From the NCBI GenBank assembly GCA_002284875.1, contig CP015604.1:992001-1056000 (forward strand): a stretch of DNA of 64,000 bases. The letters run 5' to 3'. The translations under genes were made by a program, and so were the position numbers. This document shows positions 1 to 64,000 of this stretch, piece by piece. Positions within the stretch are counted from its first letter, which is position 1. Every line of letters starts with the position of its first letter. Below the pieces are notes generated by a model. It was not told where the DNA came from. It saw nothing but the letters and a program-made list of their open reading frames with translations, and ran no database searches. This DNA is from Actinobacteria bacterium IMCC26103. Lineage in GTDB: Bacteria > Actinomycetota > Actinomycetes > Nanopelagicales > Nanopelagicaceae.

Positions 1-1012
1 TTCCTGCACCACCTGCAACTGCTGCGATTGAGTCGACCAAGAGGATGCGATCATTATTTGGAATATTGCCATCTTTATCAACAAGCCCTGCTTCATGTCC
101 GATTGCAGTAACTGTTCCGACTGTGTCGAAGAAATCAGAGAGCAATAGAGTAAAGACAATAAGTACTACGGTGATTACCGGTACTCGATCTAAAGATCCG
201 AAGAGGTTAAATTTACCAAATAGACCAAAATCTGGAGTAGCGACGATGTTATCTGGCATAGCCGGAACATTTAGCCCCCAACCCTTTGGATTGACCTTGC
301 CAGTTGCACCATCGAAGTTGGGACCGATTTTAAGAGAGGTCTCAACGATTACCGCAGCGATTGTCGCAACGATGATACCGATAAGAATTGCTCCCTTTAC
401 CTTCTTTACCATCAGACCGATAGTTAGGAAGAGACCAATTGCAAAGATGATGATCGGCCAACCGACAAGTGTTCCACCGTCGCCTAGCGTCACAGGAACT
501 GGACCAGAAGGTGTCTTACGGACGAATCCGGCATCTACCAAACCGATTAGTGCGATAAATAGTCCGATACCTACAGAAATCGCAATCTTCAATTGGGCAG
601 GGACTGCCTTGAAGACTGCAGTTCTAAATCCGGTAAGAACCAACACTGTGATGATCAAGCCTTCTAACACGACAAGACCCATAGCATCTGCCCAAGTCAT
701 TCTCGATGCAATACCTACTGCAACGAAAGTGTTCAGTCCTAGACCAGTTGCGAGAGCTAGCGGATAATTTCCGACTACCCCCATCAGAATGGTTAAGAGG
801 CCAGCCATAAGAGCTGTCATTGCAGCAACGAGTGCGAGATTAGGGGCATCTGCGCCGCCGATAAATTTTCCATCTGCGTCTTTGGCAAGACCGATGATTA
901 GTGGATTAAGCGCCACGATATAAGCCATGGTGAAGAATGTGACGATTCCGCCGCGAACTTCTCTAGCTACTGTGGAGCCACGTTGCGATATTTTGAAATA
1001 GCTATCGAGCAT
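1..1012 (-). CDS. NCS2-family purine permease, AzgA-like (3' end outside window)
   Basis: Inner-membrane nucleobase permease, probably for hypoxanthine, guanine or adenine. The first 337 residues are present and the C-terminal part lies beyond base 1. The start reads MLDSYFKISQRGS followed by a segment like GGIVTFFTMAYIVALNP, which is the classic first helix of AzgA/NCS2 proteins. Further on there is LLLSDFFDTVGT, the conserved substrate-binding motif, and then VDSIAAVAGGAG in the position of the family DS-A-xxGA motif. ATG at 1012 is preceded by a good ribosome site, AGGAAGG, seven bases upstream. Substrate choice within NCS2 cannot be fixed from sequence alone; the DFFDTVGT form favours the AzgA branch over uracil carriers. 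Confidence 0.9.
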   Translation of the reverse strand, partial: MLDSYFKISQRGSTVAREVRGGIVTFFTMAYIVALNPLIIGLAKDADGKFIGGADAPNLALVAAMTALMAGLLTILMGVVGNYPLALATGLGLNTFVAVGIASRMTWADAMGLVVLEGLIITVLVLTGFRTAVFKAVPAQLKIAISVGIGLFIALIGLVDAGFVRKTPSGPVPVTLGDGGTLVGWPIIIFAIGLFLTIGLMVKKVKGAILIGIIVATIAAVIVETSLKIGPNFDGATGKVNPKGWGLNVPAMPDNIVATPDFGLFGKFNLFGSLDRVPVITVVLIVFTLLLSDFFDTVGTVTAIGHEAGLVDKDGNIPNNDRILLVDSIAAVAGGAG

Positions 1013-1111
1013 GACATACCTTCCTAATTTTGTTAACGGGGGTGGTTGCGACCCCGTGTGAAATGACGGCTCACAGACCGAGGGATAAGAGGATTTAAGC
1101 GGATTTATTGG
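1013..1111 (-). promoter_or_regulatory. Structured leader of the purine permease
   Basis: This 99-base gap separates the YczE-like gene from the permease; both are on the minus strand. It holds two adjacent inverted repeats. One pairs 1036-1041 (acgggg) with 1052-1057 (ccccgt). The other pairs 1057-1061 (tgtga) with 1071-1075 (tcaca). The GC-rich hairpin lies about 25 bases before the start codon. It could be a regulatory leader or a terminator/attenuator. It does not match any riboswitch consensus I can recall. Confidence 0.35.
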
Positions 1112-1792
1112 TTACTTCGAGGTAAGGCGCGCTACTACTCCGAAGGAAATTGCGACGGATTGACCAATAAGGAGCGCAAATAGCGCAGTTCCGAGCCCAA
1201 TCTTGCCGCCCAAAAGCCCACCGATAATCAGGACAGTTACTTCGATCGCCATGCGAACTCGTCCGACGCGAACACCGGTTCGATTGTGAATGCCAGTCAT
1301 TGCGCCATCGCGCGGACCAGGTCCGAGACCACAAGTTATATATAGGGCTGAACCGACACCTACTAAGGCAATACCTAAGAGTGCGGAAATTAATCCACCG
1401 ATAAAGGTGTGTTGCAAGGGAAAGCGATCAACTCCAAATTGAATAGCGGCAGAGATGATTACGATATTTGTCAGAGTTCCAAAGCCAGGACGTTCGCGCA
1501 GTGGAATCCAAATGAGAAGAACAAAACATCCGGTGAAAAAGGTCGCCCAACCCAGGGTTAGGCCAGATTTAAGACTCAGCCCTTGTGCAAATACTGTCCA
1601 AGGCGCATTACCTAGGTTGGATTGAACTACTAGGGCATCGCCGAATCCGAAGATAGCCAGACCGAAAAATAGGATCAGTACGCGAGAAAGAGATAAATCC
1701 CAACGATGCTTGGCCCGCCAAGGTGTAATCGGGACCGTCTTATGTGGACGAAGGTGAGCTAGTAGCGAGTTAAATCTTGATCCTTGTTCCAT
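1112..1792 (-). CDS. YczE/YitT-like integral membrane protein
   Basis: A 226-residue membrane protein of the YczE-type family; function unknown. It has about five hydrophobic stretches. Diagnostic features are GFGDALVVQSNLGNAPWTVF near residue 50 and LGPGPRDGAMTGI near residue 155, both typical of YczE homologues. It is divergent from the DUF554 gene (51-base gap) and precedes the purine permease on the same strand, so the two may be cotranscribed. Nothing links it biochemically to purine transport. ATG at 1792 is the first start in frame; it lacks a clear Shine-Dalgarno site and may be leaderless. Confidence 0.8.
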   Translation of the reverse strand: MEQGSRFNSLLAHLRPHKTVPITPWRAKHRWDLSLSRVLILFFGLAIFGFGDALVVQSNLGNAPWTVFAQGLSLKSGLTLGWATFFTGCFVLLIWIPLRERPGFGTLTNIVIISAAIQFGVDRFPLQHTFIGGLISALLGIALVGVGSALYITCGLGPGPRDGAMTGIHNRTGVRVGRVRMAIEVTVLIIGGLLGGKIGLGTALFALLIGQSVAISFGVVARLTSK

Positions 1793-1843
1793 TTGGGGAG
1801 TTTATAGTAAGAGAGACAATTTATATCCTCTATTGTTACCGCT

Positions 1844-2578
1844 ATGTTCGTAGGCTTTGGCACAACTGTAAATATTGCAACTATTATCGTCGGTTCTTGC
1901 CTTGGCGTATTAGTTGGTGCTCGTATGTCGTTGCGAACCAGAACGCTAATCACTGAAGCACTCGGCCTAATCACCCTCTTAGGAGCAGTAAGTGCGCTAG
2001 CGCCTATGTGGGGTGAGAGATTTATTGCTTCACTTCCTAATGGATGGCCAATGCTTGCCATTCTTGGATCATTACTTATCGGTGGATTAATTGGTTCAGC
2101 GCTAAATCTTGAGAGCAAGTTAGATTCTCTGGGGGAGAGCTTACGTAAGAAGTTTCGTGCCCACGAAGAGAGCACATTTGTCGAAGGCTTTGTTTCAGCA
2201 TCACTTCTCTTTGCAATCGGACCACTAGCCATCTTAGGTTCAATTAGCGATGGCATGTCGACTGGTATCGATCAACTGCTTTTGAAATCGAGCCTTGACT
2301 TCTTTGCCGCTATGGCCTTTGCCGCAAGCCTGGGTTGGGGCGTTGCGGCATCTGCAATTCCAGTTGGTATTTACCAAGGGGTATGGACCTTAATTGGTTT
2401 AGGCCTTGGAAATATTCTCAGTGGCTACCAAGTAGATGCGATGACAATTACCGGTGGTTTGATGTTGGTGTGCATCGGGTTAAGACTTTTAAAGATAAAA
2501 GATATCGCCGTCGGCAATTTACTTCCGGCGCTTTTTATCGCTCCAGTCTTAGTCCTGGCTTTGAACTCTTTTCTTTAA
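1844..2578 (+). CDS. DUF554 family membrane protein
   Basis: A 244-residue membrane protein of the DUF554 (YdfK/YqgA) family, with about seven hydrophobic segments. The N-terminus FVGFGTTVNIATIIVG, the short basic loop MSLRTRTLITEALG and the ESTFVEGFVSASLLFAIGPLAILGS segment are characteristic. Family function is not established; a transport role is often suggested. It ends three bases before the convergent alcohol dehydrogenase stop. It is a single-gene unit on the plus strand, so its promoter must lie in the 51-base gap shared with the YczE-like gene. Confidence 0.85.
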   Translation: MFVGFGTTVNIATIIVGSCLGVLVGARMSLRTRTLITEALGLITLLGAVSALAPMWGERFIASLPNGWPMLAILGSLLIGGLIGSALNLESKLDSLGESLRKKFRAHEESTFVEGFVSASLLFAIGPLAILGSISDGMSTGIDQLLLKSSLDFFAAMAFAASLGWGVAASAIPVGIYQGVWTLIGLGLGNILSGYQVDAMTITGGLMLVCIGLRLLKIKDIAVGNLLPALFIAPVLVLALNSFL

Positions 2579-2581
2579 CAA

Positions 2582-3622
2582 TTAGAAAGTAGTAGCGTCG
2601 ATTACGAAGCGGTATTTAACATCGCTAGCAACAGTTCTCTCGTAGGCTACGTTGATGTAATCAGCCTTGATAACCTCAACATCACTGACGATATTGTGCT
2701 TGCCGCAGAAATCGAGCATCTCTTGCATCTCTGGGATGCCACCGATCATCGACCCGGATAATGAACGTCGCGCCGGCAAGAGCGAGCCAACTTCAACCGC
2801 ATAAGGCTTTCCGGGCAGGCCAATTACGACAAGGGTTCCATCGACGTTAAGCATCTCTAGGTATTTATTGATATCGAGCTCCGCACTAACAGTGTTTAGG
2901 ATCAGGTCAAAGTGCTTAATATACTTTTTATTAAAATATGCTTCTTTTGTAGAAACAAAGTGATGAGCTCCCATCGCTTTCGCATCTGCCTCCTTTGATG
3001 GCGAATGAGAAAAGACAGTTACATCGGCACCCATGGCAACTGCAAACTTAACTCCCATATGACCTAGTCCGCCTAGACCCATAACGGCAACCTTTTTACC
3101 TGGCGCTGCTTTCCAATGTTTAATTGGTGAGTACAAGGTAATTCCAGCGCACAGCAAAGGTGCGACGCCATCTAGTGGAAGATTTTCGGGAATCGATACT
3201 GCGTAATCTTCATTGATCACCATGATGTTTGAGTAGCCACCCATTGCAGGAGTTTTACCATCACGCTCTAATTGATTGTAGGTGCCAGTCATACCTTCTA
3301 TGCAGTACTGTTGCAAACCTTTTAAGCAGGATGGGCATTTGCGGCAAGAATCAACAAATACCCCAACGCCGATACGATCACCAACTTTAAATTTACTTAC
3401 GGAAGAACCAACTTGGGAAACTATTCCTGCTATTTCGTGGCCAGGAACCATAGGAAAAAGTGCGGAGCCCCATTCTTCGCGGACTTGATGGATATCAGAG
3501 TGGCAAATTCCTGAGTATTTGATATCCAGTGCTACATCGTGAGCGCCAAGATCGCGACGTTCAAACTCCCAGGGAGTCATCTGGGCGTTTGCCTGCATTG
3601 CTGCATATCCACGTACCTTCAT
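2582..3622 (-). CDS. Zinc-dependent NAD(P) alcohol dehydrogenase (YahK/CAD type)
   Basis: A 346-residue medium-chain dehydrogenase that oxidises alcohols or reduces aldehydes in the cytoplasm. Catalytic zinc ligands are C40, H62 with E63, and C158. The structural zinc is held by C93, C96, C99 and C107. The Rossmann motif GLGGLG lies at about 182-187. Overall pattern and length fit the cinnamyl-alcohol-dehydrogenase-like group that includes YahK, usually NADPH-linked with broad aldehyde range. The start ATG at 3622 overlaps the thymidine kinase stop by four bases, so translation is probably coupled, though the two functions are unrelated. Natural substrate unknown. Confidence 0.9.
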   Translation of the reverse strand: MKVRGYAAMQANAQMTPWEFERRDLGAHDVALDIKYSGICHSDIHQVREEWGSALFPMVPGHEIAGIVSQVGSSVSKFKVGDRIGVGVFVDSCRKCPSCLKGLQQYCIEGMTGTYNQLERDGKTPAMGGYSNIMVINEDYAVSIPENLPLDGVAPLLCAGITLYSPIKHWKAAPGKKVAVMGLGGLGHMGVKFAVAMGADVTVFSHSPSKEADAKAMGAHHFVSTKEAYFNKKYIKHFDLILNTVSAELDINKYLEMLNVDGTLVVIGLPGKPYAVEVGSLLPARRSLSGSMIGGIPEMQEMLDFCGKHNIVSDVEVIKADYINVAYERTVASDVKYRFVIDATTF

Positions 3623-4317
3623 TTTCCATCTCCTTTGGCGCTGTTGTCTTTTGAACTATCTTCTTCTGGGGTAAAGGGTAAAGACATCGGCGAGGTGTGT
3701 CCTGCGCGAGATGCGCGCGCAGTTACTTGGCGCATATGGTGGCGGCGACAGAGAACTTCATAAGCTATCTCAGCTCCTGGTGCCACATCACCGACGACAA
3801 CTTGCTCGCCTTCAGTGACCATGACGCCACCTGAGGTTCGTGCATTATGAGTGGCGCGAGATCCGCACCAACAAAGGGCCTCGACTTGCAAGGTATTTAC
3901 CCGATCTGCCAATTCTACTAAACGCGCAGAACCTGGAAAAAGTTTGGTGCGGAAATCAGCGAGAATGCCAAAGGCAAATACATCGATACCAAGTCCATCA
4001 ACGATCTTGGCTAAACCTTCGATCTGTTCCGGTTGATAAAACTGTGCTTCGTCGCAAATGATGTAATCAATACGATCACCTAGCGATAAACGTTCTACGA
4101 CTAAGCGGTGGATATCTAAATCTGCATCAACTTCGATCGCCGTGCTCTGTAGTCCCAACCGTGAAGAAATTATCCCGCTTCCTGCACGATCTTTGCTGGT
4201 GAAGATCAGACCGCTCCGTCCGCGACTTTTATGGTTATGGGCAGTCTGTAAGGCGAGGGTGGATTTACCGCTATCCATCGTTCCGCAGTAATAGATTAGC
4301 TCAGCCACAGGCGGCAT
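3619..4317 (-). CDS. tdk: Thymidine kinase
   Basis: Type II thymidine kinase, 232 residues, phosphorylating thymidine to dTMP in pyrimidine salvage. The P-loop GTMDSGKST is at residues 12-20. The Walker B/lasso region DYIICDEAQFY sits near residue 90. Zinc-ribbon cysteines appear as CWC and in CRRHH near the C-terminus. The last 20 or so residues are polar and low in complexity, longer than in typical Tdk of about 190-215 residues. It overlaps the alcohol dehydrogenase gene by four bases and follows the acyltransferase gene after 36 bases, so adh may be expressed from the tdk promoter. Confidence 0.93.
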   Translation of the reverse strand: MPPVAELIYYCGTMDSGKSTLALQTAHNHKSRGRSGLIFTSKDRAGSGIISSRLGLQSTAIEVDADLDIHRLVVERLSLGDRIDYIICDEAQFYQPEQIEGLAKIVDGLGIDVFAFGILADFRTKLFPGSARLVELADRVNTLQVEALCWCGSRATHNARTSGGVMVTEGEQVVVGDVAPGAEIAYEVLCRRHHMRQVTARASRAGHTSPMSLPFTPEEDSSKDNSAKGDGK

Positions 4318-4353
4318 CCTGCCACTTTTTCGTAGATCGCGCAGACATTGCCA

Positions 4354-6225
4354 TTACAAGATTCCGAGATCAGTTAACACGCCTTGAATTTCTAACGCTA
4401 GAGATCGGCTCATCTCTACGCTGATGTGTGAGGCATCTCGGTAGGCGATAACTCCATTTACTACAGCTGGACAGGTGGCGGTGCATAGCCAAGGTGTCGG
4501 GTTTACTTTGGTGAAATTTCCCGCAATTGCAGGATCTGATTTTTCACTGTCATCGCATTTAGCTCCGCCTTTAGATGCCAGACAGTTAGGAATATCTCTC
4601 GTTGGATGAGGAGTATCGGAGATGTAGATCAAATTCTTAGATGCGCCAAAGAGATGTGCATAAGTAGTTAATTGCCCATGGGCCCACCACTTCTGGCGCG
4701 ATCCCTGACCATCTGGAACGTCGAAATGTTGGTATCCGCTTAATATAACTGCCTCCGGTTTTAATTCATGAATCCGCTTTAAAGTATTGGCCCTCCACTT
4801 AAAGCAATCGGAATTCTTATATGCACCGATCTGCACTTTTTTAACTTCTGGGGCGGGACAAGCAGATTTGGTGAGGCTGACCAATTTAAAGCTTTGTTCA
4901 TTCGCTAATTTTTCCAAAGCTGGAAACCATTGTGCGGCATGTGAATCGCCATATAGAACTATAGTTTTAGAAGAATTTCTATCGCCATAAGTGCATTTAC
5001 CTGATTTAACCTCGCCGTTATTTACATGGCAATCATCTAGATACACCTGAGGCTTCTGCATGACTGTTGCAATCGAGATTGACTTACCGTTTTTGAGAGT
5101 TATCGAGCTGTTATCAGTTGAGAGAATTGCAAGCGCCGCCAGCGAACAGAGTGCGGTGGCGGTGACGGATGATCTAAAGATTTGTCGGGCGGTAAGAGGC
5201 CTTGCTGCAATTGGTTTCTCGAGAAAACGATGGGTTAAATCAGCCGCTAAAGCGGTGAGGAGAATAAAGAAGATACGTTCCAAAAGCGTCAACGGACGAC
5301 CAAAACGAGTACTAGGCAGAACTAATAACGGCCAGTGCCATAGATAGAATGGATATGAGATTTCACCAAGCCACTTCACCAATCGCAATTTTGATAGGTC
5401 ATTAAGGATAGGCGGCCAGAATGCGATACCAGCGATCATTAAGGCAGCGCCGACAGTTGGCGCAAGCGCGTTATAGCCTGGAAAGGCGGTTCGCTCAGAG
5501 AAGGCAAAGACCGAGAAGGCTAAAGCGATCAGCCCAAACCAAACTGAAAGCGTTTTTACAAGAGTGCTTCTTATATTAAAACTATCTGGAATAAATAGAA
5601 TTAAGGCCCCGATTCCTAACTCCCATGCCCTGGTCGGTAGAGAGTAGAAAGCCCAAATTGGATTCACGACTGTGAGAAAGAGTGAGAGCGCAAAAGATAG
5701 AAGAGTTGTAACCGCGATACCGACAGCGACTAACTTCTGACGACCGATCCGCCAGAGCGTGAAAACTAGAATTGGCCAGAAGATATAGAACTGCTCTTCA
5801 ACGGCTAAGGACCAGTAATGAATTACCGGAGATGGCGTGGCGTTTAGATTCTGATAATCGTTCTGCCACCACGCAAATAGATAGTTAGAAACATATAAAG
5901 ATGCGGCGAGAATATCTTTGCCTAAAGCACCTCTAACAGTTGGCGGTAGAACTAACCAGGCAGCTAGCGCCGTGAGAGCAAGCACGCCAAGGGAAGCTGG
6001 CAGAAGTCGCTTAGCACGACGCAGATAAAAGGCACGGTAATCAAACGAATTCTTTAGATTGATCTCTTTAATAATTAGACCAGTGATCAGGTAGCCAGAT
6101 ATTACATAGAAGACATCAACGCCTATAAAACCACCGGGGGAGAGTTTGGCGTGGAAGAGGACGACCAGCAGCGCCGCTAAGGCGCGCAAGGCCTGTATTT
6201 GATGGATCTTAGGTTTAGAACTCAC
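4354..6225 (-). CDS. Acyltransferase 3 / SGNH fusion protein (OafA-like)
   Basis: A 623-residue membrane enzyme that likely transfers O-acyl groups to an extracytoplasmic glycan. The N-terminal domain (about 1-370) has around ten membrane helices and the family signatures QALRALAALLVVLFHA, GFIGVDVFYVISGYLIT and a YYWSLAVEEQFY-like loop. The C-terminal domain (about 400-623) is an SGNH hydrolase fold: GDSHAAQW carries the nucleophile Ser and YRDASHIS the Asp/His pair. The start is GTG at 6225, overlapping the apt stop as GTGA. OafA/OatA-type proteins act on peptidoglycan, O-antigen or exopolysaccharide; the acceptor here is unknown. No glycan cluster is adjacent. Confidence 0.88.
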   Translation of the reverse strand: MSSKPKIHQIQALRALAALLVVLFHAKLSPGGFIGVDVFYVISGYLITGLIIKEINLKNSFDYRAFYLRRAKRLLPASLGVLALTALAAWLVLPPTVRGALGKDILAASLYVSNYLFAWWQNDYQNLNATPSPVIHYWSLAVEEQFYIFWPILVFTLWRIGRQKLVAVGIAVTTLLSFALSLFLTVVNPIWAFYSLPTRAWELGIGALILFIPDSFNIRSTLVKTLSVWFGLIALAFSVFAFSERTAFPGYNALAPTVGAALMIAGIAFWPPILNDLSKLRLVKWLGEISYPFYLWHWPLLVLPSTRFGRPLTLLERIFFILLTALAADLTHRFLEKPIAARPLTARQIFRSSVTATALCSLAALAILSTDNSSITLKNGKSISIATVMQKPQVYLDDCHVNNGEVKSGKCTYGDRNSSKTIVLYGDSHAAQWFPALEKLANEQSFKLVSLTKSACPAPEVKKVQIGAYKNSDCFKWRANTLKRIHELKPEAVILSGYQHFDVPDGQGSRQKWWAHGQLTTYAHLFGASKNLIYISDTPHPTRDIPNCLASKGGAKCDDSEKSDPAIAGNFTKVNPTPWLCTATCPAVVNGVIAYRDASHISVEMSRSLALEIQGVLTDLGIL

Positions 6226-6749
6226 GCATGGGCCAAAGTGATAATTTCGATATCTGGGTAGAGCTCATTAATTCGCTTGCGACCTTCCAGAATATCAATT
6301 TCAAAGAGGACCATCACTTTATTAACAATGGCTCCACATTTACGAGCCAACTCAATTGCGGCGATCAAAGTCCCACCGGTTGCCAAAACATCGTCCACGA
6401 TCAAAACACGTTCGCCACTTTGGAAGGAATCGATATGAACTTCTATCTCATCGTCACCATACTCCAGACCGTACTTGGCGCCGAAAGTTGTATGAGGTAG
6501 CTTTCCGCTCTTTCGGAAAGGGACAAATCCCTTTTCTGTTCGAGCCGATAGAGCCGCCGCTAAGATAAAACCACGCGCTTCAATTCCAGCTATAACGTCT
6601 ATCTTGCTTGAGGATTTCTCCATCTCCGAGATGACGGCGGAAAATGCGCTGGCGTCAGAGAGCACAGGAGTAATATCTAAGAAAAGGATTCCAGGTTTGG
6701 GAAAATCAGGAATTTCGCGTATTAGTTTTAGCGCGCTGTTGAAGTCCAT
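6222..6749 (-). CDS. apt: Adenine phosphoribosyltransferase
   Basis: Converts adenine and PRPP to AMP in purine salvage, 175 residues from ATG 6749. An in-frame TTG 21 bases upstream would add seven unusual residues running towards the tRNA gene, so the internal ATG giving MDFNSALKLIREIPDFPKPG is preferred. The PRPP-binding motif is VLIVDDVLATGGT. FPKPGILFLDITP and GIEARGF are the usual Apt motifs. It lies 27 bases downstream of tRNA-Leu on the same strand and overlaps the acyltransferase gene by four bases. In many actinobacteria apt sits beside rel and secDF, but not here. Confidence 0.93.
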   Translation of the reverse strand: MDFNSALKLIREIPDFPKPGILFLDITPVLSDASAFSAVISEMEKSSSKIDVIAGIEARGFILAAALSARTEKGFVPFRKSGKLPHTTFGAKYGLEYGDDEIEVHIDSFQSGERVLIVDDVLATGGTLIAAIELARKCGAIVNKVMVLFEIDILEGRKRINELYPDIEIITLAHA

Positions 6750-6776
6750 AACCCGCCAATTCCACCACAAAATGCG

Positions 6777-6860
6777 TGTCCGAGAGGGGACTTGAACCCC
6801 TAAGCCCTTGCGGGCACTAACACCTCAAGCTAGCGCGTCTGCCAATTCCGCCACCCGGAC
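6777..6860 (-). tRNA. tRNA-Leu (anticodon GAG)
   Basis: Reading the minus strand gives a class II tRNA of 84 nucleotides. The acceptor stem GTCCGGG pairs with CTCGGAC (one G-T pair). The D region is GGCGGAATTGGCAGACGC. The anticodon stem-loop is CTAGC-TTGAGGT-GTTAG, with anticodon GAG reading CUC/CUU leucine codons. A long variable arm GTGCCCGCAAGGGCTTA and a T-arm GGGGTTCAAGTCCCC follow. CCA is not encoded. Confidence 0.96.
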
Positions 6861-6873
6861 GAGTGCGTCGGCA

Positions 6874-6903
6874 ACGATATCAACGGTGAGGGGTCGTAGG
6901 CAA
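6874..6903 (-). promoter_or_regulatory. Putative promoter of tRNA-Leu
   Basis: On the minus strand TTGCCT (6898-6903) and TATCGT (6874-6879) are separated by 18 bases. The -10 box ends 13 bases before the mature tRNA 5' end. The match to the consensus is moderate. The rest of the 128-base gap to the M20 peptidase gene should hold that gene's promoter, but I see no convincing boxes for it. Confidence 0.45.
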
Positions 6904-6988
6904 AGCGAGGGGCGCTTCACCTGCGCCGAGTTGGCGTATAAAGGTTCTAAGCGAGCATATATGTACTGGTTTAGTGGAGAATGGGTAG

Positions 6989-8311
6989 ATGAGTAACGAA
7001 GCAACCACAGATCGCACATCTGTAGAAGATGATGCAATAAATATTTGTCAGGAATTGATTCGTATTCCTAGCGTAAATTTTGGTGAAGGACGCGGTGATG
7101 AATCAGCGGTGGCTACATATATCGTAAAATCTTTAGCCGAAGTTGGGATCGAAGCAACGATTTATGAATCCGCTCCGAATCGTTGCAATGTCATTGCACG
7201 CATAAAAGGAGGTGACGCTAATCGTCCCGGCTTAGTTGTCCACGGCCATATCGATGTCGTTCCTGCAAATGCAGATGAATGGTCAGTTGATCCGTTTGGT
7301 GGAGTCATAAAGGATGGAATGATTTGGGGACGTGGCGCAGTTGATATGAAAAATGTCGATGCGATGATCCTGGCGATAGTTCGTGATTGGGCAAAGCGCG
7401 GGTATAAACCAACTCGCGACATTGTCTTAGCTTTCTTTGCCGACGAAGAGGCTGGCATGACTTATGGCTCGAGATATATGAGCGCGAAACATCCTGAAGT
7501 CTTTGCTGGTTGTACGGAAGCTATATCTGAAGTTGGTGGCTTTTCGGTCACAGTTGCTGATGGCAAACGTTTATATCTAGTTGAAGCCGCGCAAAAGGGA
7601 ATTCATTGGATGAAGTTAACGGCGCAAGGTCGAGCCGGACATGGTTCGATGATGAACGATGAGAATGCGCTGACTGTTCTGACTGAGGCCGTTGCCAAAA
7701 TTGGCCGCTTTGAATGGCCACAACGATATACCCAAACAGTTAAAGATCTCTTTCGCGAGGTAGCACGAGTTACTGGAAAAGTTTACGATGAGAAAGACTT
7801 GCGACCATTATTAAAAGAGATTGGTTCAACTGCGCGAATGATCGGTGCAACTCTGCAGAACACCGCCAACCCAACAATGCTAGAGGCCGGTTATAAGGCA
7901 AATGTTATTCCAGGGGCTGCAAGTGCTGTTATCGATGGTCGTTTCCTGCCTGGATATGAAGAAGAGTTGAACTCAACGATCCGCTCGATCATCGGTGTAG
8001 ATATAGAAATTGAAACGCTATCGCATGATATTTCGCTGGAAGTTGATTTCAACTCTCCATTAGTTGAAGCGATGAAAGCAGCGCTCGTGCGCGAAGATCC
8101 AGAAGGAATTCCTGTTCCATATATGATGAGTGGAGGCACCGACAATAAGGCGCTTTCAGAGCTAGGAATCGTAGGATACGGATTCTCTCCACTTCGCTTG
8201 CCGGCAGAATTAGATTTTATGTCGCTCTTTCACGGCGTAGATGAGAGAGTTCCGGTAGATGGAATTAGATTTGGCGTACGAGTACTAGCGGATTTCTTGG
8301 AACACGCTTAA
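6989..8311 (+). CDS. M20 family metallopeptidase (dipeptidase / deacylase)
   Basis: A 440-residue cytoplasmic di-zinc hydrolase of the M20/M25/M40 group. Zinc and catalytic residues are visible: HGHIDV (H87, D89), GRGAVDMK (D119 bridging) and FADEEAG (E153 general base, E154 ligand). The lid domain, about residues 205-320, contains KGIHWMKLTAQGRAGHGS. The last zinc histidine is in FHGVDERVPV near the C-terminus. Length fits the actinobacterial 'M20/M25/M40' group often labelled dipeptidase or succinyl-DAP desuccinylase-like. True substrate is uncertain; a dedicated DapE is usually about 360-375 residues. It is monocistronic and convergent with the reductase gene. Confidence 0.88.
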   Translation: MSNEATTDRTSVEDDAINICQELIRIPSVNFGEGRGDESAVATYIVKSLAEVGIEATIYESAPNRCNVIARIKGGDANRPGLVVHGHIDVVPANADEWSVDPFGGVIKDGMIWGRGAVDMKNVDAMILAIVRDWAKRGYKPTRDIVLAFFADEEAGMTYGSRYMSAKHPEVFAGCTEAISEVGGFSVTVADGKRLYLVEAAQKGIHWMKLTAQGRAGHGSMMNDENALTVLTEAVAKIGRFEWPQRYTQTVKDLFREVARVTGKVYDEKDLRPLLKEIGSTARMIGATLQNTANPTMLEAGYKANVIPGAASAVIDGRFLPGYEEELNSTIRSIIGVDIEIETLSHDISLEVDFNSPLVEAMKAALVREDPEGIPVPYMMSGGTDNKALSELGIVGYGFSPLRLPAELDFMSLFHGVDERVPVDGIRFGVRVLADFLEHA

Positions 8312-8315
8312 TTTT

Positions 8316-9260
8316 TTAGAGCGAAACTTCATCCAAGGCGGCTCGAACAACGTCCGGTAGAACTATCTCTTCACTCGTTAATATGCCACGCATTTGCGCG
8401 CCGGTTCGGGCTCCAACAACTGCGGAGGTTACGCCTGGGAAGTCCCTTACCCACGCCAGGGCAACTTCAAGTGGGGCATATCCCAGACCTTGAGCGGCAA
8501 CGCTTACCGCTTCCACAATTCGTCGCGATTTTTCATTTAAATAAGGTTCTATAAAAGGTGCAAAGTGCGGGGTAGCTGCGCGTGAATCAGCTGGAATACC
8601 GCTTCGGTATTTCCCAGTCAAAGCACCGCGGCCAAGTGGTGACCACGCAATAAAACCGCGTTGCAAATTTACTGCGCAATCTAGGGCGTCAACTTCAATA
8701 CCACGAGAAAGTAAAGAGAACTCATTTTGTAGTGAAATTATCGGCGCCTTTGCAGAGTTAGCTTCTTGTAACGAAATGGCACGAGCGCTCTGCCAACCAT
8801 TGAAATTAGAGACGCCAACATATCTGGCCCTGCCAGTTGTATAAGCCCAATCCAACGCTGAGAGTGAATCCTCCAGAGGAACTTTTTCATCCCATATCTG
8901 AACCTGCCATAAATCAACATGGTCAGTTCCCAAGCGCGACAGGGATTGATCTAGTGAAGACATTAGAGAAGTTCGTGAAGTATCAGTCTTTAAATCTCCG
9001 CCTTCGTAAGTGATTCCAGCTTTAGTAGATATGACAACATCTTCCCGGCGAAATAGCGTTCCAATTAACCCACCGATAACCCGTTCAGAATCGCCTGCTC
9101 CATAGTGGCTCGCTGAATCTAGGAAATTTCCGCCAGCTTCCATGTAAACGCGGGCTTGATCCGCCGCCTCATGAGTATCGGTATCTCGTCCCCAAGTCAT
9201 GGTTCCCAGTCCAAGGCGAGAGATTTCTAGCCCTGAATTGCCAACCACTCGCATTTCCAT
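8316..9260 (-). CDS. Aldo/keto reductase with altered active-site His
   Basis: A 314-residue NAD(P)H-dependent TIM-barrel oxidoreductase. Of the usual tetrad, D48 (in FLDSASHYG), Y53 and K80 (in VVISTKAG) are present. The position normally filled by His, after the DLWQV strand, is Q121 (codon CAG at 8898-8900). The C-terminal coenzyme segment is VTSAVVGARTGAQMRGIL. Actinobacterial homologues are annotated general aldo/keto reductases with unknown carbonyl substrates. The gene is convergent with the M20 peptidase and divergent from the phosphatase (49-base gap). Family is clear; activity may be shifted by the Gln. Confidence 0.9.
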   Translation of the reverse strand: MEMRVVGNSGLEISRLGLGTMTWGRDTDTHEAADQARVYMEAGGNFLDSASHYGAGDSERVIGGLIGTLFRREDVVISTKAGITYEGGDLKTDTSRTSLMSSLDQSLSRLGTDHVDLWQVQIWDEKVPLEDSLSALDWAYTTGRARYVGVSNFNGWQSARAISLQEANSAKAPIISLQNEFSLLSRGIEVDALDCAVNLQRGFIAWSPLGRGALTGKYRSGIPADSRAATPHFAPFIEPYLNEKSRRIVEAVSVAAQGLGYAPLEVALAWVRDFPGVTSAVVGARTGAQMRGILTSEEIVLPDVVRAALDEVSL

Positions 9261-9309
9261 GGCGCGACCCTAGCAAGACGGAGCGATAAATTACGGATAA
9301 CCTTCCAAC

Positions 9310-9996
9310 ATGACACGGATACTTCTAATTCGTCATGCCCATTCAGTTGCAAACGATCGCGGCATTCTTGCCGGGAGGTCCGCGGGTGTGATCTTGACCG
9401 AACATGGATCTAAACAAGCAAGCGATTTAGCAGAACGTTTAAAAGGTGTTGCAATTGCAAAGATCCATATCAGTCCACTAGAACGTTGCCACCTGACGAT
9501 CAACCCACTATTGAAGAAGATTCCAGTCAAGAACCGTCCCAAAATTGTAATAACAGAGGATTTATCAGAAGTTGATTATGGCAAGTGGACCGGTAAGAAA
9601 TTGGTCTCGCTCTATCGCCATAAGTTATGGAAAGTTGTGCAAAATCGTCCCAGCGCCATGTATTTTCCAGATGGTGAAGGATTGGCCAATGTGCAAGTCC
9701 GGGCCATGCGCGCAGTTCACACCGCAGCTAATGAGTCAGGGCTGCAAATAATTGTCAGTCACGGAGATGTAATTAAGAGCATTGTTGCCGCAGTTCTGGG
9801 CACACATATGGATAACTTTCAGAAGATAGTTATCGAGCCTGCATCGATAACAGTTCTTGATTTTGACGGTAGCAATTTTAGAATTCTGACACTGAATAAC
9901 ACCTCCGCACCGATAGCCGAATTAGCGAAAATTGATGGAAAGAGGCGACCTGCACGAGCTCTGTTGGGCGGCGGCGTAGGGAGGAAGCGCAAGTAA
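9310..9996 (+). CDS. Histidine phosphatase family protein (MSMEG_4193-type putative phosphomutase)
   Basis: A 228-residue member of the histidine phosphatase superfamily. The N-terminal LLIRHAHS supplies the catalytic RH (R8, H9). A second arginine lies in SPLERC and the second histidine in IVSHGD. The C-terminal tail is basic (KRRPARALLGGGVGRKRK). The same four-gene order, phosphatase, DUF3090, SCO1664-like and mshC, is widely conserved in actinobacteria, suggesting a shared but undefined role. The stop codon overlaps the next start as TAATG. Confidence 0.88.
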   Translation: MTRILLIRHAHSVANDRGILAGRSAGVILTEHGSKQASDLAERLKGVAIAKIHISPLERCHLTINPLLKKIPVKNRPKIVITEDLSEVDYGKWTGKKLVSLYRHKLWKVVQNRPSAMYFPDGEGLANVQVRAMRAVHTAANESGLQIIVSHGDVIKSIVAAVLGTHMDNFQKIVIEPASITVLDFDGSNFRILTLNNTSAPIAELAKIDGKRRPARALLGGGVGRKRK

Positions 9997-10544
9997 TGTC
10001 ATCGCAGATCTTTCTCTTTGATCCCGCGGAACGTTTTGTTGTGGGAACAGTAGGAGTACCGGGGGAGCGCACCTTTTTTATCCAGGCGCGTACGGGTTCA
10101 CGATTGATTTCAGTTGCTCTAGAAAAATCGCAAGTAGCTGCTATCGCTGAGCGCGTCCTGCAGATTTTGCGCGAAATTCGCCATAGCGAACCGTTATTAA
10201 CTTTCGAACACGTGGCACCAGACGATAACCCGCTGGAAACACCTATAGACGAAGAGTTTCGCGTAGGTGTGATCGGACTTGCTTATGTTTCCGATCGTCG
10301 TCTGATCGAGATAGACCTGCAAGCGATCGCTGAATCAGAAATTGAAGATGACGAGCTTTTAGAGATTGATACCTCCTCTGATCAGAGCATTCTGCGCGTC
10401 CTAATTCCCTTGGGTTATGCCGAAAGCTTTGCCAAGCGTGCAAACTCGGTAATTGCAGCCGGTCGCGCACCTTGCCCATTCTGCGGTGGACCCATCGATA
10501 TTAAAGGCCATCTCTGTCCGCGAGCTAATGGTTATCGCAGATGA
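9996..10544 (+). CDS. DUF3090 family protein
   Basis: A 182-residue conserved actinobacterial protein of unknown function. It opens with SSQIFLFDPAERFVVGTVG, the family hallmark. The C-terminal APCPFCGGPIDIKGHLCPRANGYRR contains a CxxC and a further Cys/His that look like a small metal-binding knuckle. It starts one base inside the upstream stop and overlaps the next gene by four bases, so the three are translated as one unit. No catalytic motif is visible in the middle part. Confidence 0.87.
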   Translation: MSSQIFLFDPAERFVVGTVGVPGERTFFIQARTGSRLISVALEKSQVAAIAERVLQILREIRHSEPLLTFEHVAPDDNPLETPIDEEFRVGVIGLAYVSDRRLIEIDLQAIAESEIEDDELLEIDTSSDQSILRVLIPLGYAESFAKRANSVIAAGRAPCPFCGGPIDIKGHLCPRANGYRR

Positions 10545-11287
10545 CGAAAACGGTGCGCGACTTATCTTTAATTGAACAAGATTTGGTTGATCTAAATAAC
10601 GGAGTTCTAACAGTTACTGGGCGACTAGTTGATGCATCCAATGCGACCTTGTATGCGATGTGTAGCGTGAAAGATGAAAGAGGTGATCGCGAATTTGCTT
10701 GCATCTATAAACCAATTGCAGGTGAGCGACCTCTGTGGGATTTTCCAGATGGCTCATTAGCCAACCGTGAGTATTTATCTTTTTTGATTAGCCATTGGCT
10801 AGAGCTGCATTTAGTGCCGCCGACAATACTTCGAGATGGCCCATATGGAACCGGAATGGTACAAAAATGGATCGATATTGATCAATCCGTAGATCTAATG
10901 GAGTTCTATCTAACCGATCATCCAAAGCTACGAGAGTTAGCTCTCTTTGATTTAATTACCAATAACACCGATCGTAAAATTGGCCATTTGATCCCCACGC
11001 AAGATGGACACTTATATGGATGCGACCACGGCGTCACCTTTCATGAAGATGACAAGCTGCGCACCGTTCTATGGCAATGGGCTGGCACTGCCTATACAGA
11101 TAATGAAAAATCACTCTTACTGAAAGCACGCGATCTATTTACAGGATCAAAGCTGGAGATAATTAAAGGACTGATCACCGATGAAGAAATTGCCGCCACG
11201 GTTGCTCGGATCGATCGCGCCCTAATCGAGGGATCATTTACCTTACCTAGTCCTGACTGGCCAGCAGTTCCTTGGCCACCGTTCTAA
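10541..11287 (+). CDS. SCO1664 family protein (lipid-kinase-like fold)
   Basis: A 248-residue protein that resembles the PI3/4-kinase-like 'SCO1664' family of actinobacteria. Supportive motifs are FACIYKPIAGERPLWDFPDG near residue 50 (a Lys in an ATP-site-like strand), LALFDLITNNTDRKIGHL near 145 (an xxDxxxxNxDR catalytic-loop-like motif) and YGCDHGVTF near 170 (a DHG in place of DFG). This suggests an ATP-dependent kinase. No substrate is known. It overlaps DUF3090 by four bases and is followed by mshC after nine bases. Confidence 0.85.
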   Translation: MTKTVRDLSLIEQDLVDLNNGVLTVTGRLVDASNATLYAMCSVKDERGDREFACIYKPIAGERPLWDFPDGSLANREYLSFLISHWLELHLVPPTILRDGPYGTGMVQKWIDIDQSVDLMEFYLTDHPKLRELALFDLITNNTDRKIGHLIPTQDGHLYGCDHGVTFHEDDKLRTVLWQWAGTAYTDNEKSLLLKARDLFTGSKLEIIKGLITDEEIAATVARIDRALIEGSFTLPSPDWPAVPWPPF

Positions 11288-11296
11288 GATGTACCT

Positions 11297-12538
11297 ATGA
11301 ATTCGTGGGCACAAGTAGCAATTCCGCCGCTTGATAAGAAATTCGCTTTTCCTAATCTGCAAATCTTCGATACTGCGACGCAAAATGTTAAAGAGCTTGA
11401 GAAGAAAGCGCTCTATCGCATGTACGTCTGCGGGATTACTCCCTATGACGCAACGCATCTGGGCCACGCCAATACTTATCTCGCCTTTGATCTATTAAAT
11501 CGCTACCTACGCGCCACCGGAAGCGAGGTCAATTTCGTTCAAAACATTACAGATATAGATGATCCTTTACTCGAACGTGCAAAGCGCGATGGTGTTGATT
11601 GGCAAGAATTGGCGCAATCTCAAATAGATTTATTCCGATCCGATATGGTGGCGCTTCACATTCTCCCGCCCCGAAATTACATTGGGGCAGTCGAAGCAAT
11701 ACCTCTGGTTCTTGATTCAATCAAAGATCTGCAACGCGCTGGAACTGTTTACAAAGTAGATACCGATTACTACTTCAAAGTTCGCAGCGATAAAGCCTTT
11801 GGATCTCGTTCCCATCTATCTAACGATGAAATGTTAGAGATTTTCAGCCAACGCGGTGGTGATCCAACTCGTGTAGGCAAAGAAGATCCATTGGATGCTC
11901 TTCTTTGGTTGGCACAACGTCCGAGCGAACCAGGCTGGGAGAGCGATCTCGGAACAGGTCGTCCGGGATGGCACATCGAATGCTGTGCCATCGCGCTAAA
12001 TTATCTTGATATCGATCCCAACGAATCTTCCTCGATCGATATCCAAGGCGGCGGAAGTGATTTGATATTCCCGCATCATGAAATATCTGCTTCTCAAGGC
12101 AAATTAGTAAATGGTAAAGCTTTCGCAGCAAATTTTGTACATGCCGGAATGATTGGTCTAGATGGCGAAAAGATGAGTAAATCAAAGGGAAATCTGGTTT
12201 TTGTTTCGAAATTGTTGCAAGACGGGGTAGATCCGATGGCAATTCGTATTGCCTTGATGTCTCATCATTATCGTCTCGATCATATGTGGCAGCAATCAGA
12301 TCTAACTAAGGCAGAGATTTTCCTGAAGGATTTACATATTTGCTTGGCACGAATGGAAGTTGCACCAACAGATAACGTAATCAGAGAATTGATCAAGGCG
12401 ATGGCAGATGATTTAGATAGCCCAAGCGCTTTGAGTGCGTTGCAGGACTGGATTGACGAAACAAATAATGGAGCAACTGGTGGCAGCGCTGGCGAATTAG
12501 GTCGCGCAATCGATGCGATTCTGGGAATAGCCCTTTAA
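11297..12538 (+). CDS. mshC: L-cysteine:1D-myo-inosityl 2-amino-2-deoxy-alpha-D-glucopyranoside ligase
   Basis: The ATP-dependent ligase that joins cysteine to GlcN-inositol in mycothiol synthesis. The 413 residues match MshC, which is shorter than cysteinyl-tRNA synthetase and lacks its anticodon domain. The class I motifs are THLGHA at 54-59 (HIGH-like) and KMSKS at 292-296. The zinc and cysteine-binding residues include C45 in YVCGITPYD and the GWHIECCA and FPHHE motifs. Its presence implies that the organism makes mycothiol as its main thiol; mshA, mshB and mshD are not in the window. It closes the four-gene operon and overlaps the convergent PAC2 gene by four bases. Confidence 0.95.
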   Translation: MNSWAQVAIPPLDKKFAFPNLQIFDTATQNVKELEKKALYRMYVCGITPYDATHLGHANTYLAFDLLNRYLRATGSEVNFVQNITDIDDPLLERAKRDGVDWQELAQSQIDLFRSDMVALHILPPRNYIGAVEAIPLVLDSIKDLQRAGTVYKVDTDYYFKVRSDKAFGSRSHLSNDEMLEIFSQRGGDPTRVGKEDPLDALLWLAQRPSEPGWESDLGTGRPGWHIECCAIALNYLDIDPNESSSIDIQGGGSDLIFPHHEISASQGKLVNGKAFAANFVHAGMIGLDGEKMSKSKGNLVFVSKLLQDGVDPMAIRIALMSHHYRLDHMWQQSDLTKAEIFLKDLHICLARMEVAPTDNVIRELIKAMADDLDSPSALSALQDWIDETNNGATGGSAGELGRAIDAILGIAL

Positions 12539-13416
12539 TTACCGCTCTGGCGACGAAGAAAACGCTCTAACTCGCGCGCTAAATCTTCACCGGAGACATC
12601 AGTTAGCTCGATGGCATCCTTGCTCTCTTCCAAAGCTTTTACATATTCGGCGACATCGCTATCTTCGCGGGCAAGCTCGTCGACTTCTGATTCCCATTCA
12701 ACGGCTTCGGTAGGTAATTCGCCTAAAGGTAGCGAGATGGAAAGGAAATCCTCAAGTGCATTTACTAAAGCAAGGGTTGCTTTAGGTGAAGGCGAATTAC
12801 TTGCATAGTGGGGAATTGCTGCCCAAAGTGAGATGGCATCAATACCACGGCGAATACAAGCCTCTTGGATTACGCCAAGAATTCCAGTTGGACCTTCATA
12901 TTTACCCACCTCAACACCCAATCGACGTGCGATATCTGGATGTGATCCATTTCCAGTTACCGTAATTGGTCGTGAATGAGGTGTATCAGCCAACATCGAA
13001 CCCATAGTGATGATCATTCCAACCTCAAGATCATCTGCGAGATCTAAGAGATCGTGAGTAAAAGTTTTCCATTTCATAGATGGTTCAACACCGCGCACAA
13101 TAATAAAATCAAAATCAAAGCTTGGAGTTTGTAGCCCAAATACTTGTGTGCCCGGCCAAGTCAGCGAACGAATACCTGATCCATCTAAATCAACCAGCGG
13201 GCGATTGACTTGAAAGTCGTAGAATTCTTCCGGATCAATATCGGCGATTAATTCAGGTACAACACCTGTTTGCGCATCTATTGCATGTGCTGCATCAGTC
13301 CAAGCTTCTAAAATGTGAGATGCAGCGCTAGTTGCTGCCTCGGCTGCATCGTTCCAACCTGAAAACGCTACGAGCATCACTGGATTTCGTAGCGCCGGAA
13401 TTTTATGAATCTCCAC
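12535..13416 (-). CDS. PAC2 family protein
   Basis: A 293-residue member of the PAC2 family, related in fold to eukaryotic/archaeal proteasome assembly chaperone 2. The N-terminal PVMLVAFSGWNDAAEAATSAASHIL and the central TMGSMLADTPHSRPITVTG are family signatures. The C-terminal 60 residues are acidic (SEVDELAREDSDVAEYVKALEE). In mycobacteria the homologue lies near metH and mshC, as here. Biochemical role in bacteria is unproven. It is divergent from metH with a 28-base gap and convergent with mshC. Confidence 0.88.
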   Translation of the reverse strand: MEIHKIPALRNPVMLVAFSGWNDAAEAATSAASHILEAWTDAAHAIDAQTGVVPELIADIDPEEFYDFQVNRPLVDLDGSGIRSLTWPGTQVFGLQTPSFDFDFIIVRGVEPSMKWKTFTHDLLDLADDLEVGMIITMGSMLADTPHSRPITVTGNGSHPDIARRLGVEVGKYEGPTGILGVIQEACIRRGIDAISLWAAIPHYASNSPSPKATLALVNALEDFLSISLPLGELPTEAVEWESEVDELAREDSDVAEYVKALEESKDAIELTDVSGEDLARELERFLRRQSGN

Positions 13417-13444
13417 GTCGCGACTTTACGGTAACCTTGCCTAG

Positions 13445-16400
13445 GTGACGACCCCAAATCGCAGCAGACCAGCCGGCGCGCTTCGCCAAGCGCTGGCTTC
13501 GCGCACGGTTATCGCAGATGGTGCGATGGGCACGATGCTGCAAGAGGCCGATCCAACGTTGGAAGATTTCCAAGGCCACGAAGGTTGCAACGAGATTCTC
13601 AACGTTTCGCGCCCAGATATCGTCCGTTCGGTACACGATCAATATCTCGCCGCCGGCGTAGATGCGATTGAGACAAATACCTTTGGTGCTAACTGGGCGA
13701 ACCTTGCTGAATATGGAATTGAAGATCGGATCTACGAGTTAGCTTACGCAGGCGCGGTAATCGCACGTGAAGCAGCCGATGCCGTTGCAACACCGGATAA
13801 ATCACGCTTCGTATTAGGTTCGCTTGGTCCCGGCACGAAACTTCCTTCAATCGGACATACAACATATAGCTTTCTAAAGCAGGCCTACTACACAGCATCC
13901 AAGGGTCTTTTAGATGGAAAATGTGATGCGCTTTTAATTGAAACAACGCAAGATTTATTGCAGGCAAAAGCTGCCGTAAACGGTGCGCGCCAAGCGATAG
14001 CAGAAGCCGATTTCGATGTTGTGCTAATTGCACAAGTAACTGTTGAAACAACAGGCACGATGCTTTTGGGATCAGAAATCGGCGCAGCGCTAAACGCTTT
14101 GGAGCCACTAGAGATAGATTTGATTGGCCTTAATTGCGCAACTGGCCCTGCCGAAATGTCAGAACATTTACGTTACTTATCAAAGTTTGCACATTGTGCA
14201 ATCTCAGTAATGCCAAATGCTGGCTTGCCAATCTTGGGCGCCAAGGGTGCAGAGTATCCATTAGGTCCCGATGAATTAGCGCAAGCGCTGGAGACCTTCG
14301 TTGGTGATTATGGAATCTCCCTAATTGGTGGCTGCTGCGGAACCACACCTGCACATTTACGTGCAGTAGTTGCAAAGCTCGGGGCGAAAACAATTCCGGT
14401 ACGCACCACCTCGATTGATCCAGGTGCCTCATCCCTCTACCAATATGTACCTTTCCGACAAGATAAGACTTATCTGGCTATTGGTGAGCGCACCAACGCA
14501 AATGGATCGCGCGCATTTCGCGATGCGCTAGTTGCCCAAGATTGGGAAACCTGCGTTGAAATCGCGCGAGATCAGATCCGCGATGGCGCACATATGTTGG
14601 ATTTATCAGTTGATTATGTAGGTCGCGATGGCGCTAAAGATATGACGGAACTTGCAACTCGCTTTGGAACTGCTTCAACGCTGCCGATCGTTTTAGATTC
14701 GACAGAACCGGCGGTTATAAAGGCAGGACTTGAGGCCCTTGGCGGACGAAGCGTAATTAACTCGGTGAACTATGAAGATGGCGATGGCCCAACTTCACGC
14801 TTTGCCAAGATTATGCCGCTTGTAAAAGAGCATGGTGCTTCAGTAGTTGCCTTGACAATCGATGAAGAAGGTCAAGCACGCGATTGCGAATGGAAGTTAC
14901 GCGTTGCCCGTCGTTTGATTAAAGATCTAACTGATAACTGGCAGATGCACACCGGAGATATCTTGATTGACTGTCTAACCTTTCCTATTGCAACTGGGCA
15001 AGAGGAAACCCGTCGCGATGGCATTGAAACAATTGACGCTATTCGCGCTCTAAAGGCCGAGTATCCAGAAGTACAGACGACTCTGGGAGTCTCCAACGTC
15101 TCCTTCGGCTTAAATCCTGCGGCACGAGTCGTACTTAACTCAGTCTTCCTTCATGAATGTGTAAATGCTGGACTCGATTCTGCAATTGTTCATCCATCAA
15201 AGATCACTCCGTTATCTCGTATCGATGAACGTCAACGCGAAGTTGCCTTAGATCTCATTTATGATCGGCGCAGATACGAGGGCGAGACATGTATCTATGA
15301 CCCGCTAACCGAATTCTTACAACTTTTTGAAGGCGTTGAGCTTGCAGTCTCCCGCAATGTTCGCGCCGCCGAACTTGCCGCTTTGCCTCTTACAGAGCGT
15401 TTACAACGTCGCATTATCGATGGTGAAAAAGTGGGCCTGACTGACGATCTAGATCAGGCAATGGCCGAGGATATAAAGCCACTTTTGATTATTAACGATC
15501 ATCTACTTGAGGGTATGAAGGTCGTTGGCGAACTATTTGGTAAAGGTGAGATGCAACTTCCCTTCGTACTGCAGAGCGCGGAGGTAATGAAGACAGCCGT
15601 TGCCTATCTAGAACCATTTATGGAGAAGAGCGATGACGGTGGTCGCGGCACGATGCTGTTGGCTACCGTTAAAGGCGATGTCCACGATATTGGAAAGAAC
15701 CTGGTTGACATTATCTTGTCGAATAACGGCTATACCGTTGTAAATATCGGCATCAAACAGACGATCAATCAAATTATCGATGCTGCTCAAGAATCTAATG
15801 TGGATGCAATTGGTATGAGCGGCTTGCTCGTTAAATCAACTGTCATCATGAAAGAAAATTTGGAAGAGATAACCAATCGCGGCCTAGCTGAGAAATGGCC
15901 AATTGTTCTCGGGGGAGCAGCGCTTACTCGCGCCTTTGTTGAGCAAGATCTCGCCGCGGTGTTTCCGGGTGAAGTTCGTTATGCGCGCGATGCCTTCGAG
16001 GGTTTGCGTTTAATGGATGCAATCATGGCGGTAAAGAAGGGTGTTCCGGGTGCTGCGTTACCGGAGCTACGCGAGCGAAAAGTTCCACTGCGGCCAAACA
16101 AAAGTGAAGATCGTGTCATCGACACAAAGCGCAGCGATGTTGCTACCGATATCGATATTCCGACCGCACCGTTCTATGGTTCGCGAATTATTAAAGGCGT
16201 TCCACTCGCGGATTACGTAGGCATGCTCGATGAACGTGCCTTATTTGTTGGGCAATGGGGCTTAAAGGGTGCCCGAGGCGAATTTGATTTGATGGCCGAG
16301 AGTGAAGGTCGCCCACGTTTGCGCGCGCTTCTCAACCAAGTGCAATCAAAAGGTTGGCTAAATGCAGCGGTTGTCTATGGATATTTCCCTTGCTACAGCG

Positions 16401-16951
16401 AAGGCAATGACTTGGTTATCTTGCATCACGAAGGTGAACTTAAAGGTCAAGAGCGAACCAGATTTACCTTCCCGCGCCAATCACGCGACCGTCGTTTATG
16501 CCTGAGTGATTTCTTTGCCTCCAAAGAATCCGGCAATACCGACGTGGTTGCTTTCCATGTAGTAACGATGGGCAGTGAGATCAGCAAGGCAGCAGCTGAA
16601 TTGTTTGCCGCAAATAACTACCGCGAATATCTGGAGTTACACGGATTATCAGTGCAGTTAACTGAGGCCCTTGCTGAACATTGGCATGCCCGAGTACGAG
16701 AAGAGTTTAAAGTTCGCGGTGATGACGCTGCAGATTTGCAAGGGATTTTGGACCAGGGCTATCGGGGTTCACGATATTCATTTGGTTACCCAGCATGTCC
16801 AAATCTAGAAGATCAGATTCAATTGTGTGAGCTACTTGAACCAGGTCGTATAGGTGTTGAGCTTTCGGAAGAATTCCAGCTACACCCAGAACAGAGCACT
16901 TCGGCGATCATTGTTCATCACCCTGAAGCTAAATACTTTAACGCTAATTAG
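13445..16951 (+). CDS. metH: Cobalamin-dependent methionine synthase
   Basis: Transfers the methyl group of 5-methyltetrahydrofolate to homocysteine through cobalamin. All four modules are present in 1168 residues. The homocysteine-binding barrel (about 1-325) has zinc cysteines C231, C297 and C298. The pterin-binding barrel (about 340-620) opens with FLAIGERTNANGSR. The cobalamin cap and Rossmann modules (about 635-880) contain DVHDIGKN, with H747 the lower axial ligand. The activation domain (about 890-1165) ends in GRIGVELSEEFQLHPEQS. The start is GTG at 13445. Only 28 bases separate it from the divergent PAC2 gene, so there is no room for a cobalamin riboswitch. The cell must import or make B12. 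Confidence 0.97.
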   Translation: MTTPNRSRPAGALRQALASRTVIADGAMGTMLQEADPTLEDFQGHEGCNEILNVSRPDIVRSVHDQYLAAGVDAIETNTFGANWANLAEYGIEDRIYELAYAGAVIAREAADAVATPDKSRFVLGSLGPGTKLPSIGHTTYSFLKQAYYTASKGLLDGKCDALLIETTQDLLQAKAAVNGARQAIAEADFDVVLIAQVTVETTGTMLLGSEIGAALNALEPLEIDLIGLNCATGPAEMSEHLRYLSKFAHCAISVMPNAGLPILGAKGAEYPLGPDELAQALETFVGDYGISLIGGCCGTTPAHLRAVVAKLGAKTIPVRTTSIDPGASSLYQYVPFRQDKTYLAIGERTNANGSRAFRDALVAQDWETCVEIARDQIRDGAHMLDLSVDYVGRDGAKDMTELATRFGTASTLPIVLDSTEPAVIKAGLEALGGRSVINSVNYEDGDGPTSRFAKIMPLVKEHGASVVALTIDEEGQARDCEWKLRVARRLIKDLTDNWQMHTGDILIDCLTFPIATGQEETRRDGIETIDAIRALKAEYPEVQTTLGVSNVSFGLNPAARVVLNSVFLHECVNAGLDSAIVHPSKITPLSRIDERQREVALDLIYDRRRYEGETCIYDPLTEFLQLFEGVELAVSRNVRAAELAALPLTERLQRRIIDGEKVGLTDDLDQAMAEDIKPLLIINDHLLEGMKVVGELFGKGEMQLPFVLQSAEVMKTAVAYLEPFMEKSDDGGRGTMLLATVKGDVHDIGKNLVDIILSNNGYTVVNIGIKQTINQIIDAAQESNVDAIGMSGLLVKSTVIMKENLEEITNRGLAEKWPIVLGGAALTRAFVEQDLAAVFPGEVRYARDAFEGLRLMDAIMAVKKGVPGAALPELRERKVPLRPNKSEDRVIDTKRSDVATDIDIPTAPFYGSRIIKGVPLADYVGMLDERALFVGQWGLKGARGEFDLMAESEGRPRLRALLNQVQSKGWLNAAVVYGYFPCYSEGNDLVILHHEGELKGQERTRFTFPRQSRDRRLCLSDFFASKESGNTDVVAFHVVTMGSEISKAAAELFAANNYREYLELHGLSVQLTEALAEHWHARVREEFKVRGDDAADLQGILDQGYRGSRYSFGYPACPNLEDQIQLCELLEPGRIGVELSEEFQLHPEQSTSAIIVHHPEAKYFNAN

Positions 16952-16987
16952 CTCTAGTAAATAAAATCCCAAAGAGAGTAGATAGAT

Positions 16988-17662
16988 ATGTTTGACGCAG
17001 TTCTCTTTGATATGGATGGTTTATTTATCGACTCTGAACCAGATTGGCATGACGCCGAATCCGAGATGATGAAAGCAAATGGTTACGCCTGGTCCCCAGA
17101 GGATCAATTGCAATGTTTGGGCGGGCCTTTATCGCGCGTGACTGAGTACATGGCTAAATGTTTGAAAGGTGCCAAGACACCAGAAGAGTTAGGCGTGATG
17201 ATCGTTGATGAGATGGTGCGCCGCATGAGTGGAAAAGTGCAGTTAATGCCCGGTTCACTTGGGTTTTCTAGGACCCTTGCTGAGGCGAAGATTCCGCAGG
17301 CTCTTGTATCGGCTAGCCCAAGGGTGATCGTCGATGCAGTGTTATCTGGAATGAAAGATAAGTATTTTGCAACAAGTGTGGCATCAGGCGATATCGCACG
17401 AACCAAACCCTTTCCAGATCCATATCTTCATGCCGCCAAACTATTGGGTGTGGATATAGAAAATTGCGTGATCTTTGAAGATTCACCCACCGGGCTAACT
17501 GCGGCTAGAGCCAGCGGCGCCTTTGTTATTGCAATTCCGCATTATGTGACGATTACTGAAGAGGCGCGTCTGAAGGTAGTTAAAAGTTTTCAAGATATTG
17601 GATTGCGCGATTTAGAAGCTTGGTCAGAGATCAACCAACGTGAGCTGGGCAGATCGCTTTAA
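16988..17662 (+). CDS. HAD family phosphatase / phosphomutase-like
   Basis: A 224-residue HAD hydrolase, subfamily IA with an alpha-helical cap. Motif I is DMDG (D8 nucleophile, D10 acid). Motif II is the Ser in LVSASP. Motif III/IV includes FEDSPTGLTAARASG. These resemble sugar-phosphate phosphatases and beta-phosphoglucomutases (YniC/HxpB-like). A good AGAGAGTAG ribosome site lies upstream. It follows metH by 36 bases and may share its transcript. The final 32 bases overlap the convergent nuclease gene. Substrate unknown. Confidence 0.88.
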   Translation: MFDAVLFDMDGLFIDSEPDWHDAESEMMKANGYAWSPEDQLQCLGGPLSRVTEYMAKCLKGAKTPEELGVMIVDEMVRRMSGKVQLMPGSLGFSRTLAEAKIPQALVSASPRVIVDAVLSGMKDKYFATSVASGDIARTKPFPDPYLHAAKLLGVDIENCVIFEDSPTGLTAARASGAFVIAIPHYVTITEEARLKVVKSFQDIGLRDLEAWSEINQRELGRSL

Positions 17663-18386
17663 AGAAGCACCAGTCACAAAGCTTGGTAGGTCGTGGACGA
17701 AATTCATTCTTTTCGATTGCGCGCAGAATCTCATCTGCGATATCAAAGAGAATTCTTTCAGTCTTCGCAAGATCTTGTTCGGTAGGAACGCTCTTTACTA
17801 AACGGGTATCGCCTAGGTAAATCAACTGAAGTAGCTTTGGGATAACGCCGTTATTCTTCCAATACAACAGGGCATAGACGCGTAGCTGAAAGAGCGCTTT
17901 CTCTTCCCATCCCGGTTTCGGAGATTTTCCAGTTTTATAATCCACGATACGAACTTCGCCAGTTGGAGCAACATCTAAGCGATCTACATAACCATGAAGA
18001 TAAAGTTTTTCAGAGAGATCCATCTCCAAATGGAGTTCGCGATAAGTAGGTTCAAAGGTATTTGGTTTCTCTAACGTGAAATAATTACCTAATAGCTGTT
18101 CGGCACGAGCAAACCAGGCGCCTTCATCAAGAACTAATTCTGCAATTGCGGGATTTTCAGAGATCTGCGCCTGCCATCTACTCGGCAATAGTTCGGTGGC
18201 CCGTTGTAGATCACGATCTTTGGCCGGAAGCTCGAAGAGATCTTCAAGGACGGTATGGATCAACGTTCCGCGTTCGGCATCGATGCTAGGCGGCTCTGGT
18301 AGCAGGTCGATAGTGCGATATTTGTAGAGTTGTGGACAGTTATTAAAGTCATTGATGCGGCTAGGTGAGAGGCGCAACTGGTCCAT
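17631..18386 (-). CDS. RecB-family PD-(D/E)XK exonuclease with four-Cys cluster
   Basis: A stand-alone nuclease of about 251 residues in the RecB/Cas4-like group. The start chosen is ATG 18386, giving MDQLRLSPSRINDFNNCP. An upstream extension of 43 residues is Cys-rich nonsense that runs through the divergent trmI start. The core nuclease motif is VRIVDYKTGKSP (D-YKTG). One cysteine in FNNCPQLYKY and a C-x2-C-x5-C group at LCDWCFFKAIC form the pattern that binds a 4Fe-4S cluster in AddB and Cas4. Actinobacterial homologues (beside trmI in mycobacteria) are annotated RecB family exonuclease. Role in repair is inferred. Confidence 0.85.
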   Translation of the reverse strand: MDQLRLSPSRINDFNNCPQLYKYRTIDLLPEPPSIDAERGTLIHTVLEDLFELPAKDRDLQRATELLPSRWQAQISENPAIAELVLDEGAWFARAEQLLGNYFTLEKPNTFEPTYRELHLEMDLSEKLYLHGYVDRLDVAPTGEVRIVDYKTGKSPKPGWEEKALFQLRVYALLYWKNNGVIPKLLQLIYLGDTRLVKSVPTEQDLAKTERILFDIADEILRAIEKNEFRPRPTKLCDWCFFKAICPAHVG

Positions 18387-18434
18387 AGAGAAGGAAGATA
18401 CAGCCTTTGCGCTGATAACGCTTAAGATGCACCT

Positions 18435-19325
18435 GTGTCGAAGACCGGTAAAGATCCAGCAAGCGCAGCAGCAACGCGCAATCGTGGTGTCTTCGTTGCC
18501 GGAGATCGCGTGCAACTAACTGATCAAAAAGGAAAGATTTATAGCATCACAATTACGCCTGGAAAAGAGTGGCATACCCACAAAGGTTGGATCATTCACG
18601 ATGATCTAATTGGCCTTCCCGAAGGTTCTGTTGTCAGCACAAGTGCAGGTTTAAAGTTCACCGCTTTCATTCCGCTGTTAACGGATTACGTCCTATCCAT
18701 GCCGCGGGGGGCAACAATCGTCTACCCCAAAGATTCAGCGATGATCGTTGGATTTGCAGATATTTTTCCGGGCGCACGCGTTCTTGAAGCCGGCGTTGGT
18801 AGCGGTGCACTAACCCTTTCGCTTCTGCGCGCCGTAGGTGCAGCAGGTCATGTGCATTCAGTTGAAAGACGAGAAGATTTCGCTGAAAATGCAAAATTGA
18901 ATATTGAGAATTATTTTGGGGGAGCGCCCAGTAATTGGTCTCTTGATATTGGTTCGGTTCAAGAAAAGACCTTTGATGAAGATTTCGATCGGGTAATTCT
19001 AGATATGTTGGCACCTTGGGAATGTATTGAGATGGCAGCGAAAGTGCTTCGTCCTGGTGGCGTCTTTATGGCATATGTTGCAACTGCAACTCAGCTATCT
19101 GCAACTGCGGAAGCGCTAAAGGATGATGGCCACTTCACCGAACCTGAGAGTTTTGAAAGTATGGTTCGTGGTTGGCACCACGAAGGTCTAGCGGTACGTC
19201 CACAACAACGGATGATTGGTCACACCGGATTTCTGATATTCGCCCGACGTATGGCCCCTGGAGTCGAAGTATTAGCGCGCCGGAGACGCCCGGCGAAGGG
19301 TTCCTACGGTGTCGCGGAAGACTGA
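18435..19325 (+). CDS. trmI: tRNA (adenine-N1)-methyltransferase TrmI
   Basis: SAM-dependent enzyme that forms 1-methyladenosine at position 58 of tRNA; 296 residues, a homotetramer in the family. The N-terminal beta domain (about 1-80) is followed by the Rossmann domain with ARVLEAGVGSGALTLSLLR as the SAM motif. VILDMLAPWECIEMA is the catalytic region. The start is GTG 18435, 48 bases from the divergent nuclease start. In most actinobacteria the next genes are mpa, dop, pup, prcBA and pafA; here pafB starts 17 bases inside trmI. Confidence 0.93.
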   Translation: MSKTGKDPASAAATRNRGVFVAGDRVQLTDQKGKIYSITITPGKEWHTHKGWIIHDDLIGLPEGSVVSTSAGLKFTAFIPLLTDYVLSMPRGATIVYPKDSAMIVGFADIFPGARVLEAGVGSGALTLSLLRAVGAAGHVHSVERREDFAENAKLNIENYFGGAPSNWSLDIGSVQEKTFDEDFDRVILDMLAPWECIEMAAKVLRPGGVFMAYVATATQLSATAEALKDDGHFTEPESFESMVRGWHHEGLAVRPQQRMIGHTGFLIFARRMAPGVEVLARRRRPAKGSYGVAED

Positions 19326-20259
19326 ACGGTTAGTTAATTTAACTATCGCGCTTCTTGCGACCAAGCGTTACCTAACCAAATCGGAAATTTTTCGAACGGT
19401 AGATGGCTACGAAGGTAACGATGAGAGCAAAGAGCGCATGTTCGAGCGCGACAAGGACGATCTTCGCAATCTAGGAATAGAGATCGAAGTTGGAACCTTT
19501 GATCCACTATTTGAAGACGAATCTGGTTATCGAATTAAGCCTGAGAATTATCAATTCCAATTAGGTGAAGTTAACGCTGCAGAGATCGCTCTTCTATCGC
19601 TAGCTGCGCAAGCTTGGCGGGGAGCTTCGCTTGGAACTTCCGCACTGAGTGCGCTGAATAAATTGCATTCCATCGGTATTGAAAGCGACTCCGAACTCAT
19701 TCCTGACTTAGCTCCTTCGATAGTTAGTGAAGATACAAATCTACCTATTGTTATTTCGGCGATTACGTCCCGTACCGTTCTATCGTTTTCATATATAAAC
19801 GAAGCGATGCAATCTGAAGGTAGAGCCATAGAACCCTACGCAGTGGCTGCACGCCATGGGCATTGGTATTTGCTAGGCAGTGATCTCGATCGCAAGGCGC
19901 AACGTATATTTCGATTAGATCGAATCTCCGGCCCTGCCAAGCTCCAGGGCAGAACAGGCAGCTATGAAATACCTTTAAATATCGATATCGACGCAGCTTT
20001 TTCTACGCAACAGCCGCTGCAATCTGCCACCATTTTACTCAGAGATGGTCGGGCAATAAATCTTAGAACTCGCACGCAAACGATTACCGATTTCGAGACA
20101 GAAGAAGGCTGGCAGCGAGTAACCATTCAGTTCCGAGATCGCGAACGTTTTGTGGAAGAAATTCTCTGGTATGGCAGCGATGTAATTGCTCTGGAACCGC
20201 AAGATCTTCGTGAGCAGATCATTGGACTCTTGAAGGAAGGTTTCCAACGTTATGGCTAA
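19309..20259 (+). CDS. pafB: WYL-domain transcriptional regulator PafB
   Basis: First half of the PafBC transcription activator, which in mycobacteria turns on the LexA/RecA-independent DNA-damage regulon. 316 residues: an N-terminal winged helix (LTKSEIFRTVDGYEG...ERDKDDLRNLGIEI, residues 25-65), then a WYL domain around 160-215 with HWYLLGSD and the arginine-rich IFRLDRI. A C-terminal WCX-like segment follows. The start is GTG 19309, overlapping trmI by 17 bases, and the gene overlaps pafC by eight. Pairing with pafC and position before tatA make the assignment firm although pafA is absent. Confidence 0.9.
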   Translation: MSRKTERLVNLTIALLATKRYLTKSEIFRTVDGYEGNDESKERMFERDKDDLRNLGIEIEVGTFDPLFEDESGYRIKPENYQFQLGEVNAAEIALLSLAAQAWRGASLGTSALSALNKLHSIGIESDSELIPDLAPSIVSEDTNLPIVISAITSRTVLSFSYINEAMQSEGRAIEPYAVAARHGHWYLLGSDLDRKAQRIFRLDRISGPAKLQGRTGSYEIPLNIDIDAAFSTQQPLQSATILLRDGRAINLRTRTQTITDFETEEGWQRVTIQFRDRERFVEEILWYGSDVIALEPQDLREQIIGLLKEGFQRYG

Positions 20260-21166
20260 ATCTCAGAGCACTCCAGTCGATCGAGCAGCACGTCTCTTAG
20301 ATCTGGTGCCATTTATCTCAACTCATCAAGGTATTGCAATAGGTGATCTAGCGCGAGAGTTTGAACTATCCGAGAACGAATTACTGAGTGATCTAAATAC
20401 GCTTTGGATGTGTGGACTTCCCGGATACACCCCGCTTGAGTTGATTGATCTCGAGTTTGAGTCAGGATACGTCAGCATCCGTAACGCCGAAGTTCTGCAG
20501 CGAGTACGTTTACTGACCAAACAGGAACTAGTGATAATTCTTTTGGGTCTTGATATTTTGCGAGATTCATTTACAGCAGACCGCACCGATTTAGTTAACG
20601 CGGTAGATAGTTTGATAGCCAAGATTAGAAAGATAGTTGGAGATGTGGCAACGGCAGCACCGATTGTTGACTCCAGTCACCGCGCAATAATTGGACAAGC
20701 GCTCCAAAGTCGACAGGATCTGGAGATTTCTTATCATTCGACGATTCGTGATGCAATATCAACCAGACGAATTACCCCACTTGATTTATCTGTGGATTTT
20801 GGTTTTGAAGTCTTAAATGCCTATTGCCATTCCGTGGCAGGCTTTAGAACTTTTCGCTTGGATAATATGAAGTCAGTCACTCTAACAAGTGCAACTTCTG
20901 AAATTCCAAAGGAACGAGATGAGAACGAATTTCAATGGACGGTGCACATCTCTTCGCGCCTGCGCACATCTTTAGAACGTTTTAGAGAGAATCCAGGGGA
21001 TCTGCCAACTGATAATGAGTTAACGGTAATCGTGAAATCCTTTAGTCAAGACTGGTTGCTACGTAGCGCCCTAAGTACCTTGGGTTCAGTCGAGGTGAAA
21101 GGTCCACACGAGGCTCGCACCTCCATTGCAAAGGCTTGCCGACAGGCGCTAGAACTTTACGAGTAA
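20252..21166 (+). CDS. pafC: WYL-domain transcriptional regulator PafC
   Basis: Second half of the PafBC activator; 304 residues. The winged helix (about 15-75) includes [31 protein letters not shown]. The WYL domain (about 150-215) has [21 protein letters not shown] and FRTFRLDN, but EVLNAYC replaces the literal W-Y-L stretch, as is usual for PafC. Its eight-base overlap with pafB fits 1:1 synthesis of a heterodimer. Tat translocase genes follow after a short gap. Confidence 0.88.
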
Positions 21167-21215
21167 CGCTCGGGTTGGGATGCGCACTGGCGCTGCCATG
21201 CGCTACCGTTTGGCT

Positions 21216-21410
21216 ATGCCATTTCTTCGAGAACCTAGCCATATTCTAATTCTTCTGATTGTCGTCGTCGTTCTATTTGGCGCCAAGCGCCTGCCTGATT
21301 CTGCGCGTTCTCTCGGTCGCTCTCTTCGTATCTTTAAGAGCGAAATGAAGGATATGAAAGAAGATGGAAAAGATAAGAAAGATGGACCTGATGGCGCAGC
21401 CGGTCAATAG
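21216..21410 (+). CDS. tatA: Sec-independent translocase subunit TatA
   Basis: Pore-forming subunit for export of folded proteins with twin-arginine signals. The ATG at 21216 gives 64 residues: MPFLREPSH, one membrane helix [14 protein letters not shown], the FGAKRLPD hinge, an amphipathic helix [19 protein letters not shown], and a charged tail. An upstream in-frame ATG at 21180 would add 12 residues not seen in the family. It lies six bases before tatC. A tatB gene is not present here; in actinobacteria tatB is usually elsewhere. Confidence 0.93.
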
Positions 21411-21415
21411 AATTT

Positions 21416-22189
21416 ATGGCGACCTCCGTCGGCGGTCGTATGCCGCTTATAGAACATCTACGTGAATTTCGTAAGAGAGTTGTTCGCTCCGCAATTGCGA
21501 TCAGCCTCGGGTCAATAGTTGGTTGGTTCTTCTACAACGAAATCATCACCAAATTAGCCGAACCGGTATGTGATTTAAAAGCGGCCCAAGCAAGCGGTGC
21601 AAATAATTGCGGAGCTCTTTATATTAATGGGGTCCTTGGTCCACTTAATCTGCAAATAAAAGTTGCCATCCTTACGGGTGTAATTCTCGCCGCTCCAATT
21701 TGGCTCTACCAACTATGGGCCTTTATCGCTCCTGCCCTACATCGCCGAGAGAAGCGATATTCGGTTTTATTCTTCGTCGCCGCAACGCCATTCTTCGCAG
21801 CTGGCACTTATCTTGGTTACTCAATACTTCCAATAGCGGTTCGGGTTCTCTTTGGTTTTACTCCCGATGCGCTGAATAACCTGGTGAAATTTGATGATTA
21901 TTTGGATTTTGTAATGCGGGCGATTCTGCTCTTTGGAATCGCTTTCGAACTGCCCGTGTTTCTAGTTACCTTTAATTTAATTGGTTTCCTAAGTGGAGCA
22001 GCCATCTTGAAACCGTGGCGGATTTGGATATTCGCAATAACCTTATTCGTTGCCGGATTTACTCCAAGTGCTGACCCGTTATCGATGATCTTATTGGCGC
22101 TACCTTTAATTGGCCTTTACCTGCTGGCAGGCGTTTTCGCCCTTCTAAACGATAGGCGCCGCGCGAAGAAGAACGCCCTAGTCGAGTAG
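21416..22189 (+). CDS. tatC: Sec-independent translocase subunit TatC
   Basis: Polytopic receptor for twin-arginine signal peptides; 257 residues with six predicted membrane helices. The cytoplasmic N-terminus RMPLIEHLREFRKRVVRSA carries the conserved LxEHLxELRxR-type motif. An acidic residue in the GIAFELPVF helix corresponds to the conserved Glu of the family. The C-terminal tail DRRRAKKNA is basic. It follows tatA by five bases and precedes dagK by nine, so it is part of one long plus-strand operon from trmI to ppm. Confidence 0.95.
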   Translation: MATSVGGRMPLIEHLREFRKRVVRSAIAISLGSIVGWFFYNEIITKLAEPVCDLKAAQASGANNCGALYINGVLGPLNLQIKVAILTGVILAAPIWLYQLWAFIAPALHRREKRYSVLFFVAATPFFAAGTYLGYSILPIAVRVLFGFTPDALNNLVKFDDYLDFVMRAILLFGIAFELPVFLVTFNLIGFLSGAAILKPWRIWIFAITLFVAGFTPSADPLSMILLALPLIGLYLLAGVFALLNDRRRAKKNALVE

Positions 22190-22198
22190 TCAATTTCA

Positions 22199-23071
22199 AT
22201 GTGGGCAATAGTTATTAATCCAATTTCCGGCGGCGGGCTTGGCGCAGTATTAGGTCGCGAAGTCGCCGGATATTTTGCGTCCAAAAAACTGAGTTACAGC
22301 ATCATTACCGCGACCTCGTCACCAAAACTACGTAGTAATCTCGTTGAGTTCCTAGATAGCAACGTTAATGGCGTTGAAGGAGTTATCTCGGTCGGGGGAG
22401 ATGGACTGGCTCATTTGGTCTTGCAAGTTGTTGTTCCTCGGAGAATCCCATTCAGCGTGGTGGCAGGTGGTACAGGCAATGATTTCCTGCGCGCAACTGG
22501 CTGGGATCTAAATGAGGTCACTGAACAGTTAGATGCGGTTACAACACGAACACCAAAGCCAATTGATTTAGGTCTGGTTGATTCTGAATGGTTTGGGGCG
22601 ATTCTCTCCACCGGCTTTGATTCAGTAGTAAATGAGAAAGCCAATACTTTGAAATGGCCTAAGGGCCCGATGAAATATAACTTAGCAATCGCCATGGAGT
22701 TGCCAAAATTTAGACCGCTGGAATATCAGATAGAAATGGATGGCCAAAGTATTGCAACTGAGGCGATGCTAATCGCGATCGGAAACGGTAATAGTTATGG
22801 GGGAGGCATGAAGGTTTGCCCTGACGCTGATATGTCAGATGGCCTCTTTGATGTGATGGTTCTGCGCCCAGTGAGTAAATTGGAGTTCCTGCGAGTCTTC
22901 CCAAAGGTTTTCTCTGGAAAACACATAGACCATCCCCAAGTCGATATCTATAGAACCGCCAAGGTTTCACTTCACGCCGAAGCGATTGCATATGCCGACG
23001 GTGAAAGAATCGGTGGATTACCAGTTCGCGCTGAATGTATGGCAGGTGCTGGACTATCGTGGACCCCGTGA
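22199..23071 (+). CDS. Diacylglycerol kinase family lipid kinase
   Basis: A 290-residue DAGK-catalytic-domain protein, likely phosphorylating diacylglycerol or a related lipid at the membrane. The nucleotide site SVGGDGL is at about 65-70 and GGTGNDFLR at 90-97, both diagnostic. A further ISTGFD-like motif (LSTGFDSVVNEKA) and the GNGNSYGGGMKVCPDA segment complete the fold. It recycles phospholipid head-group turnover products in the related mycobacterial and Bacillus DgkB proteins. The stop overlaps the helY start as GTGA. It is commonly found between tatC and helY in actinobacteria. Confidence 0.9.
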   Translation: MWAIVINPISGGGLGAVLGREVAGYFASKKLSYSIITATSSPKLRSNLVEFLDSNVNGVEGVISVGGDGLAHLVLQVVVPRRIPFSVVAGGTGNDFLRATGWDLNEVTEQLDAVTTRTPKPIDLGLVDSEWFGAILSTGFDSVVNEKANTLKWPKGPMKYNLAIAMELPKFRPLEYQIEMDGQSIATEAMLIAIGNGNSYGGGMKVCPDADMSDGLFDVMVLRPVSKLEFLRVFPKVFSGKHIDHPQVDIYRTAKVSLHAEAIAYADGERIGGLPVRAECMAGAGLSWTP

Positions 23072-25443
23072 CGACTCCAGCTGCCAAATATGCCGCGGCG
23101 AAGTCTCGCAAAAGCCACCCCATTACTGAGGAATTTATCGCCCAATTTGAATTTCCCTTTGATCAATTTCAGATCGATGCCTGCCACGCCGTAGAAGGTG
23201 GCCATGGAGTTCTTGTTGCGGCTCCTACAGGCGCAGGCAAGACGGTGGTCGGTGAATTTGCCGCTTTTCTGGCTCTAAGTAATGGGAAGAAATGTTTCTA
23301 CACAACCCCAATCAAAGCTCTTTCCAATCAGAAATTTCAAGAGTTTGTAGCTCGCTTCGGTGAAGATCGGGTCGGACTTTTAACCGGCGATACCAATATA
23401 AATTCCGAAGCCGATATTTTAGTTATGACCACGGAAGTATTGCGAAATATGCTCTATGCCAATTCATCGACCTTGGTAAATCTTGGCTCTGTAGTGATGG
23501 ATGAAGTGCATTATCTGGCCGATAAATTCCGCGGCGCCGTCTGGGAAGAAGTATTGATCCATTTAATGGAATCAGTACAAGTCATATCGCTTTCTGCAAC
23601 AGTTTCCAATGCCGAAGAGTTCGGAGAATGGCTGGGTGAGGTCCGTGGTCAGACCGAAGTTATCCTTAGTGAGCATCGCCCAATTCCGCTTTATCAACAC
23701 GTTTTGATTAATTCGAGTTTGGTCGATCTCTTTAGTCAGCCGGGCAAGATTAATCCGGAAATTTTGGCCCTAGAGCGCGAGGCTTTACGTAAGGTGCGAT
23801 TTCCTAGAAATCGCCGGGAGCAATGGGGCGCTCAAGAATCGCGTTTGTCGCGCGCCGAAATAATTGAGAAGCTAAATCGCGAAGATATGTTGCCGGCTAT
23901 TACCTTTATCTTTTCTCGAATGGGTTGTGATGCCGCAGTAAAGCAGTGTTTAGCAGCAGGTTTAAAGCTAACTAACACAGAAGAACGCGCTGAAATCTTG
24001 GCAACGGCGGCCCGCTTTACCGCGAATCTTCCTGAAGAAGATTTGGAAGTACTTGGTTATCGCGAATGGATCACCGCTCTAGAACGTGGAATTGCTGCAC
24101 ACCATGCTGGTCTGCTACCGAGCTTTAAGAATGCGGTAGAAGATCTCTTTCAACGCGGTCTGGTGAAAGCAGTCTTTGCCACCGAAACTTTAGCCTTGGG
24201 AATTAACATGCCAGCGCGCACAGTAGTTTTGGAAAAGCTAACTAAGTGGAATGGTGAAGCGCATGTTCCAATTACTCCGGGGGAGTACACCCAGTTAACT
24301 GGCAGAGCCGGTCGTCGCGGTATCGACATTGAAGGAAATGCCGTTGTTCAGTGGTCGCCAACAGTTGATTCGGCTACAGCAGCAGGCCTAGCGTCTACTC
24401 GAACTTATCCATTGCGGTCATCATTTACTCCGACTTACAACATGGCGATCAACTTAATTGCTCGTTTTGGTCGCGAACGCGCTCATGGCAGCCTGGAATC
24501 CTCCTTTGCTCAATTCCAAGCAGATCGCGCTGTCGTTGGATTGGTACGACAAATTAAGAAGAATGAATCAGCGCGCACTGAGTTAATTGAGAGCGCCAAA
24601 TGCCATCTCGGCGATTTCGAGAGTTACGCCTTGCTACGCTCTGAAATTAAGGAGTTAGATAAGTTACTTTCTAAACGCGATGGCAGAAAGACTTTCGATA
24701 ATCGCCAGCGCAGTCACATGGAAGGTGAGATAGATAATTTGCGGCGCTCCATGCGAAATCATCCTTGCCATGGCTGTAACGACCGCGAAACCCATGCTCG
24801 TTTCGCCGAGAGAGCAGAACGTTTAGTCCGTGAATCAGATGGGCTGCGTGCACGAGTCGAAAATCGCACACATGTTATCGCCAAGACCTTTGATCGTATA
24901 TGCGATGTACTGACCCACTTGGGTTATATCGAAGGTGAAAAACCTTTGGCGCAAGGAAAGATCCTAGCCAAGATATATGCAGAATCTGATTTATTGCTTA
25001 CGGAAACCATTAGAGCGGGCGTTTTAGATAACCTAACCGCTCCCGAATTGCTATCTACAGTCTCATCAATGATCTTTCAATCTCGATCACGAGATGAATA
25101 CGCCCCAAAGATGCCACATCAGAACGTAGCAAACGCACTCGCGGAGATAACAAGGCTCTGGGCTAAATTAGAGGCGATTGAAAATGATTTCGATGTAAAG
25201 ACTCAGAAAGAGCCGGACTTTGGATTTGCCTATATTTCATACCGCTGGGCGCAAGGTAATTCTTTAACGAATGTATTAAAGGGTAGCGATATGTCGGTCG
25301 GTGATTTTGTTCGCTCCATTAAGCAATTGATGGATTTAATGGTTCAGATCGGTGGAGCTAGCGAAGCGCTTCGTCCTGTCTGCCGAGAAGCGATCAAGCG
25401 TTTAGATCGTGGAGTAATTTCATATATGGTGGATGAACTATGA
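23068..25443 (+). CDS. helY: DEAD/DEAH-box RNA helicase HelY (Ski2/Mtr4-like)
   Basis: A 791-residue superfamily 2 helicase, probably acting in RNA processing or decay. The start is GTG 23068, overlapping dagK by four bases. An upstream ATG (23035) would overlap dagK by 37 and add 11 unlikely residues. Motifs in order: APTGAGKT (about 52-59), TTPIKALSNQ, MTTEVLRNML, DEVHYL (about 145), LSATVSN, then FATETLALGINMPA and QLTGRAGRRGID of the second RecA domain. The C-terminal third resembles the DSHCT region of Ski2/Mtr4. A CHGCNDRETH motif near residue 570 might bind metal. Conserved position after tatAC supports HelY. Confidence 0.92.
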   Translation: MTTPAAKYAAAKSRKSHPITEEFIAQFEFPFDQFQIDACHAVEGGHGVLVAAPTGAGKTVVGEFAAFLALSNGKKCFYTTPIKALSNQKFQEFVARFGEDRVGLLTGDTNINSEADILVMTTEVLRNMLYANSSTLVNLGSVVMDEVHYLADKFRGAVWEEVLIHLMESVQVISLSATVSNAEEFGEWLGEVRGQTEVILSEHRPIPLYQHVLINSSLVDLFSQPGKINPEILALEREALRKVRFPRNRREQWGAQESRLSRAEIIEKLNREDMLPAITFIFSRMGCDAAVKQCLAAGLKLTNTEERAEILATAARFTANLPEEDLEVLGYREWITALERGIAAHHAGLLPSFKNAVEDLFQRGLVKAVFATETLALGINMPARTVVLEKLTKWNGEAHVPITPGEYTQLTGRAGRRGIDIEGNAVVQWSPTVDSATAAGLASTRTYPLRSSFTPTYNMAINLIARFGRERAHGSLESSFAQFQADRAVVGLVRQIKKNESARTELIESAKCHLGDFESYALLRSEIKELDKLLSKRDGRKTFDNRQRSHMEGEIDNLRRSMRNHPCHGCNDRETHARFAERAERLVRESDGLRARVENRTHVIAKTFDRICDVLTHLGYIEGEKPLAQGKILAKIYAESDLLLTETIRAGVLDNLTAPELLSTVSSMIFQSRSRDEYAPKMPHQNVANALAEITRLWAKLEAIENDFDVKTQKEPDFGFAYISYRWAQGNSLTNVLKGSDMSVGDFVRSIKQLMDLMVQIGGASEALRPVCREAIKRLDRGVISYMVDEL

Positions 25444-26342
25444 CTTTAATGCTGCTCGATAGCGCCTCGCTCTGGTATCGCGCTTATTACGGAATGCCCG
25501 ACACGATGTTGGCACCAGATGGAACATCGGTAAATGCGATCCGTGGTTATCTCGATATGACAGCGCGTTTGATAACTATGTATTCGCCGAAACGGATAGT
25601 TGCCTGCATCGAAGGGGATTGGCGACCTTCTTGGCGAGTAGATCTTTGGCCCGATTACAAAGCAAATCGCCTAGAAGAAGATGGTGAAGGCGAAGAAGAG
25701 CCAGATTTATTAACTCCGCAAATTCCGATTCTGCTCGATTTACTAGATGATTTCGGCATACCGATGGTCGGCGTTGATGATTACGAAGCCGATGATGTTA
25801 TGGCAACTTTTGCAGTCAAAGAGAAGGGCCCCATTCGTATAGTCACTGGCGATCGAGACCTCTTTCAACTAGTCGATGATAAACGCGACGTTAAGGTCGT
25901 TTACTTGGCCAAAGGTTTATCGCAACATGATCTAGTTGATATCTCTTGGGTTGCCCGTAAATACGCCATCCCGGGAGATCGCTACGCACTCTTTGCCATG
26001 TTCCGCGGTGATCCGTCAGATGGCCTTCCCGGAGTACGCGGTATCGGAGAAAAGGGCGCTGCTGTCATCGCTAACCACTTTTCCGATGTCGATGAAGCGC
26101 TACAAGGTGCACAAGATGCTCATCCTGCATTAACGCCAGCGTTGGCTAAGAAGATTATTGCGGGAGCAGATTATTTAAAGATCGCACCGACTTTGGTGCA
26201 TTGTGCAAAAGATGTTGCTCTACCAACTTTAGATATCTCTATGCCGCAAGCCCCGAAAGATCTATCAAAGATTTATGAAATGAAAGATCGTTATGGTCTG
26301 GGGGCTAGCGTAGATCGGTTGATTGCAGCCTTGAAATGGTAG
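25440..26342 (+). CDS. 5'-3' exonuclease (flap endonuclease family)
   Basis: A 300-residue stand-alone homologue of the DNA polymerase I N-terminal nuclease. The metal-binding acidic residues are seen in LMLLDSASLWYRAYYG near the start, the cluster VGVDDYEADDVMATF (about 110) and VTGDRDLFQLVDD (about 140). The helix-hairpin-helix is DGLPGVRGIGEKGAAVI near 195. It overlaps helY by four bases and lnt by seven. It may remove RNA primers or flaps alongside PolA, which is not in the window. Confidence 0.92.
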   Translation: MTLMLLDSASLWYRAYYGMPDTMLAPDGTSVNAIRGYLDMTARLITMYSPKRIVACIEGDWRPSWRVDLWPDYKANRLEEDGEGEEEPDLLTPQIPILLDLLDDFGIPMVGVDDYEADDVMATFAVKEKGPIRIVTGDRDLFQLVDDKRDVKVVYLAKGLSQHDLVDISWVARKYAIPGDRYALFAMFRGDPSDGLPGVRGIGEKGAAVIANHFSDVDEALQGAQDAHPALTPALAKKIIAGADYLKIAPTLVHCAKDVALPTLDISMPQAPKDLSKIYEMKDRYGLGASVDRLIAALKW

Positions 26343-27724
26343 CAATAGCCTTAGCAGCCTTCTTGGCAAGTGCAGCTTTTGCTCCAATGGGTCTCTGGTA
26401 CCTGGCGATAATTGGTTACTCATTACTTTTTCGTAAGATCGCAAAGGGTGAGAGAGAGATTTGGTATCTCTTTCTCTTCGGCCTTATCTACAACGCAATA
26501 GTTCTGCAGTGGTCGGGAAAATTTGTAGGTGCGCTGCCTTGGTTGCTGTTAGCGCTGTTGCAAGCGCTCTTCTATATTCCCGTTGGTTACGTCGCCAAGA
26601 AATTTACTAATATTTGGTGGACAATTTTCACACTTTTGTTAACCGAAGAAGTAAGGGCAAATTTTCCATTCGGTGGCTTTGGTTGGACGCGAATCGCCTT
26701 TAGCCAGGTGGAATCACCTGCCTTGCCAATCGTTTCATACGGGGGAGTCCTCGCCTTATCGGCTTTAACTCTCATGATCGCGGCTCTATTGACGCGGGTC
26801 TCTGTGAAAAATCTGATCAAATTGGTTTTAATTCTTATATTTGTGGCTGTGATTCCGGCTAACCCACAGGGGAGTGGCTCAGTAAAATTACTTGCCGTAC
26901 AGGGCAATACTCCTTCAGTTGGTTTGGATTTCAACTCTCGCGCTAAGGCGGTCTTTGATCTACATCGTGATGCGACATATCGCTTTGCTAAAGAGAAATA
27001 TGATGCAATTGTGTGGCCGGAAAATGCCATAGATATAGATCCAAATGACTATCCAGAAGTATCAGCTGATATTCGAGATTTGACTGGCAAACTGCAAACC
27101 CCACTTGTTGCAGGAGTCGTTCTTGACCAAAACGGCTCACCAGCTAATGCTTCCGTGATGTACGACATCTCAGGCGATCCGGTGAGTACTTATATAAAGC
27201 GGGGACTTACTCCATTTGGCGAATATATGCCGCTTCGAACTATCGCAGAGTTTGTCTCTCCATATGCCAAGTCAGTGAGCGATTTCCAAGCCGGTACTAC
27301 CTTGCAGACGCACAAAATTGCTAGCTCGGCTATTGGACCAATTATTTGCTACGAGATAATCAAAGATAAATTGGTGACAGAAATGGCGCGAAATTCTGCG
27401 GCGCTGATTGTCCAAACAAATAGCGCAACATTTGCAGGAACTGCCGAAAGTCGGCAGCAGCTGGCGATAACTCGGATTCGATCTGTCGAAAATTCACGGG
27501 ATATTTTAAGCGTTTCCACTATCGGAATCTCAGCTTTTATCGACAATAATGGGCGAGTGGTAAGTCAAACAGCCGAAAATTTACAGACGCACCTAACTGG
27601 CAGCCTCGAATTGAATCGCCACAATACATTGGCTAACCAATTAGGAAATTGGGCACCTATCTTGGTTTCAGTACTAATAGCATTCTTTGCGCTAAGTAGT
27701 AACAGAAAGCGTAGATATTTATGA
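26336..27724 (+). CDS. lnt: Apolipoprotein N-acyltransferase
   Basis: Adds the third acyl chain to the N-terminal Cys of lipoproteins at the outer face of the membrane. 462 residues with about seven membrane helices: six at the N-terminus and one at the C-terminus, enclosing a nitrilase domain (about 185-430). The catalytic triad can be read as E229 (VWPENAID), K288 (TYIKRG) and C338 (IICYE). FGEYMPLR is the usual loop. It overlaps both neighbours, and ppm follows directly. In mycobacteria lnt and ppm1 are also adjacent or fused. Start ATG 26336 gives a short N-terminus without the extra helix seen in some homologues. Confidence 0.93.
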   Translation: MVAIALAAFLASAAFAPMGLWYLAIIGYSLLFRKIAKGEREIWYLFLFGLIYNAIVLQWSGKFVGALPWLLLALLQALFYIPVGYVAKKFTNIWWTIFTLLLTEEVRANFPFGGFGWTRIAFSQVESPALPIVSYGGVLALSALTLMIAALLTRVSVKNLIKLVLILIFVAVIPANPQGSGSVKLLAVQGNTPSVGLDFNSRAKAVFDLHRDATYRFAKEKYDAIVWPENAIDIDPNDYPEVSADIRDLTGKLQTPLVAGVVLDQNGSPANASVMYDISGDPVSTYIKRGLTPFGEYMPLRTIAEFVSPYAKSVSDFQAGTTLQTHKIASSAIGPIICYEIIKDKLVTEMARNSAALIVQTNSATFAGTAESRQQLAITRIRSVENSRDILSVSTIGISAFIDNNGRVVSQTAENLQTHLTGSLELNRHNTLANQLGNWAPILVSVLIAFFALSSNRKRRYL

Positions 27725-28473
27725 ATCGCTTAGTAATTTTGATTCCGACTTATAACGAAGCAATTTCAATTGTCGAGTTGTTAGATAAATTATCTAAATT
27801 CCGAGATCAATCATCAAGTGATTTTGATGTAGTCGTAATTGATGATAATTCGCCAGATGGAACTGCGGCGATAGTCGACAAATTGTCGATTAATTGGGTA
27901 AAACTTTTAAACCGGAGCGAAAAAGGCGGTTTAGGTGCTGCTTATCGCGCTGGATTTGCCCAAGTTCTAAAAGATGACAATTACACACATATAGTTACTA
28001 TGGATGCAGATGGATCTCACCGCGTTGAGGATTTACCCGCGATGTTTGCTGCCATTAAGCCGGGAAAGTCGATAACACTTGGAACTCGTTGGATTCCGGG
28101 TGGTAGCGTCGTAAATTGGCCAAAATCACGTCAGTTGCTATCTAAAGCAGGTACCAGATATGCCAAATTGGCTCTGGGTATCAATTTAAATGATCTAACG
28201 GGCGGTTTTCGGATATATAGCGTCGAGTTATTACGCGCTCTAAGACTTAGCGATATGACAGCTACTGGCTACTGTTTTCAAATTGAGATGGCGATGGCTG
28301 CAGATTTAGCTGGCGCAGTTGCTACCGAAGTTCCAATTACCTTTGTGGAGCGAATCAATGGAGTGTCGAAGATGTCGCAGGCGATAGTCGTTGAGGCTTT
28401 GTTGCAGACGACCCGTTGGGGCCTGGCACGCAGGCTTAAACCTAACGCCGATAAGTTACATTATGTTAAGTAA
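27721..28473 (+). CDS. Polyprenol monophosphomannose synthase (GT2)
   Basis: A 250-residue soluble family 2 glycosyltransferase that transfers mannose from GDP-mannose to polyprenyl phosphate, donor for extracytoplasmic mannosylation. The N-terminus VILIPTYNEAISIVELL is typical. DDNSPDGTA and MDADGSH (the DxD-like metal site) follow, with GGFRIYS and CFQIEMAMAA near 170-185. It lacks the C-terminal membrane helices of eukaryotic or archaeal types, as in mycobacterial Ppm1 domain 2. It overlaps lnt as ATGA. It is the last gene of the plus-strand run. Dolichol-phosphate glucose synthase activity is an alternative. Confidence 0.88.
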   Translation: MNRLVILIPTYNEAISIVELLDKLSKFRDQSSSDFDVVVIDDNSPDGTAAIVDKLSINWVKLLNRSEKGGLGAAYRAGFAQVLKDDNYTHIVTMDADGSHRVEDLPAMFAAIKPGKSITLGTRWIPGGSVVNWPKSRQLLSKAGTRYAKLALGINLNDLTGGFRIYSVELLRALRLSDMTATGYCFQIEMAMAADLAGAVATEVPITFVERINGVSKMSQAIVVEALLQTTRWGLARRLKPNADKLHYVK

Positions 28474-28510
28474 CCTAAGATAGCCCCATCCCCGCGTAAA
28501 TCGAGTTCGA

Positions 28511-31366
28511 TTATGAGCTGTAGGCCTCTATCGGCGCACAGGAACAGACCAGATTGCGATCTCCGAAGGCGCCATCAATACGGCCAACTGTCGGCCAATA
28601 CTTACCTCGGGTTCCAATTAACTCACCTGGAATCAGCCCTGTAATCGTTGCTGGGAAGGCGCCTACTTCACGAGGGTAACCGCGCTCCCAATTGGTCGCT
28701 GCGATCGCTCCTATCGTGTGTGGCGCATTACGTAGCGGCGAACCTTCAATGCTCTGTTTGCCATCAATGATCTCTTGGATTTCAGAGCGAATCCCGATCA
28801 TGGCATCGATAAAGCGATTCATCTCGATCATATCTTCAGATTCGGTTGGTTCAATCATCAAAGTTCCAGCAACCGGGAATGACATCGTTGGGGCATGGAA
28901 TCCAAAGTCCATCAAACGCTTTGCGATGTCATCGACTGTCACGCCCGATATCTTGGTGATTTCTCGCAAATCTAAAATACATTCATGAGCGATTAGCCCC
29001 TTATCGCCGGTGTAAAGAATTGGATAAGAGCTCTTTAAGCGAGCGGCCATGTAGTTGGCGTTCAATATCGCAACTTCGGTTGCATGAGTTAGACCTTCTC
29101 CCCCCATTAGGCGGATATAGGCCCAAGAAATCGGCAAGATACTTGCAGATCCAAATGGTGCAGCTGAAATTGGTCCAGGACCTGTGGCAGGACCTGCAGT
29201 TGCATCAAGCGGGTGGTTCGGCAAGAACGGCGCCAAATGTGCCTTAGCGATAACTGGACCGACACCTGGTCCCCCACCGCCGTGCGGAATGCAAAATGTC
29301 TTATGTAAATTCAAGTGCGAAACATCTGCACCAAATTTTCCAGGTTGTGCAGTGCCAACTAGAGCATTTAAATTTGCACCGTCTACGTAAACCTGGCCAC
29401 CCGCATCGTGGATCATCGCGCAGATTTCAGATATAGCAGATTCAAATACACCATGAGTCGATGGATAAGTCACCATCAACGCAGCCAATGAATCAGCATG
29501 AAGGGCGATCTTTAACTTTAGATCTTCTAAACTAACGTTACCTTCATCATCACATTCGATAACAACGACAGACATTCCCGCCATGACAGCACTTGCCGCA
29601 TTAGTGCCGTGGGCACTTGAAGGAATTAAGCAGATATTACGTCCGAAATCTCCGCGTGAATCGTGGTAATTACGAATCGCAAGCAGCCCGGCAAACTCAC
29701 CTTGGCTGCCCGCGTTTGGCTGCAGCGATACCGCGTCATACCCGGTGATCTCAACTAACCATTTCGAGAGTTGTTCGATGAGTAAACGTGAACCCTTTGA
29801 TTGATCAGCTGGTGCAAATGGGTGAAGGGATGAGAACTCTGGCCAAGTTACCGCTTCCATTTCAGTGGCGGAATTTAACTTCATTGTGCAGGAACCCAAT
29901 GGAATCATCGTGCGATCAAGTGCTAGATCCCGATCTGCCAAAGAGCGTAAATATCGCATCATCGCAGTCTCTGACTTATAGGTGTTGAAGACGGGGTGTG
30001 ACAAATAAGTTGAGGTACGCGCAAACTGTGGCGCTATATCCGTGCCTTTGGCATCGGATAAACCAAGAATGCTTAGTACTTCGCTGAATGATGCATCAGT
30101 TGTTGTCTCATCGAATGAAATTCGAATCTGAGTATCTGAGATGCGTCCAAAGTTATATTTCTTAGAGATCGCAAGCTTATGAATTGAAGTTGCGTCTGCC
30201 ACATCAATTGTGACGGTATCGAAGATATTTACATTGCGAGATTTAGCAGCTATCTGCAAGCGGGATGCATAGCCATGAACTCGTTCTGCAATCGCGCGCA
30301 AACCATCTGGGCCATGCCACATGGCATAGAAGGCGCTCATGTTGGCAAGCAAAACCTGCGCGGTACAAATATTGCTCGTGGCTTTATCGCGACGAATATG
30401 TTGTTCGCGCGTTTGCAGCGCTAATCGAAAGGCAGGATTGCCGTGGGCATCAATACTTTGGCCAACTAAACGACCAGGTAGTGATCGCTCTAAACCAGCG
30501 CGTACCGCCATGAAGCCGGCATGCGGTCCACCAAATCCCATTGGAACTCCAAAGCGCTGTGCAGATCCAACTGCGATATCTGCGCCCCACTCTCCCGGGG
30601 CTTTCAACAAAGTCAGCGCCAACAAATCAGTTGCAGCAATTACCAACGCACCTTTTTCGTGTGCATATTCAGTCACTTTTGAGTAATCGCAAATCTCACC
30701 AGTTGTATCTGGATATTGCACCAACAAACCAAAGAATTCTTGATCGAAACCATCGCGCGCGATCTGGCCAGCATCGACTTCAATCACCTTGATGCCAAGC
30801 GGCTTAGCGCGAGTCTGCACTACTGCCTTGGTTTGCGGATGCAGGTGTACCTCGATTAAAAACACAGCATCATCGCTTGCAGTGGAGGTACGACGGGCAA
30901 CGGTCATCGCCTCTGCTGCAGCGGTGCCTTCATCGAGCATCGAAGCGTTAGAGAGCGACAGGGCTGTCATATCGCAGATAACTGTTTGGAAAGCAAAGAT
31001 CGCTTCTAGGCGACCTTGAGAGATCTCTGGTTGATAGGGCGTGTATGCGGTGTACCACGCGGGATTTTCTAAAACGTTTCGTTTGATGACCGGTGGTGTA
31101 ATTGTTCCGTAGTAACCGCCACCGATGAGCGAGGTAAAGACTTGGTTCTGCGCCGCGATTTCGCGCAATTCGGCGATAACGGCAACCTCACTCTTTGCTG
31201 AATCTAAAACTTCCGATAACTTCTTGGTGATTTGAATATTGGAAGGGACGACATCGCCAATGAAGGTCTTGATATCTTGATAGCCAAGCAGCTGAAGCAT
31301 CTCTGACTCATCAGAATGAGATGGGCCAATATGGCGCGTTTCAAAGCGCTCACCGCTGTAAGTCAT
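28511..31366 (-). CDS. gcvP: Glycine dehydrogenase (decarboxylating), P protein
   Basis: Pyridoxal-phosphate subunit of the glycine cleavage system, which decarboxylates glycine and passes the aminomethyl group to GcvH. 951 residues is the full-length single-chain form. The PLP lysine is K689 in [17 protein letters not shown]. The N-terminal half starts FETRHIGPS, and [13 protein letters not shown] is conserved near 80. GGGGAG ribosome site: GGGGAG five bases before ATG 31366. gcvH is in the same region (33953-34330); gcvT and lpd are not in the window. The gene lies downstream of a MerR regulator on the same strand. No glycine riboswitch is seen. Confidence 0.97.
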
Positions 31367-31371
31367 TACCG

Positions 31372-31393
31372 CTCCCCTGCTTGGAACCTAATT
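31372..31393 (-). promoter_or_regulatory. Element shared with the ftsR upstream region (copy at gcvP)
   Basis: Read on the minus strand, this 22-base stretch has the form AATTA-G-GTTC-CAAGC-AGGGGAG and ends in the Shine-Dalgarno site of gcvP. It matches 18 of 22 positions with 33345-33366 upstream of ftsR. The GTTC/CAAG part is a near palindrome. It may be an operator for one of the MerR proteins encoded nearby. Confidence 0.4.
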
Positions 31394-31431
31394 AAAGGCA
31401 ATTAAAAATGCGTAGGGGAAGAGTATTAGAG

Positions 31432-31956
31432 TTAAGCGCCTTTCGCCTTTCGACGTTGCGAGAGCTCATCGTTATCTGCAACACCGTTGGGATGGACAGT
31501 CTCGCCATTGAACTCGCCTTGCAAGGTCGCGAGTGAACCCTCAACCTCATGCCAAACCTTACCTACGGCGATACCAAATACACCTTGGCCACCTTGAAGT
31601 AAATCGATAATCTCGTCAGGACTGGCGCACTCATAAATAGATGCGCCATCGCTCATCAATGTGATGCTCTCAAGTTCAGTTACGCCACGTCCGCGCAAAT
31701 GTGTAACCGCGGTGCGAATATTTTGTAGCGAAATTCCAGCATCTAATAAACGCTTCACTATCTTTAAAACTAAGATGTCGCGGAAACCGTACAGTCGCGC
31801 AGTTCCAGAACCACTTGCGGTGCGAACACTTGGTTCGAGCAGACCAGTTCGCGCCCAATAATCTAATTGGCGATATGAAATTCCGGCAGCTGCACATGCA
31901 GTAGCGCCGCGATAGCCGATTTCACTCTGTTGATCTGGCGTAACTGGGGAAGTCAC
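31432..31956 (-). CDS. MerR family regulator (Rv1830-like)
   Basis: A transcription factor of about 174 residues from GTG 31956 (MTSPVTPDQQSEIGYRG). The first 29 codons of the longest frame are rejected because they lack family similarity, though the start is uncertain. The winged helix reads GYRGATACAAAGISYRQLDYWARTGLLEPS and is followed by SGTARLYGFRDILVLKIVKRLLDAGISLQ. A coiled dimerisation helix and an effector-like C-terminal part follow. The gene order gcvH-garA-ftsR-DUF151-merR-gcvP matches that in mycobacteria, where the homologue is Rv1830. Targets may include gcvP or cell-division genes; this is inference. Confidence 0.85.
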   Translation of the reverse strand: MTSPVTPDQQSEIGYRGATACAAAGISYRQLDYWARTGLLEPSVRTASGSGTARLYGFRDILVLKIVKRLLDAGISLQNIRTAVTHLRGRGVTELESITLMSDGASIYECASPDEIIDLLQGGQGVFGIAVGKVWHEVEGSLATLQGEFNGETVHPNGVADNDELSQRRKAKGA

Positions 31957-32074
31957 GTTTGCTCGATTCTCTTGGGGAACTCTCGGGAAGTGGCTTAAGG
32001 CTACGATCAGATGAGCCTTGAAACAACGACCGACACGGGGCAAACCTCAAGTAGAGAGTGAGACTTCTGAGGCG

Positions 32075-32590
32075 CTAGCCGGCAAAGTCCTCAGGGTTGA
32101 TCTGATCCAAGAATTCACGAAAACGCTCGAGTTCCCCATCTGAGCCCTGACCATCTACCTCATCGCCATCGCCAATCAACCGCTCTGGAATATCGATTCC
32201 GACCTGATCTAGCAATTCTGAAACTGCCAAGATATTGCTCTGGGTTCGTAGCGCTATTGCGATCGCATCTGAAGGACGGGCGCTGATCTTTAATACATCA
32301 CCTGAATCGGTACGGATCTGGATCTCGGCATAGAAGATGCCATCTTTTAACGCAGTGATATGGACCGAGGTCATAGTTAGATCTGCGACCTCGAGAATAT
32401 TTGCAATCAGATCATGGGTTAACGGGCGCTGCGCCGCCAAACCTTGCTGGGCGAAAGCGATAGCGGTCGCCTCCACTGCGCCAACCCAAATCGGCAGGAA
32501 GCGAGAGCCATCGACTTCCTTTAAGAGAACAATCGGTTGGTTAGATGGCATCTCAATACGGACACCAACTAGCTCCATATTGACCATCAT
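32075..32590 (-). CDS. Bifunctional nuclease family protein (DUF151)
   Basis: A 171-residue protein of the BFN/DUF151 family. Conserved features are the N-terminal ELVGVRIEMPSNQPIVLLKE, GSRFLPIWVGAVEATAIAFAQQG near 30-50 and ARPSDAIAIALRT near 105. The C-terminal 40 residues are acidic. Plant and Thermotoga homologues have reported RNase/DNase activity, but the bacterial role in this locus is unclear. The start is ATG 32590; a second ATG follows directly. It lies between two MerR genes in the conserved garA locus. Confidence 0.88.
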   Translation of the reverse strand: MMVNMELVGVRIEMPSNQPIVLLKEVDGSRFLPIWVGAVEATAIAFAQQGLAAQRPLTHDLIANILEVADLTMTSVHITALKDGIFYAEIQIRTDSGDVLKISARPSDAIAIALRTQSNILAVSELLDQVGIDIPERLIGDGDEVDGQGSDGELERFREFLDQINPEDFAG

Positions 32591-32621
32591 TTCAATTCAC
32601 CAGGTCCGTGAGTTTAAGTAA

Positions 32622-33338
32622 TTAGCGAGGACGGTTAAGACCGGCGCGAACCAGTGAGGCATGCAAGCGAACCGATAACGATGCGATCTGCTTCTGCACT
32701 TCTTCGGCGCGAGCTTTTGAATCGGCGCTCTTTTGGCGGTTAATTGGTGTGATCACTTGTTCGATCAAGCCGATCTCGCGATCTGCGGCAGATTTGAAAG
32801 AACGAAGGTGACGGGCTTCAATTCCAAAACTAGCCATTTCTGCAACCGCTGTGGCAACTGCCAAGGCATCGTTATCGTAATGACGACCGCGCAGGGCGAT
32901 AAAACCATATGATTCAAGTTCAACCAATTGTGCATCCTTCAAACCGCTCGCCTTTAAAAGTTCCTCGCGCGATAGGCGCAGATCAGAACTTGCCCCAAAA
33001 GATTCCGGAGATGAATCGCCATCGATAGTGGCCAAGGTTGGTCGTGGCGCAGCTACTCCCCCGTTGGCGGCTGGCTCTAGGCCACGATCGAGTGCTTCAA
33101 GATTTTCCTTTATAACTCGCAGTGGCAGGTATTGATCACGCTGCAGCAAAAGAACATAACGCAGGCGATCTAAATCAGCGGCGGTGAATTTGCGATATCC
33201 AGAAGGCGTACGTTGTGGCTCGATTAAACCTTCAGATTCAAGGAAGCGGATCTTCGAGATTGTGATATCTGAAAAATCTCCTCGCAACTTAGTAAGGACT
33301 TCACCGATGCTCAAATATGCGCGGGCTGGAACGCTCAT
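32622..33338 (-). CDS. ftsR: MerR family regulator FtsR
   Basis: A 238-residue MerR-type regulator orthologous by order and sequence to Rv1828/FtsR, which controls ftsZ expression in corynebacteria. The winged helix starts AYLSIGEVLTKLRGDFSDITISKIRFLESEGL, followed by the wing PSGYRKFTAADLDRLRYVLLLQRDQYLP. A proline/glycine-rich linker (about 90-120) leads to a second helical domain (about 125-238). GGGGAG lies six bases before ATG 33338. It is directly downstream of garA in the same orientation. Confidence 0.88.
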   Translation of the reverse strand: MSVPARAYLSIGEVLTKLRGDFSDITISKIRFLESEGLIEPQRTPSGYRKFTAADLDRLRYVLLLQRDQYLPLRVIKENLEALDRGLEPAANGGVAAPRPTLATIDGDSSPESFGASSDLRLSREELLKASGLKDAQLVELESYGFIALRGRHYDNDALAVATAVAEMASFGIEARHLRSFKSAADREIGLIEQVITPINRQKSADSKARAEEVQKQIASLSVRLHASLVRAGLNRPR

Positions 33339-33344
33339 TTATTA

Positions 33345-33366
33345 CTCCCCTAGTTAGAACTTAATT
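33345..33366 (-). promoter_or_regulatory. Element shared with the gcvP upstream region (copy at ftsR)
   Basis: On the minus strand this 22-base stretch begins AATTAAGTTCTAACTAG and ends GGGAG, the ribosome site of ftsR. AGTT-CT-AACT is a perfect palindrome inside it. It matches the gcvP copy (31372-31393) at 18 of 22 positions, including bases outside the ribosome site. Confidence 0.4.
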
Positions 33367-33374
33367 GGCTGTGA

Positions 33375-33827
33375 TTATTTGCTTTGTGCAGAGATAAAAA
33401 TTAGATGGAACTTACCAATCTGAATCTCATCGCCACAAACAAGTGCGGTCGAATTAAGAGATTGGTTATTGATGTAGGTTCCATTGAGGCTTCCTAAATC
33501 ATTTAGAGTAAAACCGGTTGTACTGCGCTCGATGACCGCGTGAGATCGTGAAACGGTTACATCGTCTAAGAAGATCTCATTCTCTGGAGAACGACCGATT
33601 GCTGATCGATCCTGTGCGATGAGAAAACGGGCCCCTTTACTTGCGCCGCGATGAACAACGATCATCGCCTTTTCCGGGCCACCCTTTAGAACCTCATCAA
33701 TTGCAGAACGTTCTGAGATTGAAAGTGATGAGAGAAATGAAGTAAATGCACTCTCTTGGGAAATCACTGATCTCAACCCGAGATGTAGAGTGCTAGTTAG
33801 CTCGCTGTTATCTGGCGCCTTCTCCAC
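33375..33827 (-). CDS. garA: FHA domain regulator GarA/OdhI
   Basis: A 150-residue phosphopeptide-binding switch protein that in relatives inhibits 2-oxoglutarate dehydrogenase and controls glutamate metabolism. The FHA domain (about 55-145) has the phosphothreonine-binding set GRS (in SAIGRSPENE), SRSH and NGT (in LGSLNGTYIN). The first 50 residues should be flexible. At residues 9-12 it reads ELTS where GarA/OdhI have ETTS, so only the second threonine is kept. The start is GTG 33827 with a strong AAGGAGG site. The gene sits between gcvH and ftsR as in mycobacteria. Confidence 0.9.
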   Translation of the reverse strand: MEKAPDNSELTSTLHLGLRSVISQESAFTSFLSSLSISERSAIDEVLKGGPEKAMIVVHRGASKGARFLIAQDRSAIGRSPENEIFLDDVTVSRSHAVIERSTTGFTLNDLGSLNGTYINNQSLNSTALVCGDEIQIGKFHLIFISAQSK

Positions 33828-33857
33828 AACGAACCTCCTTCTCTCTTATCTCTGGGA

Positions 33858-33876
33858 CAGGTTCAACTTCTACCTG
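33858..33876. repeat. Interrupted palindrome in the garA leader
   Basis: CAGGT (33858-33862) and ACCTG (33872-33876) form an inverted repeat with nine bases between them. The 19-base span is like MerR-family operators. It lies between the proposed garA -10 box and the start codon. Confidence 0.35.
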
Positions 33877-33882
33877 AGGCTG

Positions 33883-33911
33883 ACATTAGAGAAAGAGTGG
33901 AGAGAAATCAA
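33883..33911 (-). promoter_or_regulatory. Putative promoter of garA
   Basis: On the minus strand TTGATT (33906-33911) and TAATGT (33883-33888) are spaced by 17 bases. The start codon lies 55 bases downstream of the -10 box. The -35 box is part of a direct repeat listed separately. Confidence 0.5.
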
Positions 33912-33941
33912 GCGGAAAAGTGAATGAGATCAAGCGGCAAA
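33907..33941. repeat. Two direct repeats, 22-base period, upstream of garA
   Basis: ATCAAGCGGAAAA at 33907-33919 and ATCAAGCGGCAAA at 33929-33941 are identical at 12 of 13 positions and start 22 bases apart, two helical turns. The first overlaps the garA -35 box, as an operator would. Confidence 0.4.
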
Positions 33942-33952
33942 TCGTGCGGCAA

Positions 33953-34330
33953 TTACGCGGTGATTTGACGGTACTGCTCTGGCGAGAGTAAGCCCGCTAC
34001 AGCGCCAGATACTTCGATATCTGCCAGCCAACCTGCACCGTAAGGGTCAGAGTTAATCGTTTCAGGGGTTTGCCCAAGTGATTCATTTATGGCGACGATC
34101 TTGCCGGTAATCGGCGCGAAAATTTCTGAGACGCTCTTAGTTGATTCGACTTCGCCGCAAACTTTGTCTGCAGTTATGTTCTCTCCAACTTTTGGAAGCT
34201 GCACATAGACGATATCTCCCAATGCGCCTTGTGCGTAATCGGTAATACCCATGCGATAAACGCCAGTAGAGGTTTCGCTAACCCATTCGTGTTCTTTGGT
34301 GTATTGCAAACCTTCAGGTATTAGCGACAC
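33953..34330 (-). CDS. gcvH: Glycine cleavage system H protein
   Basis: Lipoyl carrier of the glycine cleavage system, 125 residues, the normal length. The lipoylated lysine is K65 in CGEVESTKSVSE. The N-terminus IPEGLQYTKEHEWV and the GAGWLADIEV-like C-terminal strand are standard. The start is GTG 34330 with an AAGGAGG site. The 57-base gap upstream may hold a promoter, but none is obvious. gcvP is encoded further along the same strand. Confidence 0.96.
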   Translation of the reverse strand: MSLIPEGLQYTKEHEWVSETSTGVYRMGITDYAQGALGDIVYVQLPKVGENITADKVCGEVESTKSVSEIFAPITGKIVAINESLGQTPETINSDPYGAGWLADIEVSGAVAGLLSPEQYRQITA

Positions 34331-34387
34331 AACGCCTCCTTGGCATTCTCAGTTTTACGCGTTTTACTATTTTTCTAGGAATGAAAT

Positions 34388-34951
34388 CTACCGCGCCACT
34401 CTAATGGCCGCTATCGCAGTTGTGAAATAGGAAAGGCCTGTATAGAGATAGAGGCCGACTCCCCACCAGGTAAAGCTCCAGCCCAATACGTAAGCGATAC
34501 TCCCCGGCCACCCGGGATGAAGGGCCAAGAGTAGAAATGGAAATGCGTAGAGAAGGTTGAAGGTTGCAGCTTTTCCTAGATAGGTAACTTTAAGTGGCGG
34601 AAGAGATTTAAAGGTCAGCCCGATAGTGACTGCCCCTAAAGCCAGGTCGCGAATAAGCAACACCGCTATCACCCACAATGGAATCGCATCTCGCATAAAA
34701 AGCACGATCAAGGTTGCAACGATATAGAGGCGATCAATCGCCGGATCGGCTAACTCACCAAAGCGTGATTCCTGACCCCAGGCGCGAGCTAACTTCCCAT
34801 CGAAATAATCGGTCGCCCCGCCAATGGCTAAGGTCAGAATCGCCCAACCATCAGCCTTCGGAACCAGCGCCAGATAGATAAATAGTGGAATCCCTAAGGC
34901 CCGCAAGCCCGTTAAGGCATTTGGAATAGTCAGTAAGGACGGTATCTTCAT
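34388..34951 (-). CDS. CDP-alcohol phosphatidyltransferase (PgsA-like)
   Basis: An integral membrane enzyme of about 187 residues that moves a phosphatidyl group from CDP-diacylglycerol to an alcohol, probably glycerol 3-phosphate. The family motif D-x2-DG-x2-AR-x8-G-x3-D-x3-D is complete in DYFDGKLARAWGQESRFGEL followed by ADPAID. Five to six membrane helices. Start ATG 34951 overlaps the der stop as TGATG; a TTG three bases upstream is less likely. In mycobacteria pgsA2 holds the equivalent place before gcvH. Acceptor identity (glycerol phosphate, inositol phosphate or cardiolipin) is not settled by sequence. Confidence 0.87.
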   Translation of the reverse strand: MKIPSLLTIPNALTGLRALGIPLFIYLALVPKADGWAILTLAIGGATDYFDGKLARAWGQESRFGELADPAIDRLYIVATLIVLFMRDAIPLWVIAVLLIRDLALGAVTIGLTFKSLPPLKVTYLGKAATFNLLYAFPFLLLALHPGWPGSIAYVLGWSFTWWGVGLYLYTGLSYFTTAIAAIRVAR

Positions 34952-36903
34952 CAATCGCGCTCTTTGACTCGGATCGCAACTTGTACTGGGGTCCCAGGGA
35001 AACCAAACTCTTCACGCAAGCGGCGCTCGATAAAGCGACGGTAAGAAGCTTCGATCCAGCCACTGGAGAAGACCACAAATTTCGGTGGGGCGATTCCGGC
35101 TTGGGTGGCGTAGTAAATCTTCGGTTGTTTTCCACCACGGACTGGAGGTGGCGTAGCACCGATAAGTGCGCCAAGGAATGAGTTGAGTTTGGCAGTCGGA
35201 ACCCGGCGTTCCCAGCTATCGATTGCAGTTCGTAGCGCCGGCGCTAAACGATCGCGGTGCCACCCAGTCTTGGCGGCGACGTTAACGCGTTGAGCCCATT
35301 CAACTTGATCTAAGTGGCGATCGATTTCGCGATCTAACTGATCACGACGATCTTCATCGACTAGATCCCACTTATTCATCACAATAACCATCGCCTTACC
35401 GGCTTCTTCCACCATGGTGATGACGCGCAAATCTTGTTCTGAAATTGGCTCTGATGCATCTAATACAACGACTGCACATTCGCATCGCTCTAGCGCTGCT
35501 TGTGTTCGTAAGGTTGCGTAATAATCGGTACCACTTGCTTGATTGGCGCGCTTGCGCAGACCAGCTGTGTCGATAAAGCGCCAGATCGATCCACCAAATT
35601 CAATTAACTCATCAACTGGATCACGGGTAGTTCCGGCAACATCATCGACAATGGAACGGTTTTCTCCTGCTAAGGCATTTAACAAACTTGATTTACCAAC
35701 ATTTGGTCGACCAATCAGCGCGATCTTGCGATAACCATCTTGGGTCTGTGCGCCGCCGACTTCTGGCATCTCAGAAACGATGTAATCAAGTAAGTCACCG
35801 CTACCGCGACCGTGCAGCGCCGATACGAATCTTGGTTCACCTAAACCTAAATTCCATAGCGCGTGCGCATCTGCTTCATCAACATCGCTATCTACCTTAT
35901 TAGCCACTAAAACCATTGGTTTCTTAGCTTTTCGAAGTTCCTGAACCAAGATGTCATCTTCATCTAACGCACCAACGTGAGCGTCAACCACAAAAGCTAA
36001 AACATCTGCCTCTTGCATTGCGAGTTCTGCCGATGCGCTGACCTGAACGGAAATACCATCTGGTTTAGATTCCCAACCACCAGTATCCATAATTATAAAT
36101 CTGCGTCCGCCCCATTCGCATTCATACTGAACGCGATCGCGCGTAACGCCAGGTGTATCTTCAACGATTGCTTCGCGGCGACCAATAAAGCGATTGATCA
36201 GCGTCGACTTTCCAACGTTTGGGCGACCTAAGATCGCAACGATCGGCAGACCTAATAAAGAGCGCTCTTTTAGCAGCTCCCAGATCCAGTCCGCAGTTTC
36301 TTCAAGAGTTAAATCAGTTGAATCAATTAAAACCGCATCCATCGCTTTGGCCAGCGGAGATACTGCGCGCGTTGAATCCATCTCATCACGCGATGCTAAC
36401 GACTCACCTACTGCTGTAGTTGGCGAATCAGTTTCCGCAGAACGTCGCGCAGCTCTAGCAGCAATATCAGCTTGTAGATAAATCTTTAGCGCAGCATCAG
36501 GAACAACTACAGTTCCGATATCACGGCCTTCAACAACAATGCCCCGTTCGGCGTTAGCGATAAACTTTCTTTGCGTTAGCAACAACTCGGCGCGAATTTC
36601 TGCAACAGCGCTAAATTTACTAACTGCGCTAGTTACCTCTTCGCTGCGTATCTCAGTCGTTACAGATACATCGCCTACGAAAATTTCGGGGTTATTTGGA
36701 TTGGCAACAAAGCGCAACGGGAAACGTTTTAACGCCGCCAAAATATCTTCACTTGTTTCTAAATTCTCACGTAAGGCAAGCCAGGTAACCGCGCGATATA
36801 AAGCGCCAGTATCTAGATAACTCCAACCAGCGCGTTTGGCGATCGCTTTGGCGGTGCTGGATTTACCTGCTCCGCTTGGTCCATCAATGGCCACGACGAT
36901 CAT
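34951..36903 (-). CDS. Fused cytidylate kinase / GTPase Der
   Basis: A 650-residue fusion of CMP kinase and the ribosome-assembly GTPase Der. The Cmk part (about 1-212) has the P-loop GPSGAGKS (8-15), DTGALYRA and [11 protein letters not shown]. The Der part starts near 218 with G1 GRPNVGKS (226-233) and TPGVTRD. The second G domain has GRPNVGKS (398-405), GTTRD and MNKWDLVD. The C-terminal 80 residues are the KH-like domain ending [12 protein letters not shown]. Many actinobacteria have cmk and der adjacent; here they form one reading frame without an internal stop. Upstream is tyrA after 67 bases. Confidence 0.94.
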
Positions 36904-36924
36904 TTAAATTACTTCCCGTCATTG

Positions 36925-36939
36925 CGCACTTTAGGTGCG
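36925..36939. other. Small hairpin between tyrA and the cmk-der fusion
   Basis: CGCAC-tttag-GTGCG forms a five-base-pair stem in the 67-base gap. No T-run follows on either strand, so it is not a standard terminator. It might be a processing or attenuation site. Confidence 0.25.
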
Positions 36940-36970
36940 TAGATCAATATTAATTAACGCAGCGCTTATT

Positions 36971-38059
36971 CTATCTTGGCGCGTGAACCTTCCAACCCGA
37001 TCCAATCAGGTGATCACTTAGTATCTGCGCATCACTTTGTGACAGCGCAAGGGTAATAAGGCCCGTAAATTGCCCCGGTGAGTGCTCGATAGTCAGATCC
37101 TCGATATTGACTTTGGCGCTGGCACATTCATCAAAGAGCGCTGCCAATTGTCCAGGCTTATCCTCAATTACGACCGGCAGATATGTGTATTCGCGAGCTG
37201 CTCCCCCGTGCTTTCCGGGAATCATCGCCCTTCCGGTATTTCCCTTCTCGATGAAAGAGGCTACCGATTGACCGTTCTGCAGCGCCTCTACCAGAGCGCC
37301 CAAGTCACTTTGTAGACTTATCAATAACGGCAGCAATTCTTCGGCATTTGATGCCAAGATCTCATCCCATAAATCAGCCTTCGATGCTGCAATTCGAGTT
37401 GTATCGCGAAGCCCCGATCCGGCAAGGTCTAGCGCCGAGCTCTCCCCTGTTACAAGTTGCCCAGCCAAGAGAGATGCGACAACTTGCGGAAGGTGAGAAA
37501 CCAGGGCAACGGCCCGATCATGCTCGGCAGCGCTCATCGCAACGGGTGTTGCGCCCAAGGCTTGGATGATCCAAAGCCCGGCCGCCAATAACTCTGGATC
37601 AACTGGCAATCCTTGGAGATCAGCCGGCATATAAACCCAGGTACGTGATTGGAAGAGATCGGCTCGGGCAGACTCTGCCCCACCGACTTCTCGACCCGCC
37701 ATTGGATGGGTTGCTAGGAAATTCGCAGGTAAGAGGGCTGATCTTGATACATCAAGTAGAGGTTTAGTTTTAACGCTACCAATATCTATAAATTTAGATC
37801 CTGAGTTCAGTGCTAACTCGCGTTTTAAGGACTCTGGCAGGGCGCTGCTGGGCAGAGCAAAGAGAATTACTTCTGGATTGACCAATTCCTGCGATTTAAC
37901 GAGATCGCGAGCTAGCTTCTGTGCGCGTGGGTCTGAATCTTGCATCTCGATCGATATTCCGCGACCGATCAACCCAAGGCCAATAGATGTGCCAATTAAG
38001 CCTGAACCGACGATTTTTAGCGACGAGAAAGGGGCTCTTGCTTGTGAAAAATCTGCCAT
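36971..38059 (-). CDS. tyrA: Prephenate dehydrogenase with ACT domain
   Basis: Oxidative decarboxylation of prephenate to 4-hydroxyphenylpyruvate in tyrosine synthesis. 362 residues: an N-terminal nucleotide-binding fold with LKIVGSGLIGTSIGLGLIGRG (15-35), then THPMAGREVGGAESA (the conserved catalytic HPMAG motif), then a helical dimerisation domain with SHLPQVVASLL. A C-terminal ACT domain (about 290-360, YTYLPVVIEDKPGQLAALFDE) suggests feedback control by tyrosine. aroH lies 16 bases upstream, so chorismate mutase and prephenate dehydrogenase are made together. Confidence 0.93.
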   Translation of the reverse strand: MADFSQARAPFSSLKIVGSGLIGTSIGLGLIGRGISIEMQDSDPRAQKLARDLVKSQELVNPEVILFALPSSALPESLKRELALNSGSKFIDIGSVKTKPLLDVSRSALLPANFLATHPMAGREVGGAESARADLFQSRTWVYMPADLQGLPVDPELLAAGLWIIQALGATPVAMSAAEHDRAVALVSHLPQVVASLLAGQLVTGESSALDLAGSGLRDTTRIAASKADLWDEILASNAEELLPLLISLQSDLGALVEALQNGQSVASFIEKGNTGRAMIPGKHGGAAREYTYLPVVIEDKPGQLAALFDECASAKVNIEDLTIEHSPGQFTGLITLALSQSDAQILSDHLIGSGWKVHAPR

Positions 38060-38075
38060 TTTCTGCTCGATTCGC

Positions 38076-38441
38076 CTACTGAGCGATATCTCTACGTAAG
38101 GATTTAGCTGCCCCTAGGTAGATATGCGTGATTTCGCTCTTGCTGAGCGTGGATTGAACGTGTGCCATAACTCGAATTGTCCGTTCCAGAGCGCCCGGCA
38201 CATCAATCTCAACTGCACAGATCAGTGGGGTATCGGTAAAACCAACTTCGCGGGCTGAGCCAGCTGGAAAGGCCGCAGTTAGATCTGGGCTAGCTGTAAA
38301 GATGACTGAGATGAAATCATCAGTTGAAAGACCATTTGCCTTCAAGATTTCCAGCAAGAGCTCCTTGGTCGCAGCAGCTATAGCCTCGGCGGTATTGGCG
38401 CTGGCCTGGGTGGCTCCACGAATGGCTCGGACGCTAGACAT
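38076..38441 (-). CDS. aroH: Chorismate mutase, AroH type
   Basis: Converts chorismate to prephenate. 121 residues from ATG 38441, the Bacillus AroH class (trimeric, pseudo alpha/beta barrel) and not the helical AroQ class. The motifs VRAIRGAT at the N-terminus (catalytic Arg) and FTASPDLTAAFPA near 50, plus VPGALERTIRVMAHV, are diagnostic. A TTG six bases upstream could add two residues. It precedes tyrA on the same strand. Upstream is a 281-base region free of genes and rich in AT, which must hold its promoter. Confidence 0.92.
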   Translation of the reverse strand: MSSVRAIRGATQASANTAEAIAAATKELLLEILKANGLSTDDFISVIFTASPDLTAAFPAGSAREVGFTDTPLICAVEIDVPGALERTIRVMAHVQSTLSKSEITHIYLGAAKSLRRDIAQ

Positions 38442-38510
38442 TGGCAAATCGTACCCCGTCGACCAATCTCGCGGTGTTATTTACAACTAGATTTGCTTAC
38501 TTAAAGTTTT

Positions 38511-38535
38511 ATCTACAAAAGGTTTTTTCGTAGAT
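38511..38535. other. Hairpin in the aroH upstream region
   Basis: ATCTACAAAA (38511-38520) pairs with TTTT and GTAGAT (38525-38535) around the loop ggtt, with one bulged base. No T-run follows on the minus strand, so it is not a simple terminator of rluB. It lies about 70 bases before the aroH start. Confidence 0.45.
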
Positions 38536-38584
38536 CTCAAAAGCATGATATGAGTCGAACTCCTGCGTATCCGTAATTTGCAAA

Positions 38585-38722
38585 TATCGATAAAACGCTA
38601 TTGATCGTGGAAAATACGCGCAAAAGTTCAAGTTATTATCGACAAATAGATTATATTAAGCCTTCGGTTTATAATGTCGATATAACGTTTTATTAATTAA
38701 GCAATATTTTATCGATTAAACC
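38585..38722 (+). repeat. Four spaced copies of a TATCGATAAAACC-like motif
   Basis: Copies begin at 38585 (TATCGATAAAACG), 38637 (TATCGACAAATAG), 38675 (TGTCGATATAACG) and 38710 (TATCGATTAAACC). All point the same way; starts are 52, 38 and 35 bases apart. The last copy ends at the base before the rluB stop codon. Confidence 0.5.
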
Positions 38723-39451
38723 TTAAAGATCTAAAGCCTTTTGTAGGCTAACCAATTCACCGCTATTAAGATCTCGCCATCTTCCCTCAGGAGTATCTCC
38801 TAACGAGATCGGTCCAAACTTTGTTCTGATCAATCGAAGGACGTGGACATCGACTGCCTCCATGAGACGACGGATGATGTGATACCGGCCTTCATGGATA
38901 GTGACTTCGATCCATTGAGGCGAAAGTTGTTTAAAGGTCAGGACTCGACCCATCCCGTCTTCTAGCTCGATCCCCTTCAAAAGGACCTTATCTACACCGG
39001 TTGGGAGATTGCCATCGAATTCAATTATGTATGTCTTCTCCAGGCCAAAGGATGGGTGGGTTGCGCGGAAAGTTAAATCGCCGTCGTTTGTTAGAAGAAT
39101 TAGCCCTTCCGAGTCCTTATCTAAACGACCAACATGGAAGAGTCGCTCGGTCCGCAGGTCGATAAAGTCGGCCAGTGAAGGACGGCCTTCCGGGTCGAAC
39201 ATCGTAGACAAAACACCTCTTGGTTTATGAAGCACAACGTAATTCTTAGTCAATGATCTAGTAATTGTCTCACCATCAACCATGACTTTTACCTTTTCGG
39301 GGTCAAATTTAGCCCCAAGCTCGCGAACGATAAATCCGTCAACGCTCACGCGTCCATCAATGATTAATTCATCCGCTCCGCGGCGGCTGGTAATTCCAGC
39401 CTCAGCGATAATTTTATTTAGGCGCATCTCAGACATTTTTTGGCTATCCAT
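38723..39451 (-). CDS. Pseudouridine synthase, RsuA/RluB family
   Basis: A 242-residue rRNA pseudouridine synthase. An N-terminal S4 domain (MRLNKIIAEAGITSRRGADELIIDGRVSVDG) is followed by the catalytic domain with the Asp in HVGRLDKDSEGLILLTNDGDL. GRYHIIRRLMEAVD near 205 is the usual C-terminal motif. The target is probably 23S rRNA, as for RluB. The ATG at 39451 is taken; internal ATGs at residues 6 and 9 are possible. It follows scpB after 115 bases. The order scpA-scpB-rluB-(aroH-tyrA)-cmk-der is common in Gram-positive bacteria. Confidence 0.9.
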   Translation of the reverse strand: MDSQKMSEMRLNKIIAEAGITSRRGADELIIDGRVSVDGFIVRELGAKFDPEKVKVMVDGETITRSLTKNYVVLHKPRGVLSTMFDPEGRPSLADFIDLRTERLFHVGRLDKDSEGLILLTNDGDLTFRATHPSFGLEKTYIIEFDGNLPTGVDKVLLKGIELEDGMGRVLTFKQLSPQWIEVTIHEGRYHIIRRLMEAVDVHVLRLIRTKFGPISLGDTPEGRWRDLNSGELVSLQKALDL

Positions 39452-39508
39452 TCTCGACAGTCAGGCGCTCTCCCCCGCTTAAACCGGCAAGGAGAGCTTG
39501 AAGGCAGC

Positions 39509-39537
39509 AGTCTACGTCAGAGCGCTGGCGGGGCCAA
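39509..39537 (-). promoter_or_regulatory. Putative promoter of the rluB-like gene
   Basis: On the minus strand TTGGCC (39532-39537) and TAGACT (39509-39514) are separated by 17 bases, about 58 bases before the start codon. Confidence 0.4.
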
Positions 39538-39566
39538 ATGGAGCGTCAGGGCAGCTTTAATCAGGG

Positions 39567-40118
39567 CTAATCAGTTAGAGACTCAAGAACCTCATCAAGA
39601 CGATCAAGATCTGGCAGGTATGGAGCCAGGGCTGGAAGGTCATCTAGCGAATTTAGTCCTAAGCGCTCCAGGAAGTAGCTTGTGGTCTTATACAAGATCG
39701 CCCCGGTCTCAGGCTCAAGGCCAAACTCCTCTACCAGGCCACGTGTAACCAAGGTCTTCATGACAGCTTCAACATTTACACCTCTGATCGCCGAAACGCG
39801 GGCGCGAGAGACGGGTTGGCGGTAGGCGATCACGGCAAGGGTCTCAAGAGCTGCCTGAGTCAGACGATTCTGTTGGCCATCTAGGACGAACTTTTCCACG
39901 ACAGCTGCGCAATCTGGATTGCTGTAAAAGCGCCAGCCGCCATTTATCGCCTTGAGGCAGAAGCCACGACCATCATATGAATTGGTCAGGCTCTCGAGCG
40001 CCGCCACGACCTCATCGACGGTGACCGCAAGGACTGAGGCCAAGGTCAGCTCGGTAACCGGCTCATCTACGACCATCAAGATCGCCTCGATAGAACGTTC
40101 AACTTCGGGATTAGACAT
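39567..40118 (-). CDS. scpB: Segregation and condensation protein B
   Basis: Kleisin-associated winged-helix subunit of the SMC-ScpAB condensin. 183 residues with two winged helices. The N-terminal domain (EVERSIEAILMVVDEPVTELTLASVL) is followed by the central LTQAALETLAVIAYRQPVSRARVSAIRGVN and the C-terminal GAILYKTTSYFLERLGLNSLDDLPAL, all characteristic. It overlaps scpA by eight bases, which favours balanced synthesis. smc is not in the window. Confidence 0.95.
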   Translation of the reverse strand: MSNPEVERSIEAILMVVDEPVTELTLASVLAVTVDEVVAALESLTNSYDGRGFCLKAINGGWRFYSNPDCAAVVEKFVLDGQQNRLTQAALETLAVIAYRQPVSRARVSAIRGVNVEAVMKTLVTRGLVEEFGLEPETGAILYKTTSYFLERLGLNSLDDLPALAPYLPDLDRLDEVLESLTD

Positions 40119-41028
40119 TTTCGCCCTCTTCTGTCGGAATTACTGGGATATCAAACTCATCTGTGGCCTCAATATCGCCGGAATCTGAACCGGTCCAGCT
40201 AATCTGCAGCTCGCCAAGGGCCATAACCTGATCAAAGCGCAAGACGCCTTGGCGGTAAAGATCTAGTAGCGCCAGGAACCTTGCGACCACGACCAAGGTC
40301 GAATCGGCATCGGAGACCAGGTTGCGAAAACTAATGGTGCGCCCGGCGCGCAGGGCCTCGACTACCCGTTTCGACTCCTCGGCGACGCTGACTGAGCTCG
40401 AATGTAGGTGCTGCAGCGCCACCACAGGAGCCACCTTGGGCGTAAGACAGCGTTCGGCGATCGCGGCAAAGCGTGCAGCTCCTACCCCGATAAGGACCTC
40501 AGGCAGAAGCGCTGAGAGCGCCGGATCGAGCGCGACCACGCGTGCGAAGGATTTATCGGCCGCCTCGATCTGCAGGGCAAAGGTCGCCGCAATCTCCTTG
40601 AAAGCGCGGTATTGGAGCAGGCGAGCAAAGAGGATATCGCGCGCCTCAAGCAGGGCGAGATCTTCCTCATCTTCGATCTCACCGCTCGGAAGCAGTCGAG
40701 CCGCCTTTAGATCGAGCAAAGTGGCAGCGATAACTAAGAATTCGGTGGCCTGATCTAGGCGCCAGCCTTCACCAGAAGCTTCTAGCGCTCGGATAAAGGC
40801 GATGAACTCATCGGTCACCATGCTCAAAGAGACCTCAGTGATATCCATCTTGTGGCGCGAGATCAGCTGGAGCAGTAAATCAAATGGACCGTCAAAATTA
40901 TTTAGGTGGACGCTAAAACCCGCGCCGATTTCGACATCATCGGGCGCAGCCGCGCTTACGGCGATTGCTCCATCTGACTCGATATTCACCTGCGAACCAT
41001 ACTTGTTTACTTGCTCAAAACTGTGCAC
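40111..41028 (-). CDS. scpA: Segregation and condensation protein A (kleisin)
   Basis: Bridges the SMC heads in bacterial condensin. 305 residues. The N-terminal SMC-neck-binding part is FSVHLNNFDGPFDLLLQLISRHKMDITEVSLSMV (about 38-70). The C-terminal winged helix holds RFLALLDLYRQGVLRFDQ near 270. The GTG at 41028 is the longest start; the 35 or so residues before FSVHL are not conserved, so a later GTG (40989) is possible. Divergent from parA with a short gap. Confidence 0.92.
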   Translation of the reverse strand: MHSFEQVNKYGSQVNIESDGAIAVSAAAPDDVEIGAGFSVHLNNFDGPFDLLLQLISRHKMDITEVSLSMVTDEFIAFIRALEASGEGWRLDQATEFLVIAATLLDLKAARLLPSGEIEDEEDLALLEARDILFARLLQYRAFKEIAATFALQIEAADKSFARVVALDPALSALLPEVLIGVGAARFAAIAERCLTPKVAPVVALQHLHSSSVSVAEESKRVVEALRAGRTISFRNLVSDADSTLVVVARFLALLDLYRQGVLRFDQVMALGELQISWTGSDSGDIEATDEFDIPVIPTEEGENV

Positions 41029-41066
41029 GGAGGCTAGAGTCGCGCCAACGAAAAGAGGTTTCTCGC

Positions 41067-41951
41067 TTGAACGCTAAATCGACATTTGATGATGATGTGG
41101 CAACTACCGCCACCTTGCTGGGGCGCGAACCAAAGAACTTTCGAATTCCTGCCGCACCGGTTGAAGGACTCGATGCAAAAGTTATCTCAATCTTTAACCA
41201 GAAAGGTGGCGTCGGTAAGACAACGACCACTATCAACTTAGGCGCTGCGATTGCCGAACTCGGTCGCCGTGTATTACTCGTCGACTTTGACCCACAAGGC
41301 GGTCTCTCACTTGGCCTAGGCGTAAATGCTCATGCCCTGCCACTTGAAAATACCGTTTACTACGCGTTAATGACACCTGATGCAAATATCGATGAGATTG
41401 TTTTGAAATCATCAGTTGCTAATTTAGATTTCCTTCCCGCTAACCGCGACCTTGGAACTGCCGAGACAACGCTCGGTGCCGAAATTGGTGGACAACAATA
41501 TTTAAAGCGCGCTCTTGCTCGTTTAAAAGATCGCTATGACGTTATCTTGATTGATTGCCAGCCAACAATGGGACAACTAACTATTAACGCTCTTGTTGCC
41601 TCTAATGAAGTAATCGTCCCGTTGCAATGCGAATACTTTGCTCTCCATGGTTTTATTGAGCTAAAAGGCAATATCGAAAAGGTGAAGAACTTCCTAAACC
41701 CTGATCTCAATTTAATTGGAATTTTGGCGACTATGTATGAGAAGAAAACGCTGCATAACCGCGAGGTCTTAACTGCAATCTTGGAAAAATATCCGGATGA
41801 TGTCTTTGAAACCATCATCGCTAAAACTATTCGCTTCTCAGAAACAACCGTTGCCGGTGAACCAATCACCAGTTATGCATCATCATCAGGGGGTGCTGCT
41901 TCTTACCGCAGACTTGCCCGTGAATTAATTGCCAGAGGAGGCGCACGATGA
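41067..41951 (+). CDS. ParA/Soj family ATPase
   Basis: A 294-residue Walker-type ATPase for DNA or cargo positioning. The start chosen is TTG 41067, with AGAGG eight bases upstream; the longer frame enters the divergent scpA start. The deviant Walker A KGGVGKT is at about 46-52. DFDPQGGLSLGLG, DCQPTMGQL and the QCEYFALHG loop follow, as in Soj. In actinobacteria this is the second ParA, beside scpAB, separate from the parAB pair near the origin. Its partner here is probably the small basic protein overlapping by four bases. No parB is present. Confidence 0.92.
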   Translation: MNAKSTFDDDVATTATLLGREPKNFRIPAAPVEGLDAKVISIFNQKGGVGKTTTTINLGAAIAELGRRVLLVDFDPQGGLSLGLGVNAHALPLENTVYYALMTPDANIDEIVLKSSVANLDFLPANRDLGTAETTLGAEIGGQQYLKRALARLKDRYDVILIDCQPTMGQLTINALVASNEVIVPLQCEYFALHGFIELKGNIEKVKNFLNPDLNLIGILATMYEKKTLHNREVLTAILEKYPDDVFETIIAKTIRFSETTVAGEPITSYASSSGGAASYRRLARELIARGGAR

Positions 41952-42355
41952 CCCGTAGAGCTAGTTTGCCAGGAGCGGATGAGTTATTCCGCGCCAATAC
42001 CCCAGCACTTAGCGCAGTTCGCCAGGTAGTTGAAGATGCACCAGAAGTTTCCAAGTCAATTGGTGTCACAGCGACTCCAAAGACAAAGAAGGGCGTGCGG
42101 TCAACTCCACGACGTCGGGTAACATCAGTTGATCGCTCACCATCTGGTCGCGAAAGACATGATGAGAAAATTACTGTGTACTTATCTCCTGATGAACTCT
42201 TTGATATCGATCAAGCTCGTTTAACTCTGCGCGGAGATCTAGGACTTGCAGTAGATCGCGGTCGTATTGTTCGTGAATCTATTGCAGTTATCGTGGCAGA
42301 TCTTGAAGCCAAAGGCGATCAAAGTATTTTAGCTCGACGTCTTCGCGGAATCTAA
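41948..42355 (+). CDS. Small basic protein with RHH-like C-terminus, ParA partner
   Basis: A 135-residue protein with no assigned function. Residues 1-65 are low in complexity and basic (TKKGVRSTPRRRVTSVDRS), probably disordered. Residues 70-130 read EKITVYLSPDELFDIDQARL then RGRIVRESIAVIVADLEAKG, a beta strand followed by two helices as in ribbon-helix-helix DNA-binding proteins. The ATGA overlap with the ParA gene points to a functional pair, comparable to plasmid ParA-ParG-type or ParA-RHH systems. The 3' end overlaps the convergent xerD by four bases. Confidence 0.7.
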   Translation: MTRRASLPGADELFRANTPALSAVRQVVEDAPEVSKSIGVTATPKTKKGVRSTPRRRVTSVDRSPSGRERHDEKITVYLSPDELFDIDQARLTLRGDLGLAVDRGRIVRESIAVIVADLEAKGDQSILARRLRGI

Positions 42356-43275
42356 ATAGCACGCGGGTGCGCGCTGGCATAAGCCTGGCGCACTTTATCG
42401 ATCGTAATTAACGTGTAAATCTGTGTTGTTGTGACTGAGGAATGTCCCAATAACTCTTGAACTACACGGATATCTGCTCCCCCATCTAAGAGATGCGTTG
42501 CATATGAATGCCTGAATACATGTGGTGAAACTTTTCCACTAAGCCCGGTGGCCTCGGCTGCATCGGTAACGATTTGCCAAGCACTTACACGTGATAGTCG
42601 CCCGCCGCGTGAATTTAGAAAGAGCGCAGTTGATGTTTTACTAGATTTTGATTTTTCTGCGTATGCCGGGCGCAACCGAACCAAGTAATTCTCGATAGCC
42701 GTCTTTGCGTAAGAACCTAACGGAACGATCCGTTCCTTTGATCCCTTGCCGCGCAGCTTTATAGTCGTTACCTCATCGCCGGTCAAAGTTGATTTACCGA
42801 GATCGGCGAGATTTATTCCGACTACTTCACTTACACGTGCACCGGTGCCGTAGAGTAGTTCCAAAATCGCGCGATCACGTAGCGCAGTTAAGTTTCCTAC
42901 GCGTTCTGAAGAGTCAATCAATGAAGTTATTTCAGCGACGGTTAGCGCCTTGGGTAGCTTTCGGGGCAAGCGATTAGCAGTTAGCTCTGTGGTTGGATCA
43001 GCAATCGCATATTCGCGAGAGAGATATTTAAAGAAAGTCTTTAGAGCCGATACACCGCGGTTTATTGAAGATATCGCCAGACCTTCTTCCTTTAGGGAGA
43101 TCTCATACTCTGATAAATCCTCTGCAGTTAGCCTTTGATAATCTAACTTCTGCGCGATGAGATAGCTGGCAAAGCGATCTAGATCTCGACCATATGCCGA
43201 AATAGAATTTGGTGATAGACCACGCTCGATCTGCAGGTGATCTATAAAGCTCTTTTGCGCTTTTTCAAACTGCAT
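42352..43275 (-). CDS. xerD: Tyrosine recombinase XerD
   Basis: Site-specific recombinase for chromosome dimer resolution. From ATG 43275 it has 307 residues. The N-terminal SAM-like domain begins FIDHLQIERGLSPNSISAYGRDL. Catalytic residues are R147 (GARVSE), K177 (RGKGSKER), H252 and R255 (HVFRHSYATHLL), H278 (LLGHSSVTT) and Y287. A longer start at 43326 would reach well into ald. The gene overlaps the end of ald by 11 bases. Conserved place near parA-scpAB and pyrG-recN supports XerD over a phage integrase. Confidence 0.93.
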   Translation of the reverse strand: MQFEKAQKSFIDHLQIERGLSPNSISAYGRDLDRFASYLIAQKLDYQRLTAEDLSEYEISLKEEGLAISSINRGVSALKTFFKYLSREYAIADPTTELTANRLPRKLPKALTVAEITSLIDSSERVGNLTALRDRAILELLYGTGARVSEVVGINLADLGKSTLTGDEVTTIKLRGKGSKERIVPLGSYAKTAIENYLVRLRPAYAEKSKSSKTSTALFLNSRGGRLSRVSAWQIVTDAAEATGLSGKVSPHVFRHSYATHLLDGGADIRVVQELLGHSSVTTTQIYTLITIDKVRQAYASAHPRAI

Positions 43276-44356
43276 AACCATGGGCCAGTGCAACGGCGTT
43301 ATATCTGATCTTTCCGGCGTGAACATTTAATCCGCGATCTAACGCTGGATCTTCCTCAATCGCGCGCTCCCATCCCTTATTTGCGATCGCGATTGCATAT
43401 GGCAATGTCGCATTAGTCAAGGCATAAGTAGATGCCACTGGAACGGCACCTGGCATATTGGCCACGCAGTAGAAAATTGAGTTGTGTACTTGGAAAGTTG
43501 GTTCAGCATGCGTGGTGGGCTTGGAATCTTCGAAGCATCCGCCTTGATCAATTGCGATATCGACCAATACCGAACCAGGTTTCATATGTGCAACCTGTGC
43601 ATTACTGACTAACTTAGGAGCTTTCGCGCCATGTACGAGAACTGCCCCGATGACTAAATCTGCTTGCTTAATCTCACGTTCGATCGCATGCATCGTTGAT
43701 GCCAGAGTTTTGATTCGGCCGTTATAGAGCGAATCAATATAAGCAAGTCTTGGCAAGGATCTATCTAGAACGGTTACATCCGCCCCCATACCCATTGCGA
43801 TTACCGCCGCATTTAACCCAGCAACTCCCCCGCCGATTACAACAACTTTGCCAGGTGCAACTCCGGGAACTCCAGCAAGTAAAACTCCACGTCCCCCGTT
43901 GGGCTTTTGCAGTGCAAATGCACCAACCTGTACAGCAAGTCGGCCAGCGACTTCACTCATCGGAGCAAGTAGCGGAAGCGCGCCATCTACTTCAACTGTT
44001 TCATAGGCAATCGCGGTTGTGCCACTTTTTAAAAGCGCATCAGTGCATGCCTTTGATGCGGCCAAGTGGAGATAGGTAAAGAGAATTTGCTCGGCGCGAA
44101 GCTTTGGATATTCACTTTCAATTGGCTCTTTTACCTTCAATATTAAATCCGCCGTGGCCCAAATCTTTGCCACGTCGCTTTCAATCTTGGCTCCTGCTAA
44201 AATGAAATCTGCATCGCTGATAGCCGAACCTAAACCTGCCCCAGCTTCGATAATTACTTGATGGCCCATGCGAATAAATTCGAAAACACCTTCTGGGGTA
44301 AGCGCAACTCTGGATTCGTGGACCTTAATCTCTTTCGGTACACCAACTAACATCAT
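43265..44356 (-). CDS. ald: Alanine dehydrogenase
   Basis: NAD-dependent interconversion of L-alanine with pyruvate and ammonia. 363 residues, normal length. The N-terminus VGVPKEIKVHESRVALTPEGV is diagnostic. Catalytic K76 and H97 are in LILKVKEP and FTYLHLAAS. The NAD motif VVVIGGGVAGLNAAVIAMGMG lies near 170. Adjacent ATG codons at 44356 overlap the pyrG stop as TAATG. The 3' end overlaps xerD. Streptomyces also has ald beside this parA. Confidence 0.95.
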   Translation of the reverse strand: MMLVGVPKEIKVHESRVALTPEGVFEFIRMGHQVIIEAGAGLGSAISDADFILAGAKIESDVAKIWATADLILKVKEPIESEYPKLRAEQILFTYLHLAASKACTDALLKSGTTAIAYETVEVDGALPLLAPMSEVAGRLAVQVGAFALQKPNGGRGVLLAGVPGVAPGKVVVIGGGVAGLNAAVIAMGMGADVTVLDRSLPRLAYIDSLYNGRIKTLASTMHAIEREIKQADLVIGAVLVHGAKAPKLVSNAQVAHMKPGSVLVDIAIDQGGCFEDSKPTTHAEPTFQVHNSIFYCVANMPGAVPVASTYALTNATLPYAIAIANKGWERAIEEDPALDRGLNVHAGKIRYNAVALAHGYAV

Positions 44357-45990
44357 TAACCTTTCGCAGCTATAGCCGCCGAAATCAATCCCACAAATAG
44401 TGGGTGTGGTCGCGTTGGACGCGAACGCAGCTCAGGATGTGCCTGCGTTCCCACGTAATAAGGATGTACCTCAAGCGGTAGTTCTACAAACTCCACAAGA
44501 TCGCGTTCTTGAAAAATTCCTGAGAAAGTCAGTCCAGCGCTTGAAATCTGATCGCGATAGGCGTTATTTACCTCATAACGATGACGGTGGCGCTCTGCAA
44601 TTTCAGTTGAACCATAAGTCTTGGCAACGATCGAACCCGGTGTCAGCGTTGCTTTATACAGTCCTAAACGCATTGTGCCGCCCATATCAGCTTGCCCGGA
44701 AACTATCGCTTTCTGATCATCCATCGTTGCAATTACATGTGTGCCAGATTCCGGTGAGAATTCAGCAGAATTTGCATCCTTAATTCCTGCCATATTTCTG
44801 GCTGCTTCAATAACCATGCATTGCAAACCTAGACATAGCCCCAAGGTCGGGATTCTATTAGTGCGCGCATAAGTTAACGCTCCAAGTTTTCCTTCAATAC
44901 CGCGAACTCCAAATCCTCCCGGAACGCAAATGGCATCAACATCTGCGAGAGCCTGCTTTGCTCCTTCTGGAGTTTCGCAGTCATCACTTGGAACCCAGAG
45001 AATTGAAACCTTTGCGTTATTGGCAAAGCCACCTGCGCGTAGCGCCTCTGAAACTGAGAGATAGGCATCTGGAAGATCGATATATTTACCAACCAAGGCA
45101 ACTTTAACTTGATGTTTTGGATGATGAACTTTCTCTAAGAGCTCATCCCACTCTCCCCATTTAACTTCGTGGCCACCGAGTGATAAACGACGGACCACAT
45201 AGGCATCCAAGCCTTCCGCAAATAAAACCTTAGGTATGTCATATATAGATGGCGCATCAACTGCGGCCACAACTGCTTCAACATCCACATCGCACATCAG
45301 CGAGATTTTCTTCTTAATGCTTTCTGGAATATCGCGATCTGAACGCAGCACGACTGCATCAGGTGCGATACCAATACTGCGTAGCGCCGCAACCGAGTGT
45401 TGCGTCGGTTTGGTTTTTAACTCGCCGGATGGGCCAATATATGGAACTAGCGAGATGTGGAGATAAAAGACATTGTCGCGACCGACTTCTTGGCGCATCT
45501 GTCGCGCAGCTTCCAAGAATGGTTGAGATTCGATATCGCCAACCGTTCCGCCAATTTCGGTGATGATCACATCTACATCCGGAGCTGTCATCGCATTCAT
45601 GCGCTCTTTAATCTCATTTGTGATGTGCGGAATTACTTGGACTGTCTCACCTAGGTATTCACCACGACGTTCACGCGCAATAACACGTGAATAGATCTGC
45701 CCTGTGGTTACATTGGCTGAACCTTCAAGATTGCGATCTAGGAATCGTTCATAGTGGCCGATATCTAGATCGGTCTCGGCGCCATCGTCGGTTACAAAGA
45801 CTTCACCGTGTTGAAAAGGATTCATGGTGCCAGGATCCACGTTTAGATAAGGATCGAGTTTCTGCATTGTCACGCGGATACCGCGGGCTACTAGCAATCT
45901 GCCGAGACTTGAAGCAGTTAAACCCTTGCCAAGACTTGAGGCGACGCCACCAGTTACGAAAATATGTTTAGTCACATGCGCTTGGCCCAT
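44356..45990 (-). CDS. pyrG: CTP synthase
   Basis: Makes CTP from UTP with glutamine and ATP. 544 residues from ATG 45990 ([15 protein letters not shown]). An upstream ATG at 46008 would add six residues. The synthetase domain (about 1-265) has [37 protein letters not shown] and [17 protein letters not shown]. The class I glutaminase domain carries the Cys in [10 protein letters not shown] and the His-Glu pair in [11 protein letters not shown]. recN lies upstream and ald is coupled downstream. Confidence 0.97.
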
Positions 45991-46021
45991 GGAAGACAAA
46001 CCTATCATCTAGATGAAGCTA

Positions 46022-47761
46022 TTAAGAAACTGACTCGCGCATCGCTAGTAGTTCGGCGGCATGTTCTTGTGCACTAGCCGAGCCTTCCAAGCCAGCAAGC
46101 ATGCGGGCGATCTCCTCGACCCGGCCCGGTTCATCTAATTTGGCAACACCTGATTGTGAGACCGAACCATCGCCGCTCTTCTTAACTACGAAATGTGTAT
46201 CGGCCCAAGCTGCAACTTGCGGTAAATGAGTCACAACTATGACTTGTGTGTGCTTTGCCAAGGCAGCAAGACGGCGACCGACTTCAATCGCAGCTTTACC
46301 GCCAACGCCAGCATCTACTTCATCGAAGATATAAGTTCCGACTGGATGAGTCTGCGCTAAAACTACTTCTAGCGCCAACATAATGCGCGACATTTCACCA
46401 CCACTTGCACCTTTACCAAGTGCGATTAGCGGACCATCGCTATGTCCCTGAATCTGCATCAGTACTTCATCGCAGCCCATTGTTGTGAAATCAGATTCCT
46501 TCAAAGCGCCTTTGTAATCAGGAGTTGAAATTGCAATTGAAAATTTAGTGTGCGGCATGGCAAGTGCGTTGATCTCTGCGGTAACAGATTTTGAAAGTGA
46601 TATTGATGCAGAAGTTCGCAGATCAGTAAGCTCCTTGGCAGATTTTAGGAGCTCAGCCTTAATCTGACTCAGCTCTGCTTGCAGTTGCCTAATCCGGTCT
46701 TCGCCACCATTTAAATCTGCGATCGCCTCTTTCGCACCTTTTGCGCGAATGGCTAACGCAGCCAGATCGTCATCGGCTGCTAAGGCGCTGCCATATTTCT
46801 TAAGGAAGGAATTTATCTCTGCTTTGCGCCCTTGAAGTGCATCTAACTTTCCAGGATCTGCTTCGAGCGCAGTCAGATAAGAGCTAATCTCACGGGCAGC
46901 ATCATCTATTAAGAAGAAGCCTTCAGCCAAAGCGGAACTTATCTCATCTAACTTGGCATCTTTGCCTTTAGCCAGATCTAAAAATCTGCGTGCTGCTCCC
47001 AGCGCGGTAAGTGCACCAGCGCTTTCATCCGATAGCGCAGCGTTTGCGCCCGAACTTGCCGCGCGCAGATCTTCCACACTTGATAAACGAGCGATTTGAT
47101 TGGTGACCTCACCGTATTCACCGCGGACTGGTTTTAACTTGGTCCAACCATTTAAGAACTCTTCCAGGTCTGCGACTTCACGATCGCGCTTACTGGCGCT
47201 ATCTTGCGCAGCTTTGATACGCGCCTTCAAATCGTTGTAATCTGCAAAGACCTTTTGATAGGTTGCTAGCGCAGTTGCAAACTTTGGACCCGCGTAACGA
47301 TCTAACAGTTCGCGTTGCCTGGCCGGCTTAACGATCTGATGATTAGCAGCCTGGCCATGAATCTCAACTAAATTGTCGGCAAAGTTTGCCAGAGTTGCAG
47401 CAGGCACTGTGGTGCCACCAGCAACCGCTTTGCTCTTACCATCGCTATTTACAGTGCGCGTTAAAATTAGAGCGCCCTCGGAAATATCTGCGCCCGAACT
47501 TTCGGCAATCTCTGTCAGTGCATCAGTGACGGCAGGTAGTGCAAATTGTGCAGAAGCTATTAACCGCTCGGAACCGCTTCTAACTAAATCGCTATCGCTC
47601 TTGCCACCTAAAACGAGTGCGAGTGCGGTAAGAATCATGGTCTTGCCAGCGCCGGTTTCACCGGTTAATACATTTAAACCACCACCGAATTCAAGAGTTG
47701 ATTGATCAATGATGCCCAGATTACGGATTGAGATTTCTTCTAGATAAGTGCGTTCACTCAC
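46022..47761 (-). CDS. recN: DNA repair protein RecN
   Basis: SMC-like ATPase in double-strand break repair. 579 residues from GTG 47761 (MSERTYLEEISIRNLGIIDQ). The longer ATG frame overlaps nadK by 44 bases and is less likely. Walker A is TGETGAGKT near 35. Central coiled coils (about 150-360) are rich in Ala, Lys and Glu. The signature GKGASGGEMSRIMLALEVVL and Walker B TYIFDEVDAGVGG lie in the C-terminal ATPase half. It overlaps nadK by eight bases. The order tlyA-nadK-recN is standard in actinobacteria. Confidence 0.95.
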   Translation of the reverse strand: MSERTYLEEISIRNLGIIDQSTLEFGGGLNVLTGETGAGKTMILTALALVLGGKSDSDLVRSGSERLIASAQFALPAVTDALTEIAESSGADISEGALILTRTVNSDGKSKAVAGGTTVPAATLANFADNLVEIHGQAANHQIVKPARQRELLDRYAGPKFATALATYQKVFADYNDLKARIKAAQDSASKRDREVADLEEFLNGWTKLKPVRGEYGEVTNQIARLSSVEDLRAASSGANAALSDESAGALTALGAARRFLDLAKGKDAKLDEISSALAEGFFLIDDAAREISSYLTALEADPGKLDALQGRKAEINSFLKKYGSALAADDDLAALAIRAKGAKEAIADLNGGEDRIRQLQAELSQIKAELLKSAKELTDLRTSASISLSKSVTAEINALAMPHTKFSIAISTPDYKGALKESDFTTMGCDEVLMQIQGHSDGPLIALGKGASGGEMSRIMLALEVVLAQTHPVGTYIFDEVDAGVGGKAAIEVGRRLAALAKHTQVIVVTHLPQVAAWADTHFVVKKSGDGSVSQSGVAKLDEPGRVEEIARMLAGLEGSASAQEHAAELLAMRESVS

Positions 47762-48608
47762 CGCGCCAGCCTTCGACCGGAAGTTTGAATTTTGCAACCA
47801 GACGATCGGTAAAGAGCGTTGGATTTATATGTGAGAGCTTGATAACCGAGGAATCCTTGGTTATCTGTACTCGATCACCAGAACGCAGCGGTAGCTTTCG
47901 TAGCGCATCTGCCGATAACAGGGCATCACTTGATTCAATTTTAACGACAATTTGGGATGTCGGTGCAACCACCATTGGACGAGCAAAGAGCGCGTGCGCT
48001 GAAATTGGTAACAACACCAAGGCATCGATCTCTGGCCACAAGACCGGACCACCAGCGCTAAAGGCATATGCAGTTGAACCAGTTGGCGTTGAACAAATCA
48101 GACCGTCACAACCCCAGCGCGACAGGGGACGATTATCGATTTGCACAAAGAGTTCAACCATAGTTGTGCCATTACGTTCCACGGTTACTTCATTTAGCGC
48201 CCAGCCAGTTGAAATAACTACGCTTTCACGAATTACTGAATATTGCAGAACCATACGGTTTTCGGTGACAAAGTTCTTTGCGACGATACTTGCTGCGATA
48301 TCAGTTAAAGCAGGTTTTTCTACTTCAGCTAGAAAGCCAACATGTCCGAGATTGATTCCGAGGATAGGAATATTTTGAGTACGAGCGATTTCAGCGCCAC
48401 GCAAGATCGTTCCATCTCCTCCAAGAACGATGACAATTTCCGCTATGGCTAAACTCTCGGCACCGGTTTGAGTAATACCAATAATATTTACATCAGAAGG
48501 TGTAGAAAGTTGGAACCCTTCCTTTAAGAGAATCTGCGAGATCTCCTTAGCGGCGCTTACTGCTTCCGTACGAGATGGATTGATAACAAATATTGCATGG
48601 CGTGACAT
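47754..48608 (-). CDS. nadK: NAD kinase
   Basis: Phosphorylates NAD to NADP. 284 residues. GGDGT (63-67) and the NE/D motif region TSTGSTAYAFSAGGPVLWP (CSTPTGSTAYAFSAGGP in this protein, near 170) are diagnostic. GHVGFLAEVE near 90 is conserved. The ATG at 48608 overlaps the tlyA stop as TAATG, so translation is probably coupled from tlyA through recN. Confidence 0.95.
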   Translation of the reverse strand: MSRHAIFVINPSRTEAVSAAKEISQILLKEGFQLSTPSDVNIIGITQTGAESLAIAEIVIVLGGDGTILRGAEIARTQNIPILGINLGHVGFLAEVEKPALTDIAASIVAKNFVTENRMVLQYSVIRESVVISTGWALNEVTVERNGTTMVELFVQIDNRPLSRWGCDGLICSTPTGSTAYAFSAGGPVLWPEIDALVLLPISAHALFARPMVVAPTSQIVVKIESSDALLSADALRKLPLRSGDRVQITKDSSVIKLSHINPTLFTDRLVAKFKLPVEGWRGE

Positions 48609-49396
48609 TAGGCCGGTCCCATCGCGATCGCTTGATCAACCGCTGCGCCATCGATTGCAGGTGCACCACGTCGCAGCCATAAAAAGTATTCAACATTTCC
48701 GGCAGGACCTGGAAGTGGTGATGCCGCAATTCCCATAGTGCCTAGGCCAACGTCATAAGCGGATTCGGCAACATCTAAAACAGCTGCTCTGCGCAGCGCG
48801 GGATCACGAACGACTCCGCCAGCACCGAGCTTTTCGCGTCCGACTTCGAATTGCGGCTTAACCATTAAGACAAAATCCGCGTTTGGTTTAGAGACCGCTG
48901 CAAGGGCTGGCAGAACTAGAGATAGTGAGATAAATGAGAGATCGGCAACGACCAAATCAATTTCTTCACCGACCATTTCGCCAGTTAGATGCCTAATATT
49001 CGTGCGATCTAAGATCTTTACACGTGGATCTTGTCTTAGTTCCCAAGCTAGTTGGCCATAACCAACATCGACTGCAACAACTAACTTTGCTTCACGGCGC
49101 AGTAAAACATCGGTGAAACCACCAGTTGAAGCGCCGGCATCTAAACAATTACGGCCTGCAACTTGAACATCTTTAAAGACATCAAGGGCTCCAGCTAACT
49201 TGTGGCCACCGCGTGATACAAAATCATCACGATCGCCCTGCAAGGTAATTGACGTTTCGGCATCGACTTGGGTCGCAGGTTTTGTTGCAGGAATGCCGGA
49301 GACTAAGACAGAGCGAGATTCAATTAGATCGGCGGCATGCTCCCGAGAGCGCGCGAGCTCCCGGCGCACGAGTTCTGCATCTAACCGAGTCTTCAT
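48608..49396 (-). CDS. tlyA: TlyA family rRNA 2'-O-methyltransferase
   Basis: SAM-dependent methyltransferase that in mycobacteria modifies 16S C1409 and 23S C1920. 262 residues. The N-terminal S4-like domain is MKTRLDAELVRRELARSREHAADLIESRSV. SAM motif: CLDAGASTGGFTDVLLRREA. KPQFEVGREKLGAGGVV near 180 carries family residues. Family activity affects sensitivity to capreomycin-type drugs; here the role is simply rRNA modification. It is first in the tlyA-nadK-recN group, with two small genes upstream. Confidence 0.93.
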   Translation of the reverse strand: MKTRLDAELVRRELARSREHAADLIESRSVLVSGIPATKPATQVDAETSITLQGDRDDFVSRGGHKLAGALDVFKDVQVAGRNCLDAGASTGGFTDVLLRREAKLVVAVDVGYGQLAWELRQDPRVKILDRTNIRHLTGEMVGEEIDLVVADLSFISLSLVLPALAAVSKPNADFVLMVKPQFEVGREKLGAGGVVRDPALRRAAVLDVAESAYDVGLGTMGIAASPLPGPAGNVEYFLWLRRGAPAIDGAAVDQAIAMGPA

Positions 49397-49422
49397 ATCT
49401 TTGCCTTACTTATATCTTTATC

Positions 49423-49599
49423 TTAAAGACCATCAATTGTATTTAGCGCCTCTTGCAACTTGCCATGCAGCGCTTCGAAACGGGCAGCATGCTCAGTTAA
49501 ATCCGAGTTATCTATTTCGCTTAACTCGATCTTGACTTCTTCAACTAAATTAACTTCAGAGTTTATTTGAGTATTTGCATCTTGCGTGAAATCACTCAT
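49423..49599 (-). CDS. Small conserved-type protein upstream of tlyA
   Basis: A 58-residue frame, MSDFTQDANTQINSEVNLVE at the start and LTEHAARFEALHGKLQEALN near the end. The first half is acidic; the second is a predicted amphipathic helix. The ATG overlaps the stop of the upstream Lys-rich gene as ATGA, and tlyA starts 26 bases later, so it fits the operon tightly. Small proteins with a similar H-A-x-R-x-E-x-x-H-x-x-L-Q-x-A-L pattern occur at this place in other actinobacteria as I recall it. No function is known. Confidence 0.7.
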   Translation of the reverse strand: MSDFTQDANTQINSEVNLVEEVKIELSEIDNSDLTEHAARFEALHGKLQEALNTIDGL

Positions 49600-49937
49600 T
49601 TCTTAGCCGCCTTCTTAACGCTCTTCTTCGCTGGTGATTTCTTAACAACCTTCTTCGCTGGTGATTTCTTTGCAGCGCTCTTCTTGGCAGGTGCGCTCTT
49701 CCCGCTTAGGGCAGCAACTTGCGCAGCTAAGCGATCGAATTCATCTCGTTTAATAAAACCCATCTTAGAAACGCTGGCATCTACTTCTTCGTGGATCTTC
49801 GCCTTTAGCGCTTCCGCACTCTCGCGCGCCCAAGAGTTAACTGCAGCAGCGACTTCTGCAGGTGATCGCTCACCTTCAGTGACTTTGCTGAGGTAGGTAC
49901 GTAGCGTTGAGAAGAGATCATTCGATGCTTTAGCCAT
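49596..49937 (-). CDS. Small helical protein with Lys/Ala/Pro tail
   Basis: A 113-residue protein. Residues 1-75 are helical and end in GFIKRDEFDRLAAQVAALSG, which resembles the C-terminal coiled-coil of BMFP/UbiK-type or phasin-like proteins. Residues 78-113 are made of SPAKK and AKK units, like histone H1 tails, so it may bind DNA or RNA. It overlaps the 58-residue gene by four bases. Function not recognised; polyanion binding is inference from composition. Confidence 0.7.
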   Translation of the reverse strand: MAKASNDLFSTLRTYLSKVTEGERSPAEVAAAVNSWARESAEALKAKIHEEVDASVSKMGFIKRDEFDRLAAQVAALSGKSAPAKKSAAKKSPAKKVVKKSPAKKSVKKAAKK

Positions 49938-49980
49938 GTCGCTAGCCTATCCAAAATAATCGCAGCGCCCGGCTTGAGCG

Positions 49981-50346
49981 TTAGAGTCGCGAGATCTCGA
50001 GAGCCTCTACCTGCCACCGCGAGGCAAGGCCAGTGGGCGCCTGCCAGAATCTACGATGGACTGAACCTGAGATTTCAACCCATTCATCGCCTTTGAGTGA
50101 GAGTGCGGTTTTACGTGATTTGGCGCTCCAGGCAGCGATATCCAAGGTGTCGACCCCATCACGATCTGTGCGGGTAATTATCAAACGAAATTCAACGACC
50201 TTATCTCCGCTTGGTAACTCCTTTACCGTCGCTGGCGCTGAGACTCTGCCGCGAAGTAAGACATCATTTAGCGAGAGATCGATCTGATCTTGCGTCTGAT
50301 CTCGCTTCTTATCTTTTGATTTGCTTGGTGTGTTCTTGCTTGTCAT
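49981..50346 (-). CDS. Single-stranded DNA-binding protein-like (OB fold)
   Basis: A 121-residue protein with one OB fold: NDVLLRGRVSAPATVKELPSGDKVVEFRLIITR, then DTLDIAAWSAKSRKTALSLKGDEWVEISGSVHRRFW. This matches the SSB family. It has a Lys-rich N-terminal leader (SKNTPSKSKDKKRDQ) and lacks the acidic C-terminal tip of the main SSB, so it is probably a second SSB with an accessory role. GGAG lies seven bases before ATG 50346. The 104-base gap upstream contains a small hairpin (50367-50382, GCGCT/AGCGC) and no clear promoter. Confidence 0.85.
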   Translation of the reverse strand: MTSKNTPSKSKDKKRDQTQDQIDLSLNDVLLRGRVSAPATVKELPSGDKVVEFRLIITRTDRDGVDTLDIAAWSAKSRKTALSLKGDEWVEISGSVHRRFWQAPTGLASRWQVEALEISRL

Positions 50347-50450
50347 AACTTCTCCTCGAGGTAATTGCGCTCAAGTAAGCGCGTATAAGGAGGAGATATT
50401 TACTATCTGGACTGACAAAGCAGAGCGAGAAATTTTAAGGCTGTGGAGAT

Positions 50451-51413
50451 TTAAAGTTGCGCGCGCATCTGTGCATCGGTGGCTTCATCATGATCAATGC
50501 TGGCGCACTTAGCGAACCATTCACGAGCTTCCTCTTTACGACCAGCTGCAGCCAGGGCGTCGGCATATGCATAACGCAAGCGAACCGCCCATTCTTCACT
50601 CTCAGTCTTTAACTCTTTGCAGGTCAGAGTAATGACAGCAGCATCGAGTTCACCTAAATCGCGGCGTGCACCAGATGCAACGATGCGCATTTCAATTTCT
50701 TCTGGTTTTGCAAGGCGCTTAACCTCATCAGAACCAGCCAAATTCAGCGCTTTTAGCGGTCTGTTCATTCCGCGTTCGCAATCTGCCATTACCGGCCACA
50801 TTGAGACATCGCCCGATATTCGATGCGCTGCACGCAATTCTTTTAACGCAATTTCGTAATGGCCAGCGCGGTATGCGGCATAGCCTGCGCTCTCGCGAAC
50901 AACAGCCAAGCGACCTGCGTGATGCGCTGCAGCGATCCCGTGCTTATGAGCCAGTTCTGGATCCGAATCCATATGAATATTTATACAAACTAAATGGCGC
51001 GCAACAACTTTGGCATTTTCAGCAGACAAACTAAGTAGCTCCGCACGAACGCTTTTCTCTAGCTCCTCCCCTGTAACATCTTCTGGAATATCGGGTTCAA
51101 AGATACGTGGTCGAATACGCGATTGATCACGATCTTGCGGAGTAGCGCGAAACCCCCGTGGATCACTGACTTCACGGCCTTCGCTGACGTTGCGAGTTGC
51201 ACCACGGCGATCAGTGGATCCGCCTCTTGCCGGTAAATCCTCGCGGCGGCGATCTTTATTTGGTCCCGTTGCAGGACGAGAAGATGAAGGACGGCCAGTT
51301 GGTGAAGAAGATGGACGTGAAGAAGATGGACGTGAAGGAGATGAGGAGGGACGGCTGGATGGGCGCGATGAGTTATCACGTGCCGAATTTGAGGGACGCT
51401 GCCTTTCATCCAT
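50451..51413 (-). CDS. Arg/Ser/Pro-rich protein with helical-repeat domain
   Basis: A 320-residue protein. Residues 1-95 are disordered and contain at least six RPSS units and many Arg residues. Residues 110-315 are helical with TPR-like pairs, for example ESAGYAAYRAGHYEIALKEL and YAYADALAAAGRKEEAREWF. Actinobacterial homologues of the helical part are annotated as tetratricopeptide or hypothetical proteins. The basic low-complexity tail suggests RNA binding. AAGGA lies upstream of ATG 51413. It lies just downstream of the rRNA operon terminator, on the same strand. Function unknown. Confidence 0.8.
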   Translation of the reverse strand: MDERQRPSNSARDNSSRPSSRPSSSPSRPSSSRPSSSPTGRPSSSRPATGPNKDRRREDLPARGGSTDRRGATRNVSEGREVSDPRGFRATPQDRDQSRIRPRIFEPDIPEDVTGEELEKSVRAELLSLSAENAKVVARHLVCINIHMDSDPELAHKHGIAAAHHAGRLAVVRESAGYAAYRAGHYEIALKELRAAHRISGDVSMWPVMADCERGMNRPLKALNLAGSDEVKRLAKPEEIEMRIVASGARRDLGELDAAVITLTCKELKTESEEWAVRLRYAYADALAAAGRKEEAREWFAKCASIDHDEATDAQMRAQL

Positions 51414-51480
51414 TTTCCTTCTCCTCTATTTAAATATATTTAAAACAAAATCTTGTAACGGTTGCAAGTGTACGAGAAAT

Positions 51481-51513
51481 AAAAAAGGGGCACTCGTGAA
51501 AGTGCCCCTTTTT
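51481..51513 (-). terminator. Rho-independent terminator of the rRNA operon
   Basis: GGGGCACT (51487-51494) pairs with AGTGCCCC (51501-51508) over a six-base loop. A-run and T-run flank it on both sides, so on the minus strand the stem is followed by TTTTTT. It lies about ten bases beyond the 5S 3' end and before the Arg/Ser-rich gene. Confidence 0.92.
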
Positions 51514-51522
51514 ATAAAAGAA

Positions 51523-51640
51523 GTCCGGCGACGTTCTACTCTCCCACAAGGTCACCCTTGCAGTACCATCGACGCTGAGAGGCTTAACTTCCGGGTTCGG
51601 AATGGGACCGGGTGTTTCCCTCTCGCTATGGTCGCCGAAA
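51523..51640 (-). rRNA. 5S ribosomal RNA
   Basis: Minus-strand sequence starts TTCGGCGACCATAGCGAGAG, contains the conserved CCCGGTCCCATTCCGAACC and GAAGTTAAGCC, and ends GAACGTCGCCGG, pairing with the 5' end. About 117 nucleotides; the ends are accurate to a few bases. Confidence 0.95.
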
Positions 51641-51723
51641 CGCTATTGAGATTTCGACAAAACCTTTGAATTAGATCGAATACTGAAGCCATCGTTTATA
51701 GATGTCAGTCTTCTCTCTATTTC

Positions 51724-51752
51724 GTGGTTCTCGACCGTATCTCGAGAACCAC
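51724..51752 (-). other. Perfect 11-bp hairpin in the 23S-5S spacer
   Basis: GTGGTTCTCGA (51724-51734) and TCGAGAACCAC (51742-51752) are exact inverted repeats around seven bases. The second arm overlaps the 3' arm of the 23S processing stem, so the two structures would compete. Confidence 0.7.
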
Positions 51753-51778
51753 ACAGTGGACGCGTAGCAACTTTGTAG
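51744..51778 (-). other. 3' arm of the pre-23S processing stem
   Basis: This 35-base stretch is nearly complementary to 54865-54898 on the other side of 23S. The shared core on the plus strand here is ACACAGTGGACGCG. Such stems are RNase III substrates. Confidence 0.75.
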
Positions 51779-54864
<3,086 letters not shown>

Positions 54865-54866
<2 letters not shown>

Positions 54867-54898
54867 ACAAAGATGCTCGCGTCCACTGTGTAGTTCTC
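54865..54898 (-). other. 5' arm of the pre-23S processing stem
   Basis: Pairs with 51744-51778. The plus-strand core is CGCGTCCACTGTGT, complementary to the 3' arm apart from a few single-base differences. On the RNA it carries GAGAACTACACAGTGG, a BoxA-like actinobacterial spacer element. Confidence 0.75.
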
Positions 54899-56690
<1,792 letters not shown>

Positions 56691-56845
56691 AGTTTTCTTC
56701 ATGGCTTACGAGACAAACAAACTGTCGTTTATCTTGTCTTTACCAAAGGAAATCAACGAGTATTGCAAATCACTGAATAAACAGTGTTTTACACATACTT
56801 CATTGAAGTATTTATTTAGAAAATGACTATTAAAGCCATCTTCTG

Positions 56846-56856
56846 GCATTGACTTA
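56846..56856 (-). other. 5' arm of the pre-16S processing stem and leader
   Basis: GCATTGACTTA pairs with 55114-55124. On the RNA strand the preceding CCTTGAGAACTCAACAG (about 56862-56880) is a BoxA-type antitermination element found in actinobacterial rrn leaders. The remaining leader (56691-57037) carries no gene. Confidence 0.65.
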
Positions 56857-56933
56857 TGGCACGCTGTTGAGTTCTCAAGGTACGGATGCGCACTGCGTTT
56901 CGGCTTATGACCGATTTTCAGGGCAGACTGCCA

Positions 56934-56963
56934 AATCTAGTCCATGCACGCGGGCACGGTCAA
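56934..56963 (-). promoter_or_regulatory. rRNA operon promoter P2 (putative)
   Basis: On the minus strand TTGACC (56958-56963) and TAGATT (56934-56939) are spaced by 18 bases. The -35 box is identical to that of P1, 104 bases upstream. Confidence 0.6.
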
Positions 56964-57037
56964 ACCGGCCTTTGGAAGAGCTAGATCTGGTAAATGCTGT
57001 ACGGCCTAAATCGTCCGTTCACACAGCAAGGAGCGTA

Positions 57038-57066
57038 ACTATAGGCGCCCAGGGTGAGAGGGTCAA
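57038..57066 (-). promoter_or_regulatory. rRNA operon promoter P1
   Basis: On the minus strand TTGACC (57061-57066) and TATAGT (57038-57043) are spaced by 17 bases, close to the sigma-70 consensus. A GC-rich run GGGCGCC precedes the -10 box. It lies about 350 bases upstream of mature 16S, in the gap after tyrS. I see no strong tyrS terminator between the genes. Confidence 0.8.
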
Positions 57067-57169
57067 ATCGGCTAGAGGAGATCGCTAGTGGGATTGGTCA
57101 TAGGCCAAAAATACGAAAAAATGCGATATTTATGCGTAAAAAACGCTAAAACGCTGGCGGGGGTGGGTT

Positions 57170-58462
57170 TTAAATCAATTCAACTGCAGCGAGATCGCGC
57201 TTGCCTTTACGTAAAACCGCATATTTTCCGCATAAAAAGTCAGATTTTTGGGGTGCGAAATCCTCGCCCGAGATCTTCACGTTATTTAAATACGCTCCGC
57301 CCTCTTTAACGATTCGGCGGGCTGCTGACTTTGAGTCAACTACACCGGTAGCAGCCAATAGATCCACCCAAGTTGGAATCGGATCTCCACTCTTAACTGT
57401 TGTGCGCGGTAATTCGGCAAGTGCAGATACGAGAGTTGCCTCATCTAGCTCTGCGAGTTCTCCTTGGCCAAATAATGCGCGCGCTGCAGCTTCTACACGA
57501 TTGCAAATATCTTCAGAATGAACAAGTGAGGTTAGTTCGCGTGCAAGTGCACGATGAGATTCACGTGCTCCAGGATTTTCGGCGTGCGATTTTTCAAGCG
57601 CTTCAATCTCTGCGCGAGATTTAAATGAGAAAACCTTTAAAAAGTTGACTACATCTTTATCATCAGTGTTTAACCAATATTGGAAGAATGCGTAAGGCGA
57701 TGTCATCTCCGGATCTAGCCAAATCGCTCCCCCTGCAGTCTTACCAAACTTGGTGCCATCGGCTTTGGCAAGTAGAGGAATGGTCAGTGCATGGCCGCTG
57801 CCACTTTCAACACGGCGGATTAAATCAAGACCGCCGACGATATTTCCCCATTGATCAGATCCACCCAGTTGTAATGTGCAGTTGTAGCGGCGGTAGAGTT
57901 CAAGAAAATCAAAAGATTGCAACACTTGATAAGAGAATTCCGTGTAAGAAATTCCGCCAGATTCAAGGCGTGAAGATACTGAATCTTTTGCGAGCATTTG
58001 ATTAACGCTAAAGTGCTTTCCAATATCGCGCATAAATTCAATTGCCGAAAGGGGCGCAGTCCAATCTAAATTGTTGGCAACTATCGCAGCGTTATCTTTC
58101 GCGTTGAAATCTAGATATTTGGAGACTTGTTGGCGAATACGTTCCACCCATCCGGCAACAACATCAGTTGTATTAAGCGAACGTTCTTCGCTCTTGCCGC
58201 TGGGATCTCCGATCAGGCCGGTCGCTCCCCCAACGAGAGCGATAGGAATATGTCCGGCTAGCTGAAAGCGGCGTAATGCAAGGAGAACAACCAGGTTTCC
58301 CACGTGCAAACTAGGTGCGGTTGGATCAAAGCCAATGTATAAAGTTGTTGGCTTCTTTAACGATTCAATAAGCGCTGCCTCATCAGTTGACTGCGAAAAG
58401 AGTCCGCGCCATTTCAGATCATCGATTAATACCTTCGATTGTGGCGTCATAGCAGTGCTCAT
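57170..58462 (-). CDS. tyrS: Tyrosyl-tRNA synthetase
   Basis: Class I synthetase charging tRNA-Tyr. 430 residues. The HIGH motif is HVGN (53-56) and the KMSKS motif KFGKT (238-242). GFDPTAPSLHVGNL, GGATGLIGDPSGK and QLGGSDQWGNI are TyrRS hallmarks. A C-terminal S4 domain (about 365-425) contains KSAARRIVKEGGAYLNN. The ATG at 58462 overlaps the argH stop as ATGA, so no T-box leader is possible; tyrS seems to be expressed from the arg operon. The rRNA promoters follow downstream. Confidence 0.97.
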   Translation of the reverse strand: MSTAMTPQSKVLIDDLKWRGLFSQSTDEAALIESLKKPTTLYIGFDPTAPSLHVGNLVVLLALRRFQLAGHIPIALVGGATGLIGDPSGKSEERSLNTTDVVAGWVERIRQQVSKYLDFNAKDNAAIVANNLDWTAPLSAIEFMRDIGKHFSVNQMLAKDSVSSRLESGGISYTEFSYQVLQSFDFLELYRRYNCTLQLGGSDQWGNIVGGLDLIRRVESGSGHALTIPLLAKADGTKFGKTAGGAIWLDPEMTSPYAFFQYWLNTDDKDVVNFLKVFSFKSRAEIEALEKSHAENPGARESHRALARELTSLVHSEDICNRVEAAARALFGQGELAELDEATLVSALAELPRTTVKSGDPIPTWVDLLAATGVVDSKSAARRIVKEGGAYLNNVKISGEDFAPQKSDFLCGKYAVLRKGKRDLAAVELI

Positions 58463-59886
58463 TGCCCCATCATCTCGGAAAAGGTGGTGACTTGGGTGGA
58501 TATTTTGCTTTGCGTGGCCTTTACCGCAGCAGTTGCTTCAGCGAGTTGTTTAGCTAGCGCTGCCTTCCCTGTTGCACCAACAGTAGTGCGCGATGCGATC
58601 GCACCTTCTACCGTTAGTGACTTACGGACCTCGGAAGTTAACTTGGGATTTACCGTGGTGAAATCAGAATCGCTCAGCTCGTGAAGTTCAATATTTTTTG
58701 ATTCACAGATCGCAACACATTTGCCCGCAGCTTCATGAGCGACTGCAAATGGCACACCTGCGCGCACCAGAAAATCTGCAACTTCGGTTGCTAGTGAAAA
58801 TCCTTGTGGGGCGGCAGCTAACATCTTGGCGCGATCAAAGGCGGTTGTTGCAACCATGCCGGTAACGGCCGGTAGAACTAAACGCAAAGTATCTATCGAA
58901 TCAAAGAGCGGCTCTTTATCTTCTTGTAAATCCCGGTTGTAAGCAAAGGGCAGACCTTTTAACATCGCAAGAACCCCAGTTAGATTTCCTATTAAGCGCC
59001 CGGCTTTACCGCGGGCAAGTTCTGCCATATCTGGATTCTTCTTCTGCGGCATTATTGATGAGCCAGTTGAATATGCATCGGCAACTTTTGCCCAACCAAA
59101 TTCTGTTGTTGCCCAGATGCACCACTCTTCACCAATCCGAGAGAGATGAACTCCAACTAGTGAAATAATAAAGAGCGCTTCGGCGACGAAATCTCGATCG
59201 GAAACTCCATCAATGCTATTTGCACTCGATGATGTAAACCCTAAATCTTTTGCCGTAATTTCTGGTTGTAAACAAAGGCCCGAACCAGCTAACGCACCCG
59301 AACCAAGTGGGCTTACCGAAGTTCTAGCCAACCAATCTTGAATACGTTCAATATCGCGCGCAAAGGCATGAATATGTTTAGCTAGTTCGTGGCCAAATAA
59401 AATCGGTTGTGCATGCTGCATATGAGTAAACCCTGGCGCAGGTGCATCACCATATTCTGTTGCTTTAGCAATTAAGGCTTGCTGCAGCAGTCCAATCTGT
59501 TGGGCAATGTCGAGCATATGATCGATGGCATAAAGTTTTAGATCTGTTGCTACTTGATCATTTCGTGAGCGGCCGGCACGCAGCGCTCCCCCGGTTTCAC
59601 CGATCTTCTCCATTAATCCACGTTCTAAAGCGCTATGGACATCTTCATCTTCTGCTGAGGGTAGAAATTTTGCGGATGCAACATCAGAAATAAGATCCTT
59701 TAAAGCGCCCTCAATTTTTGTGGCTGCCTCTGGAGTCAAGAGACCCGAAGATTTAAGTACCCGCAGATGAGCTAGAGATGAACGTAAGTCATATGGTGCA
59801 AGGCGCCAATCGAATTGAACGCTTCGCGACAAGGCAAAGACAGCATCGGCCGGTGCATCTGAAAAACGTCCACCCCAGAGCGCCAT
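58459..59886 (-). CDS. argH: Argininosuccinate lyase
   Basis: Last step of arginine synthesis, splitting argininosuccinate into arginine and fumarate. 475 residues. The superfamily signature GSSIMPQKKNPD is at 275-286. RAGRSRNDQVATD near 105 and GFTHMQHAQPI near 155 are active-site segments. The N-terminus MALWGGRFSDAPADAV is typical. It starts one base inside the argR stop (TAATG). Its substrate-supplying enzyme ArgG is not encoded in the window. Confidence 0.97.
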   Translation of the reverse strand: MALWGGRFSDAPADAVFALSRSVQFDWRLAPYDLRSSLAHLRVLKSSGLLTPEAATKIEGALKDLISDVASAKFLPSAEDEDVHSALERGLMEKIGETGGALRAGRSRNDQVATDLKLYAIDHMLDIAQQIGLLQQALIAKATEYGDAPAPGFTHMQHAQPILFGHELAKHIHAFARDIERIQDWLARTSVSPLGSGALAGSGLCLQPEITAKDLGFTSSSANSIDGVSDRDFVAEALFIISLVGVHLSRIGEEWCIWATTEFGWAKVADAYSTGSSIMPQKKNPDMAELARGKAGRLIGNLTGVLAMLKGLPFAYNRDLQEDKEPLFDSIDTLRLVLPAVTGMVATTAFDRAKMLAAAPQGFSLATEVADFLVRAGVPFAVAHEAAGKCVAICESKNIELHELSDSDFTTVNPKLTSEVRKSLTVEGAIASRTTVGATGKAALAKQLAEATAAVKATQSKISTQVTTFSEMMGQ

Positions 59887-60392
59887 TAACGAGCCTTTCT
59901 TTTCGCGGTTGTCTTCTTAGTTGAAGTACCGAAGGAGAGTAATTCTTTCGCTAAATCGGCTCCCCCGTTGGACTTCTTCGCAACAACTAAGACCGTGTCG
60001 TCGCCGGCAATAGTTCCAATAATGCTCTTAATACCTGAGTTATCGAGTGAACTTGCTAAGAATTGCGCACCCCCTGGCGGAGTACGAACTACCGCCAAAT
60101 TTCCAGAAGATTCAACTGAGAGGATTAGATCAGAAGGCAGCGGCATCGATCTAGAGATTGCGCCATCTGAGGTCGCTCCGATTTGATAGATAAGTTCGCC
60201 TTGTTCGTTGCGAGAACGAACTGCGCCGAGTTCTTCCAGGTCGCGGCTTGCAGTTGCTTGCGTGACATCGAATCCGGCTTTTTTAAGTAATTTGACGAGA
60301 TCAGATTGTGAGTGGACTACACCAGCTTTTATCAGTGAGATTGCTTTAGAACGACGCGCTGATACCGATGTTGAGTTTAAAACTTTAGCCAC
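59886..60392 (-). CDS. argR: Arginine repressor
   Basis: Arginine-responsive regulator of arg genes. 168 residues from GTG 60392, with GGAGG six bases upstream inside argD. The longer frame (to 60440) lies within argD and lacks similarity. The winged helix reads SQSDLVKLLKKAGFDVTQATASRDLEELGAV. The C-terminal arginine-binding domain has GTIAGDDTVLVVAK, with the Asp pair that binds arginine. The tail is basic (TKKTTAKRKAR). It overlaps argD by eight bases. Confidence 0.93.
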   Translation of the reverse strand: MAKVLNSTSVSARRSKAISLIKAGVVHSQSDLVKLLKKAGFDVTQATASRDLEELGAVRSRNEQGELIYQIGATSDGAISRSMPLPSDLILSVESSGNLAVVRTPPGGAQFLASSLDNSGIKSIIGTIAGDDTVLVVAKKSNGGADLAKELLSFGTSTKKTTAKRKAR

Positions 60393-61566
60393 GGTTAACC
60401 TCCGACATAGATTGCGTGAAGATCGTGATGAATTTATCAATTTGAACTTTGGAAACGATTAACGCAGGTGCGATGCGAATCGTGTCGGCATTAGGCGCAT
60501 TAACTAATACCCCACAATTGGCCAACAACCCAGCAAGTTCCTTCGCATAATCTCCATCGAGACCGATACCGATTAACAGCCCTCGACCACGAACCTCAGT
60601 GACCCCACGGATCGCTTCTAATTTGATCTTTAAACGTTTTTCAAAACTCTTCGCCGAGACCATTAAACGGTTCTTAGTAATCAATTCAATTGCCGCAAGT
60701 CCTGCTGCCGCAGCTACCGGATTACCACCAAAGGTTGTGCCGTGTTCTCCTGGTTCAAATTGAGGGGATTGACTTCCGAGAGTGATCATCGCACCCAGCG
60801 GTAAACCTCCGCCTAACCCTTTTGCCAAGGTAATTACATCAGGGCGAATCTTTTCATCTTCATATCCAAACCAAGTTCCAGTGCGACCCATTCCGGTCTG
60901 TACACAATCAAAGACAAGCAGTACACCGTATTGGTTACACATCTCGCGCAACTGCTTTAAGTAACCGAAGGGCGGAACAATTACTCCGGCTTCGCCCATA
61001 ATAGGTTCGACAATAACCATCGCAGTCTTTTTATCAACCGCTTTACGCATCGCGGTAATATCACCAAAAGTTACGTGTTTAATATCTTTTAGAAGCGGCT
61101 TAAAAGGATTGCGCTTACTTGGCTGGCCTGTCAAAGAGAGCGCACCCATCGTGCGTCCGTGAAATGCTCCCGATGTAGCAACAATTTTGGAACGTCCGGT
61201 CTTTCGCGATAATTTCAGAGCCGCTTCATTTGCTTCCGCTCCAGAATTGCAGAAGAAGACACGGGCATGTGGATCGCCAGTTAGCTGCTGCAATTTACTG
61301 GCCAACGCCAAACCCGCCGGATGGCTATATAAATTACTGACATGTCCAAGCGTTGCAATCTGCTTAGAGACAGCGCGAACAATCACGGGATGTGCGTGTC
61401 CTAAAACATTTGTAGCAATTCCGCCGAGGAAATCGAGGTACTTCTTGCCTGATGTATCGGTGACGATTACGCCTTTTCCGGAAGCGAGAGTTATCTTCGG
61501 CTCACCATAGTTATTTTGCATAACGTCGAGCCAGTTAAGTGAACTTTTATCTTTAGATGTACTCAT
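60385..61566 (-). CDS. argD: Acetylornithine aminotransferase
   Basis: PLP enzyme that converts N-acetylglutamate semialdehyde to N-acetylornithine. 393 residues. The PLP lysine is K249 in ITLAKGLGGGLPLGAM. FFCNSGAEANEAALKLSRK near 105 and VFDCVQTGMGRTG near 220 are class III motifs. It overlaps argB by four bases. In the usual argCJBDFR order argF would come next; here argR follows directly. Confidence 0.95.
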   Translation of the reverse strand: MSTSKDKSSLNWLDVMQNNYGEPKITLASGKGVIVTDTSGKKYLDFLGGIATNVLGHAHPVIVRAVSKQIATLGHVSNLYSHPAGLALASKLQQLTGDPHARVFFCNSGAEANEAALKLSRKTGRSKIVATSGAFHGRTMGALSLTGQPSKRNPFKPLLKDIKHVTFGDITAMRKAVDKKTAMVIVEPIMGEAGVIVPPFGYLKQLREMCNQYGVLLVFDCVQTGMGRTGTWFGYEDEKIRPDVITLAKGLGGGLPLGAMITLGSQSPQFEPGEHGTTFGGNPVAAAAGLAAIELITKNRLMVSAKSFEKRLKIKLEAIRGVTEVRGRGLLIGIGLDGDYAKELAGLLANCGVLVNAPNADTIRIAPALIVSKVQIDKFITIFTQSMSEVNRG

Positions 61567-62348
61567 TTTGTCACCAGCGTTCCTCCGTGATTATCCAAAG
61601 CTGCTGCGAAGGCAGCAGGATCTGTCCCATCGATAATTCTTACAGCGCTAGCTCCACCTTTGATTGCATCTAAACAAGCTTGCACTTTTGGCGCCATACC
61701 TTCGGCGAAATCTCCCTTAATCGATCCTAGTTCGGCACCAGAAATTTCAGCAATAAGTGAGGAAGTATCGGGCCAAGAGCGATAGATACCAGCAACATCG
61801 GTCATGATTATTAAACATTGTGCATCTAGCGCGCCCGCGATCGCTGCCGCTGCTAAATCTGCATTTACATTTAAGCCACCTTTAAAGCTTTCATCGATAG
61901 CTATCGGTGAGATAACTGGCACCTGGCCGCCTTTTAGAGCGTTCTTAATGGCCTGTGGATTTACGGCCGTTATGACTCCTACTAAACCTAAATCTGCTGG
62001 AGTGCCATTTACTAACTTACGTAGCGGCTCTGCAATTAAAGATTCACTCGTGCGCCCAGATAGCGCTACTGCATTAACGCCGGCTTTCTGCAGCGATCTA
62101 GCAACTGCTGGCCCAACTTCTTCGGCCAGCACACGTTCTACAACTTCAAAGATCTCAGGTGTTGTAACGCGAAATCCACCGATAAATTCTGAAGTAATTT
62201 CTTCGGCCTTTAGCGCGGCATCAATTTGCGGACCGCCACCGTGAACAATGACTAGTGCTACTCCCTGGGTTTGCGCAGCGGCTATCGCCTTGGCAAATGC
62301 CCCATTCTCATCTTGCATCGCATGGCCACCAAATTTAACGACGATCAC
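61563..62348 (-). CDS. argB: Acetylglutamate kinase
   Basis: Phosphorylates N-acetylglutamate, the committed step in the linear or cyclic arginine pathway. 261 residues. VVKFGGHAM at the N-terminus and VIVHGGGPQID near 35 form the active site; GLNVNADLAAAAIAG near 155 binds substrate. It is shorter than arginine-inhibited hexameric forms (about 290-300 residues) and lacks their N-terminal helix, so it may not be feedback-inhibited. It overlaps argD and argJ by four bases each. Confidence 0.95.
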   Translation of the reverse strand: MIVVKFGGHAMQDENGAFAKAIAAAQTQGVALVIVHGGGPQIDAALKAEEITSEFIGGFRVTTPEIFEVVERVLAEEVGPAVARSLQKAGVNAVALSGRTSESLIAEPLRKLVNGTPADLGLVGVITAVNPQAIKNALKGGQVPVISPIAIDESFKGGLNVNADLAAAAIAGALDAQCLIIMTDVAGIYRSWPDTSSLIAEISGAELGSIKGDFAEGMAPKVQACLDAIKGGASAVRIIDGTDPAAFAAALDNHGGTLVTK

Positions 62349-63487
62349 GTTGCGTATGCCGAATTCTCGTGAACATAATCGTGCGATAGATCATTTGTAA
62401 ATACCGTGGCGCTAGCGCTACCAACCTTGAGATCGATATCGATAGTAACTAAGCGATTGGCAAAGGAAACTAGATTGCGATCGGCAAAAGGGGCGCTGGA
62501 TTTAGCTACCTGAACTCCGTTTAAAGTTACATCCATATCTAACGGGTTCAAGCGCACTTGTGCTGTGCCAACTGCGGCCAGAACACGTCCCCAATTGGGA
62601 TCTCCTCCGAAGATGGCGCATTTCAATAGATTATTGCGGGCACAGGCGCGCGCTACTTCTACCGCATCAGATTCTGACGCTGCACCGCTAACTTTTATCG
62701 CTACCGTCTTGGTCGATCCTTCAGCATCTGCAATCAATTGTTGTGAGAGCGAACCACAAACGCTCATTAGCGATTCTTCGAGTTCGGTCTCAGATGGCGC
62801 AAAGCCGCTGGCACCGGAGCCCATTAACAGAACCGTGTCATTAGTTGATGTGCATCCGTCTGAATCAATTCGATTATAAGTACGGTCACAAACCCGTTGA
62901 AAAATCTCTTGCGCCGTATCTGGCAAAATCGCATCTGTCATAACTACAGATAACATCGTTGCTAGCGCTGGCGCCAGCATGCCGGCGCCCTTAGCAACCC
63001 CAGAGACCTCGAACTTTTCTGATTTAAAGTTAGCGATTTTGGCCACGCTATCTGTTGTCATAATTGCTTTGGCAACTTCTTCGACAGCGTTCTGGTGAAG
63101 TCCTTTAGCGATGAGATCAATGCCGGAGATGATTTTCTGCATGGGCAATAGTTCGCCAATTAAGCCCGTTGAACAAACAACTACTTCACCAGATGAAATC
63201 CCAAGTACTTCGCCCACGTGTTCGGCAGTCTTATGGGTATCTGCAAATCCTTGCGGTCCAGTGCAGGCATTCGCTCCACCCGAATTTAATATTGCCGCAC
63301 GAACGATCTTCTCTTTTGTTACCTGCTTGCTCCATATGACGGGTGCGGCAATTACTTGATTTGTTGTGTAGACAGCGGCAGCAGCAAAGATCGGCCCGTT
63401 ATTTACAATTAGCGTCAAATCTAGCGCACCGGAACTCTTAAGGCCGGCGGCGCAAGATGCGGCGGTAAAGCCATTGGGTAACATCAT
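62345..63487 (-). CDS. argJ: Glutamate N-acetyltransferase / N-acetylglutamate synthase
   Basis: Recycles the acetyl group from N-acetylornithine to glutamate. 380 residues. The self-cleavage site is A176-T177 in KGAGMLAPALATMLS, where T177 becomes the nucleophile. SGGANACTGPQG near 70 and CSTGLIGELLPM near 105 are conserved. The C-terminus ends NSAYAT. Its presence means arginine is made by the cyclic route. It overlaps argC and argB by four bases each. Confidence 0.96.
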   Translation of the reverse strand: MMLPNGFTAASCAAGLKSSGALDLTLIVNNGPIFAAAAVYTTNQVIAAPVIWSKQVTKEKIVRAAILNSGGANACTGPQGFADTHKTAEHVGEVLGISSGEVVVCSTGLIGELLPMQKIISGIDLIAKGLHQNAVEEVAKAIMTTDSVAKIANFKSEKFEVSGVAKGAGMLAPALATMLSVVMTDAILPDTAQEIFQRVCDRTYNRIDSDGCTSTNDTVLLMGSGASGFAPSETELEESLMSVCGSLSQQLIADAEGSTKTVAIKVSGAASESDAVEVARACARNNLLKCAIFGGDPNWGRVLAAVGTAQVRLNPLDMDVTLNGVQVAKSSAPFADRNLVSFANRLVTIDIDLKVGSASATVFTNDLSHDYVHENSAYAT

Positions 63488-64000
63488 GCGCCAATGCCTT
63501 GACTCGTGAGCCCTAAGTTCTCTTTCAAACCACAGATAATGTTCGCATTTTGGATTGCTTGCCCAGCAGCTCCTTTGACCAAGTTATCAATCGCAACGCT
63601 GACAATTAAACGATTGGTGTGCTGGTCAACGGCTACCTGCATCGCAACGTAATTACTTCCTAGAACTGACGCTGTCTTAGGCATCTGGCCTTCGGGAAGC
63701 AGATGAACAAATTCCTCTTTTGCGCAGGCCTTCTCATATGCGCTGCGAACTTTCTTTATATCAACACCCGGTTTCAACTTCATCGTTATAGTTGCCAAAA
63801 TTCCGCGCGGCATTGGAGCCAATATCGGTGTGAAGGAAACTTTCGTCTCTTCACCCGTGGAACGGATAATCGCTTCTTCAATTTCCGGGGTATGTTGATG
63901 CACTCCCCCGAATTTATAAGAAGTGAGATTTCCCATCACCTCACTTGCAATGAGATTTATCTTTGCGCTGCGGCCCGCCCCAGTTGTTCCAGATGCGGCA
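63484..64000 (-). CDS. argC: N-acetyl-gamma-glutamyl-phosphate reductase (5' end outside window)
   Basis: NADPH-dependent reduction of N-acetylglutamyl phosphate. Only the C-terminal 171 codons are present; the frame runs open to base 64000. It reads SGTTGAGRSAKINLIASEVM in the part just inside the window, then YKFGGVHQHTPEIEE with the catalytic His, then FTPILAPMPRGILATITMKL. The catalytic Cys and nucleotide-binding domain lie upstream of the window. It is the first visible gene of the arginine cluster. Confidence 0.96.
   Translation of the reverse strand, partial: AASGTTGAGRSAKINLIASEVMGNLTSYKFGGVHQHTPEIEEAIIRSTGEETKVSFTPILAPMPRGILATITMKLKPGVDIKKVRSAYEKACAKEEFVHLLPEGQMPKTASVLGSNYVAMQVAVDQHTNRLIVSVAIDNLVKGAAGQAIQNANIICGLKENLGLTSQGIGA

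Follow-up and report, generated by a model that had tools for sequence, protein, structure and literature searches.

The trmI-pafB overlap of freshwater Actinobacteria as a probable scar of stepwise Pup-proteasome loss, with PafBC retained

The window studied here, a 64,000-nucleotide stretch of the genome of Actinobacteria bacterium IMCC26103, raises the question of how pafB and pafC come to stand directly behind trmI. According to PMC8223512, the locus of the Pup-proteasome system (PPS: Pup, PafA/Dop, Mpa and the 20S subunits PrcA and PrcB) in mycobacteria and other actinobacteria has the same inner gene order as the flanks seen in the window, and differs in carrying mpa, dop, pup, prcB, prcA and pafA, all of which the window lacks. 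The order given in the first-pass annotation, namely a nuclease gene on the opposite strand followed by trmI, pafB, pafC, tatA, tatC, helY and an exonuclease gene (Table 1), is borne out by Pfam domains and, for tatA, by the translation, and a lipid kinase gene between tatC and helY, absent from that annotation's gene list, is to be added. The arrangement of the outer flanks, with the nuclease on one side and tatA, tatC, helY and the exonuclease on the other, is the same in mycobacteria. The overlap of 17 bases that had been described, with no gene in between, is likewise confirmed by the open reading frame coordinates, the DNA and the Pfam domains, the final codons of trmI and its stop falling within pafB.

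Table 1. Features of the trmI-pafB region, in positions of the window
Feature	Position	Strand	Basis or remark
PD-(D/E)XK (RecB/Cas4-like) nuclease	17631..18515	-	Pfam PDDEXK_1, E 1.1e-39; flanks the actinobacterial PPS locus on the left
trmI, tRNA m1A58 methyltransferase by family	18435..19325	+	TrmI-like_N, GCD14; 3' end compared with relatives
trmI/pafB overlap, 17 nt	19309..19325	+	Putative former site of mpa-dop-pup-prcB-prcA-pafA and the isomerase gene
pafB, WYL-domain regulator subunit	19309..20259	+	Pfam WYL and WCX; phmmer matches to PDB
pafC, partner subunit	20252..21166	+	HTH_PafC, E 7.4e-30, WYL; PDB PafBC/PafC matches
tatA, 64 aa	21216..21410	+	Translation; name from sequence and position
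tatC	21416..22189	+	TIGR00945 above cut-off; PF00902
Diacylglycerol/lipid kinase	22199..23071	+	YegS_C, DAGK_cat
helY-like DEAD/DSHCT helicase	23035..25443	+	DSHCT, DEAD
5'-3' exonuclease	25440..26342	+	5_3_exonuc_N, 5_3_exonuc

With the window's pafB start as the reference point (in genome G007 the gene may start one codon earlier), the same junction was found in 8/8 examined genomes of the window's genus g1, Candidatus Planktophila (acI freshwater Actinobacteria), and its sister genus g2, that is, in the window and in 7/7 other fetched genomes, and it recurs in 40 of the best 80 loci kept out of 582 relatives in the named collection, a set that is biased to close kin. Since it is common to these relatives and to the named-collection loci, it reflects neither an assembly slip nor chance. 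An annotation effect, in which the true start of pafB would lie downstream, could be invoked because the GTG start codon is a prediction only; it is very unlikely, given that the match to solved PafB already starts at residue 4, whose codon still lies inside trmI, and that relatives share similar N-terminal residues.

The junction alone cannot tell a loss of the PPS from its move elsewhere in the genome, and the first-pass annotation had offered a clean loss and a relocation side by side. The window's genome (G000) is a single contig of 1,456,516 bases and 99.99% complete, and profile searches of this complete sequence gave 0 matches each to PF05639 (Pup), PF03136 (PafA/Dop), PF17758 (the OB domain of Mpa/ARC) and PF00227 (PrcA/PrcB). 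Across a sample of the window's order comprising 121 genomes from 13 genera (in 100 of these, completeness is 90% or more and contamination 5% or less), each of the four families was found in 3/121 genomes, always the same three members of genus g8 (G034, G059 and G110), with E-values from about 1e-174 for PafA/Dop to 1e-13 for Pup; none of the four was found in the other 118 genomes. As the searches that are blank in the single-contig genome match g8 so strongly, the PPS has been lost and not relocated, and relocation is rejected unless a replicon is missing from the assembly, its remaining probability being close to nil. PafC was detected by profile in 117/121 genomes of the order and in 13/13 genera, the four genomes without a match being drafts of 120-360 contigs; this, together with the adjacent pafB and pafC genes of the window, upholds the earlier statement that PafBC is retained.

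The presence of the PPS in 1/13 genera only might alternatively mean that the clade never had the system and that g8 acquired it by transfer. This appears extremely unlikely, as the g8 PPS genes lie between trmI and pafB in the usual order, PF03136 is found in 167/178 sampled genomes of the class outside the window's family, and g8 branches first within the order. The last point comes from a tree of six linked flanking proteins (33 rows, 2252 columns, four outgroup rows), in which g8 is sister to the rest with support of 96/96, followed by g5 plus g13 and then by the remainder, in which g1 and g2 form one clade with support of 100/100.

The class sample as a whole contained PF03136 in 167/196 genomes, and the 29 genomes without it divide into 18 from the window's family and 11 from outside it; of these 11, two were recorded directly and nine deduced from their absence among the positives. 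These 11 outsiders, all of which carry PafC and PafB matches, are 10 genomes of family f31 and one of f29 (G255). The lack of PF03136 in G255 is likely an assembly gap, since its pafB contig starts just upstream of the gene, with an FKBP match from base 3, and G213 of the same genus (g71) has the ligase. The 10 sampled f31 genomes are 2.8-4.3 Mb in size and 100% complete, and no f31 genome was seen among the PF03136 positives. All six f31 loci read have trmI 1.1-1.3 kb upstream of pafB, followed by pafC and tatC; an FKBP match lies ahead of pafB in five of them, and the 14 kb of these six loci gave no match to the g8 PPS proteins. Loci L061-L070 and L282-L287 of f31 keep both pafB and pafC. 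The many PPS-bearing families in the class imply that the losses in f31 and in the window's order would be independent.

The intervening stages can be followed at the trmI-pafB junction of relatives within the order. The g8 genome G034 (locus L037, minus strand) has a gap of 7.3 kb holding the PPS and FKBP genes, in the order trmI, mpa, dop, pup, prcB, prcA, pafA, two FKBP-type ORFs on the opposite strand, pafB and pafC; genomes of this genus measure 1.8-1.9 Mb. In 19/19 genomes outside g1/g2 that lack the PPS block (ten genera), a gap of 550-810 nt harbors an opposite-strand ORF of 163-249 aa. By their letters these ORFs read as lipoprotein isomerases, FKBP-like in 16 and cyclophilin-like in the other three, and Pfam runs on 3 of the 19 confirm one cyclophilin and two FKBPs. 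The three cyclophilin-like versions, which stand between trmI and pafB in place of an FKBP-like one, belong to g5/g13 (L079, L080, L091), where one isomerase fold has apparently taken over the position of another. Among the best 80 of 582 relatives in the named collection, 21 further loci have an FKBP gap of 548-982 nt and one has a PPS gap of 9.3 kb; the remaining 18 are unmeasurable, 14 being loci with PPS genes labelled as other families and four beginning too near pafB.

The genomes with an isomerase gap point to more than one cut. A single excision straight to the 17-nt overlap is rejected, in view of the genomes whose gap contains an isomerase-like gene; of the clean loss first suggested, the loss stands and the cleanness does not, at least two steps being needed. 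In g1/g2, the PafB codons near K-[STI]-E supply the bases of the trmI stop, whereas relatives have their own variable TrmI tails, and the g1/g2 overlap likely arose when the isomerase gene was deleted at a later stage. For microhomology at the junction there is little sign: in the 19 gapped genomes without the block, many shuffles match the longest word shared by the end of trmI and the start of pafB, G054 being the exception with 11/300 shuffles as good, uncorrected for 19 tests. Public MAGs filed under Bifidobacterium breve or Streptomycetaceae (L202, L203, L218, L225, L229, L264, L272; L208, L235, L240) also have junctions of the type seen in the window's order and are probably mislabelled.

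The reading that we favor, with a probability of roughly 85%, is that a stepwise loss of the PPS locus left the trmI-pafB overlap as its scar, and that PafBC was kept as a pupylation-independent activator of the damage response. The ancestor of the freshwater order would have had the arrangement trmI-mpa-dop-pup-prcB-prcA-pafA-(isomerase)-pafB-pafC. In a first step, after the split of g8, the block from mpa to pafA would have been lost and the isomerase gene would have remained; in a second, before Planktophila and its sister genus separated, the gap would have lost the isomerase gene as well, leaving trmI with a stop within pafB. Given the basal position of g8, one PPS loss after its split is enough, though this single-loss reading derives from one tree of six linked proteins and the first step could have been several deletions. 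PafBC would have been kept because it needs no pupylation to activate DNA-damage genes through sigma-A: damage would produce ssDNA, the ssDNA would bind the WYL domain of PafB, and ssDNA-bound PafBC would act with RNA polymerase at promoters bearing a PafBC element upstream of the -10. This mechanism is taken from work on Mycobacterium smegmatis; its parts are conserved here, and by analogy it is presumably active in this organism.

The conservation of these parts begins with the domain architecture. The window encodes adjacent HTH-WYL-WCX genes, one with a PafC-type HTH; Pfam recovers PF13280 and PF25583 in PafB and PF19187 and PF13280 in PafC, scoring no HTH in the former and no WCX in the latter. 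Solved relatives are available as PDB 7p5x, 9fnd/9fne and 6sj9; phmmer aligns the window's PafC with PDB PafC, and its PafB with 7p5x (E 2.5e-46) and 6sj9 (E 4.6e-42), while PafB of five outgroup genomes is 30-38% identical to it. Entries 7p5x, 9fnd and 6sj9 are of M. smegmatis or A. aurescens origin, the solved relatives of the window's PafB being PafB of the former and PafBC of the latter; the species assignment follows the literature, the PDB rows giving molecule names. The window shares with these proteins the domain layout, the recognition-helix arginines and the residues of the ssDNA site, and with M. smegmatis the two adjacent pafB and pafC genes; it differs from both species in having no PPS in the cell and in the overlap of pafB with trmI. 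Its PafB has R43 and R47 (R46 and R50 in M. smegmatis numbering) as well as R172, Y187, R195 and R199, so that all four ssDNA-site residues of the WYL domain (R181, Y196, R204 and R208) are present. Both recognition-helix arginines are kept in 27/27 PafB rows from genomes without the block; of the ssDNA-site residues, R181 is kept in 27 of these rows, Y196 in 26 and R208 as R in 21 and K in 6, with R204 being R in 11, K in 10 and another residue in 6. Mutation of the recognition-helix arginines has the phenotype of a deletion in M. smegmatis according to PMC6789036, and the four ssDNA-site residues are those named in PMC11804915.

PafBC might nevertheless be a relic kept by chance or for another function, with LexA alone running the response. 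LexA is kept, the promoter motif treated below lacks genome-wide enrichment, and PafB and PafC diverge faster than most of their neighbors, the identities between the window and G001 being 52% and 41%, against 81-84% for TrmI, TatC, HelY and the exonuclease and 64% for the lipid kinase. However, the two are the fastest of six proteins in the PPS-bearing pair too (76% and 72%, against 91-96% for the others), and the dN/dS of PafB is 0.090 in both pairs without the PPS (G001/G003 and G077/G111) and 0.091 in the pair with it (G034/G059), dS being saturated in all of these except G077/G111. No relaxed selection on PafB after the PPS loss is seen, the values being alike with and without the block. 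Given also the invariant recognition-helix arginines, the motif kept at recA and the presence of PafC in every genus, we regard a relic as unlikely.

The promoter evidence concerns the RecA-NDp element, reportedly described by Gamulin in 2004, with a consensus that has TT at the first two positions. The form GTCRGTG-N8-TANNNT upstream of recA is common to the known promoter and the window's genome; for scoring we used YYGTCRGTG-N8-TANNNT over 12 positions, the first two bases having been loosened after sight of the sequences. Passages of PMC2897130, PMC5087735 and PMC8223512 name the promoter. The recA motif reaches 11-12 of 12 positions in 22/24 genomes without the block and in 5/5 with the PPS, at most 2/300 mononucleotide shuffles being equally good in each genome. 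The two weaker cases are G016 (10 of 12, 22/300 shuffles) and G106 (9 of 12, 103/300 shuffles), and the comparison excludes G116, for which no recA locus was obtained. In G000 the motif CCGTCGGTGGCCTTCCGTACCTT matches 12 of 12, with about 60 bases between its end and the likely GTG start; 16/24 genomes without the block begin it with CC, as against the TT of the reported consensus. The well-matched recA motif of G000 is the second one, nearer recA, and in four Planktophila genomes (L116, L117, L119, L121) the motif abuts the start of an SOS-like box (TCGAACAGAT...).

Genome-wide, GTCRGTG-N8-TANNNT is not enriched over a reversed control (37 against 26 matches in seven genomes; 3 against 5 in G000), nor is TTGTCR-N11-TANNNT in G000 (13 against 26). 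As the motif is indistinguishable from background, a regulon beyond recA is not established, and the expectation of PafBC motifs ahead of DNA-repair genes holds for recA and not for a separable regulon. Among the 37 matches, recA is hit in 7/7 genomes and the LysM gene divergent from lexA in two, with uvrD/pcrA, ssb and recR found once each; the recR match falls in a PPS-bearing genome, and most other matches precede no recognized repair gene. One genome from each of g1, g2, g3 and g8 also has the motif 257-321 nt ahead of an NlpC/P60-like gene, these genes resembling each other (L163, L170, L146, L145; Pfam was run on the G000 protein), and a TTGTCAGTG-type motif lies directly before a PLD/SNF2-helicase gene of G000 that looks like a defense or repair gene (G000:C1:84804-84824, minus strand; L149).

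The lexA side offers a second candidate site. Ahead of the LysM gene that diverges from lexA, a core TGTCRG[CT]G is found between two SOS-like boxes in 17/20 genomes without the block, at an offset from box 1 of 28-29 in 16 of them and 27 in one; the boxes are 52-62 nt apart with a -10-like stretch between them (L182-L199, L161, L168). The core is absent from both g8 genomes examined (0/2), from both g5 genomes and from G116, and the motif in G000 matches 10 of 12 positions (35/300 shuffles). By its sequence this promoter looks as though it is under both LexA and PafBC, much as at Rv2719c, the mycobacterial neighbor of lexA. The LexA-type HTH (PF01726) is found in 109/121 genomes of the order with matches well above the cut-off, although this profile also matches non-LexA-like controls, for example in archaea. 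Loss of LexA as the reason for the retention of PafBC is rejected on this count, and with LexA kept both arms of the response remain.

Taken together, the loss of the whole PPS and the retention of PafBC with a matching recA promoter suggest a regulator independent of the proteasome, as the first-pass annotation had supposed, with conservation, selection and promoter evidence in its support. According to PMC5656591 and PMC8223512, deletion of pafBC has no effect on pupylation or on the degradation of proteasome substrates; with this result known, a PafBC function outside the proteasome is in itself no novelty. Part of the locus (prcAB) has also been lost secondarily in Corynebacterium glutamicum (PMC8223512 and PMC6466877), but that species retains the pupylation enzymes, whereas the window's lineage has lost pupylation too. 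What appears to be new is the complete loss of pupylation with PafBC kept, along with the intermediates, PafBC itself being already known. Our searches of the open-licence literature showed no published account of this loss, though it may be described elsewhere, and the main text of the acI genome paper PMC5301498 has no word starting with 'proteas' or 'pup'. The uncoupling of PafBC and PPS throughout a lineage contradicts a published review that credits all Actinobacteria with the PPS locus; an older survey has proteasomes as nearly universal in the phylum (PMC4255298).

In M. smegmatis, Pup-dependent removal of RecA is reportedly needed to end the damage response (PMC8223512), and we infer that in the window's lineage such removal after stress must be absent or done otherwise. 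We are evenly divided over a wider reading, in which PafBC would be the fixed backbone of the actinobacterial locus and the whole PPS a cassette open to loss from its place between trmI and the isomerase gene, with at least two such losses (in the window's order and in f31); the LexA plus PafBC response would then end without pupylation, through dilution or another protease, and in Planktophila and its sister genus pafBC would have become linked to the transcription of trmI. PafBC owes its discovery and name to its proteasome neighbors, and the two are naturally separated here. Nearly the whole order of these abundant lake Actinobacteria (118/121 sampled genomes), as well as the 10 f31 genomes, appear to have PafBC without Pup, and the natural series from an isomerase gene alone to an overlap makes the ending of the PafBC response without pupylation directly testable.
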